From contig JABURQ010000037.1 in assembly GCA_014762625.1 (NCBI GenBank), positions 1 through 42,163 on the forward strand: a stretch of DNA of 42,163 nucleotides. The letters are read 5' to 3'. The DNA comes from Planctomycetaceae bacterium. Lineage in GTDB: Bacteria > Planctomycetota > Planctomycetia > Planctomycetales > Planctomycetaceae. Below, one piece after another: positions 1 to 42,163 of this stretch. How positions within the stretch are numbered: position 1 is the first letter of the stretch; each line of letters starts with the position of its first letter. The notes under the pieces were generated by a model. It did not search any database, had not been told where the DNA came from, and saw nothing but the letters and a program-made list of their open reading frames with translations. The position numbers and the translations under genes were made by a program.

Positions 1-29
1 ACGTCAGTGAAAAACCAGCCGAAACGGCC

Positions 30-584
30 TCAGCCACGATAATCCGAGAAGAACCAGATGATTATCCGAGTTCCGTTGACGTACAGATATGCCATTTTTC
101 CGTTGATGTTTCGGATTTGACCACGATCCACAATTTCCCCATCGGGTGAAACTCTTCTTTCGGTTACGATATTTTCACCGGACGGCCCAAACTCCTGATA
201 GAACTTTTCCGGATGATTAAACCACTTGGCCTTCCAGACTCCGAACACCTGGCGTTGTTCGTTGGGGATATCGGAATTAGAGGCTTGAAGCTCCTTCATA
301 GCCTTTTGGATTTTCAACGCTTCTTCCAGATGTTCGTTTGCAATTTCCCGTTTAAGAGCGGAGTTGAAATCTTCAATTAATTCTTTACGCGCCTGGGATT
401 CAGATTCTTGATATTTTTCTTCGGCGTCTGTCCGGGCCTCTTCGAATTCCTGTTCGGCTTTTGTTTTGGCCAGCAGATAGGACTTGACCGCCTTGGCAGC
501 CGCTCGGCTCTGGAAGTCATCCGGTTTCAGTTCCGCCGCACATAATGTCGGGAACAAACAAATTGCCAGAATAAAATTTTTCAT
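30..584 (-). CDS. Secreted coiled-coil protein of unknown function
   Basis: I do not recognise a named family. The 184-residue product begins with a short signal peptide (MKNFILAICLFPTLCA, likely cut before AELK). Residues about 25-95 are Glu/Lys/Ala-rich and strongly predicted as a long alpha-helical coiled coil. The last 70 residues look like a compact beta-rich module with several aromatic positions (VFGVWKAKW, IIIWFFSDYRG). It probably acts outside the cytoplasmic membrane. The ATG is preceded by an AAAGG about 8 bases upstream, which supports this start. The neighbour to the right is on the other strand, so it is transcribed alone or with genes left of the window. Function is unknown. 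Confidence 0.7.
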   Translation of the reverse strand: MKNFILAICLFPTLCAAELKPDDFQSRAAAKAVKSYLLAKTKAEQEFEEARTDAEEKYQESESQARKELIEDFNSALKREIANEHLEEALKIQKAMKELQASNSDIPNEQRQVFGVWKAKWFNHPEKFYQEFGPSGENIVTERRVSPDGEIVDRGQIRNINGKMAYLYVNGTRIIIWFFSDYRG

Positions 585-682
585 CGTGCCAACCTTTCAA
601 AAGTCCGATGGAAGTTATCGGAACAATTATTCATTCAATCCTTCTTAGTTCTCGCACCTCATTTTCAATCTCTGCGAGTATC

Positions 683-713
683 ATTGTAAAACCTCTTTTT
701 TATTCAAACGCAA
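683..713 (-). promoter_or_regulatory. Possible sigma70-type promoter for the secreted coiled-coil gene
   Basis: Read on the minus strand there is TTGCGT (708-713) and TACAAT (683-688) separated by 19 bases, about 100 bases upstream of the ATG at 584. The -10 is good and the spacing is long, so this is only a candidate. Confidence 0.3.
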
Positions 714-1037
714 TTTTCTCCGACATCCATCAACTCCACAGCTAGCACGTAAAGCGTTTTGCCTTTGTCTGATGATTCCTGGTCGACCGACACGACGGCG
801 TTAAGTCAAGATTCCTCCAGTTTGTTGCAGTCTTCCCACTGCGGTAACCTTGCGTGTCTCGTAACGTATTATCAGAATTGCCGTTTACGGAATCGAGTTC
901 GACCCCTGCCGGGGGTACTTTTCACGCGCATAGAGTACTTGATTCTCGCCGATCTTCAGTCTCGCATTGAGGTTGCGTGATATTGTCGCTGACGCTACAA
1001 ATCAAGCATCACACACCGCACCTCGGGAAGGATACCG
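714..1037. other. Intergenic stretch with small hairpins, no supported gene
   Basis: This gap between divergent genes holds a perfect 5-bp hairpin at 827-842 (GCAGT/ACTGC, loop of 6) and a GC hairpin at 902-916 (ACCCC/GGGGT) followed by a short T-rich tract. The plus-strand open frame at 759-980 has neither a ribosome site nor protein-like composition. The promoter of the SIS gene must lie here but I cannot pick it out. Confidence 0.4.
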
Positions 1038-1601
1038 ATGTCTGACGAGCAGTTTGCCAAGGATTATATCACGCAGCTTCACGATTTGTTGCCGAAGCTC
1101 GATACCGCCAAAATCGCCGACACGATTGCCGCCATGCGCAAAGTTCGGGACGCCGGCAAAACCGTGTATATCTGCGGCAATGGCGGAAGCTCGTCGATCG
1201 CGGCTCAGATGGTCGTCGATATCGTCAAGTGTGCGTCCCTGCGGAAACCGTCACGCTTCAAGATGATCTGCCTCTCCGACAGCATCGCCACTCTGACGGC
1301 TTACGCGAACGACGAAGGTTACGAGACCGTTTTCGTCGAGCCTCTTAAAAACTTCGCCGAAGAAGGGGACATGCTGATCGGCATCTCCGGCAGCGGCAAC
1401 AGTGCGAATGTCCTGAACGCGATCGAATATGCTAACGAAGTCGGTTGCACGACCGTCGGGTTAACGACCGGTGAAGGTGGCAAGCTGAAGGAGATGGTGA
1501 CGATTCCCCTGACGGTTCCTCACGGTCACATGGGGCGTCTTGAAGATTGCTTCTTCGTCATGACGCACATCCTCTGTTACTTCTTTACCGAAGTCGAGTG
1601 A
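1038..1601 (+). CDS. SIS-domain phosphosugar-binding protein (GmhA/DiaA-like)
   Basis: The 187-residue product is a single SIS domain of the size of sedoheptulose-7-phosphate isomerase GmhA or the replication-initiation factor DiaA. The phosphosugar loop CGNGGSSS lies at residues 46-53 and the second SIS signature GISGSGNSANVL near 114. Start is supported by GGAAGG upstream of the ATG. Recalled GmhA proteins have a catalytic Glu in an AEEL stretch after the first loop and a His pair near the C terminus. Here the corresponding stretch reads VVDI and only the second His (VMTHIL) is present. A classical heptose isomerase activity is therefore doubtful, and it may be a binding or regulatory SIS protein. 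It stands alone and converges on the next gene. Confidence 0.8.
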   Translation: MSDEQFAKDYITQLHDLLPKLDTAKIADTIAAMRKVRDAGKTVYICGNGGSSSIAAQMVVDIVKCASLRKPSRFKMICLSDSIATLTAYANDEGYETVFVEPLKNFAEEGDMLIGISGSGNSANVLNAIEYANEVGCTTVGLTTGEGGKLKEMVTIPLTVPHGHMGRLEDCFFVMTHILCYFFTEVE

Positions 1602-1635
1602 TTGCCCAGAACACTTCAGTTAAGTTGGACGTACT

Positions 1636-2322
1636 CTAAAACCCCATCACGAAAAAGTGAGTCAGGGGCGAAACGACCGACGCCGTAATTCCGACGCGAA
1701 CATTGTCATTCAAGCGAACGGGGAGCGACTCGGCGATCGCGGCACAAATCGCGGTAGGAATCGCGATTGCAAACGCCGTCCCCCAGGTCACGCCGGGGTT
1801 CGCTTCTCCCCAGTAAATGATCGTGCCCATCAGGCTACCCATAACGATAAAGGACAGCAGGCCGGTGACGGACTTGTCATCGTTCCAGGGTAAACTGCGA
1901 CTCGGAAAGACCAGCCCTCCGAACGTCGCGCTGCCGTCTCCGAAGGCGAGAATCGCGAGAACCATAAAACCGATTTCAGCGTGAGCGGGAAACAGCAGCA
2001 GGGTACCCAGTACGCTCAAAGCATAACCGAGAACGGCTTCAGCTCGATTTTCTTCAGCGTCACGGCTGATATGTCGGAATTTGAGGTAAATACTTCCAGC
2101 GATCACTACCGCGACCGTCAAGATGATGAGTTTCAATAACAGAGAGATGGGATCCTCGTGAGGGATGGGCCAGAGAATAAAAGGTGTGAGACCGGGTAGC
2201 ATGTGCCAAGACCGGCGACGCAACTCCCGTCGTGTCAGGTCACCCGTCACAATGTTCAGAGAAACTGAGCTTTGAGAATCAGAAATTTTGCTGATTTTGT
2301 CAGAGTTTGGAACTGTGCTCAT
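1636..2322 (-). CDS. Polyprenol/phytol-kinase-like integral membrane protein
   Basis: The 228-residue product has about six hydrophobic segments. It carries the conserved features of the dolichol/phytol kinase (SEC59/VTE5) group within the CTP-dependent lipid kinase family: RRELRRRSWHMLPG before the first membrane helix, FGDGSATFGG in the middle, and a conserved Glu in AIAESLPV near the end. The likely role is CTP-dependent phosphorylation of an isoprenoid or lipid alcohol in the cytoplasmic membrane, by family analogy. I choose the ATG at 2322 because GGGGAGGA lies just upstream. The same frame extends to 2400, but that adds a 26-residue polar leader without a good ribosome site. It is convergent with the SIS gene, 34 bases apart. 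Confidence 0.7.
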   Translation of the reverse strand: MSTVPNSDKISKISDSQSSVSLNIVTGDLTRRELRRRSWHMLPGLTPFILWPIPHEDPISLLLKLIILTVAVVIAGSIYLKFRHISRDAEENRAEAVLGYALSVLGTLLLFPAHAEIGFMVLAILAFGDGSATFGGLVFPSRSLPWNDDKSVTGLLSFIVMGSLMGTIIYWGEANPGVTWGTAFAIAIPTAICAAIAESLPVRLNDNVRVGITASVVSPLTHFFVMGF

Positions 2323-2669
2323 CGGATCCTCCCCATTTTTCACCTGTTGAGAGTTCAACTGGGTGGAGGCCGAATTCTTGGACGTCCACTGATAATTCAT
2401 CGACGAAACCAGCGGAAAATCTGCAACTCAATCCTTTGTTAAGGCGTTTGTCGTCTCAACGAACGGGCCTCAAGATCTCCGTAAGACACTCAGAAGTAAT
2501 ATTTTAACAGATTCCCTCGGAAATTTGAGGGACAAATTTCTGGAGTTTTCGCAAACGAATTGACACACTGGTAGAACGAGGGAGCGTTTCTCAGCCTCCA
2601 TTGATGACGGAGATTCTCCGGGAATACGGTTCGTTTCGAACAATCTCACCCTAGCATTCAGGCGTTCCA
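2323..2669. other. Intergenic region between divergent genes
   Basis: About 350 bases separate the membrane kinase-like gene from the Gly-rich lipoprotein gene. It contains a 6-bp inverted repeat TCCCTC/GAGGGA around 2515-2535 and a TTGACA hexamer near 2560 for which I see no well-spaced -10. Both genes presumably start from here. No RNA or protein gene is supported. Confidence 0.4.
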
Positions 2670-5072
2670 ATGACGAATTTCAACAAATTCTTTCTGCTTT
2701 GTCTGGCAACGATGATTCCAGTCGGTCTGGCTGGTTGCGGTTCTGATGAGACAAGCCAGGAAACCGTACAGGCTCCCGCTTCCCCCAATGCTCCGGATTC
2801 TCCCATGCCGGGAGATGAGATGGCGGCTGGCGGAGGTGCTGGATACGGAGGGGGTGAATACGGTGGTGGGGGTCAGCCGGGAGGAGGCCGACCGCCCAAG
2901 TCCGTTTCGCAAACGCCTCCCCCGCCACCTCGTCCGGAGGATGTGAACGACTGGACCAGCCAACACATCACATCGGCCATCGAAGAGCGCGATGTGAAAG
3001 TCAAAGAAGCGCTGGCGATTTACAGGGACGCGCATCGCGGCGACGATGCCTCGGCACAAGAGGTCGTCGCCTGGATGCAGATTCTGCAACAACCTCCCAA
3101 AGAGCCGCCGAAGCGAAACCCGAATCGTTCGAATCCGGGAGGAGCCGGGTATCCGGGGGGTTATCCCGGTGGACCTGGTGGACCGGGTGGGGAATACGCG
3201 GGAGGAGGAGAGCCTGGTTATCCGGGGGGAGAGCCTGGATATCCGGGGGGAGAACCCGGAGCCTATCCTGGCGGCCCTGAAGCTCCCGGTATGGAACCTC
3301 CTGGTGGTCCGGGCGGTGAATACGCAGGTGGTGAATACGCAGGTGGCGAGTATCCGGGTGGCGAATATCCAGGTGGCGAGATGTATGGCGAGCCGGGAAT
3401 GTACGGCGGGCCCGGAATGGGTGGCCCCGGTAAACCGAACACCGAGGAAGCGACGGACGAGATCGCCGAAGCATTGATTGATTCCCTGTTGGGAATTCAG
3501 TCTCTCACCGGGTATCAGGCCGCACGGGATTTGCTGGAAGGAAACATTCCGCTGCCCATCGATGCGGAACACACCGCGCGACACACTTTGACGGCATTGC
3601 TGAAGAACATCCAAAGTATCCACGATCCCGCCACGAAGATTCTGCGACAGTCGATGCTCGAGCCGGAAGTCCTGCGCTCTCAAAGTGGAGATTTCGATTC
3701 CCGTCGGTTGCGGAATGTCGCGTATGAAGAACATTGGAAAAATGCCTTGGCGGTGATGGACGGTGTGATGGGAGTTTCGACTTCGGAACTCAACCCATCC
3801 AAACCGCAGTCAAACAACAATATGTACGGTGAATACGGGGAAGGCATGGGTTACCCTGGAGGGCCAGGAGGACCTGGAGAGCCGGGAGCCTATCCGGAAC
3901 CGGGACCAGGACCAGGCAATCAGGCGGGAGCGAACAAAGAAGAGACTCTTTCCAGAAGCCCGCTTCCCGAAAATCTGCGATTGCCCGATTACACCCAGGA
4001 GCAAGCCTCAACCGCCCGCTATTACGTCTGGTCCCCTGAAATGGTTGAGGAAGTGACGAACCGAGTGAAAGTCTCCGACACGCTGATGAGAGAGCCCGAA
4101 GTGATCCTGATGGCAGGACAACTTCCCGCCACTTCCAGTCGCGACGCACTTCAGAAATTCCTCACGAAGAATTGGATGATTTCGGATGACTGGACTCGAA
4201 ACGCGGTCGATCTCGTCAAACATAATGTCTTCAAAGGATACATGCGCGACCCCGGCCTGCTCATCACTTTGAAGTCACTGCCGAGAGAGCAGGTGGCAGG
4301 CAACGCCAATGGAGGTGGCGGGTACGGTGCCCCTGGTGCTCCGGGAGGAGAATATGGCGGTGAAGCACCGGGAGGACGTCCCGCCAACCGAGGAAGCAAC
4401 CCCGCCAACCAGAAAGAAACCCAGGCCAAAGGGGAATGGTTCACAGCCAGCGAACAGATGATGCTGGGATTGATGGATCGTATGCATCGCGCGGCCCACA
4501 ATCGAGCGCTATCCGAACACAATCCGGATGAACTGGATGTTCGCCTGCATCGAAACGCCGTCGTCACGCTCGATTCGCGATTGGAAGTGGTCCGTGATGA
4601 GATGAGTCAGGATCCGGAAGATCCGATGCCCGATAAGACGACGGTCAATTACGTGCGGATCGAACTGGACAATCTCACTCCGCAAGAGGGGGAGAAAATC
4701 GTAAAGCATTACATTTCGAGCCTGCGGGGAGAAAAGGTCAATACCATCCTGGGTAACAATGGAATGTGGATGGAAACTTCCCAGAAAAACCGACTGAAGA
4801 AACAACTCATCTCGACGGACGTCCTTCTCTCACGTAATGGAATCCGCAAACCAATTGTTTCCGCGAAAGAAAATCAACGCGGCCCTGGTGGTCAACCGGG
4901 AGCCGAGGCGTACGGCGGCAACGAACAGTACGCACCTCCCGGAGGTCCGGGGGGAGAGTACGGAGGGCCGGGTGGCGGACAGGGAGGTTTTGTCGTCGAG
5001 ATTCTGACTGTCCGAATTCCCGATCCGGAAGAATTTCTCAAGCCGGCGGAAGAATACGTCTCGAAGAAATAA
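2670..5072 (+). CDS. Gly/Pro-rich repeat lipoprotein, unknown function
   Basis: The 800-residue product begins with a lipoprotein signal peptide ending in the lipobox LAGC, with Cys23 as the lipidation site, so it is probably anchored to a membrane face outside the cytoplasm. Ordinary helical stretches (about 95-150, 260-385, 440-550, 580-710) alternate with low-complexity runs rich in Gly, Pro, Glu and Tyr (GGEYGGGG, EPGYPGG, GEYAG types). The low-complexity parts arise from in-frame 15- and 21-base tandem repeats in the DNA. I recognise no enzymatic domain. It looks like a structural or scaffold protein with flexible Gly-rich linkers. The ATG has only a weak ribosome site (CAGG). The methyltransferase gene follows 37 bases downstream on the same strand. 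Confidence 0.75.
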   Translation: MTNFNKFFLLCLATMIPVGLAGCGSDETSQETVQAPASPNAPDSPMPGDEMAAGGGAGYGGGEYGGGGQPGGGRPPKSVSQTPPPPPRPEDVNDWTSQHITSAIEERDVKVKEALAIYRDAHRGDDASAQEVVAWMQILQQPPKEPPKRNPNRSNPGGAGYPGGYPGGPGGPGGEYAGGGEPGYPGGEPGYPGGEPGAYPGGPEAPGMEPPGGPGGEYAGGEYAGGEYPGGEYPGGEMYGEPGMYGGPGMGGPGKPNTEEATDEIAEALIDSLLGIQSLTGYQAARDLLEGNIPLPIDAEHTARHTLTALLKNIQSIHDPATKILRQSMLEPEVLRSQSGDFDSRRLRNVAYEEHWKNALAVMDGVMGVSTSELNPSKPQSNNNMYGEYGEGMGYPGGPGGPGEPGAYPEPGPGPGNQAGANKEETLSRSPLPENLRLPDYTQEQASTARYYVWSPEMVEEVTNRVKVSDTLMREPEVILMAGQLPATSSRDALQKFLTKNWMISDDWTRNAVDLVKHNVFKGYMRDPGLLITLKSLPREQVAGNANGGGGYGAPGAPGGEYGGEAPGGRPANRGSNPANQKETQAKGEWFTASEQMMLGLMDRMHRAAHNRALSEHNPDELDVRLHRNAVVTLDSRLEVVRDEMSQDPEDPMPDKTTVNYVRIELDNLTPQEGEKIVKHYISSLRGEKVNTILGNNGMWMETSQKNRLKKQLISTDVLLSRNGIRKPIVSAKENQRGPGGQPGAEAYGGNEQYAPPGGPGGEYGGPGGGQGGFVVEILTVRIPDPEEFLKPAEEYVSKK
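3208..3270 (+). repeat. 21-base in-frame tandem repeat
   Basis: Two near-identical 21-base units (3208-3228 and 3229-3249, one base different) and a diverged third from 3250 encode the repeating peptide EPGYPGG inside the Gly-rich lipoprotein. The unit is a multiple of three, so copy-number change would keep the frame. Confidence 0.8.
3312..3380 (+). repeat. 15-base in-frame tandem repeat
   Basis: Four full 15-base units (3312-3326, 3327-3341, 3342-3356, 3357-3371) and a partial fifth encode GGEYA or GGEYP in the lipoprotein. Units differ mostly at third codon positions, which points to selection on the peptide rather than very recent slippage. Confidence 0.8.
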
Positions 5073-5109
5073 TCGTCGATCGCGAGAAGAGGGAATCCCA
5101 CGCATTCTT

Positions 5110-5757
5110 ATGGATGAGACCACATTTTCGCAGCAACGACACTGGTTGGTCGATCGCGAACTGCGGAATCGCGGCATCCGAGACGAGCGAGTTCTCGAGG
5201 CGATGAAGTCGGTTCCGCGGGAAAAGTTTGTGACCGAGGACCTGAAGGATCGGGCCTACGAAAATAGACCTTTGCCGATCGCTTCCGAACAAACCATTTC
5301 GCAGCCGCTCATCGTCGCCATTATGACGGAAGCTCTGGAACTGACTCCCGCCGCGCGAGTTCTCGAAATCGGAACCGGATCCGGGTACGCGGCAGCCGTT
5401 CTGGCCGAGATTGCGCAAGAGGTCTTCACCATCGAGCGTCACCCCGGCCTCGCCGAAAGTTCCGCCAGTCTGTTGTCCGAACTCGGATATCGAAACGTCC
5501 ACGTGAAGCAAGGGGACGGCACGTTGGGGTGGCCGGAAGAGTCGCCCTTCGATGGCATCGTCGTCACGGCGGCGGGACCAAAGATTCCCGCGACACTCAA
5601 ATCCCAATTGAAGATCGGCGGACGATTGGTCATCCCGGTGGGTGAATCCGGGGACCAGAATCTAGTGAGAACGACCCGGCACGGACCGGAAGAATACGAG
5701 ACGGAAGATCTGGGACCGGTCCGTTTCGTGCCCCTGATTGGGGAAGAGGGATGGTAG
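5110..5757 (+). CDS. pcm: Protein-L-isoaspartate O-methyltransferase
   Basis: The 215-residue product matches PCMT along its full length. The enzyme transfers a methyl group from S-adenosylmethionine to abnormal L-isoaspartyl residues to start their repair. Visible features are the N-terminal helix with RNRGIRDERVLEAMKSVPR, the substrate-loop motif QTISQP at 61-66, and the SAM motif I VLEIGTGSGY at 84-93. DGIVVTAA and the GGRLVIPVG strand follow. Length is normal for bacterial Pcm. It follows the Gly-rich lipoprotein by 37 bases and may be co-transcribed with it. There is no strong ribosome site directly before the ATG. Confidence 0.93.
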   Translation: MDETTFSQQRHWLVDRELRNRGIRDERVLEAMKSVPREKFVTEDLKDRAYENRPLPIASEQTISQPLIVAIMTEALELTPAARVLEIGTGSGYAAAVLAEIAQEVFTIERHPGLAESSASLLSELGYRNVHVKQGDGTLGWPEESPFDGIVVTAAGPKIPATLKSQLKIGGRLVIPVGESGDQNLVRTTRHGPEEYETEDLGPVRFVPLIGEEGW

Positions 5758-5859
5758 AAGATCGGAAAATGTGGAACTGTGCGGTATATTCTCGTTCTGG
5801 AATCGAGTAGAAAATAGAACATATCTCGCAGACTTCCGACCGCCACAGACTGATTCCTT

Positions 5860-7050
5860 ATGCCTTCCTCCATCGATCCGCAGCAAGCCGACCTGGAAAT
5901 CAAAGACGCCCAAGTCATTTTTTCGACCGTCTGGGAGCATCTCCAGGAAGAAGTCGGTCGTGCCAATCTCCGATTTCCGAAAGAGCTGATCTTGCTGGGC
6001 GGGGCTCCCGGTGCCGGGAAAGGAACCCATACCCAGTTCATTATGAAAGCCCGCGGTCTGACCTGTCAGCCGATCGTCGTCAGCGAACTTCTCGATACCC
6101 CGGAGATGCGCGCTCAGAAAGATCGCGGCCTGATGGTGGGTGATAAGGAGGTCGTCGGGATTGTGCTCCGCAAGTTGCTCGAAGAAGACTTCCGCGACGG
6201 AGCGGTTCTGGACGGTTTCCCTCGAACCCGAGTACAAGTGGAATGCCTCAAATTGCTCGTGACGAAAATCAATGAACTCCATAAGGAGTTTCGTAACACC
6301 CAGCTGGCCATTCATTTTCGCCGTCCGACAATCCATGCGATGGTGCTGTTTATCAGTGAAAAAACCAGTATCCATCGTCAATTGAAACGGGGAAAGGAGG
6401 CCGCGCTTCACAACCAGGAAGTCGCCGAAGCCGGCGTCGGTAATCGATTGCCGATCCGGGAAACCGATCTCAATCCGGAGACTGCGCGTCGTCGTTACCG
6501 GGTGTTCAAAGAACAAACCTGGGACGCATTGACGTCGCTCAAAGAGATCTACCATTATCACTACGTGAACGCGGAAGGTGATATCCGTGAAGTCGAAGAG
6601 AATATTCTCAAAGAACTTCAGTATCAAAGTTCTCTGGAACTCGATCCGCGAACCTTCGAAACAGTCCGCAAGTTACAGCTGGCGGAAGAAATCGTTCGTC
6701 ACGCGCGTCAGGAACTGGTGAAACGGCTCGACTCGTACGCGATTGAACACAAAGAGTTATTCCTGAAGGTGGTGAACCTTCTGCACGAAAAGTTCATGCC
6801 GATCATCCTGCGACACGCCCTCTCGGGACGAGCCGTCGTCAATTCGGAAGATCCATTGTTTGACGATCCCCTCGCTCTGACGATGCTCATCGATATCTTC
6901 TCCGAACGCGGTTATCACGCGGTCATCGACAAAGTGATTCGCGATATCCCGCTCCGGGTTGATTTGAAAACGGGAGATATCGAACACCACACCCGGTTCG
7001 TGTATCGCGTTCAAATTCACTTCAAGAGTTCGGAAATCCGTCGCGGTTAG
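5860..7050 (+). CDS. Adenylate-kinase-like NMP kinase with extra C-terminal domain
   Basis: Residues about 40-245 form a nucleoside monophosphate kinase domain: P-loop GGAPGAGKGT at 47-56, an NMP-binding helix region after it, and DGFPRTRVQ near 117, as in adenylate kinases. Such enzymes move a phosphate between ATP and AMP or another NMP. At 396 residues it is nearly twice the usual adenylate kinase length. The extra roughly 140 C-terminal residues (from about ELDPRTFETVRKL) are mixed helix and strand, end with HTRFVYRVQIHF, and are not a domain I recognise. There is also an N-terminal extension of about 40 residues. It may be a kinase with a regulatory or second catalytic module, with unknown substrate. 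The start ATG lacks a clear ribosome site. Confidence 0.75.
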   Translation: MPSSIDPQQADLEIKDAQVIFSTVWEHLQEEVGRANLRFPKELILLGGAPGAGKGTHTQFIMKARGLTCQPIVVSELLDTPEMRAQKDRGLMVGDKEVVGIVLRKLLEEDFRDGAVLDGFPRTRVQVECLKLLVTKINELHKEFRNTQLAIHFRRPTIHAMVLFISEKTSIHRQLKRGKEAALHNQEVAEAGVGNRLPIRETDLNPETARRRYRVFKEQTWDALTSLKEIYHYHYVNAEGDIREVEENILKELQYQSSLELDPRTFETVRKLQLAEEIVRHARQELVKRLDSYAIEHKELFLKVVNLLHEKFMPIILRHALSGRAVVNSEDPLFDDPLALTMLIDIFSERGYHAVIDKVIRDIPLRVDLKTGDIEHHTRFVYRVQIHFKSSEIRRG

Positions 7051-7076
7051 ATCGCAGACGTCTCAGGCATCACGAA

Positions 7077-7910
7077 CTACGATTTCAACGTGATCCCCAT
7101 ATCGGCGAAGAGAAACTGCATGTCTTCCCAGACGAATTTTTTGGCCGGTGGGTTCCGCAGCAGATACGACGGGTGATAGGTGCAAAGCACCTTCGTCCCC
7201 ACGTATTCATAGAATCGGCCCCGCATCTTTCCGATAGGCGTATCGGTGTCGAGCAGATTTTTGGCAGCCACCGATCCCCAGCAAACAATATAATCCGGGT
7301 TCACGATCTCAATTTGCTTATCGAGATACTCACGACAATTCGCCGCTTCTTCCGTGGAAGGATTCCGGTTACCGGGAGGGCGGCAGCGAAGAATATTGCA
7401 AATGTAGACATCCTCTCTTCGCAGGTTGCAGGCTTCGATGATTTTGGTAAGCAGTTTCCCCGCACGACCGACAAATGGTTCTCCCTGTGCGTCTTCGTCC
7501 GCGCCGGGAGCTTCTCCGATGAACATAATCTTGGCATCAGGATCCCCCACACCGAAGACTGTTTGCGTTCGCGTCGATGCCAGTTCCTGACACCGCGTGC
7601 AGTCGGCGACCTTTTTGGAGAGACGGGTGAGGGCCGCTTTTGGGTTGGCGGGAGGCATGGCATCTTCCATCGGTTCGGGAGAAGGCTCGGTCGGCGGAGT
7701 CGCCGGCGGGGAGACAGTCGCTTCGGCGGAATTCGTGTCCGTCGACAGAACTACGGGTTCGGACGAATCGGAATGGGCCGGTTCGGGACTCTCGCTGGCG
7801 GGAACGATATCAGGAAGCTCAACATTTGGGAGTTGAGTCACTCCGGCAAGCTGCCAGCCCGCGAGCCATTCTTTGAGATCGCGTGAAGTGAGTGGGCCAG
7901 ATTCGTTCAA
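7077..7910 (-). CDS. Family 4 uracil-DNA glycosylase (Fe-S type)
   Basis: The C-terminal 200 residues match the type 4 uracil-DNA glycosylase family, which removes uracil from DNA and holds a 4Fe-4S cluster. Visible motifs are CTRCQEL with the first two cluster cysteines, the active-site stretch [17 protein letters not shown], later cysteines at [10 protein letters not shown] and DYIVCWGS, and the HPSYLLRNP signature near the end. A Pro/Glu/Ser-rich linker of about 70 residues precedes the domain. The open frame extends upstream to a GTG at 8048, but that would overlap the HEAT-protein gene by 98 bases. A TTG at 7910 has GGAG six bases upstream and leaves a 40-base gap, so I prefer it (277 residues). 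It is probably co-transcribed with the HEAT gene. Confidence 0.88.
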
Positions 7911-7950
7911 GAGAAACTCCGTTCGGACGTTGAACAGTCGAGCCTCGACC

Positions 7951-9279
7951 TTACCCAGCCGGGTCGGTGATGAAAAGAGAACGTCCGCGGTTTTTCTGGG
8001 CCGCCATCCACAATCGCCACGAACGTTGGTCGTAGCCGAAATTTTCACCCGTCAACTCCACCAGCGTGGCCAGCACCTCGGAATTGTGGATGCTCCGATG
8101 CAGTGTGACCGGTTTCCATTTGACCCCCGCTTGATTCGACATCCCGACAGGAGGATTGACGCGAAACCCGTAAGGAAGTTGCCCGGCTCTCGCCAACGCT
8201 TCAATTTCGGCGGGGACCGTTCCCGATCCCAACTGCCCGGCGTTGTTATTCCCATTGGCGGCAAACGTAACTCCTTCCCGCACGGGAACGTGAATCGTGA
8301 AGGCGTGGCTGGTGGTCAGGGCATCGATCAGAGGCCCCATAGCCTCGGGTTTCGCGACAGTCAGCAGTGCTTTCGCCGCACGATTGACGATCTTGTTTTC
8401 GGTATGTTCGAGATGCTGAGTGAAGAGCCGGCTCGCTTGTAGCTGATAGCGGTCCGGGATGGCTTGAACCGCTTTCTGTCGTAACGATTCCTCCCGATCG
8501 AAGATGGCCTGACGGGCGAGCGCTTCTTTGGCTTCGGGAGAATCGATGGTCTCCAGAATTTCGATCATGAGACTACGCGCCTGAGCGTCTTCATGGTGGG
8601 CGAACATATGGACCAACGCCGGTACCGCCTTCGGGTCTCTCAATTCCTGAAGTTCTTCCAAAGCCTCCGCGGACTTCTGAGGCGTAGGACTATACAACGC
8701 GGTCTTCCATCGCTTCATGCGGTCGAACCATTCCTGGCTGATTTCCTGTTGCTGCTCTTCGCGGTTGATCAGCTCCATTTCCTGCAGAGTGATGTAGCGA
8801 TTCTCGTATTTCACGTATCCCTTCTGTCGCATCATTTCTTCGCGCGGCATCCATCCTCCCCGATGCTTGACGTGGTCGAGCAGCTTACGGGCTTTTTCGT
8901 GATCGGGTTCGAGTTCGACCAGACGCAACAGATGCTTGCGTTCCTGCTCGCGTAATTTCTGGCGAGCGCACCATTGCGCGAGTTCCCAATGATCCTCGGG
9001 AGTATCGAGCATCTCCCGCTCGCGAGTCTCATACTCCTCCACTCGGGGCGAACGAAAGACGAAAAAATCGACCTCCTCCCGGTCGATCTTCAGAAAAATC
9101 CCGGACAGCGAAACGATCTCCAGAGGCTTCGATTCGTCCTGGCTTTTGCCGCGGTCCATTTGGCCGCGGATTTCGCCGCCGTTTTTCAAGCGGATCACAT
9201 CGGCGCACAGCCCACCCGCCATCGGACCGCAGACGGCGGCGATGAGAAGAGCGAACGTGATTCCGAATCGATATCGCAT
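7951..9279 (-). CDS. Secreted HEAT-repeat protein
   Basis: The 442-residue product has a clear signal peptide ([23 protein letters not shown], cut near LCA). A short beta-rich N-terminal part follows ([15 protein letters not shown], a pattern common in planctomycete secreted proteins). Residues about 110-180 are helical and charged, and residues about 190-310 form HEAT-like pairs ([37 protein letters not shown]). The C terminus carries an unassigned module. HEAT repeats usually mediate protein binding, so a scaffold role outside the cytoplasm is inferred. The ATG has GAGG five bases upstream. The uracil-DNA glycosylase gene follows on the same strand. Confidence 0.75.
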
Positions 9280-9565
9280 GAAACCTCTGTAATGTCCGGT
9301 TGTTTCGATCTTAACGGTTGAACGAGCGATCGATCAAAGGGATTTCGACGGATCACCCTGTTCCTGGCGAACCGAGACTGGCTTTCCGCTGAAATGTCTG
9401 CCTAGAATGAATACTTTGTAGTATTTGTTTAAACGTCCTATCGTCCAGTCAATTATCAGGAATTCGGTCAAATCTGACGGATTCGTTCGGACGGACGTCA
9501 GAAATTATGCGAGTTTTTCTCTGATGAACTTCGATTACTCTCCCATCGCGAAGACGAGGCCCGAG
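9280..9565. other. Divergent promoter region with a small inverted repeat
   Basis: The gap between the HEAT gene and the beta-propeller gene contains a TAGAAT -10-like hexamer at 9403-9408 and a 6-bp inverted repeat AATACT/AGTATT at 9410-9425 (loop of 4). The beta-propeller frame stays open back to a TTG at 9425, but that leader has no protein-like signal. Confidence 0.35.
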
Positions 9566-10813
9566 ATGATGTTCCGGATTCGACTGCTCACGATCACTGT
9601 TGGCCTGGCTGTTGCCGGTCTGTTTTCGGTGACCGCTCACGCCCAACAGGCTCTTCCGTCCGCACGCTTACTGGATCGCTACGGTCTGGAAGTTCTCTGG
9701 AGCTCCCAGGCAGTCATGCACCAGAATCGCGATCATGTGATGAACGTCGAAATCGACGAAGAGTCGGTCTACGTGCAATCCCAGAACGGATTCGTTTCCG
9801 CCTTCGATAGTCAGTCCGGCAATCGCCGTTGGGCTCAATTGGTCGGACGCATCAATTCCCCCCAACTCCCTCTGACCTCCAATAGCGATACCGTGCTCGT
9901 TACCTCGGGCGTCAAACTTTACGCGATCGATAAATGGCAGGGCGGCGAACTGTGGCGACTCTCGCTGCAAGAACAAGCCGGCGCTCGACCGACCGCCGAC
10001 GAAGAACGGATCTATGTGGCCACTCAACACGGCTCTGTATTCGCCTACGATCTATCGAAGATTTACGAGCTGTACCACTCGGGCCGGCTCCCCAAATGGT
10101 CGAAGCAGACCGAACTCTGGCGTCATCGAACGTCACGTCCCATTCACACGCCGCCCATTCGCTACGACGACCAACTGACGTTTGCCAGCCAGACCAACAT
10201 CATCTATAGCGTCCGTCCGAAAACTGATAGGCTGGTTTTCCAGATGACGACCTCCTCGCATGTGACAGCCCCCATGGTTCAATACGGCGAATACCTTTTC
10301 ATGTGTAACGACAGCCAGCATGTTTATTGTCTCGATAAAGCACTCGGTACCACCGTCTGGGATTTCATCTCTCGCTCGAAAGTCACGCAAAAACCGCGTT
10401 TCGTCAACAATCGTTGTTACGTCTCGCCGGTGGCGGGATCGTTGTATTGCATCGACGTCAACACCGGGGTCGAATATTGGGAAGCGCAGGAGAGCGTCAA
10501 ATTCGTCGCCGTCACCGATAGCTATGTTGCCGCTGAAGACGAACTCGGCAACTTGCTGTTGCTCTCTCCTAACAGCACGGAAACCGATGTCGAACTGACG
10601 GCTCGCTTACCGTTCAAAGGGTTCAAGTACAAAGTGTCGAATGACCTGACCGACCGCATCTATATGGTTTCTGATTTCGGGCAGGTGATTTGCTTGCGTG
10701 AGAAAAGTAACTCCTTCCCCAAATTCTTCCGCAACCCGGACCGTCGTCCGATCGAACCTCTCTTTACGGACGAGAACGCTGCTGCCGCGGAGCCAACCGA
10801 CGACAATCAGTGA
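9566..10813 (+). CDS. Exported PQQ-type beta-propeller protein
   Basis: The product is about 415 residues when started at the ATG pair at 9566/9569. That places a signal peptide (MMFRIRLLTITVGLAVAGLF, ending AHA-QQ) at the N terminus. The rest is a beta-propeller of PQQ-like repeats with blade motifs such as VSAFDSQSGNRRWAQ, LYAIDKWQGGELWRL, VYCLDKALGTTVWDF and LYCIDVNTGVEYWEA. Such proteins resemble BamB and PQQ dehydrogenases. No dehydrogenase active-site residues are obvious, so a scaffold role in the periplasm is more likely than enzyme activity. The frame is open upstream to a TTG at 9425, which would bury the signal peptide. It ends 16 bases from the convergent dehydrogenase gene. Confidence 0.8.
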   Translation: MMFRIRLLTITVGLAVAGLFSVTAHAQQALPSARLLDRYGLEVLWSSQAVMHQNRDHVMNVEIDEESVYVQSQNGFVSAFDSQSGNRRWAQLVGRINSPQLPLTSNSDTVLVTSGVKLYAIDKWQGGELWRLSLQEQAGARPTADEERIYVATQHGSVFAYDLSKIYELYHSGRLPKWSKQTELWRHRTSRPIHTPPIRYDDQLTFASQTNIIYSVRPKTDRLVFQMTTSSHVTAPMVQYGEYLFMCNDSQHVYCLDKALGTTVWDFISRSKVTQKPRFVNNRCYVSPVAGSLYCIDVNTGVEYWEAQESVKFVAVTDSYVAAEDELGNLLLLSPNSTETDVELTARLPFKGFKYKVSNDLTDRIYMVSDFGQVICLREKSNSFPKFFRNPDRRPIEPLFTDENAAAAEPTDDNQ

Positions 10814-10814
10814 G

Positions 10815-10836
10815 TATTTCAACGGGTTGCTAACCG
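10815..10836. repeat. Short dispersed repeat, copy 1
   Basis: This 22-base segment resembles the one at 19395-19417: both read roughly TTTCAAC then GGGTTGCTA or AGGCTGCTA. It contains the stop codon of the aldehyde dehydrogenase gene. With only two copies in view it could be a scattered planctomycete intergenic element or chance. Confidence 0.3.
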
Positions 10837-12191
10837 ACAGAGACCGTCTTGACGTTCACGAACTCCCGGATCCCTTCCGAGGAAAGTTCGCGACCGTAAC
10901 CGGAATCCTTAATTCCCCCGAACGGTAAACGGGGGTCGGATTTCGTGAACGAATTGACGAACACCGCTCCCGCGTCAATTTTCGCTGCGAGCGAGTGTCC
11001 TTTTTCGAGATCCGACGTCCAGAGACTGGCCCCTAAACCAAATCGAGTCTGATTGGCGAATTGGATCGCCTCGTCTTCTTGGGACGCCACGGTCAAGGCG
11101 GCCACAGGACCGAATGTCTCTTCGTCGAAGGCCGCCATCCCCGACGTGACGTCTGTTAAGACAGTGGGGGGATAGAAAAAACCGGGACCGGCAGGCAATT
11201 CTCCACCGCACAATAATTGCGCTCCTGTCTCGACTGATTTCGCCACCTGGGAATGCAGATCCTCGCGTAAATCCTGACGCGCGAGCGGACCGATTTCGGT
11301 CGCTTCTTCAGCGGGATCTCCCATTTGAAGGCTCATCAATTTTTCCACGAACGCGTCTGTAAATTCCGTTGCAATTGATTGTTCGAGAATGAACCGTTTC
11401 GCGGCGATACAGCTTTGTCCCGAATTCAGCGTGCGGGCGGTCACCGCCGCCTCGACCGCCGCGCCGATGTCCGCATCCGCCAAGACGACAAATGGGTCCG
11501 ATCCTCCCAGTTCCTGAACGGTTTTCTTCAGGTTGGCTCCTGCGCGTTTGCCGATTGCGCGACCGGCTCGCTCGCTTCCCGTTAAGGTGACCGCTCGAAT
11601 GATGGGGCGATCGATCAATTGTTCCGCTCGCTCCGCAGGGAGGAGCAGGGTGGAGAACAACCCCGCCGGAAAGTCGGCTGCCGTGAAAAGTTCTTCGATC
11701 ATCAACGCGCACCCGGAAACGTTCGAGGCGTGTTTCAGCAGACCCGCATTTCCGGCCATCACAGCCGGGGCCGCAAATCGAAACACTTGCCAGAACGGAA
11801 AGTTCCAGGGCATCACCGCCAACACCACTCCCAGAGGATCGTAACGGACGTAGCTTTTCTCGGCGTCGGTAGAGATGGTGCGCGAGGTGAGAAACTCTTC
11901 CCCGTGTTCCGCATAAAACCGACAGACCCAAGCCGACTTCTCGACCTCAGCGTAAGCCTGCGTGATCGGTTTCCCCATCTCGGCCGTCATCAGTTGCGCG
12001 GCGGAATCTTTTCGGGATTCCAATACATCAGCCAGCCGATTGAGACGTTCGGAACGGTCCGCGAAAGTCGTACCCCGCCAGCTCTGATGGGCGACCTGCG
12101 CCATCTGAAGCCGATTGTCGACGGCTTCCTCGGAATAGGGTTCATATTCGGCGATGACTTTTTCGGTGGCGGGATTGATGGACTTGATCAT
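10830..12191 (-). CDS. gabD: NAD(P)-dependent succinate-semialdehyde-type aldehyde dehydrogenase
   Basis: The 453-residue product is a full aldehyde dehydrogenase with features of the short succinate-semialdehyde group (Sad/YneI/GabD-like): [16 protein letters not shown] at the start, [13 protein letters not shown], the cofactor loop [12 protein letters not shown]-type stretch (here [12 protein letters not shown]), the catalytic Glu in QELGGSDPF and the catalytic Cys in [11 protein letters not shown]. The [15 protein letters not shown] segment closes the family pattern. It would oxidise succinate semialdehyde or a related aldehyde to the acid in the cytoplasm. Exact substrate cannot be told from sequence, so the symbol is by family resemblance. 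It has no partner aminotransferase nearby. Ribosome site before the ATG is weak. Confidence 0.88.
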
Positions 12192-12328
12192 AAGTGGTGG
12201 ATTCTGTGTTGGGGGGCCTTTTGTTCCCTGAGATTCATTGTATAGAATTGAGCGCTGTTACGCAGTAGGTTGAACTTCTACGACGGAACTCCTGCTTCCG
12301 AATCTCGACCGTTGAGGGACGAAATCCC

Positions 12329-12736
12329 ATGGACGCTAACGACTCAAGAATGGACGTACTGGTTGATTCGCTAGCCTCGCTGACGTTACGTCGGGAAGCA
12401 ATGAACTCGGTTAGCAAGAAGAACAAGGTCGCGCTTGAGCACGCGGCCGCGTTCGATGAACTGGTGAAAGATTTTGGCAATGACGGCCGTGAGGGGATGA
12501 AACGTCTCATGCGTCACGAATCCTTCGAAGTACGAAAGATGGCCGCACTCTACTTGCTCCGTTATTGCCATGATGAGGCAAAACAAGTCTTACAGCAAAT
12601 CGCTGAACTAGATGAACTGGAAGCAGGACGAATCGATTGGATCATGAGGTTGTGGTACAGCGGCAATTGGGAACTCGATCCGGGACCGATTCCGGAGAAT
12701 ACCGGCTTCGGGACACAAGCACTTTTTCCTGATTGA
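12329..12736 (+). CDS. Small HEAT-like protein (DUF2019-like)
   Basis: The 135-residue product resembles the DUF2019 group of short HEAT-like proteins: LVKDFGNDGREGMKRLM, then SFEVRKMAALYLLRYCHDEAKQVLQQIAEL and a closing helix with a Trp. These typically form one superhelical domain of unknown function and are often found as immunity or accessory proteins. Two ATG codons (12329 and 12350) are possible, and GAGG lies 11 bases before the first. It is divergent from the dehydrogenase gene and codon use looks like that of its neighbours. Confidence 0.6.
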   Translation: MDANDSRMDVLVDSLASLTLRREAMNSVSKKNKVALEHAAAFDELVKDFGNDGREGMKRLMRHESFEVRKMAALYLLRYCHDEAKQVLQQIAELDELEAGRIDWIMRLWYSGNWELDPGPIPENTGFGTQALFPD

Positions 12737-12818
12737 CTCCAGCGACTCTTTCACAAGTCTTCAAGAATGTGCCATCGATTCCAGAGCTATCAAATCCACC
12801 ACGTTTAAGGAATCACTC

Positions 12819-13019
12819 ATGTCCAAACAACATTTTCGACTCGCCGCGACGGAAGCGGTCGTCAGTCAGATGGCCAATCAACTCTATGCCGCCTATATTT
12901 CGACGGGAAAAGTTTCCCCGGAAGAGTCCGCGTCGTGGATGGAACGCTCGATCGAAGAAGCGATCGCGATTGCCAAAACGGTCGACGAATCGTTCCAGAG
13001 CGAACAGGAAATCAGCTGA
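12819..13019 (+). CDS. Small conserved-type protein of unknown function
   Basis: The 66-residue product is short, helical and mildly acidic, with FRLAATEAVVSQMANQLYA followed by a MERSIEEAIAIAKTVDES helix. The ATG is preceded by AAGGA at normal distance, which makes it a credible gene despite its size. I do not recognise a family name. It lies 82 bases behind the DUF2019-like gene, possibly in the same transcript, and converges on the DUF1501 gene. Confidence 0.65.
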   Translation: MSKQHFRLAATEAVVSQMANQLYAAYISTGKVSPEESASWMERSIEEAIAIAKTVDESFQSEQEIS

Positions 13020-13037
13020 GGATTGGAAGCCCGATTC

Positions 13038-14543
13038 TCACGCGATCCACTCGTCGATCACTTTTCCTCCCACATCGGTCAAACGGAAGTCGCGACCCTG
13101 GAAGCGGTGCGTCAGTTTGAGATGGTCGAGTCCGAACTGATGCAGCATGGTGGCGTGTAAATCGTTGATGTGGACCGGCTTTTCCGTCACGTTCCAGCCG
13201 ATCTCATCGGTCCCCCCGTAGACCTGCCCTCCTTTGAGACCGCCTCCCGCCAGAAACATACTGAACGAGAACGGGTGGTGATCGCGGCCCGTGCCGACTT
13301 CCATCTTACCGCTTCGATTCTCTCCCAGAGGCGTGCGGCCGAATTCCGTGCCCCAGACGACCATCGTCGAATCGAGTAGCCCGCGTTCTTTGAGATCCTT
13401 GATAAGAGCGGCGATCGGCTGATCGACGCAACCGGCGTTGTAGGGAAGTTCGTTGGGAATGTTGCTGTGATGATCCCACGAAGCGTAAATGATGTTGATG
13501 AAGCGGACGCCCCGCTCGACCATTCGACGCGCCAGGAGACAGTTACGCGCAAAGCTCTCGTAGGTGTTCCCTTTCTTCCCCCGACCGCCGATTTTTTCCG
13601 GTTCCGGGCGATTGAGACCGTAGGACTCAATCGTGTCCTTTGTTTCACCGGAGAGATCGATCAATTCGGGAGCCGCTGATTGCATCCGGTAAGCGAGTTC
13701 GTACGACGCGATGCGGGCGGCGATTTCGGGATCGCGGACTTCGCTGTAGCGTTGCTGATTGACGTCTCGCAGAACGTCGAGTCCCTGTCGTTGTAATTCT
13801 TGAGGGATACCGCCGGGATTCGACAGGTTGAGCACCGGCTCTCCCTGATTGCGAAACAAGACGCCCGCATACGTCGAGGGAAGAAAGCCGGATTGCCACA
13901 ACGTCGCTCCGCCGGAAGAACCGTGTCCGCTGGAGAGCACGACGTAGCCGGGCAGGTTCTGCGATTCGCTCCCCAGGCCGTAAGTCAACCAGGATCCCAT
14001 CGTCGGCAGACCGAACGTCCCGCGACCGCATTGCATCATCAATTGACCGGGGTGATGATTGAACTGCTCGGAATGCAACGACCGCACCAGCAACAGATCA
14101 TCGGCGACACCGCCGAGATGCGGCAGTAATTCCGAAAGTTCCATCCCGCTCTCACCATGTTTTTTGAACTCGAACGGCGACCCTTGCAGCAGCGCTTTGT
14201 CTTTTTTGATGAATGCGAAGCGGACTTCTTCGAGCATCGATTTCGGTAACGGCTCGCCGTGCCGTTCTTTCAAGATCGGTTTGGGATCGAAGAGGTCGAG
14301 GTGCGACGGCGCTCCCGCCATGAAAATAAAGATGCACGCTTTCGCCTGGGGATCGAAATGGGGATCGCGTGGAGCGAGCGGATTCACGAGGTCGGGTGTT
14401 TGTTGCGCGGCGGCAGAATTCGGGAGGCCGTCCTGAGACAGCATCGAACCGAGCGCCGCCATTCCCAAACCGCTGGCGGTTGTATTGAGAAATTCGCGGC
14501 GCGTATGAGTCGTGTATTGATCGATGAAATGTTGCGGATTCAT
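13038..14543 (-). CDS. DUF1501 family Tat-exported protein
   Basis: The 501-residue product has a twin-arginine signal (TRREFLNTTASGLGMAALG, Arg15-Arg16). The DUF1501 domain follows, an alkaline-phosphatase/sulfatase-like fold very abundant in planctomycetes: CIFIFMAGAPSHLDLFDPKP near 90, LLVRSLHSEQFNHHPGQLMM near 150, VVWGTEFGRTPLG near 400 and GRDHHPFSFSMFLAGGG after it. Its activity is not established. It is the last gene of a minus-strand operon. Its ATG sits six bases after the stop of the PSD1 gene and its ribosome site (GAGAGG) overlaps that stop region, which suggests translational coupling. The pairing with a PSD1 cytochrome is typical of the phylum. Confidence 0.92.
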   Translation of the reverse strand: MNPQHFIDQYTTHTRREFLNTTASGLGMAALGSMLSQDGLPNSAAAQQTPDLVNPLAPRDPHFDPQAKACIFIFMAGAPSHLDLFDPKPILKERHGEPLPKSMLEEVRFAFIKKDKALLQGSPFEFKKHGESGMELSELLPHLGGVADDLLLVRSLHSEQFNHHPGQLMMQCGRGTFGLPTMGSWLTYGLGSESQNLPGYVVLSSGHGSSGGATLWQSGFLPSTYAGVLFRNQGEPVLNLSNPGGIPQELQRQGLDVLRDVNQQRYSEVRDPEIAARIASYELAYRMQSAAPELIDLSGETKDTIESYGLNRPEPEKIGGRGKKGNTYESFARNCLLARRMVERGVRFINIIYASWDHHSNIPNELPYNAGCVDQPIAALIKDLKERGLLDSTMVVWGTEFGRTPLGENRSGKMEVGTGRDHHPFSFSMFLAGGGLKGGQVYGGTDEIGWNVTEKPVHINDLHATMLHQFGLDHLKLTHRFQGRDFRLTDVGGKVIDEWIA

Positions 14544-14548
14544 TGTTG

Positions 14549-17500
14549 TTATCCTCTCACGATGAATTCATCGAGGTTCATGATTATCCGGACGGTGTTC
14601 ACCCAGGCGGCATTCTCGACAGCCGACACTCCCTCGGCCGCGTGTCGCTCGGTGAGGGCTTTGGCATCTTCGGGATGTGATTGGTAATACTCGCGTGCGG
14701 CTTGCAGCAATTGCTCGAACTGTTGCAGTTCCCCTGCACTCGGAACGCGAGCGATGCACATTCTCAGTGCGTAAGTCAGTTTCTCGGCATCACTCTCTCC
14801 CCCTTCCGACAACACGCGTTTCGCCATGGCTTGCGAGGCTTCGGTGAAGGTGTCGTTGTTCAAAGTCACGAGCGCCTGCAATGGCGTATTACTGGAGGCC
14901 CGTTCGAGACGAGTCGTGTTCGAGTCGGGACAGTCGAAACTGATCAGATTCGGATGAGGAGCCGTCCGTTTGAAGAACGTGTACATTCCGCGGCGATATT
15001 TGTCTTCCCCCTGAGAAACGTTCCAGCGGAAATTGTTGGCGTAGCTCAACTCCGCCACTCCGGGAGGCAACGGCGGGAAGACGCTCGGTCCTCCCACTTT
15101 TTCGGACAGCAAACCGCTGGCGGCGAGATGCAAATCGCGGACGATCTCCGCTTCCGCTCGCAGACGATTCTGACGAGCCAGTAACAGATTCGTCGGATCG
15201 ATCTCCTGTAATTCCGGTCGATAACGTGAGGACTGACGGTAAGTCGCACTGTTGACGATCAGGCGGATGAGATCCTTACGGCTCCAGTTCAAATCCCGCG
15301 GATAGGTCCAGGCGAGCCAGTCGAGAAGCTCAGGATGCGTCGGCGGTTCGCCGCGAACTCCAAAATCATTCACGGTCGGCACAATTCCTCGTCCGAACAG
15401 ATGAGCCCAAACCTGATTCACGCTGACGCGCGGAACGAGAGGATGAGTGGGATCGACCAGCCACCGGGCCAGATCGAGACGATCGGGAGCTTCTCCCTCC
15501 CGACTCGATTGCAGAGGATGATGCTCTGAAATAATGGCCAACGCATCCGAATTCACCGGGTCGGCGGGTTGGAGAAAATCTCCCCGGCTCAGGATGTGTG
15601 TGTCCCGTTGGGCGGACGTCATTACCCGGACGGTCATCACCGGTTCTTCAGGAGCTTTCGCCGCGATCTGCTGGACCTGTTTCGCTAACTTTTGAGCTTC
15701 GACATCCCTCGAGGCGACGTGATCTCGGAGCACGGCTTGCTGTTCGTCGGTTCGTTTTTCCGCCGGGGTTTCCAATGCCAGTCGTACCGCCTTGGGGAGG
15801 GCTTTGAGGGGATCGTATCCGGAGATCGTCGAGACGCGGAAATGTCCGAGCGTATGCTGACCGCCGTAACTTTGGTCGAGCGTCAATCTCAGAAACTTAA
15901 ACTCGGCGAGATCGACCGGTTCGGCTGTATAAAGAGTGATCTGATGATTTTTGCCCATCTGCGGGGAGATCGCCCACCCGGTTTTTGCTTCTTTGAGGAG
16001 TGCGTTTTCGGGCGGAAATTTGGATTGCGAGAAATCGGCTTCCGCTGTGGTGAATGCAATCGGCGCCGTTTGTTTGAAGTCTTTCGTTTTGGAAGCCACC
16101 AATTCGACATGGGACAGGACGAAGTTGCCGTGCCCCGTTCGCCCCGGTCCGTTGCCTCCCAGAGAATCGTGCGTGAGGGTGTCAATTTTCAAACCGGTCA
16201 GAGGAGCTTCGGGAATCGGGAGCGTGAGGGTATAAGCGTCGGTGTCGGGAGAGTTCCCCGCGGCGAGGATCGATCCATCCTCCTGAATCGTCAGTTCAGC
16301 TTTGGCTTTGGAAGTCGCCGCGATTGGTGAGGCGACTTCGGACTTCAACGGCATCGCCTCCTGTTTGAGTCGAGCGGAGATTTCCGCTAACCAGCGATCG
16401 ATTTCCGGCTGAAGATTGTTCAATCGGTCTTCGTACTTCTGTTTTGCGGCGGCGAGTTGTTCGTCGTGTTTGGCTTTGTCGCGTTGATATTTCTCCATCG
16501 CGGCTTCGCTTTTGGCGATGGTACTGTTGGCTTCGTTGGCATTATTGAAGAAGGCGAACAGCTCGTAATATTCTTCCTGGGTAATTTGATCGTATTTGTG
16601 CGAGTGACAGCGGGCGCACGTCATCGTCAGCCCCATCCAGATCGCGGCCGTCGTTTCGGTGCGGTCGAAGGTCGCCTCCACGCGGAACTCTTCCTGATCC
16701 GTCCCACCTTCCGTATTCGTCAGAGTCTGGCGATGAAAAGCGGTCGCTAGAATTTGTTCGGGGGTTGGATTTTCCAGTAAGTCTCCGGCGAGTTGTTCGA
16801 TCGTAAAGGTGTCGTAAGGCATGTCTTCATTGATGGCGCGGATCACCCAGTCCCGATAACGCCAGGCATTCGGACGCGGACGATCTTTTTCGTAGCCGTC
16901 GGAGTCGGCGTAGCGTGCCTTATCCAACCAGTGACGGCCCCAGCGTTCTCCGAAATGCGGTGAGGCCAATAATCGATCGACGAGCGATTCGTACGCCTCG
17001 GGTGACTTGTCGTTCATAAACTCATCGACTTCCGCGGGAGTCGGCGGCAGCCCGACGAGATCGTAGTAGAGACGTTTGATGAGTGTGGCGCGATCCGCTG
17101 CACGAGATGGCTCGATGCCGCTCGCTTCCAGTTTCGCCAGTACAAATCGATCGATCGGATTGCGTATCCAATCTTCCTTCCGGACTTGAGGCAACGCCGG
17201 CTTCTCGATCGGCTGATACGACCAGTGCGATTCGAATTTGGCTCCCTGTTGAATCCAGCGACGCAGGAGGTCCACTTCTTCGGAACTGAGCGGTTCTCCT
17301 TCGGGAGGCATGCGCATGAATTCCTCTTCTGAGGTCACGCGTGTGATCAACTCGCTCATCCCCGGCTGTCCGGGAATGATGGCTCGCGCTCCCGATTCCA
17401 GTTTGGCGAACGCCGAGTCCTGTTGATCGAGGCGCAGGCCGGCTTCCTGCTCGTCCGTGCCGTGACATTCCAGACAATGCTTCGCCAGGAGAGGTTGGAT

Positions 17501-17593
17501 TTGACGTGAGAAAATCACGTCCTCTTCAGCAAACGTTAGCGAAGGGGGCACAATCCCCAGCATCAGGATCGTCAGGAGGGTCGGCTTCATCAT
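14549..17593 (-). CDS. Planctomycete cytochrome C / DUF1549 / DUF1553 protein (PSD1 type)
   Basis: The product is about 1014 residues from the ATG at 17593. It begins with a signal peptide (MMKPTLLTILMLGIVPPSL, cut after TFA). A PSCyt1 heme-binding motif HCLECHGT follows close behind. The DUF1549 domain (PIDRFVLAKLEASGIEPS, HFGERWGRHWLDKARYADSDG) contains a second CxxCH (TCARCHSHK), then come a variable helical and beta-sandwich part and the DUF1553 domain (LARWLVDPTHPLVPRV, VNQVWAHLFGRGIV, RASSNTPLQALVTLN). It is thought to act outside the cytoplasm, probably in polysaccharide-related oxidation; this role is inferred. The frame is open up to an ATG at 17725 that overlaps the kinase stop as ATGA; see findings for that start question. 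Confidence 0.92.
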   Translation of the reverse strand: MMKPTLLTILMLGIVPPSLTFAEEDVIFSRQIQPLLAKHCLECHGTDEQEAGLRLDQQDSAFAKLESGARAIIPGQPGMSELITRVTSEEEFMRMPPEGEPLSSEEVDLLRRWIQQGAKFESHWSYQPIEKPALPQVRKEDWIRNPIDRFVLAKLEASGIEPSRAADRATLIKRLYYDLVGLPPTPAEVDEFMNDKSPEAYESLVDRLLASPHFGERWGRHWLDKARYADSDGYEKDRPRPNAWRYRDWVIRAINEDMPYDTFTIEQLAGDLLENPTPEQILATAFHRQTLTNTEGGTDQEEFRVEATFDRTETTAAIWMGLTMTCARCHSHKYDQITQEEYYELFAFFNNANEANSTIAKSEAAMEKYQRDKAKHDEQLAAAKQKYEDRLNNLQPEIDRWLAEISARLKQEAMPLKSEVASPIAATSKAKAELTIQEDGSILAAGNSPDTDAYTLTLPIPEAPLTGLKIDTLTHDSLGGNGPGRTGHGNFVLSHVELVASKTKDFKQTAPIAFTTAEADFSQSKFPPENALLKEAKTGWAISPQMGKNHQITLYTAEPVDLAEFKFLRLTLDQSYGGQHTLGHFRVSTISGYDPLKALPKAVRLALETPAEKRTDEQQAVLRDHVASRDVEAQKLAKQVQQIAAKAPEEPVMTVRVMTSAQRDTHILSRGDFLQPADPVNSDALAIISEHHPLQSSREGEAPDRLDLARWLVDPTHPLVPRVSVNQVWAHLFGRGIVPTVNDFGVRGEPPTHPELLDWLAWTYPRDLNWSRKDLIRLIVNSATYRQSSRYRPELQEIDPTNLLLARQNRLRAEAEIVRDLHLAASGLLSEKVGGPSVFPPLPPGVAELSYANNFRWNVSQGEDKYRRGMYTFFKRTAPHPNLISFDCPDSNTTRLERASSNTPLQALVTLNNDTFTEASQAMAKRVLSEGGESDAEKLTYALRMCIARVPSAGELQQFEQLLQAAREYYQSHPEDAKALTERHAAEGVSAVENAAWVNTVRIIMNLDEFIVRG

Positions 17594-17721
17594 GTTCAAC
17601 CACATGTAATTTTTGGACTTCGGGCGAGCATCACACTGCCGCCGGGCGGTGGCAGAGGCGGGATCTCCAGCATAAACGATCTTTGATGCCCGCGAAACAT
17701 TTTTTGGCTCGAAGAGTGCTT

Positions 17722-19320
17722 TCATTCCTGTTCGGAACGGAGTGCTTGAAGCTGCGATCGCATTTGTTCCGCCTCACGAACCGCTTGTTCGGCTTCCGGA
17801 TCATTCCGATAGAGCTGGATGATGGCATCGTAGATGCTGATTGCCGTGAGTGGATCGTCGGCGGCGATGGCATCGTCTGCTCTGGCGAGCGAGCGTTCCA
17901 GGAAGGTGATTCGGCTTTCGCCACTCTCCGTCGCCTTTTCAATCTGTTTCAGGCGAATGTTGATTTTGTCTTTGATTCCGGAATTCTCATCATCTTCGGG
18001 CACCAGTTGATCGAGCGCCGTAAGAATCTCCCACGCTTTGCCGTCGTTGCCGATTTCGCGATAGTAGTCCACTTGCTTGAGGAGGCGTTCCGGTTCGCGG
18101 TCCACCAACTCCGTTTCTTCTGTGGGAGGAGTGGGAGCGGCGGTATCTCGCACAAAGTACGCGGTCCCCAAAACGACGATGATCAGTAGCATCACGAGCA
18201 CGACGGTGTTGTCGAGCAGGCTGCCGATCGGCCCTTTCTGAGTCGCTGCTTCGATCTGGGCCCGCATCAGATCGCGCATCAAAGTAGCGTTGGGATCGTT
18301 TGAATCGATCACGCCCGAGGCAACCGTCTCGGCCAGATTGCTCTCGCCGCTTGCATTCAGAGTCAGATCCGCATTCTGTGCGCGTTGCTGATGCTGATTC
18401 ATCTTTTCCTGAATGCGGCGGGAAAGCACATACGCATCCGGGAATCGTTTATCGGGTTCCTTCTCCAACAATTGGCAAATGATGTCGTTCAACCAGAGGG
18501 GAATCTCGGGAACGTACATGTTTGGACGATCGAACTGGCCGAACTTATGCTTCTGGATCACTTCGAGAGTCGTCTTACCGCTGAAGGGAGGACGTCCGCA
18601 AATCATGGCGTACATGACCGCGCCGAGGGAATAGAGATCGCTCTTTTTCGACGCTCGTGTCCCCTGGGCTTGTTCGGGAGACATATACTCCGCCGTCCCA
18701 ATGATCCCCCCTGTTACTGTCAGCTTGCCCGCCGCAAAGACCTGGGCCACGCCAAAGTCAGTCAGTTTGATTTGATCGTCTTTATCAATCAGCAGGTTGG
18801 AAGGTTTCAGATCGCGATGGACGATGCCGGTATCGTGAGCCGCTTTGAGGGCGGAACATATCTGGATCGCATATTCGACCGCTTTCTCCCAGGGAATCCG
18901 TTTCTCCCGCAGGATCACGCTGGTGAGCGTGTCTCCTTCGACGTATTCCATCGAATAGTAGTACGTCTCATCATCGACGCCGCTGTCAATAAATTTGACG
19001 ATATGCGGATTATCGAGCGATTCCATCGACGCGATCTCGCGATTGAAACGAGCCACAAAGCCGTCTTCGCGCGCCAGACTGGCCGGCAGCACTTTGACGG
19101 CGGCTTGTTCTCCCGTTTCCTCATGCACGCCGAGATAGACCGAACCCATTCCCCCCGAACCGATCTTCTTTTCAATTTTCCAGGAGCCGACCTGTTCCGG
19201 CATCGAAGAACCCGTGACGGCTTCCGATCCGTCCGCGGCGGAAGTTTCGGCCCCTTCCGCTTCCTGGGAGGAATTCGCGTGGTCGGGGACGGTCGGCTGG
19301 TTTTCAAAATCGTTGGTCAC
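17722..19320 (-). CDS. Ser/Thr protein kinase with one membrane helix
   Basis: The 532-residue product is a Hanks-type kinase. It has the glycine loop GSGGMGSV at 54-61, Lys76 in AAVKVLP, the catalytic HRD at 168-170 with LKPSN, and DFG at 188-190. An SPEQAQG activation segment follows. A 45-residue acidic, Ser-rich tail precedes the kinase domain. A single membrane helix spans 371-390, so the kinase faces the cytoplasm and the C-terminal 140 residues (charged, TPR-like helices) face outward. The start is a GTG with AAGGA upstream. It is the first gene of a likely operon with the PSD1 and DUF1501 genes, and its stop overlaps a possible start of the PSD1 frame. Confidence 0.92.
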   Translation of the reverse strand: MTNDFENQPTVPDHANSSQEAEGAETSAADGSEAVTGSSMPEQVGSWKIEKKIGSGGMGSVYLGVHEETGEQAAVKVLPASLAREDGFVARFNREIASMESLDNPHIVKFIDSGVDDETYYYSMEYVEGDTLTSVILREKRIPWEKAVEYAIQICSALKAAHDTGIVHRDLKPSNLLIDKDDQIKLTDFGVAQVFAAGKLTVTGGIIGTAEYMSPEQAQGTRASKKSDLYSLGAVMYAMICGRPPFSGKTTLEVIQKHKFGQFDRPNMYVPEIPLWLNDIICQLLEKEPDKRFPDAYVLSRRIQEKMNQHQQRAQNADLTLNASGESNLAETVASGVIDSNDPNATLMRDLMRAQIEAATQKGPIGSLLDNTVVLVMLLIIVVLGTAYFVRDTAAPTPPTEETELVDREPERLLKQVDYYREIGNDGKAWEILTALDQLVPEDDENSGIKDKINIRLKQIEKATESGESRITFLERSLARADDAIAADDPLTAISIYDAIIQLYRNDPEAEQAVREAEQMRSQLQALRSEQE

Positions 19321-19394
19321 AACACAGTATCCTTGTGCGGAGATCGATAAGAGGACACATCTTATCAGAAGATGCGCTCAAAAGCTGAATTAAG

Positions 19395-19417
19395 TTTTTC
19401 AACAGGCTGCTAGCTGG
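19395..19417. repeat. Short dispersed repeat, copy 2
   Basis: A 23-base segment in the intergenic region upstream of the glutathione peroxidase gene resembles 10815-10836 (shared core TTTCAAC, GG, TGCTA). It lies outside any coding frame here. Confidence 0.3.
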
Positions 19418-19442
19418 ACAGATTCAATCCGGACGAAATAAT

Positions 19443-19471
19443 TTGCAGTTGGTCCCGGATTCTCGTTAAGC
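19443..19471 (+). promoter_or_regulatory. Possible promoter of the glutathione peroxidase gene
   Basis: TTGCAG (19443-19448) and TTAAGC (19466-19471) are 17 bases apart, about 100 bases before the start codon. The -35 is good and the -10 weak. Confidence 0.3.
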
Positions 19472-19568
19472 TGAGGATCTTCGTGAGAACTTCGGTTCAG
19501 TCCGTTTCCCCGCTCGAACTCGTTCTGACTACCACTACCTTCCTGTTAATTATTCTGGAGACTGTGCG

Positions 19569-20132
19569 ATGAAATACTTTTTGTGTACCGCATTCCTGTT
19601 GGGGCTCGCCATGACGACTCATAGCCAGGCCGCTGAAAAAACTCCGCCCGTCCTCGACTTCAAGATGAAAACGCTCGACGGCAAAGAAGTTGATTTGTCG
19701 AAATATCAGGGCAAAGTTCTGCTGATCGTCAACACTGCCAGCAAATGCGGTGCGACTCCTCAGTACGAACAACTTCAAGGATTGTTCGAAACCTACGGTC
19801 CGAAAGGCCTGGAAGTGGTGGGATTTCCCTGCAATCAGTTCGGTTCGCAGGAACCGGGAACCGCGAGCGAAATTCGTGAATTCTGTACGAGCAACTACAG
19901 CGTCACGTTCGATATGTTCTCCAAAATCGACGTCAACGGTGCCGATGCGGCTCCGCTGTATAAGTATCTCACTTCCAAGGAAACCAACCCGGAATCACCC
20001 GGCCCCGTGAAATGGAACTTTGAGAAATTTCTGATCGGAAAAGACGGAAAAATCCTGGCCCGCTTCCGAACCGGCGTCAAACCGGACGATCCGAAAGTGA
20101 TCTCAGCCATCGAGAGCGCTTTGAAGAAATAA
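19569..20132 (+). CDS. Exported glutathione peroxidase (Cys type)
   Basis: The 187-residue product carries a signal peptide (MKYFLCTAFLLGLAMTTHS, cut after QAA) and a complete glutathione-peroxidase fold. Cys60 in NTASKCG is the peroxidatic residue; Gln90 in FPCNQFG and the Trp-Asn pair in KWNFEKFLIGK complete the usual catalytic tetrad. It uses cysteine, not selenocysteine. Bacterial members of this type (BtuE-like) often use thioredoxin rather than glutathione to reduce peroxides, so the electron donor is uncertain. The signal peptide places it in the periplasm. A strong terminator follows 58 bases after the stop, and it appears to be a single-gene unit. Confidence 0.92.
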   Translation: MKYFLCTAFLLGLAMTTHSQAAEKTPPVLDFKMKTLDGKEVDLSKYQGKVLLIVNTASKCGATPQYEQLQGLFETYGPKGLEVVGFPCNQFGSQEPGTASEIREFCTSNYSVTFDMFSKIDVNGADAAPLYKYLTSKETNPESPGPVKWNFEKFLIGKDGKILARFRTGVKPDDPKVISAIESALKK

Positions 20133-20189
20133 GTCTACGGGTCCAGTCTCCCCGAGTTCGGGGCTGCATTCAGTCAGAACTGCTCTCCC

Positions 20190-20220
20190 ACCGCAGGAAG
20201 TGAAATTCCTGCGGTTTTTT
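20190..20220 (+). terminator. Intrinsic terminator after the glutathione peroxidase gene
   Basis: A perfect 10-bp stem (20190-20199 with 20206-20215), a 6-base loop and a T-run to 20220 form a textbook rho-independent terminator. Confidence 0.92.
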
Positions 20221-20262
20221 GTTGGATAAGCAAAACTATTGCCCAACATTTTTCTAAAAAAG

Positions 20263-20295
20263 CCGAATAAGAAAATTTCAAATTTGCTTATTCGG
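20263..20295. promoter_or_regulatory. 9-bp palindrome upstream of the DUF4143 ATPase, possible operator
   Basis: CCGAATAAG (20263-20271) and CTTATTCGG (20287-20295) form a perfect inverted repeat with a 15-base centre that itself holds CAAATTTG. It overlaps the putative -35 of the ATPase gene, as an operator for a dimeric repressor would. It has no T-run and is not a terminator in either direction. Confidence 0.55.
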
Positions 20296-20313
20296 GGAAT
20301 CACATGCTATTTT
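20284..20313 (+). promoter_or_regulatory. Putative promoter giving a near-leaderless mRNA for the DUF4143 ATPase
   Basis: TTGCTT (20284-20289) and TATTTT (20308-20313, with an upstream TG) are 18 bases apart. The expected transcript start, about 7 bases after the -10, falls at or next to the ATG at 20321, and no ribosome site precedes that ATG. Confidence 0.45.
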
Positions 20314-20320
20314 TGTACAA

Positions 20321-21802
20321 ATGTCATGGAAACCAGAAAGAGATGATTATGCACAGCTTCTGAGGGACCAAAATCCTTGGTTCAGACTGAAGCACGTCCC
20401 CACCGATTTCTGCCCTCCCACAAAAAGACCACTTGCAGAGATACTCTGGAAGGCCCTTCTTAATCCACCCCTCAAACGTCATCAAGTTATCCTGGGGCCG
20501 CGTCGGGTTGGAAAAACGACGGTGATGTATCAAACAGTTCAGAAACTGATTGATGCCGGTGTCCCCGTTGCACAACTTTGGTGGTTTCGACTGGATCATC
20601 CTCTACTTGTGGAGCAAAGTCTTGGAAAGTTAGTTGAGAGTGTGATCGCTACGTCGAATGGCTCCGCAGAGAAACCGGCCTATTTATTCTTGGATGAAAT
20701 CACTTATGCGGACAAATGGGATCTTTGGCTGAAAACATTTTTTGATGATCGTTGGCCAATTCGACTTGTGGGAACATCAAGCGCGACGGCAGCGATTCGC
20801 GAACAGGGAACAGAGAGCGGGGTCGGTAGGTGGGAAGAACATTTCCTGTCCCCCTGCCTCTTCACAGAGTATCTCGATCTTATCCATGCTGATTATCAGA
20901 ATTATGAGTGCCGGGATTCACTCGATGAATCGATTCAGGCCGCAATCAATCAGTTCAACGTCCAGGATCTCTCGATTGAACGACGAAAATTCCTCGTAAC
21001 AGGGGGATTTCCTGAGCTTCTGATTAACAACCCCGGTTCTGCAGACGAAACGTCGGCACTCTTACGTTCGCAACGCACACTACGATCTGATGCGATTGAA
21101 AAAGCGATTTACAAAGACATTCCGCAGTCTTTTGGAATTAGTGAACCAACAAAGCTTGAACGCCTGCTCTATACCTTAGCTGGACAAATCACGGGAATCG
21201 TCTCTCCCAAAACTATCGCGGGTGATGTTGGCGTTTCAGGTGTCACCATCGAAAAGTACATCAGTTATCTGGAAAGGGCATTCATCGTTTTTCAACTTTC
21301 CAATTACTCGGCCTCTGAAGAATCGATTCAACGAAGAGGCAAAAGGCTTTACTTCATTGATGGTGCGGTCAGAAATGCCGCATTGTTAAGAGGTATGCGA
21401 CCTCTAGATTCAAACGAAGAGATGGGACATCTCGTCGAGAACATGGTTGCTTCACATCTTTTTTCGCTCGCTGAGCAGTCTGGAGTCAGGCTCTATCATT
21501 GGCGTCACGGAAAACAGGAAGTGGATCTCGTCTACGATCACCCCGAAAAGCCTCTCGCATTTGAAATCACTCTTTCAAAAAAACACAATCGAAAGGGAAT
21601 CCAGGCCTTTACCAGGAAATTTCCTCGATTCAAGAATCGTTGCTACCTTGTTGGCCCCTCTTTGGTTCCCCAATTGCCCGCAGATAACTCGCCTGGCTCG
21701 CTGCCATTGGACGATTTTTTGGTGTTAGTAGGCCAACAGGCTCAAAGCGCTTTGGAACAAAATGTTCGGATTGATGAAATGCAGGACAATGTTGAAGGGT
21801 AG
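20321..21802 (+). CDS. AAA-type ATPase with DUF4143 domain
   Basis: The 493-residue product has an N-terminal P-loop ATPase (Walker A GPRRVGKTT at 59-67, Walker B YLFLDEITYAD near 120, sensor-like LVGTSSATA). A winged-helix-like segment follows, then a C-terminal DUF4143 region with a nuclease-like fold pattern (KQEVDLVYDHPEKPLAFEIT). Proteins of this family are widespread, patchily distributed and of unknown function; DNA or protein remodelling is the usual guess. The gene is visibly richer in A and T than its neighbours at third codon positions, lies alone between two terminator-like structures, and has its own palindromic upstream site. These traits fit horizontal gain. Confidence 0.85.
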   Translation: MSWKPERDDYAQLLRDQNPWFRLKHVPTDFCPPTKRPLAEILWKALLNPPLKRHQVILGPRRVGKTTVMYQTVQKLIDAGVPVAQLWWFRLDHPLLVEQSLGKLVESVIATSNGSAEKPAYLFLDEITYADKWDLWLKTFFDDRWPIRLVGTSSATAAIREQGTESGVGRWEEHFLSPCLFTEYLDLIHADYQNYECRDSLDESIQAAINQFNVQDLSIERRKFLVTGGFPELLINNPGSADETSALLRSQRTLRSDAIEKAIYKDIPQSFGISEPTKLERLLYTLAGQITGIVSPKTIAGDVGVSGVTIEKYISYLERAFIVFQLSNYSASEESIQRRGKRLYFIDGAVRNAALLRGMRPLDSNEEMGHLVENMVASHLFSLAEQSGVRLYHWRHGKQEVDLVYDHPEKPLAFEITLSKKHNRKGIQAFTRKFPRFKNRCYLVGPSLVPQLPADNSPGSLPLDDFLVLVGQQAQSALEQNVRIDEMQDNVEG

Positions 21803-21978
21803 ATTCCGCTCATCAGGAACGCGATTCTCTCTCAACTCTCAAATCATGAAAGCAAAGGGATTTCACCACGATTTTTTTTCAAAAAATTCAGGATTTTCTG
21901 TCGATTTGACCGGAAAGGGATCTCTCAATCCTCTGCAACTCCATTTCATATATAGGTTTACGGCCTGATCCGAGTGCA
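21803..21978. other. A/T-rich intergenic stretch after the ATPase gene
   Basis: The stretch between the ATPase stop and the next promoter holds an A/T-rich run around 21868-21900, with T and A tracts next to each other. I see no gene or clear terminator here. Confidence 0.4.
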
Positions 21979-22006
21979 TTGAAAGTGCCCCGAAAAGCAC
22001 TATACT
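21979..22006 (+). promoter_or_regulatory. Strong sigma70-type promoter of the TPR/alpha-CTD gene
   Basis: TTGAAA (21979-21984) and TATACT (22001-22006) are 16 bases apart, the best promoter match in the window. Transcription would start near 22013, giving a leader of about 75 bases. Confidence 0.6.
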
Positions 22007-22024
22007 GAGGGATTCCTGAATGAA

Positions 22025-22059
22025 GGCCCCTCTTCGAGCGGAGAGAGGGTCCATTTTTT
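22025..22059 (+). terminator. Terminator-like hairpin inside the leader of the TPR/alpha-CTD gene
   Basis: Bases 22025-22033 pair with 22044-22052 (9 positions, one mismatch), followed by six T at 22054-22059. It lies between the promoter and the start codon, so it could act as an attenuator; alternatively it terminates read-through from the ATPase gene. Confidence 0.55.
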
Positions 22060-22089
22060 CTGAAATCGACCGATCACGAGGTGAATCAG

Positions 22090-23418
<1,329 letters not shown>

Positions 23419-23448
23419 TTTCCGAAACAACGTCCGCAGAAAATCACA

Positions 23449-23486
23449 AATCCTCGTTCCTGTCTCGGGAACGAGGATTCTTTTTT
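23449..23486 (+). terminator. Intrinsic terminator after the TPR/alpha-CTD gene
   Basis: A perfect 12-bp stem (23449-23460 with 23468-23479), a 7-base loop and six T form a strong terminator. Confidence 0.92.
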
Positions 23487-23512
23487 GAAAGACCGCCAGA
23501 AACAGACCCGGC

Positions 23513-24190
23513 ATGAAGACCATTTCACTCTCAGATCAAGATCGACAAACAATCAACCAAGCTGTCGCGAGTGCGGAATCCCGCACCACGGTCGAAATTG
23601 TTCCCGTGATTGGAGAGAGTTCGGCTCGATACAATCGGGCCGATGATATTGCCGGGTTGTGGTTGGGCCTGACCTGTTTAGTGGCTGTCTGGATTCTGTT
23701 ACCCGCTCCCGCTCGCACTCCGGGAAGCTGGGGCGGTCTTGCTCAGTTGTGGTATCCGGTGGCGTTGGTGATTGCCGTCGTGACGGGATTTGTGATCGGA
23801 GTCGTCGTCAGTCACCATGTGGCAGCGTTGCGTCGCCTATTCATTCCACGACACGAACAACAGCGTGAAGTCGCCCATCGCTTGCAGCAGATCTTTTTTG
23901 ACCGACGGATACGTCATACCTCACGCGAACACTGCCTGCTGCTATACGTCTCGTTGTTCGAACATCAGGCCGCAATTTTGGCCGATCCCCCGGTCCTTGA
24001 TGCCGTCTCTCAGGAAGCGATCGACATTCTCTGTCGAGACTTCACGACCCGTCTCAAAAATATCTCGCCGGTCGTGGCGATCACAGAAACCGTTCACGAC
24101 GCGGGAACTCTACTCGCTGAGAAGTGCTCCCAGGAAACTCAAGGTTCCGAATCCACCGTCGATGCGCTGGTCTTCATGACAGATTCGTAA
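23513..24190 (+). CDS. TPM-domain membrane protein
   Basis: The 225-residue product resembles the short TPM-domain proteins (COG3762 type). It starts with LSDQDRQTINQAVASAESRTTVEIVPVI, typical of the TPM fold, then has two hydrophobic segments (LWLGLTCLVAVWILLP and WYPVALVIAVVTGFVIGVVV). The second TPM half contains TSREHCLLLYVSLFEHQAAILAD. Members are linked to phosphatase or membrane-protein assembly roles, without a settled function. It lies just after a strong terminator, so it has its own promoter, and no clear ribosome site precedes the ATG. Its last 17 bases overlap the end of the convergent glmU-like gene. Confidence 0.8.
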   Translation: MKTISLSDQDRQTINQAVASAESRTTVEIVPVIGESSARYNRADDIAGLWLGLTCLVAVWILLPAPARTPGSWGGLAQLWYPVALVIAVVTGFVIGVVVSHHVAALRRLFIPRHEQQREVAHRLQQIFFDRRIRHTSREHCLLLYVSLFEHQAAILADPPVLDAVSQEAIDILCRDFTTRLKNISPVVAITETVHDAGTLLAEKCSQETQGSESTVDALVFMTDS

Positions 24191-25133
24191 ACGGTTCGAC
24201 GGTTTCACCATCAGCCACGTTCACGTCGCGAATCACGGCGTGCGGTCCGATCTCGCAATTCTCGCCGATCGTCGTCTCTCCCTCGATCACCGTAAAGGGA
24301 TGAATGAGAGTATCCCGACCGATGGTGGCCCGCGGATCGATATCGACTTGCGCCGGGTTCACAATTCCCACACCCTCCGCCATCAGTTGTTCCAGACCGC
24401 GTTGATGCAGGACGGCCCTCACTTCCGCCAGATGCTGTCGCGTGTTGACGCCCATCGCTTCTTCGATTGTGAAGCAGGCGGACGCCGCGACCGATTTCCC
24501 TTCACCGAGCAACACTGCCGGGCAATCGGTCAGATACAGTTCTCCCTGACTGTTCGATTTGTCGATCTTGCCGAGAGAAGCAAGCAGCTCCTGGGTTTCG
24601 AAGATGTAACAGCCGGTATTGATCTCCTTGATCTCGGCTTCTTCGGGTGTTGTGTCCTTCTGTTCGACGATTTTGAGGAAGTTGCCCGATTCGTCGCGAA
24701 CGATCCGTCCGAGCCCGAAGTTATTTTCGGTGACCGCCGATCCAATCACGCACGCCGCCGAGTGGGTCGCTTGATCGTCGATCAATTGTTTCAGCGACTC
24801 ACTCGATAACAACGGCGTATCCCCGGCCAGTACCAGTGTCTGACCGGTTTGAGACTTCAATTGTTCCTCGCACATCATAACGGCGTGTCCGGTTCCCTGC
24901 GGATCGTGTTGCCAGACGAATTCGACATCCGGTTCACCCGCCAGAGCTTCTTTCACGGCTTCCCCTTCGTATCCGATGACGATCAACAGCCGGGTAACGC
25001 CCGCCGCCCGAGCGGCGTCCATCACGTATCGGATCATCGGTCGCCCGAAAATGGGATGCAGTACTTTCGATCGACGGGATTTCATCCGGGTACTTTTTCC
25101 GGCCGCCAGAATGACGGCAGTCATCTCAGTCAC
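24174..25133 (-). CDS. GlmU-type uridylyltransferase lacking most of the acetyltransferase domain
   Basis: Residues 1-230 form the nucleotidyltransferase domain of GlmU: LAAGKSTRMKS at 9-19, SKVLHPIFGRP, the uridine-contacting QGTGHA and the metal-site segment LAGDTPLL. The C-terminal part contains only two or three hexapeptide turns of the left-handed beta helix (VDIDPRATIGRD, TTIGENCEIGPH) and then stops at 319 residues. Full GlmU is about 450-460 residues, with the acetyltransferase active site in the missing part. It can therefore be expected to make UDP-GlcNAc from GlcNAc-1-phosphate and UTP, but not GlcNAc-1-phosphate itself. The start is a GTG at 25133, with an in-frame ATG three codons in. 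Confidence 0.87.
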   Translation of the reverse strand: MTEMTAVILAAGKSTRMKSRRSKVLHPIFGRPMIRYVMDAARAAGVTRLLIVIGYEGEAVKEALAGEPDVEFVWQHDPQGTGHAVMMCEEQLKSQTGQTLVLAGDTPLLSSESLKQLIDDQATHSAACVIGSAVTENNFGLGRIVRDESGNFLKIVEQKDTTPEEAEIKEINTGCYIFETQELLASLGKIDKSNSQGELYLTDCPAVLLGEGKSVAASACFTIEEAMGVNTRQHLAEVRAVLHQRGLEQLMAEGVGIVNPAQVDIDPRATIGRDTLIHPFTVIEGETTIGENCEIGPHAVIRDVNVADGETVEPFTNLS

Positions 25134-25267
25134 AGGTGTCTCACAATCTAAAAAGGGAGTGTTTGGAATGAGGCTTCGTCAAGAAACCGCGGCATTCAGG
25201 TCTATCAGTCAGGATTCTAGGGGAAGCAAGAGGGAACGAACATGCAAATCCTGAGGGAATTCAGCCT

Positions 25268-25297
25268 CTTGCGAAACCTCACGTCTTCGCCGTAGAC
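25268..25297 (+). promoter_or_regulatory. Candidate promoter of the sulfatase gene
   Basis: TTGCGA (25268-25273) and TAGACT (25292-25297) are 18 bases apart, ending about 37 bases before the ATG, which has GGAGAAG upstream. Confidence 0.4.
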
Positions 25298-25334
25298 TGA
25301 ACTTGCTTCGACTCACACTCTGGAGAAGATTTCT

Positions 25335-27203
25335 ATGCGCTATTTCGGGTTGCTGACGATATTGTTCACGCTTTGGAATGCCCCTCTCAAGGCGGACGAA
25401 CGCCCCAATATCCTTTGGATTACCAGTGAAGATAACGGCCCGCATCTGGGATGTTACGGCGACGAATACGCCGACACACCGAACATCGACAGCATCGCCG
25501 AGCAGGGAGTCATTTATCAGCACGCCTGGTCCACGGCTCCAGTCTGTGCTCCGGCACGGACGACGATCATCACCGGCATGTATCCCCCGAGTCTCGGCGC
25601 TCAGCACATGCGATCGTCCACCCGTATTCCGGATCAGTTCAAACTCTACCCCGAATACCTCCGTCAGGCCGGCTACTACTGCACCAACAATTCCAAACAG
25701 GACTACAATCTCCCCGGCGGTAACGTTTGGGACGAATCGAGTAACAAAGCTCACTGGCGAAATCGAAAAGAAGGGCAGCCATTCTTCGCCATCTTCAATT
25801 TCACCACCAGCCACGAAAGTCGCATTCGCAGACGTCCTCACACGCCAGTCCACGATCCCGCAAAAGTGCGCGTTCCCGCCTATCATCCCGATACGCCGGA
25901 AGTTCGCCGCGACTGGGCTCAGTACTACGACAAACTGACCGAGATGGATCAGCAGGTCGGCAAAACGTTGAAACAACTCAAAGAAGACGGACTCGCGGAC
26001 GACACTATCATTTTCTACTACGGCGATCACGGTTCCGGAATGCCCCGCAGCAAACGCTGGCCTTACAGTTCCGGACTGCGGGTTCCGATGATCGTTTCCT
26101 TCCCCGAAAAATATCGTCACCTGGCGGCAGACGATTACCAGCAGGGGGGCTCCTCCGACCGACTCGTCGGATTCGTCGATCTCGCCCCGACCGTTCTCAG
26201 TCTCGCGGGGATCGAGCCTCCCGAGCACATGCAGGGACACGCCTTCCACGGCAAGTATGAAGCCGACCCCCAACCGTTTATGTTCGGTTTCCGTGGTCGG
26301 ATGGATGAACGGTACGACATGGTCCGCGTCGCCAGTAATGGTCGATTCATCTACCTCCGTCAGTTTATGCCTCATCGCATCTACGGCGAACATGTCGATT
26401 ACATGTTCCAGACACCCACCACGCAGGTCTGGTATCAGATGTATCAGGACGGCAAATTAAACGCGGCTCAGTCGCATTTCTGGGAACCGAAGCCGGCGGA
26501 AGAACTTTACGATTTGCAAAACGATCCCGACGAAGTCAACAATCTGGCGGATAGCCCCCAGCATCAGGAGGTTCTCAAACAACTTCGTTCCGCGCTTCAC
26601 GAACACTTACTCTCGGATCGCGATGCCGGCTTCCTCCCGGAACCGATGATGCACGCTCGCGCGGGAGACGACACGGTCTGGGAAATGACGCACGATCCGC
26701 AGCGATACAATCTCCAGAGAATCATGCAAGTCGCCTATCTGGCATCTAATCGGGATCCTGAAGAGATCAAAAAACTGGCTGTGTGGATAAACGATGATGA
26801 TGCTGCCGTCCGTTACTGGTCGATTCTGGGGTTGAATGTGCGGGGAGAATCAGCCATCAAACAATTGCAAGCGCATTTGCAATCGCATCTGGACGATGAA
26901 TCGCCCTCGGTTCGGATCGTGGCGGCGGAAGCCCTTGCCAAATTTGGCGATCCCAGTCTCCAGGAGCGTGCCATCGGGCAGTTGATTGATTTGAGCAACG
27001 TGGAAACGCACGGACCGTATGTCTCGACGCTGGCGTTGAACTCCCTCGATGCGGTCAACCCGGTTTTCCTGAAAGACTACGTCGATCAGATCAAGGCGTT
27101 GCCGACCAAACATCCAAGCTTACAGCAACGTCTGCGGATGTCGGCGGTCACTCCCAATCTGATCGATTATCTGATGGTTAAGATCAACGCCATGGATAAA
27201 TAA
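25335..27203 (+). CDS. Secreted sulfatase with HEAT-like C-terminal tail
   Basis: The 622-residue product has a signal peptide (MRYFGLLTILFTLWNAPLKA) and a type I sulfatase domain. The first metal site is in ITSEDNGPHLGCYG. Cys71 in VCAPARTTIITG is the residue expected to be converted to formylglycine (pattern C-x-A-x-R). YYGDHGSGMPRSKRWPYSSG holds the later metal ligands. The domain ends around 460 (ELYDLQNDPDEVNNLAD). The last 140 residues are HEAT-like helices (DDDAAVRYWSILGLNVRG, SPSVRIVAAEALAKFGD). The enzyme would remove sulfate from a sulfated glycan outside the cytoplasm. No sulfatase-maturating enzyme is in the window. Confidence 0.93.
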   Translation: MRYFGLLTILFTLWNAPLKADERPNILWITSEDNGPHLGCYGDEYADTPNIDSIAEQGVIYQHAWSTAPVCAPARTTIITGMYPPSLGAQHMRSSTRIPDQFKLYPEYLRQAGYYCTNNSKQDYNLPGGNVWDESSNKAHWRNRKEGQPFFAIFNFTTSHESRIRRRPHTPVHDPAKVRVPAYHPDTPEVRRDWAQYYDKLTEMDQQVGKTLKQLKEDGLADDTIIFYYGDHGSGMPRSKRWPYSSGLRVPMIVSFPEKYRHLAADDYQQGGSSDRLVGFVDLAPTVLSLAGIEPPEHMQGHAFHGKYEADPQPFMFGFRGRMDERYDMVRVASNGRFIYLRQFMPHRIYGEHVDYMFQTPTTQVWYQMYQDGKLNAAQSHFWEPKPAEELYDLQNDPDEVNNLADSPQHQEVLKQLRSALHEHLLSDRDAGFLPEPMMHARAGDDTVWEMTHDPQRYNLQRIMQVAYLASNRDPEEIKKLAVWINDDDAAVRYWSILGLNVRGESAIKQLQAHLQSHLDDESPSVRIVAAEALAKFGDPSLQERAIGQLIDLSNVETHGPYVSTLALNSLDAVNPVFLKDYVDQIKALPTKHPSLQQRLRMSAVTPNLIDYLMVKINAMDK

Positions 27204-27220
27204 CGAATGTCGCTGGTTAG

Positions 27221-27248
27221 GTCCGGGAAAACGTCTCGTCTCCCGGAC
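27221..27248 (+). other. Stable hairpin without T-run between sulfatase and ECF genes
   Basis: An 8-bp perfect stem (27221-27228 with 27241-27248) encloses 12 bases. It lies just after the sulfatase stop and 23 bases before the sigma factor start. Without a T-run it is not a normal intrinsic terminator; it may protect the sulfatase mRNA end. Confidence 0.5.
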
Positions 27249-27271
27249 TGATTCTCCTTACAATCATCGGC

Positions 27272-28024
27272 ATGTCGCCCGGAACTCCACAACCCGCTCC
27301 TCCGTCACCGAACCGAATGTTTGCCACCACGCGGTGGAGCATGGTCGTGGCGGCTGCCGAACGTCGAGATTCTGAATCCGATCGGGCGCTGGCGTCCCTC
27401 TGCGAGATTTATTGGACTCCTTTGTACGGCTATGTCCGTCGGCGTGTCTCGGATGCCGACGAAGCCCAGGAATTGACGCAGGCGTTTTTCGCCGAACTAC
27501 TGGAAAAGAACTACCTGGGCGACGCCGATCAAAATCGCGGACGATTCCGCTCCTTCCTGATCACCGCCTTCAAACATTTCCTCTCCAAAGAGTGGGAGAA
27601 AGCCAGGACTCAAAAACGGGGCGGTCATCTGAAAACGCTGTCGTTCGATTTCCAGAAAGCCGATTCCTCTCGCGGCCTGGATCCAGCTGCTTCCTCACTG
27701 ACGGCGGAACAGCTCTACGACCGCGAATGGGCGTTGACGCTGTTGGCGCGGATCATGGAACGTCTGCAACAAGAGATGCTGGTCAAAGATCGGGGCGACC
27801 AATTTGAATTCCTGAAAGGTTATCTGGTCGGAGAGCGGCAACCGGGAGGGTATCGCGAGACTGGCGAGCGATTGGGAATGAGCGAGGAAGCTGTTCGACA
27901 AGCCGTTTCCCGCCTGCGAAAAGAATATCGACGCCTGTTGCGAGATGAGATCGGCGAGACCGTTTCCGATTCCGCCGAAGTGGATGATGAAATCCGAAAG
28001 TTATTCCAATCTCTGGAGTTATAG
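27272..28024 (+). CDS. ECF-type RNA polymerase sigma factor (planctomycete group)
   Basis: The 250-residue product belongs to the planctomycete ECF group usually found beside Ser/Thr kinases. It starts with a Pro-rich leader, then FATTRWSMVVAAAER, region 2 (ALASLCEIYWTPLYGYVRRRVSDADEAQELTQ, AFFAELLEKNYLGDADQNRGRFRSFL) and region 4 with a helix-turn-helix (YRETGERLGMSEEAVRQAVSRLRKEYRRLL). It directs RNA polymerase to a dedicated promoter set. No anti-sigma factor is next to it; the adjacent kinase is the likely regulator, by phosphorylation, as inferred for this group. An alternative start is the ATG at 27317. No ribosome site is obvious. Confidence 0.9.
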   Translation: MSPGTPQPAPPSPNRMFATTRWSMVVAAAERRDSESDRALASLCEIYWTPLYGYVRRRVSDADEAQELTQAFFAELLEKNYLGDADQNRGRFRSFLITAFKHFLSKEWEKARTQKRGGHLKTLSFDFQKADSSRGLDPAASSLTAEQLYDREWALTLLARIMERLQQEMLVKDRGDQFEFLKGYLVGERQPGGYRETGERLGMSEEAVRQAVSRLRKEYRRLLRDEIGETVSDSAEVDDEIRKLFQSLEL

Positions 28025-28205
28025 AGCGACTCACGAAACAGTGTTCCCGCGTATGGCTCGTAGGGGGTCTATTTCCTAAGGGAGAAAAGGCGTTGTCGCG
28101 GTCACGGAAAAGAGCAACTTACTCTCGAAAACTGAAAAATCTCCTGTCACAAATCGGAGCCTTTCCGTCAGAGAAGAGTATCCACCCTCTTGAGGAGAGA
28201 CTTCG

Positions 28206-31079
28206 ATGACCAATGAGACCATCTGCCCGGAATGTGGACGAGACGTGCCGCCCAACGCACCGGCGGGGATCTGTCCGCACTGTTTGTTGCAAGCGGGGCT
28301 GGAAAGCCCGGCTCACGAGCCGACTCATCTTCAACAGTTTCATCCTCCGGCGGCCGCGAGTCTCTCCGCCTTATTCGATCAGTTAGACATCGAGTCCCTG
28401 CTGGGTCAGGGAGGAATGGGAGCCGTCTACCGGGCGCGACAGATTAAACTGGATCGCCTTGTGGCGCTGAAAATTTTGCGGCCGGAGTCGGCGTCGGATG
28501 AATCATTCGCCGAACGTTTCAATCGAGAAGCGCGAACGTTGGCACGGTTATCTCATCCCCAAATTGTCGGCGTGCACGATTTTGGAGAGCTGAAGTTTAG
28601 CTCGGAGAACGAGTCTCCGCAGACGCTCTATTATTTCCTGATGGAATACGTCGAAGGAGACAATCTCCGACAACTTCTCCAGTCGGGACCCCTGAGCGCG
28701 GAAGCGGCGATCTCCATCATCGCCCAGGTCTGTGAAGCGCTCCAATACGCTCACGAAGAGGGAGTCATCCACCGCGACATCAAACCGGAAAACATTTTGA
28801 TCGATGCCCGCGGTCGCGTAAAAATCGCCGACTTCGGTCTCGCCAAACTGGCCTCCCCCTCCGACCAGGATTTTACGCTCACCGGTACGCATCAGGTAAT
28901 GGGAACACCCCGCTACATGGCTCCCGAGCAGATGACCGGCTCGCGAGCAGTCGACCGCCGGGCCGATCTCTATTCACTTGGGGTGGTCTTTTACGAGATG
29001 CTGACGGGCGACATTCCCGCCGGTCGGTTTTCACCACCTTCCGAAAACAGCAATCTCGACCCGAAGTATGACGACGTGATTTTCCGCATGCTGGCGAGTC
29101 GTCCCGAAGATCGCTTTGAGAGTGCGGCGGAAATTCTGGAAGTCCTGCAAGCGGAGAGTCCACAGTCCGTCTCGATGTTCGTTCCTCCCGCGCATTCCCG
29201 GATGGGAGTCTCAACGATCATGGAACGGGGCGTCGCGGTGGCCTGGGGCTGGATGCGACCGACGCCTGCGTCAGAGAGTTCGCCACAAGCGGAAGCGTTG
29301 TCGAGCTCGACCCGCACATCGGTCATACCGATGATCATCGCCGCTTTGTGTCTCGTCGCTCTGCTCTTGATTCCTGCGCCTTGGATGACAGTCTCGATCA
29401 CGGATCCGGATTTCGTGAGAGGTTTAACGGCTGAGCAGATCACTCACCTGCGTTCGCGACCGACCTATGCTTTGGTCAAATCGGGGATGGAAACCTGGTC
29501 CGGCTTGATGATGATGGGAGCTCTGATCGGGGTGATCGTTTCGACTTTTGCCATCCCCTCAACGGGAGCGATTTCACGTTGGAAGCCGGTGTTACTGACG
29601 ACATTTTCGGCCCTGGCATTGATCAGTGCGGGAGCGTTCTGGATGGAGATAGAAGGAACTCGTCTTTCTTATGACTATGTTCCCGATCCCGCTCGGAATG
29701 ACGTTTTCGATCGGCACGCAGCTCTAACGAGTTCGATTTCCGATCTCGAACATCGCGCGAATCCTCAACCCGTCTACCTGTTATGCCTGGGAATCACGGG
29801 ACTTGTCCTGCTCCTGTCGGCCCGAGAGATTGGTCGCGTGGGGACCAATGCAAATTCCATTTCGGAAGGAACAGATTCCTGGTCTAGCACGCCGCTCGTC
29901 TCTCGACGTTTCTCCGTTCCCGGGCATGCGGATCTCGGTCCGAAAATCGTGTTTCACTTTTCGGCGCTCGGTTATCAGGTGACGGAAAACGAACCGGGAC
30001 GCTGGGTCTTCGAACGGGGATCGAACATGGGCGGCTTGATGGCGACCGACATTCGTCAATATGCCACGAAGCTGACGGTTCTTGCTGTCGAGGCGGACGA
30101 CGAAACGCAACTCGTCAGTTGCCACTGGAATGTGAATCTGATGGGAAGCTGGGTGGGACGCGGCGATCAGCGCGTCCTCGAACAGGAAGGTCGCGAGCTG
30201 GAACAATTGCTGTCAGGAAAACCGCCGAAATCTCTGGAATCCACTCCAATCGCGGCGACGGAAGCTGTCGATACGTTTGAAATCGAGCAGGAAGTCAGCA
30301 GTCCCGCGCTGGCGATGATCGTCTTCGGTTGCTTAATGTTATTAGGACACATCGGATTCATAATTTTCTCAATGAGTAATCGATCCACAATGGATAACGT
30401 CTGGGCGTTTATCCCCGGACTCCTCCCAGGTCTCTTAATGGCCGTGGGAGGGCTGTCCATGCGAAAGCTGGGCTCTCTCAGTTGGACCCGCATCGGTATC
30501 ATCGGAGGATTTCTGCCGCTTTCACCCGCCTGGATCATCTCCGCCGTCATCTCCTCTTTTGCGCATCAAACACTCCAGAAACCTGAAGTCAAAGCCGGTT
30601 TTCTCGAACGAGCACGTCGCCGAAAGACCATCTTGTCTCAATGGAACGATGAAGAGACCGAACTGGATCGGGAGGCCCTGCATCAGGAAGTGAGCGGCCC
30701 GGCCATCGCGCTCATGGTTTTCGGTATGCTATGTCTATTGGGACACGGGATCTTTTTCGGAATCCTGTTGGCTTCCAAATATGAGGCCGAGATCTCTCCC
30801 ATCATGTTGCCAGGGATGTTGACCGGATGGTTCATGTTTGTCAGCGGCTTGTGTCTCTATAAGTTCCGGGCGCGTGGGTGGACTCAATTCGGTCTCATCT
30901 GTGGAATGATACCACTCAATGCCGGTTGGTTGATTTCTCTACCGATTTGCTTGTGGGCGAATTTGATCTTCCAGCGCCCGCTCGTCAAGCAGATGTTTCT
31001 CGATCGTTCGCGTTTTTGGAACCGAATGACTCAATCCCGCCGCGAACAGAATCCCGGTTTACGGAATCGGCAGTTGTAA
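28206..31079 (+). CDS. Zinc-ribbon Ser/Thr kinase with duplicated membrane module
   Basis: The 957-residue product starts with a zinc ribbon (Cys7, Cys10, Cys23, Cys26). The kinase domain runs about 55-315 (LGQGGMGAVYRAR, VALKIL, HRDIKPEN near 188, DFGLAK, an APEQM activation segment). The long C-terminal part has about ten membrane helices. An insert at about 560-670 is a soluble module (LGPKIVFHFSALGYQV). Two halves of the last 270 residues are clearly related: both start QEVS-PA-A--VFG and a GH motif, then continue to a helix ending in F-ERARRR or F-DRSRFW. It lies 180 bases behind the ECF gene on the same strand, with a strong GAGGAGA ribosome site. It probably senses a membrane signal and acts on the sigma factor. 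Confidence 0.9.
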   Translation: MTNETICPECGRDVPPNAPAGICPHCLLQAGLESPAHEPTHLQQFHPPAAASLSALFDQLDIESLLGQGGMGAVYRARQIKLDRLVALKILRPESASDESFAERFNREARTLARLSHPQIVGVHDFGELKFSSENESPQTLYYFLMEYVEGDNLRQLLQSGPLSAEAAISIIAQVCEALQYAHEEGVIHRDIKPENILIDARGRVKIADFGLAKLASPSDQDFTLTGTHQVMGTPRYMAPEQMTGSRAVDRRADLYSLGVVFYEMLTGDIPAGRFSPPSENSNLDPKYDDVIFRMLASRPEDRFESAAEILEVLQAESPQSVSMFVPPAHSRMGVSTIMERGVAVAWGWMRPTPASESSPQAEALSSSTRTSVIPMIIAALCLVALLLIPAPWMTVSITDPDFVRGLTAEQITHLRSRPTYALVKSGMETWSGLMMMGALIGVIVSTFAIPSTGAISRWKPVLLTTFSALALISAGAFWMEIEGTRLSYDYVPDPARNDVFDRHAALTSSISDLEHRANPQPVYLLCLGITGLVLLLSAREIGRVGTNANSISEGTDSWSSTPLVSRRFSVPGHADLGPKIVFHFSALGYQVTENEPGRWVFERGSNMGGLMATDIRQYATKLTVLAVEADDETQLVSCHWNVNLMGSWVGRGDQRVLEQEGRELEQLLSGKPPKSLESTPIAATEAVDTFEIEQEVSSPALAMIVFGCLMLLGHIGFIIFSMSNRSTMDNVWAFIPGLLPGLLMAVGGLSMRKLGSLSWTRIGIIGGFLPLSPAWIISAVISSFAHQTLQKPEVKAGFLERARRRKTILSQWNDEETELDREALHQEVSGPAIALMVFGMLCLLGHGIFFGILLASKYEAEISPIMLPGMLTGWFMFVSGLCLYKFRARGWTQFGLICGMIPLNAGWLISLPICLWANLIFQRPLVKQMFLDRSRFWNRMTQSRREQNPGLRNRQL

Positions 31080-31085
31080 ATTCGC

Positions 31086-32435
31086 TCAGAGGGAATTCAT
31101 CAATTCGCTCATTGCCTCCACCATCACCGGCCCCGACTCTTCCGTAAACGGAAACTGATTGCAGTACTTGGGAGACTGATAAGCGGCGTACGTTTTCCGT
31201 TCGACATCGTAGGCATCCGGCAGATAGCCGATGCGACCGTTGGAATAACAGGCCAGCATGAGATACGGCAACTCGACCCGCTCGCGGACGTCCAATGCCA
31301 GCGATGTGAAAAACTCCGACGAGTTCGCCACGATGCCGAACTCTCCGAGACGAATCCCCTGGATTTCAGTCTCCAGCCATTCCGGTCGCGTCTCGAGATC
31401 GGCGAGCATCTCGTCGGTCCATTCGAGATTGAACCGGCACATCGCAGCGACCGCTTTCCACTCGTCGCCGCCGTGTCGCAAGACCATCTCGTGTGGTCGT
31501 GTGGTCATGACGCGACCGATGGTTTCCCTCCAGCCGGTCAGATCACGTTCTTCCATTCTTCGCTCGGCTTCGTCACGGTCCGAGTGGATCTCTTCCAGCG
31601 TCCAACGCCGCGTGGGAAGCTTTACGTTTCGACAAGCGGCGTTGAACTGCGTCGGGTCGAGTGGAACTTTCCCGGACAGAGAATGGACGCTGGCGAGGCA
31701 GAGTTGTCGCGCGGGAAGAGAGGCCCTGGTTTCCGACTCGGAGAAGCTGCGATGGAAGTTCACATCGCCGCACGCTCCCTGCAAGTAAATTGCAATCGCC
31801 TCGGGAAAGACCTTTTCCAGGTGGTCGCACAGTTCGCCGGGGAGGTCGCGACTGACGGAAAACGGTCGTAGTTTGGTGGCGACGGTCGGATGTCCCTGAA
31901 ACCCGACCAGAATCGCCAGGGCGGATTCATCGGGACGTTGGATCAATAACGTCGTCAGATGGGGATCGACGGGGCCGTTGTCGCGCGTGCGATTGAACGT
32001 CAAATCCTCGACGGACGTGGACGCGACCGAGAGTTCCGCCGGTTCGCGCGAGTTCCAGGCCTCGATCGCCGCTCGGATCGCCTGTTCCGCGGCCCAGGTT
32101 TCATAGGTCGTATCGACTTCACCCACTCCTCGCAGTCCTCCCGAGGCGGGCGCGTTATGCGTGTGCGTCGCGGTGATAAGAATATTGTCGGGAGAAATGC
32201 CGGTGACGGACGCGATCCCCGAGCGAATTTGTTGAGTGAACTCCCGACTGATCACCATTAAATCGAGCGACAGAATCACCACGCACGACTCTTCACTATC
32301 GATCACCAGAGCAGACGCATAGAGTGGGTCGTGAATCTCCTGCCAGAATCGTTCCAGATAGTATCCCCATCCGGTCAATTCCACCGGACGAACGGGGGTA
32401 ATCGATGTTCTGGAAACTCCTGCTTGAGCTTTCAT
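31086..32435 (-). CDS. Neutral/alkaline ceramidase-like hydrolase
   Basis: The product, about 449 residues, matches the N-terminal domain of neutral/alkaline non-lysosomal ceramidases. It shows VSRTSITPVRPVELTGWGYY at the start, then VILSLDLMVISREFT, the metal-site stretch ATHTHNAPASGGL, GFQGHPTVATKL and LQGACGDVNFHRSF. Such enzymes hydrolyse amide bonds in ceramide, but planctomycete members are often shorter and of unknown substrate. No signal peptide is visible from this start. I chose ATG 32435 because GGAG precedes it; the frame is open to 32513. The gene converges with the kinase and diverges from the enolase-type gene 80 bases away. Confidence 0.85.
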   Translation of the reverse strand: MKAQAGVSRTSITPVRPVELTGWGYYLERFWQEIHDPLYASALVIDSEESCVVILSLDLMVISREFTQQIRSGIASVTGISPDNILITATHTHNAPASGGLRGVGEVDTTYETWAAEQAIRAAIEAWNSREPAELSVASTSVEDLTFNRTRDNGPVDPHLTTLLIQRPDESALAILVGFQGHPTVATKLRPFSVSRDLPGELCDHLEKVFPEAIAIYLQGACGDVNFHRSFSESETRASLPARQLCLASVHSLSGKVPLDPTQFNAACRNVKLPTRRWTLEEIHSDRDEAERRMEERDLTGWRETIGRVMTTRPHEMVLRHGGDEWKAVAAMCRFNLEWTDEMLADLETRPEWLETEIQGIRLGEFGIVANSSEFFTSLALDVRERVELPYLMLACYSNGRIGYLPDAYDVERKTYAAYQSPKYCNQFPFTEESGPVMVEAMSELMNSL

Positions 32436-32515
32436 GGAGGACTCCGCACACTTGAGAGACATTCTGTCGCGCTCGGACGCTCTCCCGGACACGATGCATT
32501 CTATCGAGACCACTC

Positions 32516-33631
32516 ATGAAAATCACAAAGATCACCTGCTTTCCCGTACGAATTCCGCTGAAACCTGAATATCACATGATCTCCGCGCTCGGACAGCATC
32601 AGGTTTCAAAATACCTACTCGTCTCCATAGAAACCGAACGCGGGATCAATGGGGTCGGCGAAGCGACCGTGATGCCGCGCTGGAGCGGCGAAACGGTCTG
32701 GAGCGCGAAAGCGATCATCGAAGAAATCTTCGCCCCCGCGATTACGGGACTCGATACCGACGATATCGAAGGCATCTCCAAACTCATGGATCGGATGGCA
32801 ATCGGTAACTGGTTTGCGAAATCGGCGATCGAGATGGCGTTGTGGGATATTCGCGGCAAAGAACAGGATGTGCCGGTCTACGAACTTCTCGGCGGCCCGG
32901 TCCGCGACCGGACGATCACCTGCCGCTTCTCGATGGGCGCGTATCCGGTCGAACGGGCACGAACCCGCGCTCGGGAACTCGTCGAGAAAGGTTTCACCAC
33001 GATCAAAGTGAAAGTCGGGACGAATCCCGAGGAAGACGTCGCCCGCGTTCGGGCGGTTCGAGAAGCGATCGGCGACGACTACGAAATCGTCATCGATGCG
33101 AACTGCGGATTCGACGCGGATACCGCGATCGACGTTGCCCGGCAACTGGCAGACTGCAATGTCGCTCTGTTTGAACAGCCGACTCCCAGAGACGATTATG
33201 CGGGACTCGCTCGCGTGCGGGAAGCCATTGATGCCGAAGTGATGGCGGACGATATTTGTTTCGACTTGAATCAGGCACGCGAGTGTCTCAGAAACAACGC
33301 CTGCGATGTGATCAGCGTTTATCCGGGAAAGAACGCTGGCATTCGCCAGTCGATGGAAATTGCCTCACTGACGGCGGAACAGAATGTCGCCTGTTCCATC
33401 GGTTCCAATCTGGAACTCGACGTTGCCTCGGCGGCGATGTGTCATCTGGTCGTCGCGCACAAGAACATGCAAGTCGAGCGATTTCCGGGTGACATCATGG
33501 GCCCCGATTATCACTCGGTGAGCGTTGTGAAAGAGCCGCTGGTGATCGAGGGACCGACGATTACGATTACCGACCGACCCGGTTTGGGGATCGACGTCGA
33601 TTGGGATGTGGTGTCGGCCCACTTGATTTGA
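32516..33631 (+). CDS. Mandelate racemase / muconate lactonizing enzyme family protein
   Basis: The 371-residue product is an enolase-superfamily member of the MLE type. Lys164 and Lys166 (TIKVKVG) form the K-x-K base pair. Asp194, Glu220 and Asp245 are the metal ligands (VIDANCGF, LFEQPTP, MADDICF), and Lys272 (YPGKNAG) is the opposing base. The N-terminal capping domain is complete. Possible activities are cycloisomerase, dipeptide epimerase or acid-sugar dehydratase; the K-x-K and Lys272 pattern leans toward the cycloisomerase/epimerase branch. A strong terminator follows. The neighbours act on sugars, so an acid-sugar role is possible but unproven. Confidence 0.9.
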   Translation: MKITKITCFPVRIPLKPEYHMISALGQHQVSKYLLVSIETERGINGVGEATVMPRWSGETVWSAKAIIEEIFAPAITGLDTDDIEGISKLMDRMAIGNWFAKSAIEMALWDIRGKEQDVPVYELLGGPVRDRTITCRFSMGAYPVERARTRARELVEKGFTTIKVKVGTNPEEDVARVRAVREAIGDDYEIVIDANCGFDADTAIDVARQLADCNVALFEQPTPRDDYAGLARVREAIDAEVMADDICFDLNQARECLRNNACDVISVYPGKNAGIRQSMEIASLTAEQNVACSIGSNLELDVASAAMCHLVVAHKNMQVERFPGDIMGPDYHSVSVVKEPLVIEGPTITITDRPGLGIDVDWDVVSAHLI

Positions 33632-33650
33632 AAAAGCGTCCCTCAAATAG

Positions 33651-33690
33651 AAGAAGCGATCGCAAAAACTCGCGATCGCTTCTTTCTCGT
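33651..33690 (+). terminator. Intrinsic terminator after the MLE-type gene
   Basis: A perfect 13-bp stem (33651-33663 with 33672-33684, containing GCGATCGC), an 8-base loop and a T-rich tail. Read on the other strand the tail is weaker, but it could also stop transcripts from the Lys-rich gene. Confidence 0.88.
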
Positions 33691-33739
33691 TGTAGCAGAG
33701 GAGGTGAGCGAGGGGCCCACCCAAACAACCGGCAGAAGA

Positions 33740-33898
33740 TTACTTCTTCTTAGCGGTTGCTTTCTTCTTTTTAGCCGTTTTCTTTTTGGCTGTTTTCTTC
33801 TTAGCAGCTTTCTTTTTGGCTGCCTTTTTCTTAGGAGCCTTTTTCTTAGCTGCCTTCTTCTTCGTTGCCTTTTTCTTGGCTGCTTTCTTCTTAGCCAC
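33740..33898 (-). CDS. Lys/Ala-rich histone-H1-like small protein
   Basis: The 52-residue product is made almost wholly of Lys and Ala, with a five-residue rhythm of two small residues and three lysines (AAKKK, ATKKK, APKKK, TAKKK). This is the composition of the histone H1 C-terminal tail and of bacterial H1-like proteins such as HctB. It is expected to bind DNA by charge and help compact the nucleoid. The start is a GTG at 33898, with AAGGAG seven bases upstream of it; the stop TAA is at 33740-33742. The plus-strand frames over the same bases are only its hydrophobic mirror image. The gene runs from its own upstream region (33899 onwards) toward the shared terminator. Confidence 0.85.
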   Translation of the reverse strand: MAKKKAAKKKATKKKAAKKKAPKKKAAKKKAAKKKTAKKKTAKKKKATAKKK

Positions 33899-34305
33899 CT
33901 TACATCTCCTTAAAAACTACTCGGTGACATGGGAACCGCCGGCAAACCGGAAGCTGAACGGTTTCTGTTGTCACCCAAACGTGTCCAAGTCGCATCTTGT
34001 CAACCGTGACAAGTGGGCTGAGGAACAATCAAGCTTGAGGAGCGCGAATCAAAAAGGCGTTGTCTCGTTCAATGCATCATTGCTACCCAGCATTGTGATC
34101 ATCATGCTAATTTTTTTCTGAAAATCTGCAAGGCCTTTGTTTTCATTCAAGCCGTTCAAAAGCGTGACCGTTCCAAAGGTAAAACGTGTTCGTAGAAGTC
34201 TTGCTCGTACTTGCTGAGTGATGGTTGAAACAAAAATCGTGGCGCGCGTGTTCGAGCGATCTTGTTAGTGATTCAAAAACAACTGGAAATACAGTGTTAT
34301 TTTGC
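33899..34305. other. Upstream region of the Lys-rich gene
   Basis: About 400 bases without a credible protein gene. A 7-bp perfect inverted repeat CTTGTCA/TGACAAG lies at 33996-34013; on the minus strand it contains a TTGACA hexamer that could be the -35 of the Lys-rich gene, but no -10 at 17 bases is clear. Further right is A/T-rich DNA with no recognised signal. Confidence 0.4.
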
Positions 34306-34428
34306 AATCGTCGTGGTTGGTGAGCTTGGGCGTTCTTCCATCAACATCCACGCGCTCTTACACACGTTGTTTCCAACCGGGACGATTCATCAGCAAAACA
34401 GGTCGGAAATTTATTTCCGATTTTTTTT
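34306..34428 (+). ncRNA. Candidate structured small RNA ending in an intrinsic terminator
   Basis: Bases 34306-34320 pair with 34373-34387 over 15 positions, with one G-G mismatch and one G-U pair. Inside, 34322-34325 and 34330-34333 pair with 34350-34357 (GAGC/GCTC and GCGT/ACGC with a 4-base bulge). Fifteen bases further, 34403-34410 pairs with 34413-34420 and is followed by eight T (34421-34428), an intrinsic terminator on the plus strand with no protein gene in front of it. An extended -10-like TGTTATTTT lies at 34295-34303, but it would start transcription slightly inside the helix, so the true start may be upstream. It does not match tmRNA, SRP RNA or RNase P as I know them. Confidence 0.4.
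34403..34428 (+). terminator. Intrinsic terminator in a gene-free stretch
   Basis: Perfect 8-bp inverted repeat TCGGAAAT/ATTTCCGA with a very short centre, followed by eight T on the plus strand. It is correctly oriented only for a plus-strand transcript; on the minus strand it is preceded, not followed, by the A/T run. Confidence 0.75.
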
Positions 34429-34447
34429 GGAAACAAACCGACAAAAG

Positions 34448-35272
34448 TCAGTTCAACGATTCCAAAACCGTTTTCAGGTACTCGATACTCTCTTTCGCAA
34501 TCCGTTCGCAACCGGGCGAGTAATCGAAAACTTCCACCGACACCCAACCTGAGTAACCACTTTCCAACAGCGCTTTCAGGATCGGTTCGTATTGTGTCTC
34601 TCCCATCCCCGGCCCCAGCAAGTTGGTGTCGTTGACGTGAAAGTGTCCCGTGATGTCGGCGTAACGATGAATCAGTTCGGGTAGCGAATCGGTTTCCGAA
34701 CCCAACATCGCTTTCACATCCTGTTGCAAAACGAACAGCGGGTGATCGACCATCTCGATCAAACGCACTCCGTCGGCGCACGTATTCACAAAGTTGGTCT
34801 CTTTTGGAGTCAGCGGCTCCATGCAAATGCGGACGTTACGCTCCGCGATCCGCGGCATCACCTTCCGAAAGATTTCCGCCGCGTTTTCATAAGCCTGTTC
34901 CTCACTCACACCCTCTTCAAGGTTTCGTTGAAACGGCGAGCCGAACACCATCAGGTCGCCCCCGAAATCCGCACACGCCTCTCCCAGTTGAATGAGATAA
35001 TCGGCAGTCGCATCCCGGACACCCTGATCGGCGGTGGTGAGATGCAGGCCTTCGGTTTTCGCCAGCAGCCAATGCAAACCGATAATCTGTAATCCGTGAT
35101 CTTCGGCGACCTTGCGCAGTCGTTGCCGCTCTTCCGCGGAGACATCGGAAATCTTCTCGGCGAGGGTAAACGGGGCGAGTTCCAGTCCGGTATATCCCAG
35201 TTCGGCGGAGAACTGACATTGTCGTTCCCAGGGCCAGTCTTCGTACAGTTCCTGACAGATGGCGAATTTCAT
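34448..35272 (-). CDS. Sugar phosphate isomerase/epimerase (AP endonuclease family 2 fold)
   Basis: The 274-residue product is a xylose-isomerase-like TIM barrel. It opens with FAICQELYEDWPWERQCQF, then has YTGLELAPFTL, IIGLHWLLAKTEGLH, the metal-ligand Glu in RICMEPLTPKETNF, GHFHVNDTN with its His pair, and the last Glu in WVSVEVFDYSPGCE. Members include hydroxypyruvate isomerase, ketose 3-epimerases and inositol-pathway enzymes, and the substrate cannot be told here. The ATG has GAGGA seven bases upstream. It is cytoplasmic. The neighbouring xylulokinase and MLE-type genes fit a carbohydrate-use setting, but they are on the opposite strand. Confidence 0.88.
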   Translation of the reverse strand: MKFAICQELYEDWPWERQCQFSAELGYTGLELAPFTLAEKISDVSAEERQRLRKVAEDHGLQIIGLHWLLAKTEGLHLTTADQGVRDATADYLIQLGEACADFGGDLMVFGSPFQRNLEEGVSEEQAYENAAEIFRKVMPRIAERNVRICMEPLTPKETNFVNTCADGVRLIEMVDHPLFVLQQDVKAMLGSETDSLPELIHRYADITGHFHVNDTNLLGPGMGETQYEPILKALLESGYSGWVSVEVFDYSPGCERIAKESIEYLKTVLESLN

Positions 35273-35650
35273 CGTCGAATCCTCGTGAAAATCCTCTGCG
35301 CGCGGAGGAAAGATTAGGTGCTCAGAATAATCGGCAACAATTGCCGGTCTTCAAGAGAGTAGCAGGAAACGAGACGGGATTCGAGGTTGTCAAAACGACG
35401 ATTCGTCCAACCTCAAACAATCCTTCGCGGGCGAAGTTTTCCCCTAGGTCGGCGTGTGACGATTTTTCGGGAATGCAGCTTGTTCGAGTCGTCGAAAATA
35501 GAGCCGAGATATTCTTTTTGAGGAATCGATGCAGAACTGAGTGTGAAACGGTCGAAGAAAGATAATGTCGGAAACTCCACACAGAGGAGAGGTTCCGTCA
35601 TGGATTGATCAATCTCATCGATGGACTCAGAAGAACTGAGGAACAAGGCT
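35273..35650. other. Divergent promoter region before the cysteine-rich gene
   Basis: About 380 bases between the isomerase and the Cys-rich protein gene. It holds a perfect 6-bp inverted repeat CGGCAA/TTGCCG at 35333-35347 (centre of 3), a possible regulator site, and a TCCTC/GAGGA pair near 35293-35310. I see no well-spaced promoter. Confidence 0.4.
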
Positions 35651-36967
35651 ATGAAACGCCTCTTCGGAATCACAATTGCTTTGACGTTGCTGGCCGCCTG
35701 GGGAACGACTCAAGCTCACGCCGGTTACTGCGGTGCCGCCAGTTACAATAACTGTCCCGACTCCGATATCATTCCCTGCGGATTGTTCTGCGAAGCGCGC
35801 GATTGCTGCGTCGAATACAAGGTTGTCAAAGAGACGATCTGGGAAACTCAGAACTACACCGAAAAAGTCAAAGTTTACGATACGATCGTCGAACAGGTTC
35901 CCGTCACCTGCAAAAAGAAAGTCTACGAGACCTGCTATCGTCCCGAGACGGTCAAATGCAAACGCAAAGTCTATCAAACCTGCTACAAAGAAAAGTGCGT
36001 CAAAACCAAGCGGCCGGTCTACAAGACCTGCTACAAGGAAAAGTGCGTTAAAACCAAACGCCCCTGTTACAAGACGACTTACAAAGACGTCTGTTACACC
36101 GTCAAAAAGCCGGTTTACAAAACCTGCTACAAAGAGAAGTGTGTGAAGACGAAACGTCCGTGCTACAAAACCACGTACTGCGAAGTCAGCACCACCACCT
36201 TCAAGACCCACTACGAGACCTGTTACAAGGATGTCTGTTACACCACTTGCAAACCCGTCCATTACACCAAGGAAGTGGATGTCTGCTGCGGCGAGTGGAA
36301 AACTGTGATGGATCCCGGCTGTGCCGCTCCCGCCGATTGCACCGCCGACGGAATGAACCACTCTTCCGTCAGTTCGAGTTCCGGATCACACGGCAATGGA
36401 CTCTGCCGCAAAGTGTGGGTCCCGAAAGTCGTCAAGAAAACGGTCAATTGCACTCGCTACGAACAACAGGTTTGCCACAAGAAAGTTCCTTACACCGTCT
36501 GTCGTAAGGTTCCCTGCACGGTGACCAAGAAAGTTCCCAAAACCAGTTGCACTTGGGTGGAAGAATGCAAAATCGTCAAAATTCCCCACACCACCTGCGA
36601 CTGGGTGAAAGAACGCTGCACCAAGCGAGTTCCCAAGACGACCTGCACTTGGGTGGAAGAATGTAAGACGGTTCGCGTTCCTTATACGACCTGTAACTGG
36701 GTCGAAGAATGCAAAACCATCAAAGTTCCCTACACCACCTGCAAGACCATTGAAGAGTGCAAAACACGCATGGTCCCTTACACCAAATGCCGCACGGTCT
36801 GCGAAACGAAGTTCAAAACCGTCTGCAAGAAAGTGCCGCGTGAAGTCTGTGTGACGAAAACCCGGTGCGTGCCGCGGACCGTCTGTCGCAAGATTCCCGT
36901 CGATCCCGGTTGCTGTGCTCCTCAGGAAGCGACCTGTGCGGCGCCGAACGACGGCTGCGTGCAGTAA
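35651..36967 (+). CDS. Secreted cysteine-rich 16-residue-repeat protein (YTV-like)
   Basis: The 438-residue product, started at ATG 35651 (GAGGA upstream), has a signal peptide ending AHA-GYC. The mature protein is very rich in Cys, Lys, Thr, Val and Tyr. It has two blocks of 16-residue repeats: four of the type VYKTCYKEKCVKTKRP near 107-170 and six of the type KVPYTTCNWVEECKT near 294-389. Between them is a Ser/Gly-rich spacer. VPYTVCRKV and similar segments recall the YTV domain of Rhodopirellula, whose members were proposed as cross-linked cell-wall proteins. The regularly placed cysteines could make disulfide networks. It is probably a surface structural protein; this is inference from composition and the YTV resemblance. 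Confidence 0.82.
   Translation: MKRLFGITIALTLLAAWGTTQAHAGYCGAASYNNCPDSDIIPCGLFCEARDCCVEYKVVKETIWETQNYTEKVKVYDTIVEQVPVTCKKKVYETCYRPETVKCKRKVYQTCYKEKCVKTKRPVYKTCYKEKCVKTKRPCYKTTYKDVCYTVKKPVYKTCYKEKCVKTKRPCYKTTYCEVSTTTFKTHYETCYKDVCYTTCKPVHYTKEVDVCCGEWKTVMDPGCAAPADCTADGMNHSSVSSSSGSHGNGLCRKVWVPKVVKKTVNCTRYEQQVCHKKVPYTVCRKVPCTVTKKVPKTSCTWVEECKIVKIPHTTCDWVKERCTKRVPKTTCTWVEECKTVRVPYTTCNWVEECKTIKVPYTTCKTIEECKTRMVPYTKCRTVCETKFKTVCKKVPREVCVTKTRCVPRTVCRKIPVDPGCCAPQEATCAAPNDGCVQ
35969..36160 (+). repeat. Four 48-base units in the Cys-rich gene
   Basis: Exact 48-base phasing: 35969, 36017, 36065 and 36113, with a fifth partial unit from 36161. Units 1, 2 and 4 encode nearly the same peptide; unit 3 and the partial fifth are the variant beginning CYKTTY. 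Confidence 0.85.
36530..36817 (+). repeat. Six 48-base units in the Cys-rich gene
   Basis: Units start at 36530, 36578, 36626, 36674, 36722 and 36770 and encode a 16-residue repeat with the core VPxTTCxWVEECKT. It is a different repeat class from the first block but has the same length. Confidence 0.85.
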
Positions 36968-36996
36968 TCACACGCTTTGCAAACTTGAAGCACATG

Positions 36997-37026
36997 ACCG
37001 GACGCCCTTTGCGGCGTCCGGTTTTT
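36997..37026 (+). terminator. Intrinsic terminator after the Cys-rich gene
   Basis: Perfect 10-bp stem (36997-37006 with 37013-37022), 6-base loop, T-run to 37026. Confidence 0.92.
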
Positions 37027-37128
37027 ATATGCGCCGAAGATTTTGAATGATGTGCGTCTCATTCGGCGAGTTGCTACACTGATCACAGATTGTTCCACAC
37101 CAGACTGACCACTCAGGAGACTTCCAAG

Positions 37129-38661
<1,533 letters not shown>

Positions 38662-38714
38662 CTTTCGATGTCCTCCTCCTAATTCCTCCGGGCTCAATCG
38701 CGAGGTGACTCAAA

Positions 38715-39671
38715 ATGCCCGCATTATTCCTCACCGAACAAGACGTCCAATCGCTCGTCGATATGTCGACCGCCGTCGATGTCGTTCAGGAAGCGTTCCT
38801 GCAATGGGCGGACGGTAAGGCGATGAATGTCGCCCGACGACGCGCCAAAGCGCCCGGCATCATGCTGCATTCTCTCTCCGCGGGAGCCGAGTATCTCGGC
38901 TATGTCGGTTGGAAAAATTACACCACCACCCACGACGCGGCCCGCTTTCACGTCGCCATCTACAACAACACCACCGGGGAGATGGCCGCATTCATCGAAG
39001 CCGATTACCTCGGTCAATTGCGCACTGGAGCGGCTAGTGGAGTCGCCACCGCCGCGATGGCGCGGCCCGAAAGTCGGACGGTCGGTCTCTTCGGAACCGG
39101 CAAACAGGCGAAAACGCAATTGGAAGCAATGTGTGAAGTCCGCAAGATCGATTACGTCGAAGTCTATAGTCGGGATGAAAACCGACGGGAGCAATTCGCC
39201 GACGAGATGAGCGAACGACTCGGCGTCGAAATCGAACCCTCCCCGTATCCCTCGGATGTGGTCGCCGAAAAAGACATCGTCATCACTGCGACGACATCGA
39301 AGGAACCGCTCTTTTCCGGCAATGAACTCTCCGAAGGTACGCACCTCAACCTCATCGGCTCGAATCATCTGCGAAAAACGGAAGTGGACCTGATGACGAT
39401 CAGGCAGGCCGACGTCATCGTCTGCGACAGCATCGAACAGTGTCGTCTGGAAGCGGGCGACTTCGTGACCGCCCTCGAAGCCGGCGTGACCGAATGGTCG
39501 TTGATGCACGAGCTCAAAGATGTCGTGGCGGGGAAAGTGACCGGACGAGCCACCGAAGAGTCAATTACACTGTTTAAGTCCGTCGGCCTGGGGCTGGAAG
39601 ACGTCGCCCTTGCCGCGGAGATTCTGAAACGCGCGACAGAACAGGGCGTGGGTGAAGAGTTGCCGTTCTAG
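38715..39671 (+). CDS. Ornithine cyclodeaminase / mu-crystallin family protein
   Basis: The 318-residue product belongs to the ornithine cyclodeaminase/alanine dehydrogenase (mu-crystallin) family. It has Lys67 (GWKNYT), the family motif ADYLGQLRTGAASGVATAAMA, the Rossmann nucleotide loop LFGTGKQA at 125-132, TATTSKEPLFSG and NLIGSNHLRKTEVD. Known members convert ornithine to proline, reduce ketimines, or interconvert alanine and pyruvate with NAD(P)H; the substrate is not clear here. GAGGTG lies about 9 bases before the ATG. It sits 53 bases behind the xylulokinase gene and is likely in the same transcript. Confidence 0.9.
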   Translation: MPALFLTEQDVQSLVDMSTAVDVVQEAFLQWADGKAMNVARRRAKAPGIMLHSLSAGAEYLGYVGWKNYTTTHDAARFHVAIYNNTTGEMAAFIEADYLGQLRTGAASGVATAAMARPESRTVGLFGTGKQAKTQLEAMCEVRKIDYVEVYSRDENRREQFADEMSERLGVEIEPSPYPSDVVAEKDIVITATTSKEPLFSGNELSEGTHLNLIGSNHLRKTEVDLMTIRQADVIVCDSIEQCRLEAGDFVTALEAGVTEWSLMHELKDVVAGKVTGRATEESITLFKSVGLGLEDVALAAEILKRATEQGVGEELPF

Positions 39672-39812
39672 TCTGTATCTCCTGATTACTTTTCTCGTCT
39701 GTTGATAATTCTAGATCGGTTCTTGAACGCTGTTCGCTCATGGTTTTTGGTCTCATACCTGACTAAAATTCAATACACGGTTATGGCTCCCTCTTTGATC
39801 AGGATATTCAAC

Positions 39813-40826
39813 GTGTCATTAAGTCTCTCTCGTTATCATCGCCTCTTTCTCTGCACGATGATTCTCTGTTTGATCTCCCTGACCGGCTGCAACGGCGACT
39901 CGCAACCGGAGACCTCACAAACCAACGAGAAGGGCCTCACCAAAGTCACCCTCATGCTCAACTGGTTTCCCGAAGCCGAGCACGGCGGGTTCTACGCAGC
40001 CAAGGTTCATGGCTATTACGAAGAGGTCGGCCTCGACGTGGAAATCATTCCCGGCGGTCCGGGAGTACCGGTCCAGCAGAAAGTCGCTCTCGGAGACGTC
40101 ACCTTCGGCGTGACCAACGCCGACGACGTTTTACTCGCACGGGCTCAGGAGGCAGACGTCGTCGCCGTGATGGCTCCGCTGCAAACCTCGCCGCGCTGTG
40201 TCATGGTCCACGAGTCGTCCGGCATCACCAGTTTCGATCAACTCAAAAACGTCACGCTCGCCATGAGCGGCGGCAAAGCGTGGGCACAGTTCCTGAAGCA
40301 GACGCTCCCGCTGGAGGGAGTTGAACTGCAGGAAGGGCCGAACGTGGCCAAGTTTCTGGTGGATGAGAACTACGCCCAGCAGGCGTACGTCTTCAGCGAA
40401 CCGTTCGTCGCCGAACAGGAGGGGGGTGATCCGGTCAGTCTGCTGGTCGCCGATCTGGGCTTCAATCCCTACACCTCGTTACTGGTGACCAACCAGAGCC
40501 GCATCGACGAACAGCCGGAACTGGTCCAGAAAATGGTCACCGCCTCGATCAAAGGGTGGGACAAATACCTCGCCGAACCGGAAGAGACCAACCAGTACAT
40601 CCACGCGCAGAACGACCAGATGAGTCTGGAGATCCTCGCCTTTGGCGTCGATGCGATGACGCCCCTGTGTGTGGTCAAAGAGGAAGGGGGCACCACCGGC
40701 CACATGACCGCCGAACGCTGGGAGACGTTGCATCAGCAATTGATCGATGTCGAAGCGATCGAGCCGGAGAGCGTCGATCCCGCCAAAGCCTTTACGGCGG
40801 AATTTCTGAATTCCAAAATCGAATGA
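39813..40826 (+). CDS. NMT1/THI5-type ABC transporter substrate-binding lipoprotein
   Basis: The product is about 337 residues when started at the GTG at 39813, which has AGGA eight bases upstream. That start gives a compact lipoprotein signal peptide ending SLTGC with Cys26 lipidated. The mature part matches the NMT1/THI5-like and nitrate/taurine/pyrimidine binding proteins: VTLMLNWFPEAEHGGFYAAKVHGYYEEVGLDVEI in outline, GVTNADDVLLARAQEADVVAV and QTSPRCVMVHESSGI. It would hand a small substrate, possibly a thiamine pyrimidine precursor, to a membrane permease. The frame is open to a TTG at 39702. No permease or ATPase gene follows; the next gene is a cytochrome-type protein. Confidence 0.88.
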   Translation: MSLSLSRYHRLFLCTMILCLISLTGCNGDSQPETSQTNEKGLTKVTLMLNWFPEAEHGGFYAAKVHGYYEEVGLDVEIIPGGPGVPVQQKVALGDVTFGVTNADDVLLARAQEADVVAVMAPLQTSPRCVMVHESSGITSFDQLKNVTLAMSGGKAWAQFLKQTLPLEGVELQEGPNVAKFLVDENYAQQAYVFSEPFVAEQEGGDPVSLLVADLGFNPYTSLLVTNQSRIDEQPELVQKMVTASIKGWDKYLAEPEETNQYIHAQNDQMSLEILAFGVDAMTPLCVVKEEGGTTGHMTAERWETLHQQLIDVEAIEPESVDPAKAFTAEFLNSKIE

Positions 40827-40892
40827 GAACTTCACCCACCGATGTTGGTTGAGTCGAGAGAAGCCCGCGCCGCCTTCAGGATGATGAGACCC

Positions 40893-42163
40893 ATGTTTGA
40901 CCGCCGACCGACAACCTTTTCAGTAGTTCTGTTCCTGTTGTTGTGTGGGGAGAATGCGTCACTTCCCGCGCAGGAATTCCGACAGAACATCCAAACATTC
41001 CTCACCAACAATTGTGCCGACTGTCACGCCGACGGCGTCGAAGAGGGAGGTCTCGACCTCGGCCGGTTGGGGAACGACCTCAGCGACGCGGCGACTTTCG
41101 CAAAATGGGAACGGCTCTACGACCGCGTTCGCATGCGCGAGATGCCGCCCGAAGATGCCGAACAGCCGGCTGCTGCCGACCGGCAGAAATTTCTGCGATC
41201 GCTCGGCACTCCGCTGACCATCGCGCATGAAAGGACCAAAGGAACGGTTCTGCGTCGCCTCAATCGTCGTGAATACGAACACACGATGAACGACCTGTTC
41301 GGTACGAATCTCGATCTCGCGGGCATGCTTCCCGAGGACGGTCGCTCCCACGAATTCGATAACGTCGGTGAGTCGCTGGGGATCTCTTTGGTCCATTTGC
41401 AGAAATACATGGAAGCAGCGGAGAAGGTTCTCGATGAGGCCATCGCCGACACGACCGAGCCTCCCGAAGAGGTCCACATCGAAGGCAGTTACGCCGACAC
41501 CCGTGAAGCAGAGAAGTTTCTAGGGCAGCGATGGAAGCTGTTGCCGGATGGGGCCGTCGTCCGTTTCAGCGGCGGCGGTTATCCGTCGGGGATGATGCGG
41601 GGGACCGATCCGCGAGAACGGGGACGTTATCGCGTCAAAGTCTCCGGCTATGCCCATCAGTCCGACAAACCGATCACCTTCTCGGTTGGAGGGACCAGTT
41701 TCGCCCGCGGTTCCGAAAAACCGATCTACGGTTTCTGGTCCTTCCCTCCCGACAAACTGACCACCATCGAATTTGAAACCCTGATCGACCGCCGGTACAT
41801 GATCCAGATCGAACCGTACGGCATTGCCAATCCCAACCGTTACAAAAACGATCAGGACATCAACGACTACAAAGGACCGGGACTGGCGATTCTGAAAGTC
41901 GAACTGGACGGCCCCCTGGTGGGCGAGTTTCCCTCGCGCGGTCACAAACTGATTTTCGATGGTCTGAACCGGGAGGAGATTCCGCCCCGAAATCCCAATG
42001 ACCGCAAGCGAAGAAACTACCAGGCCCAGTTTGAAATTAAGACGGATAACGAACGTCGCGACATCGAACAGAGTCTGTTACGCATCACCGAGAAAGCCTT
42101 CTGCCGACCGGTCACATCGTCGGATGTCAGACCTTATCTCGACTTGTATGAGGACGAACGCCA
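40893..42163 (+). CDS. Planctomycete cytochrome C / DUF1587-DUF1592-type protein, cut by window end
   Basis: The reading frame stays open from the ATG at 40893 to the last base (423 codons seen, 3' part missing). It has a signal peptide (RRPTTFSVVLFLLLCGENAS), a heme motif C41-A-D-C44-H45 and MREMPPED, as in PSCyt domains. RRLNRREYEHTMNDLFG is the DUF1587 signature, and a carbohydrate-binding-like beta region (PDGAVVRFSGGGYPSGMMR) follows, then KLIFDGLNREEIPPRN. DUF1592, DUF1588 and DUF1585 normally come next and are presumably beyond the edge. CAGGAT nine bases upstream supports this start; in-frame ATG codons at 40881 and 40884 are possible. Exported, likely with a DUF1552-type partner outside the window. 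Confidence 0.88.
   Translation, partial: MFDRRPTTFSVVLFLLLCGENASLPAQEFRQNIQTFLTNNCADCHADGVEEGGLDLGRLGNDLSDAATFAKWERLYDRVRMREMPPEDAEQPAAADRQKFLRSLGTPLTIAHERTKGTVLRRLNRREYEHTMNDLFGTNLDLAGMLPEDGRSHEFDNVGESLGISLVHLQKYMEAAEKVLDEAIADTTEPPEEVHIEGSYADTREAEKFLGQRWKLLPDGAVVRFSGGGYPSGMMRGTDPRERGRYRVKVSGYAHQSDKPITFSVGGTSFARGSEKPIYGFWSFPPDKLTTIEFETLIDRRYMIQIEPYGIANPNRYKNDQDINDYKGPGLAILKVELDGPLVGEFPSRGHKLIFDGLNREEIPPRNPNDRKRRNYQAQFEIKTDNERRDIEQSLLRITEKAFCRPVTSSDVRPYLDLYEDER

Follow-up and report, generated by a model that had tools for sequence, protein, structure and literature searches.

The locus examined here raises the question of whether a very short reading frame composed almost entirely of lysine and alanine is a gene at all and, if it is, what its product might do and how its amount might be set. 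The window, i.e., the whole stretch of 42,163 nucleotides that we analysed, carried an initial annotation of a 52-codon, nearly pure Lys/Ala gene on the minus strand at 33740–33898 with a GTG start; both sequence and coordinates are as claimed, the product being MAKKKAAKKKATKKKAAKKKAPKKKAAKKKAAKKKTAKKKTAKKKKATAKKK (52 codons followed by TAA), with 31 Lys, 15 Ala and zero acidic residues. The AAGGAG ribosome site named in that annotation is likewise present, 7 nt before the GTG. The features of the locus to which we refer are the following.

33740–33898, minus strand: Lys/Ala micro-gene of 52 aa, GTG start at 33896–33898 and TAA stop at 33740–33742, with same-locus orthologues in both congeners
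33906–33911, minus strand: Shine-Dalgarno (SD) sequence AAGGAG, 7 nt from the GTG
33893–34018, minus strand: structured 5' leader (P1, P2, SD region and first codons), the whole match of model R1, 61.0 bits
33923–33975, minus strand: hairpin P2, bulged, with outer stem GGTGAC/GTCACC and inner stem AACCG/CGGTT, from a predicted fold
33996–34013, minus strand: hairpin P1, CTTGTCA-CGGT-TGACAAG, from a predicted fold and covariation
34086–34091, minus strand: 5' arm GCTGGG of a possible long-range helix P0, with partner CTCAGC at 34017–34022
33651–33684, minus strand: terminator-like hairpin of 15 bp with a loop of 4, z -5.15 for the 96-nt stretch
34448–35272, minus strand: xylose-isomerase-like TIM-barrel protein, co-directional upstream neighbour (Pfam PF01261, E 8.3e-42)
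32516–33631, plus strand: muconate-cycloisomerase / mandelate-racemase-like enzyme, convergent downstream neighbour, in the same place in both congeners
35621–36967, plus strand: YTV-repeat protein, 448 aa, Cys/Lys/Thr-rich, beyond the isomerase on the opposite strand

What would speak for an artefact, be it a chance low-complexity ORF, a product of DNA repetition or the reverse reading of a hydrophobic gene on the plus strand, is the low complexity itself together with two overlapping plus-strand ORFs, at 33704–33913 (69 aa) and 33786–34121 (111 aa). The initial annotation had warned that this mirror frame could be annotated instead, and the plus-strand ORFs do exist, but the SD, start, leader and terminator all lie on the minus strand, both in the window and in relatives. 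As DNA, the micro-gene is a loose 15-nt repeat only (the 15-nt rows match by 75–81%), and its codons are AAG (20), AAA (11), GCT (7), GCA (5) and GCC (3); since the codons are mixed and the DNA repeat is loose, the repeat in the protein is more than the outcome of DNA repeat expansion. In a six-frame scan of the whole stretch (30583 stop-free 50-residue windows) the micro-ORF reached 45 K+A per 50 residues, the highest value outside its own windows being 18. In its own genome we found the protein and the leader in a single copy each. A search for frame breaks in close relatives, which the initial annotation had in view, found the gene intact and in frame in both congeners (L042 of genome G001 and L043 of G002), where it occupies the same place with the same neighbours, the same GTG and the same SD. 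The congener products are 59 and 43 aa long, with the length differences in frame, and in three pairwise comparisons 18 of 24, 11 of 16 and 8 of 10 nucleotide differences fell at third codon positions (counts from an approximate alignment of the repeats); read in the mirror frame, such a change within a Lys codon (AAA/AAG) exchanges Phe and Leu. On the basis of the in-frame congener orthologues, the third-position changes and the loose DNA repeat we rejected a plus-strand gene, a chance ORF and a DNA-repeat artefact, and with synteny conserved alongside the minus-strand signals the probability left to any artefact is negligible. The micro-gene is real and the finding is larger than first stated; what we infer concerns its function and mechanism.

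The surroundings of the micro-ORF are shared among relatives, which shows orthology. The TIM-barrel isomerase lies upstream on the same strand, 271–1255 nt off, in 23 of 33 neighbourhoods (the window and one congener included) and is missing from 10; these 33 were drawn from 40, the seven omitted being second loci, other places in the window's own genome or near-duplicates. Beyond the isomerase, on the other strand, a YTV-type gene stands in 11 of the 33. The planctomycete setting assumed at the outset proved correct, the closest named relatives being Planctomycetota and Planctomycetaceae MAGs and a YTV-repeat gene lying nearby. Downstream of the micro-gene the terminator-like hairpin is nearly identical in both congeners, and such a hairpin occurs within 150 nt in 55 of 65 relatives versus a mean of 1.4 in base shuffles; a consensus terminator scan did not list the 33651–33684 hairpin. 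With leader, ORF and terminator in series, the three look like one transcription unit. Sigma-70-type promoters upstream of P1 were not enriched (8 of 48 loci versus 11.3 in base shuffles), and a promoter scan of 33400–34600 returned none. By eye, TTGCAG-16-TAGCAT near 34142–34113 on the minus strand is a possible promoter that resembles stretches preceding the leader in a few relatives, L134 and L087 among them.

The most informative part of the locus is the folded leader, which, like the terminator and the family-wide distribution, is absent from the earlier note. Alignment of upstream regions gave the order P1 (with a CANGGTTG-type loop), linker, long P2 with a GCCCGG apical loop, and SD. 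Among 68 aligned leaders the SD region contains AGGA in 65, GGAG in 62 and GGAGG in 48, and the P2 apical loop is GCCCGG in 61; the window has TTCCGG instead. The window's leader is diverged, at 61 bits versus 118 for the best leader, and it folds with an ordinary energy (z -1.15); the predicted pair probability of its P2 is near 1. It matches the covariance model R1 with an E-value of 7.9e-13 in its own genome, and R3, a model without SD and start codon, matches 33922–34018 of the window (E 1.9e-7), the window leader being itself among the 28 sequences on which R1 and R3 were trained. Taken jointly, 66 loci support the long-range helix P0 (Wilcoxon p 6e-9, against a rough control in which shuffles move two-base blocks), 30 of them individually at p up to 0.1; the window itself gives it no support (p 0.52). 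Upstream of P1, six loci (L137, L126, L187, L188, L189 and L216) share a block TGTCAAG..., often followed by GCTGCCG; its position inside the stretch that P0 would enclose suggests a further leader domain.

Covariation was assessed on A1, a MAFFT-only alignment of 28 leaders tested against a named structure of 24 pairs. From the 53 leaders collected, eight were omitted (seven near-duplicates and L055), 13 had no match to the P1 expression, and L014, L057, L008 and L080 were dropped afterwards; a later model search matched 12 of the 13 leaders dropped for the P1 expression, the exception being L144. The covariation score of A1 was 0.384 versus 0.212 in shuffles, 80.3% of its cells were paired versus 70.4%, and 91 cells carried changes on both sides versus 32.5, with none of 500 shuffles as high on any of these measures or on the number of pair types; pairs with a both-side change numbered 16 versus 12.1, a value that 18 of 500 shuffles reached, and structures slid along A1 scored 0.05–0.14. 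By element, both-side (compensatory) changes were found in 8 of 10 pairs of P1 (92% of cells paired), 2 of 5 pairs of the outer P2 stem (82%) and 6 of 9 pairs of the inner P2 stem, where only 63% of cells paired. The alignment of 68 leaders was fitted to the model, which biases its counts in favour of that model: both-side changes appeared in 23 of 24 pairs (18.1 on average in shuffles) and 87.7% of cells were paired. The A1 count was made without the model. Comparison among relatives shows coding sequence maintained in the ORF and a conserved RNA fold in the leader.

A search of Rfam 15 (4227 families) gave no gathering-score match at window positions 33600–34450, at 16 other loci or at 5800–6350 of L137, which has the best leader, and no weak match fell on any leader in these regions. 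Our literature search gave no pointer to a leader of such a gene type or to the micro-gene, most subscription journals lying outside its coverage, and a term search of the text of a planctomycete proteome paper found nothing on histone-like proteins (PMC8567305). A table in the accessible part of PMC2864571 (Weinberg 2010) has a Rhodopirellula-1 RNA motif, without an Rfam number, from Proteobacteria and Planctomycetes. As far as Rfam 15 and the literature searched go, the leader would represent a new RNA family, unless it should be identical with the Rhodopirellula-1 motif.

To find the gene elsewhere, the protein is a poor query: a protein search matched 9 of 59 genomes, missing most orthologues, and several of its matches were tails of other proteins. 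A similarity search with leader DNA reached the genus only (3 of 170 family genomes). At the DNA level the pattern [V/M]AKKK[A/T][A/T]K was present in 75 of the 170 versus one reversed-control match; some matches are Lys/Ala extensions of other proteins, and many of those with a GTG start and a GGAG-type SD are stand-alone micro-ORFs of 20–189 aa (L134, at 18 codons, is truncated by a contig end). A looser pattern reached at least 132 of 170 genomes and many other proteins; because of these, and of scattered reversed-control matches, it was not used as a count. Covariance model R1 matched at least 148 of 170 family genomes (E up to 0.01) and is, set beside the protein search (on a different sample), a practical tag for the gene. 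Among the matches listed, 145 of the 148 genomes have a single R1 match and three a weak second one, and 22 of the 170 have none, both incomplete MAGs and near-complete ones (G008 and G184 among them). We fetched 39 R1 sites, mainly from genomes without a stand-alone ORF already found, and at the R1 end a Lys/Ala ORF begins in all 36 of the primary sites (one of these ORFs being truncated where its contig stops) and in none of the three secondary sites. As R1 includes the SD and start, we built R3 from P1–P2 alone; it matched 114 of 170 genomes. Comparing the two lists by eye, we saw its sites coincide with those of R1, two weak extras (G167:C79 and G133:C30) apart. R1, R2 and R3 were trained on family loci (28, 68 and 28, respectively), so part of the family matches arise by construction. 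In G184 a 189-aa GTG-started Lys/Ala ORF stands behind the isomerase (L144) and its upstream region has no R1 match, so the gene can exist without a recognisable leader. Judged from these genome sequences, leader and Lys/Ala ORF go together.

Model R2 matched 122 of 397 class genomes. The family accounts for 114; the other eight matches are weak, seven of them preceding GTG-started Lys/Ala micro-ORFs and one an apparently acyl-carrier-like protein. R2 contains the SD and GTGGC, so such sites are favoured. A weak second R2 match in G016 had no Lys/Ala ORF. The pattern AGGAGG...GTG GCN AAR AAR AAR occurred in 69 of the 397 class genomes, and of the 19 outside-family loci that we read (one per genome, some identical to those found by R2) 18 were Lys/Ala micro-ORFs of 21–110 aa and one was a 374-aa protein; GCCCGG lay upstream in five. 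The micro-gene pattern had no match in f2, f3 and f5, which are large families of the class, and in a phylum sample it was present in 20 of 226 genomes, nine of them in the family.

The leader-linked proteins are uniform in character and variable in length. The 66 that are complete (of 68 loci, the other two running off contig ends) span 19–125 aa, with a median of 50.5, and start with GTG (50) or ATG (16); their N-terminus is MAKKK or MAKKA in 64, so that the repeat begins at the very start. Their overall composition is 50.2% K, 34.1% A, 5.2% T, 4.2% P and 3.8% V, with no D or E in any and, as the sole aromatic residue, one F in one protein. The H1-tail-like composition proposed for the window's product is thus borne out across the set, and the five-residue rhythm seen by eye reappears as a lysine autocorrelation peak at lag 5 (0.53). 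A Pfam and NCBIfam profile search with the 52-aa product returned no family at E up to 1, a weak test given that composition-biased queries are penalised, and the same bias weakens the lack of a match to the Hc2 (HctB) family profile in these collections. PF00216 (HU / Bac_DNA_binding) was absent from the product in the Pfam search and present at two other places in the same genome. These are HU-type genes, and a polycation would thus find a nucleoid system in which to act. One HU-type protein, L278 (G000:C1:3213-3482), has a long C-terminal tail rich in Pro, Ser and Ala, not Lys/Ala.

Lysine/alanine stretches also occur on unrelated proteins of the family. N-terminal extensions of the MAKKKAAKK... 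kind are carried by L061-L064 and L078, which we take to be PheA-like, by the presumably XseB-like L065-L067 and PutA-like L069-L073, and by L053, apparently protease-like. L004 and L005 are long proteins with Lys/Ala tails of the same kind that seem to us to resemble topoisomerase I; L002, L006 and L029 have in common a short conserved protein (GPIVRTGTTPEFWKNWD..., in L029 a variant) with a Lys/Ala tail whose composition varies. The protein at L147 (G000:C113), presumably GroES-like, starts MAKKKSKG.

A candidate start-hiding helix between the P2 3' arm and GTGGC is complementary in 84% of cells, versus 26–49% when slid, and this is barely above column shuffles (83.3%, with 35–43 of 500 as high); the helix reaches a probability of 0.5 in 7 of 68 folds only. 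Start codons are predicted to pair no more often here than those of ordinary genes nearby (53 of 68 versus 36 of 54, with a median of 0.63 in either set). An alternation of the P2 3' arm between P2 and the GTG start is therefore weakly supported by these predicted folds, and the idea that the GTG start is kept through pairing with P2 is weakened by shuffles, folds and control genes alike.

Taking the evidence together, we think it probable, though well short of certain, that this is a single-copy, monocistronic gene of leader, ORF and terminator, whose H1-tail-like polycation helps to pack the nucleoid in a dose set by the leader. Without acidic residues or a folded domain, the polycation would act in the manner of an H1 tail or of chlamydial Hc2, neutralising the backbones of nucleic acids and bridging them, and would in this way help to pack the nucleoid; the leader would set its amount by hiding or exposing the SD and start codon. 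As to the signal, our first guess would be feedback, the polycation binding its own leader, and our next a small ligand or an sRNA.

H1-tail-like proteins are known best as DNA binders, which speaks against a target other than DNA; composition alone does not separate DNA from RNA or polyphosphate as the target, and the sequence holds nothing in favour of DNA. That the polycation acts mainly on RNA, ribosomes or polyphosphate is accordingly a possibility to be taken seriously, if on the unlikely side, and it has precedents: the parts of PMC2848022 available to us give Hc2 an RNA affinity above that of Hc1 and a stronger repression of translation, and those of PMC9239181 describe AlgP as organising polyphosphate granules. 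Turning to the leader, a metabolite or ion riboswitch with the polycation gene as its sole target, and a ligand tied to nucleic-acid charge (polyamines or magnesium, for instance), would fit the riboswitch-like build (conserved loops, a possible further domain closed by P0) and the lack of an Rfam match. Most riboswitch classes govern several gene types, whereas this leader precedes one gene type at the inspected sites and usually occurs once per genome, and we regard a riboswitch of this kind as unlikely. A fold kept while protein length ranges so widely, usually in one copy per genome, might instead be read as a small RNA that is itself the functional product, with the micro-ORF a minor passenger; this we find highly improbable, given an SD and start in constant position where the fold ends, an ORF at every inspected primary site, the lack of D and E in all 66 complete ORFs and congener codons that vary mainly at third positions.

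A bolder version of the packing model, which we put forward tentatively and consider doubtful, is that the leader belongs to an undescribed class, usually single-copy and nearly universal in the family, that senses nucleic-acid charge or packing (through the polycation, polyamines or metal ions) and doses a minimal H1-tail protein; if true, it would be an RNA-level thermostat of chromosome compaction. If the leader does switch translation, the way in which the dose of the polycation is controlled can be put to the test. Condensed nucleoids are a known trait of planctomycetes, and an easily missed gene (short, of low complexity and mostly with a GTG start) is a concrete candidate for nucleoid condensation in the family studied. 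The accessible portion of PMC3440768 leaves room for an unknown condensing protein in planctomycetes. The candidate role may not extend to Gemmata, given the families f2, f3 and f5 in which the pattern found no match.

Among the closest known systems are the chlamydial histone-like proteins; Chlamydiae and Planctomycetes both belong to the PVC superphylum. The likeness to Hc2 (HctB) and its Bordetella/Burkholderia-type relatives is the lysine-rich five-residue repeat: as described in the sections of PMC2848022 that we could consult, Hc2 is built from lysine-rich pentamers in which charged residues are combined for the most part with Ala, besides Val, Thr and Pro, and its length varies by whole repeats. 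In the same partial account Hc2 measures 165–237 aa, each pentamer contains two charged residues and the non-repeat flanks are conserved, whereas the proteins here are shorter, all repeat and about half lysine. Histone-like HctA (Hc1) offers a likeness, proposed here, of a polycation restrained at the RNA level: according to the available part of PMC3469542, the sRNA IhtA acts on hctA mRNA and holds HctA back, and E. coli does not survive expression of HctA; on these grounds it is plausible that the dose of a polycation should be controlled. From that excerpt IhtA works in trans, whereas the conserved fold of our leader is part of the mRNA itself, in cis, and may be repressive. The C-terminal tails of AlgP and PhaF in Pseudomonas, as far as the text accessible to us describes them, are likewise disordered Lys/Ala(/Pro) repeats, and peptides of the Lys/Pro/Ala tail of AlgP bind DNA (PMC9239181, in part); those tails sit on a folded N-terminal domain and repeat KPAA, whereas the proteins here lack a folded domain and contain 4% proline. 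With riboswitches and ribosomal-protein leaders the leader shares a conserved multi-hairpin fold directly before the SD and start of one gene, and differs in matching no Rfam 15 family at gathering score. Lastly, with histone H1-like tail proteins the product shares a K/A/P-rich polycation free of acidic residues and, but for that one F, of aromatic ones; it belongs with the bacterial H1-like tails by character rather than by tested homology.
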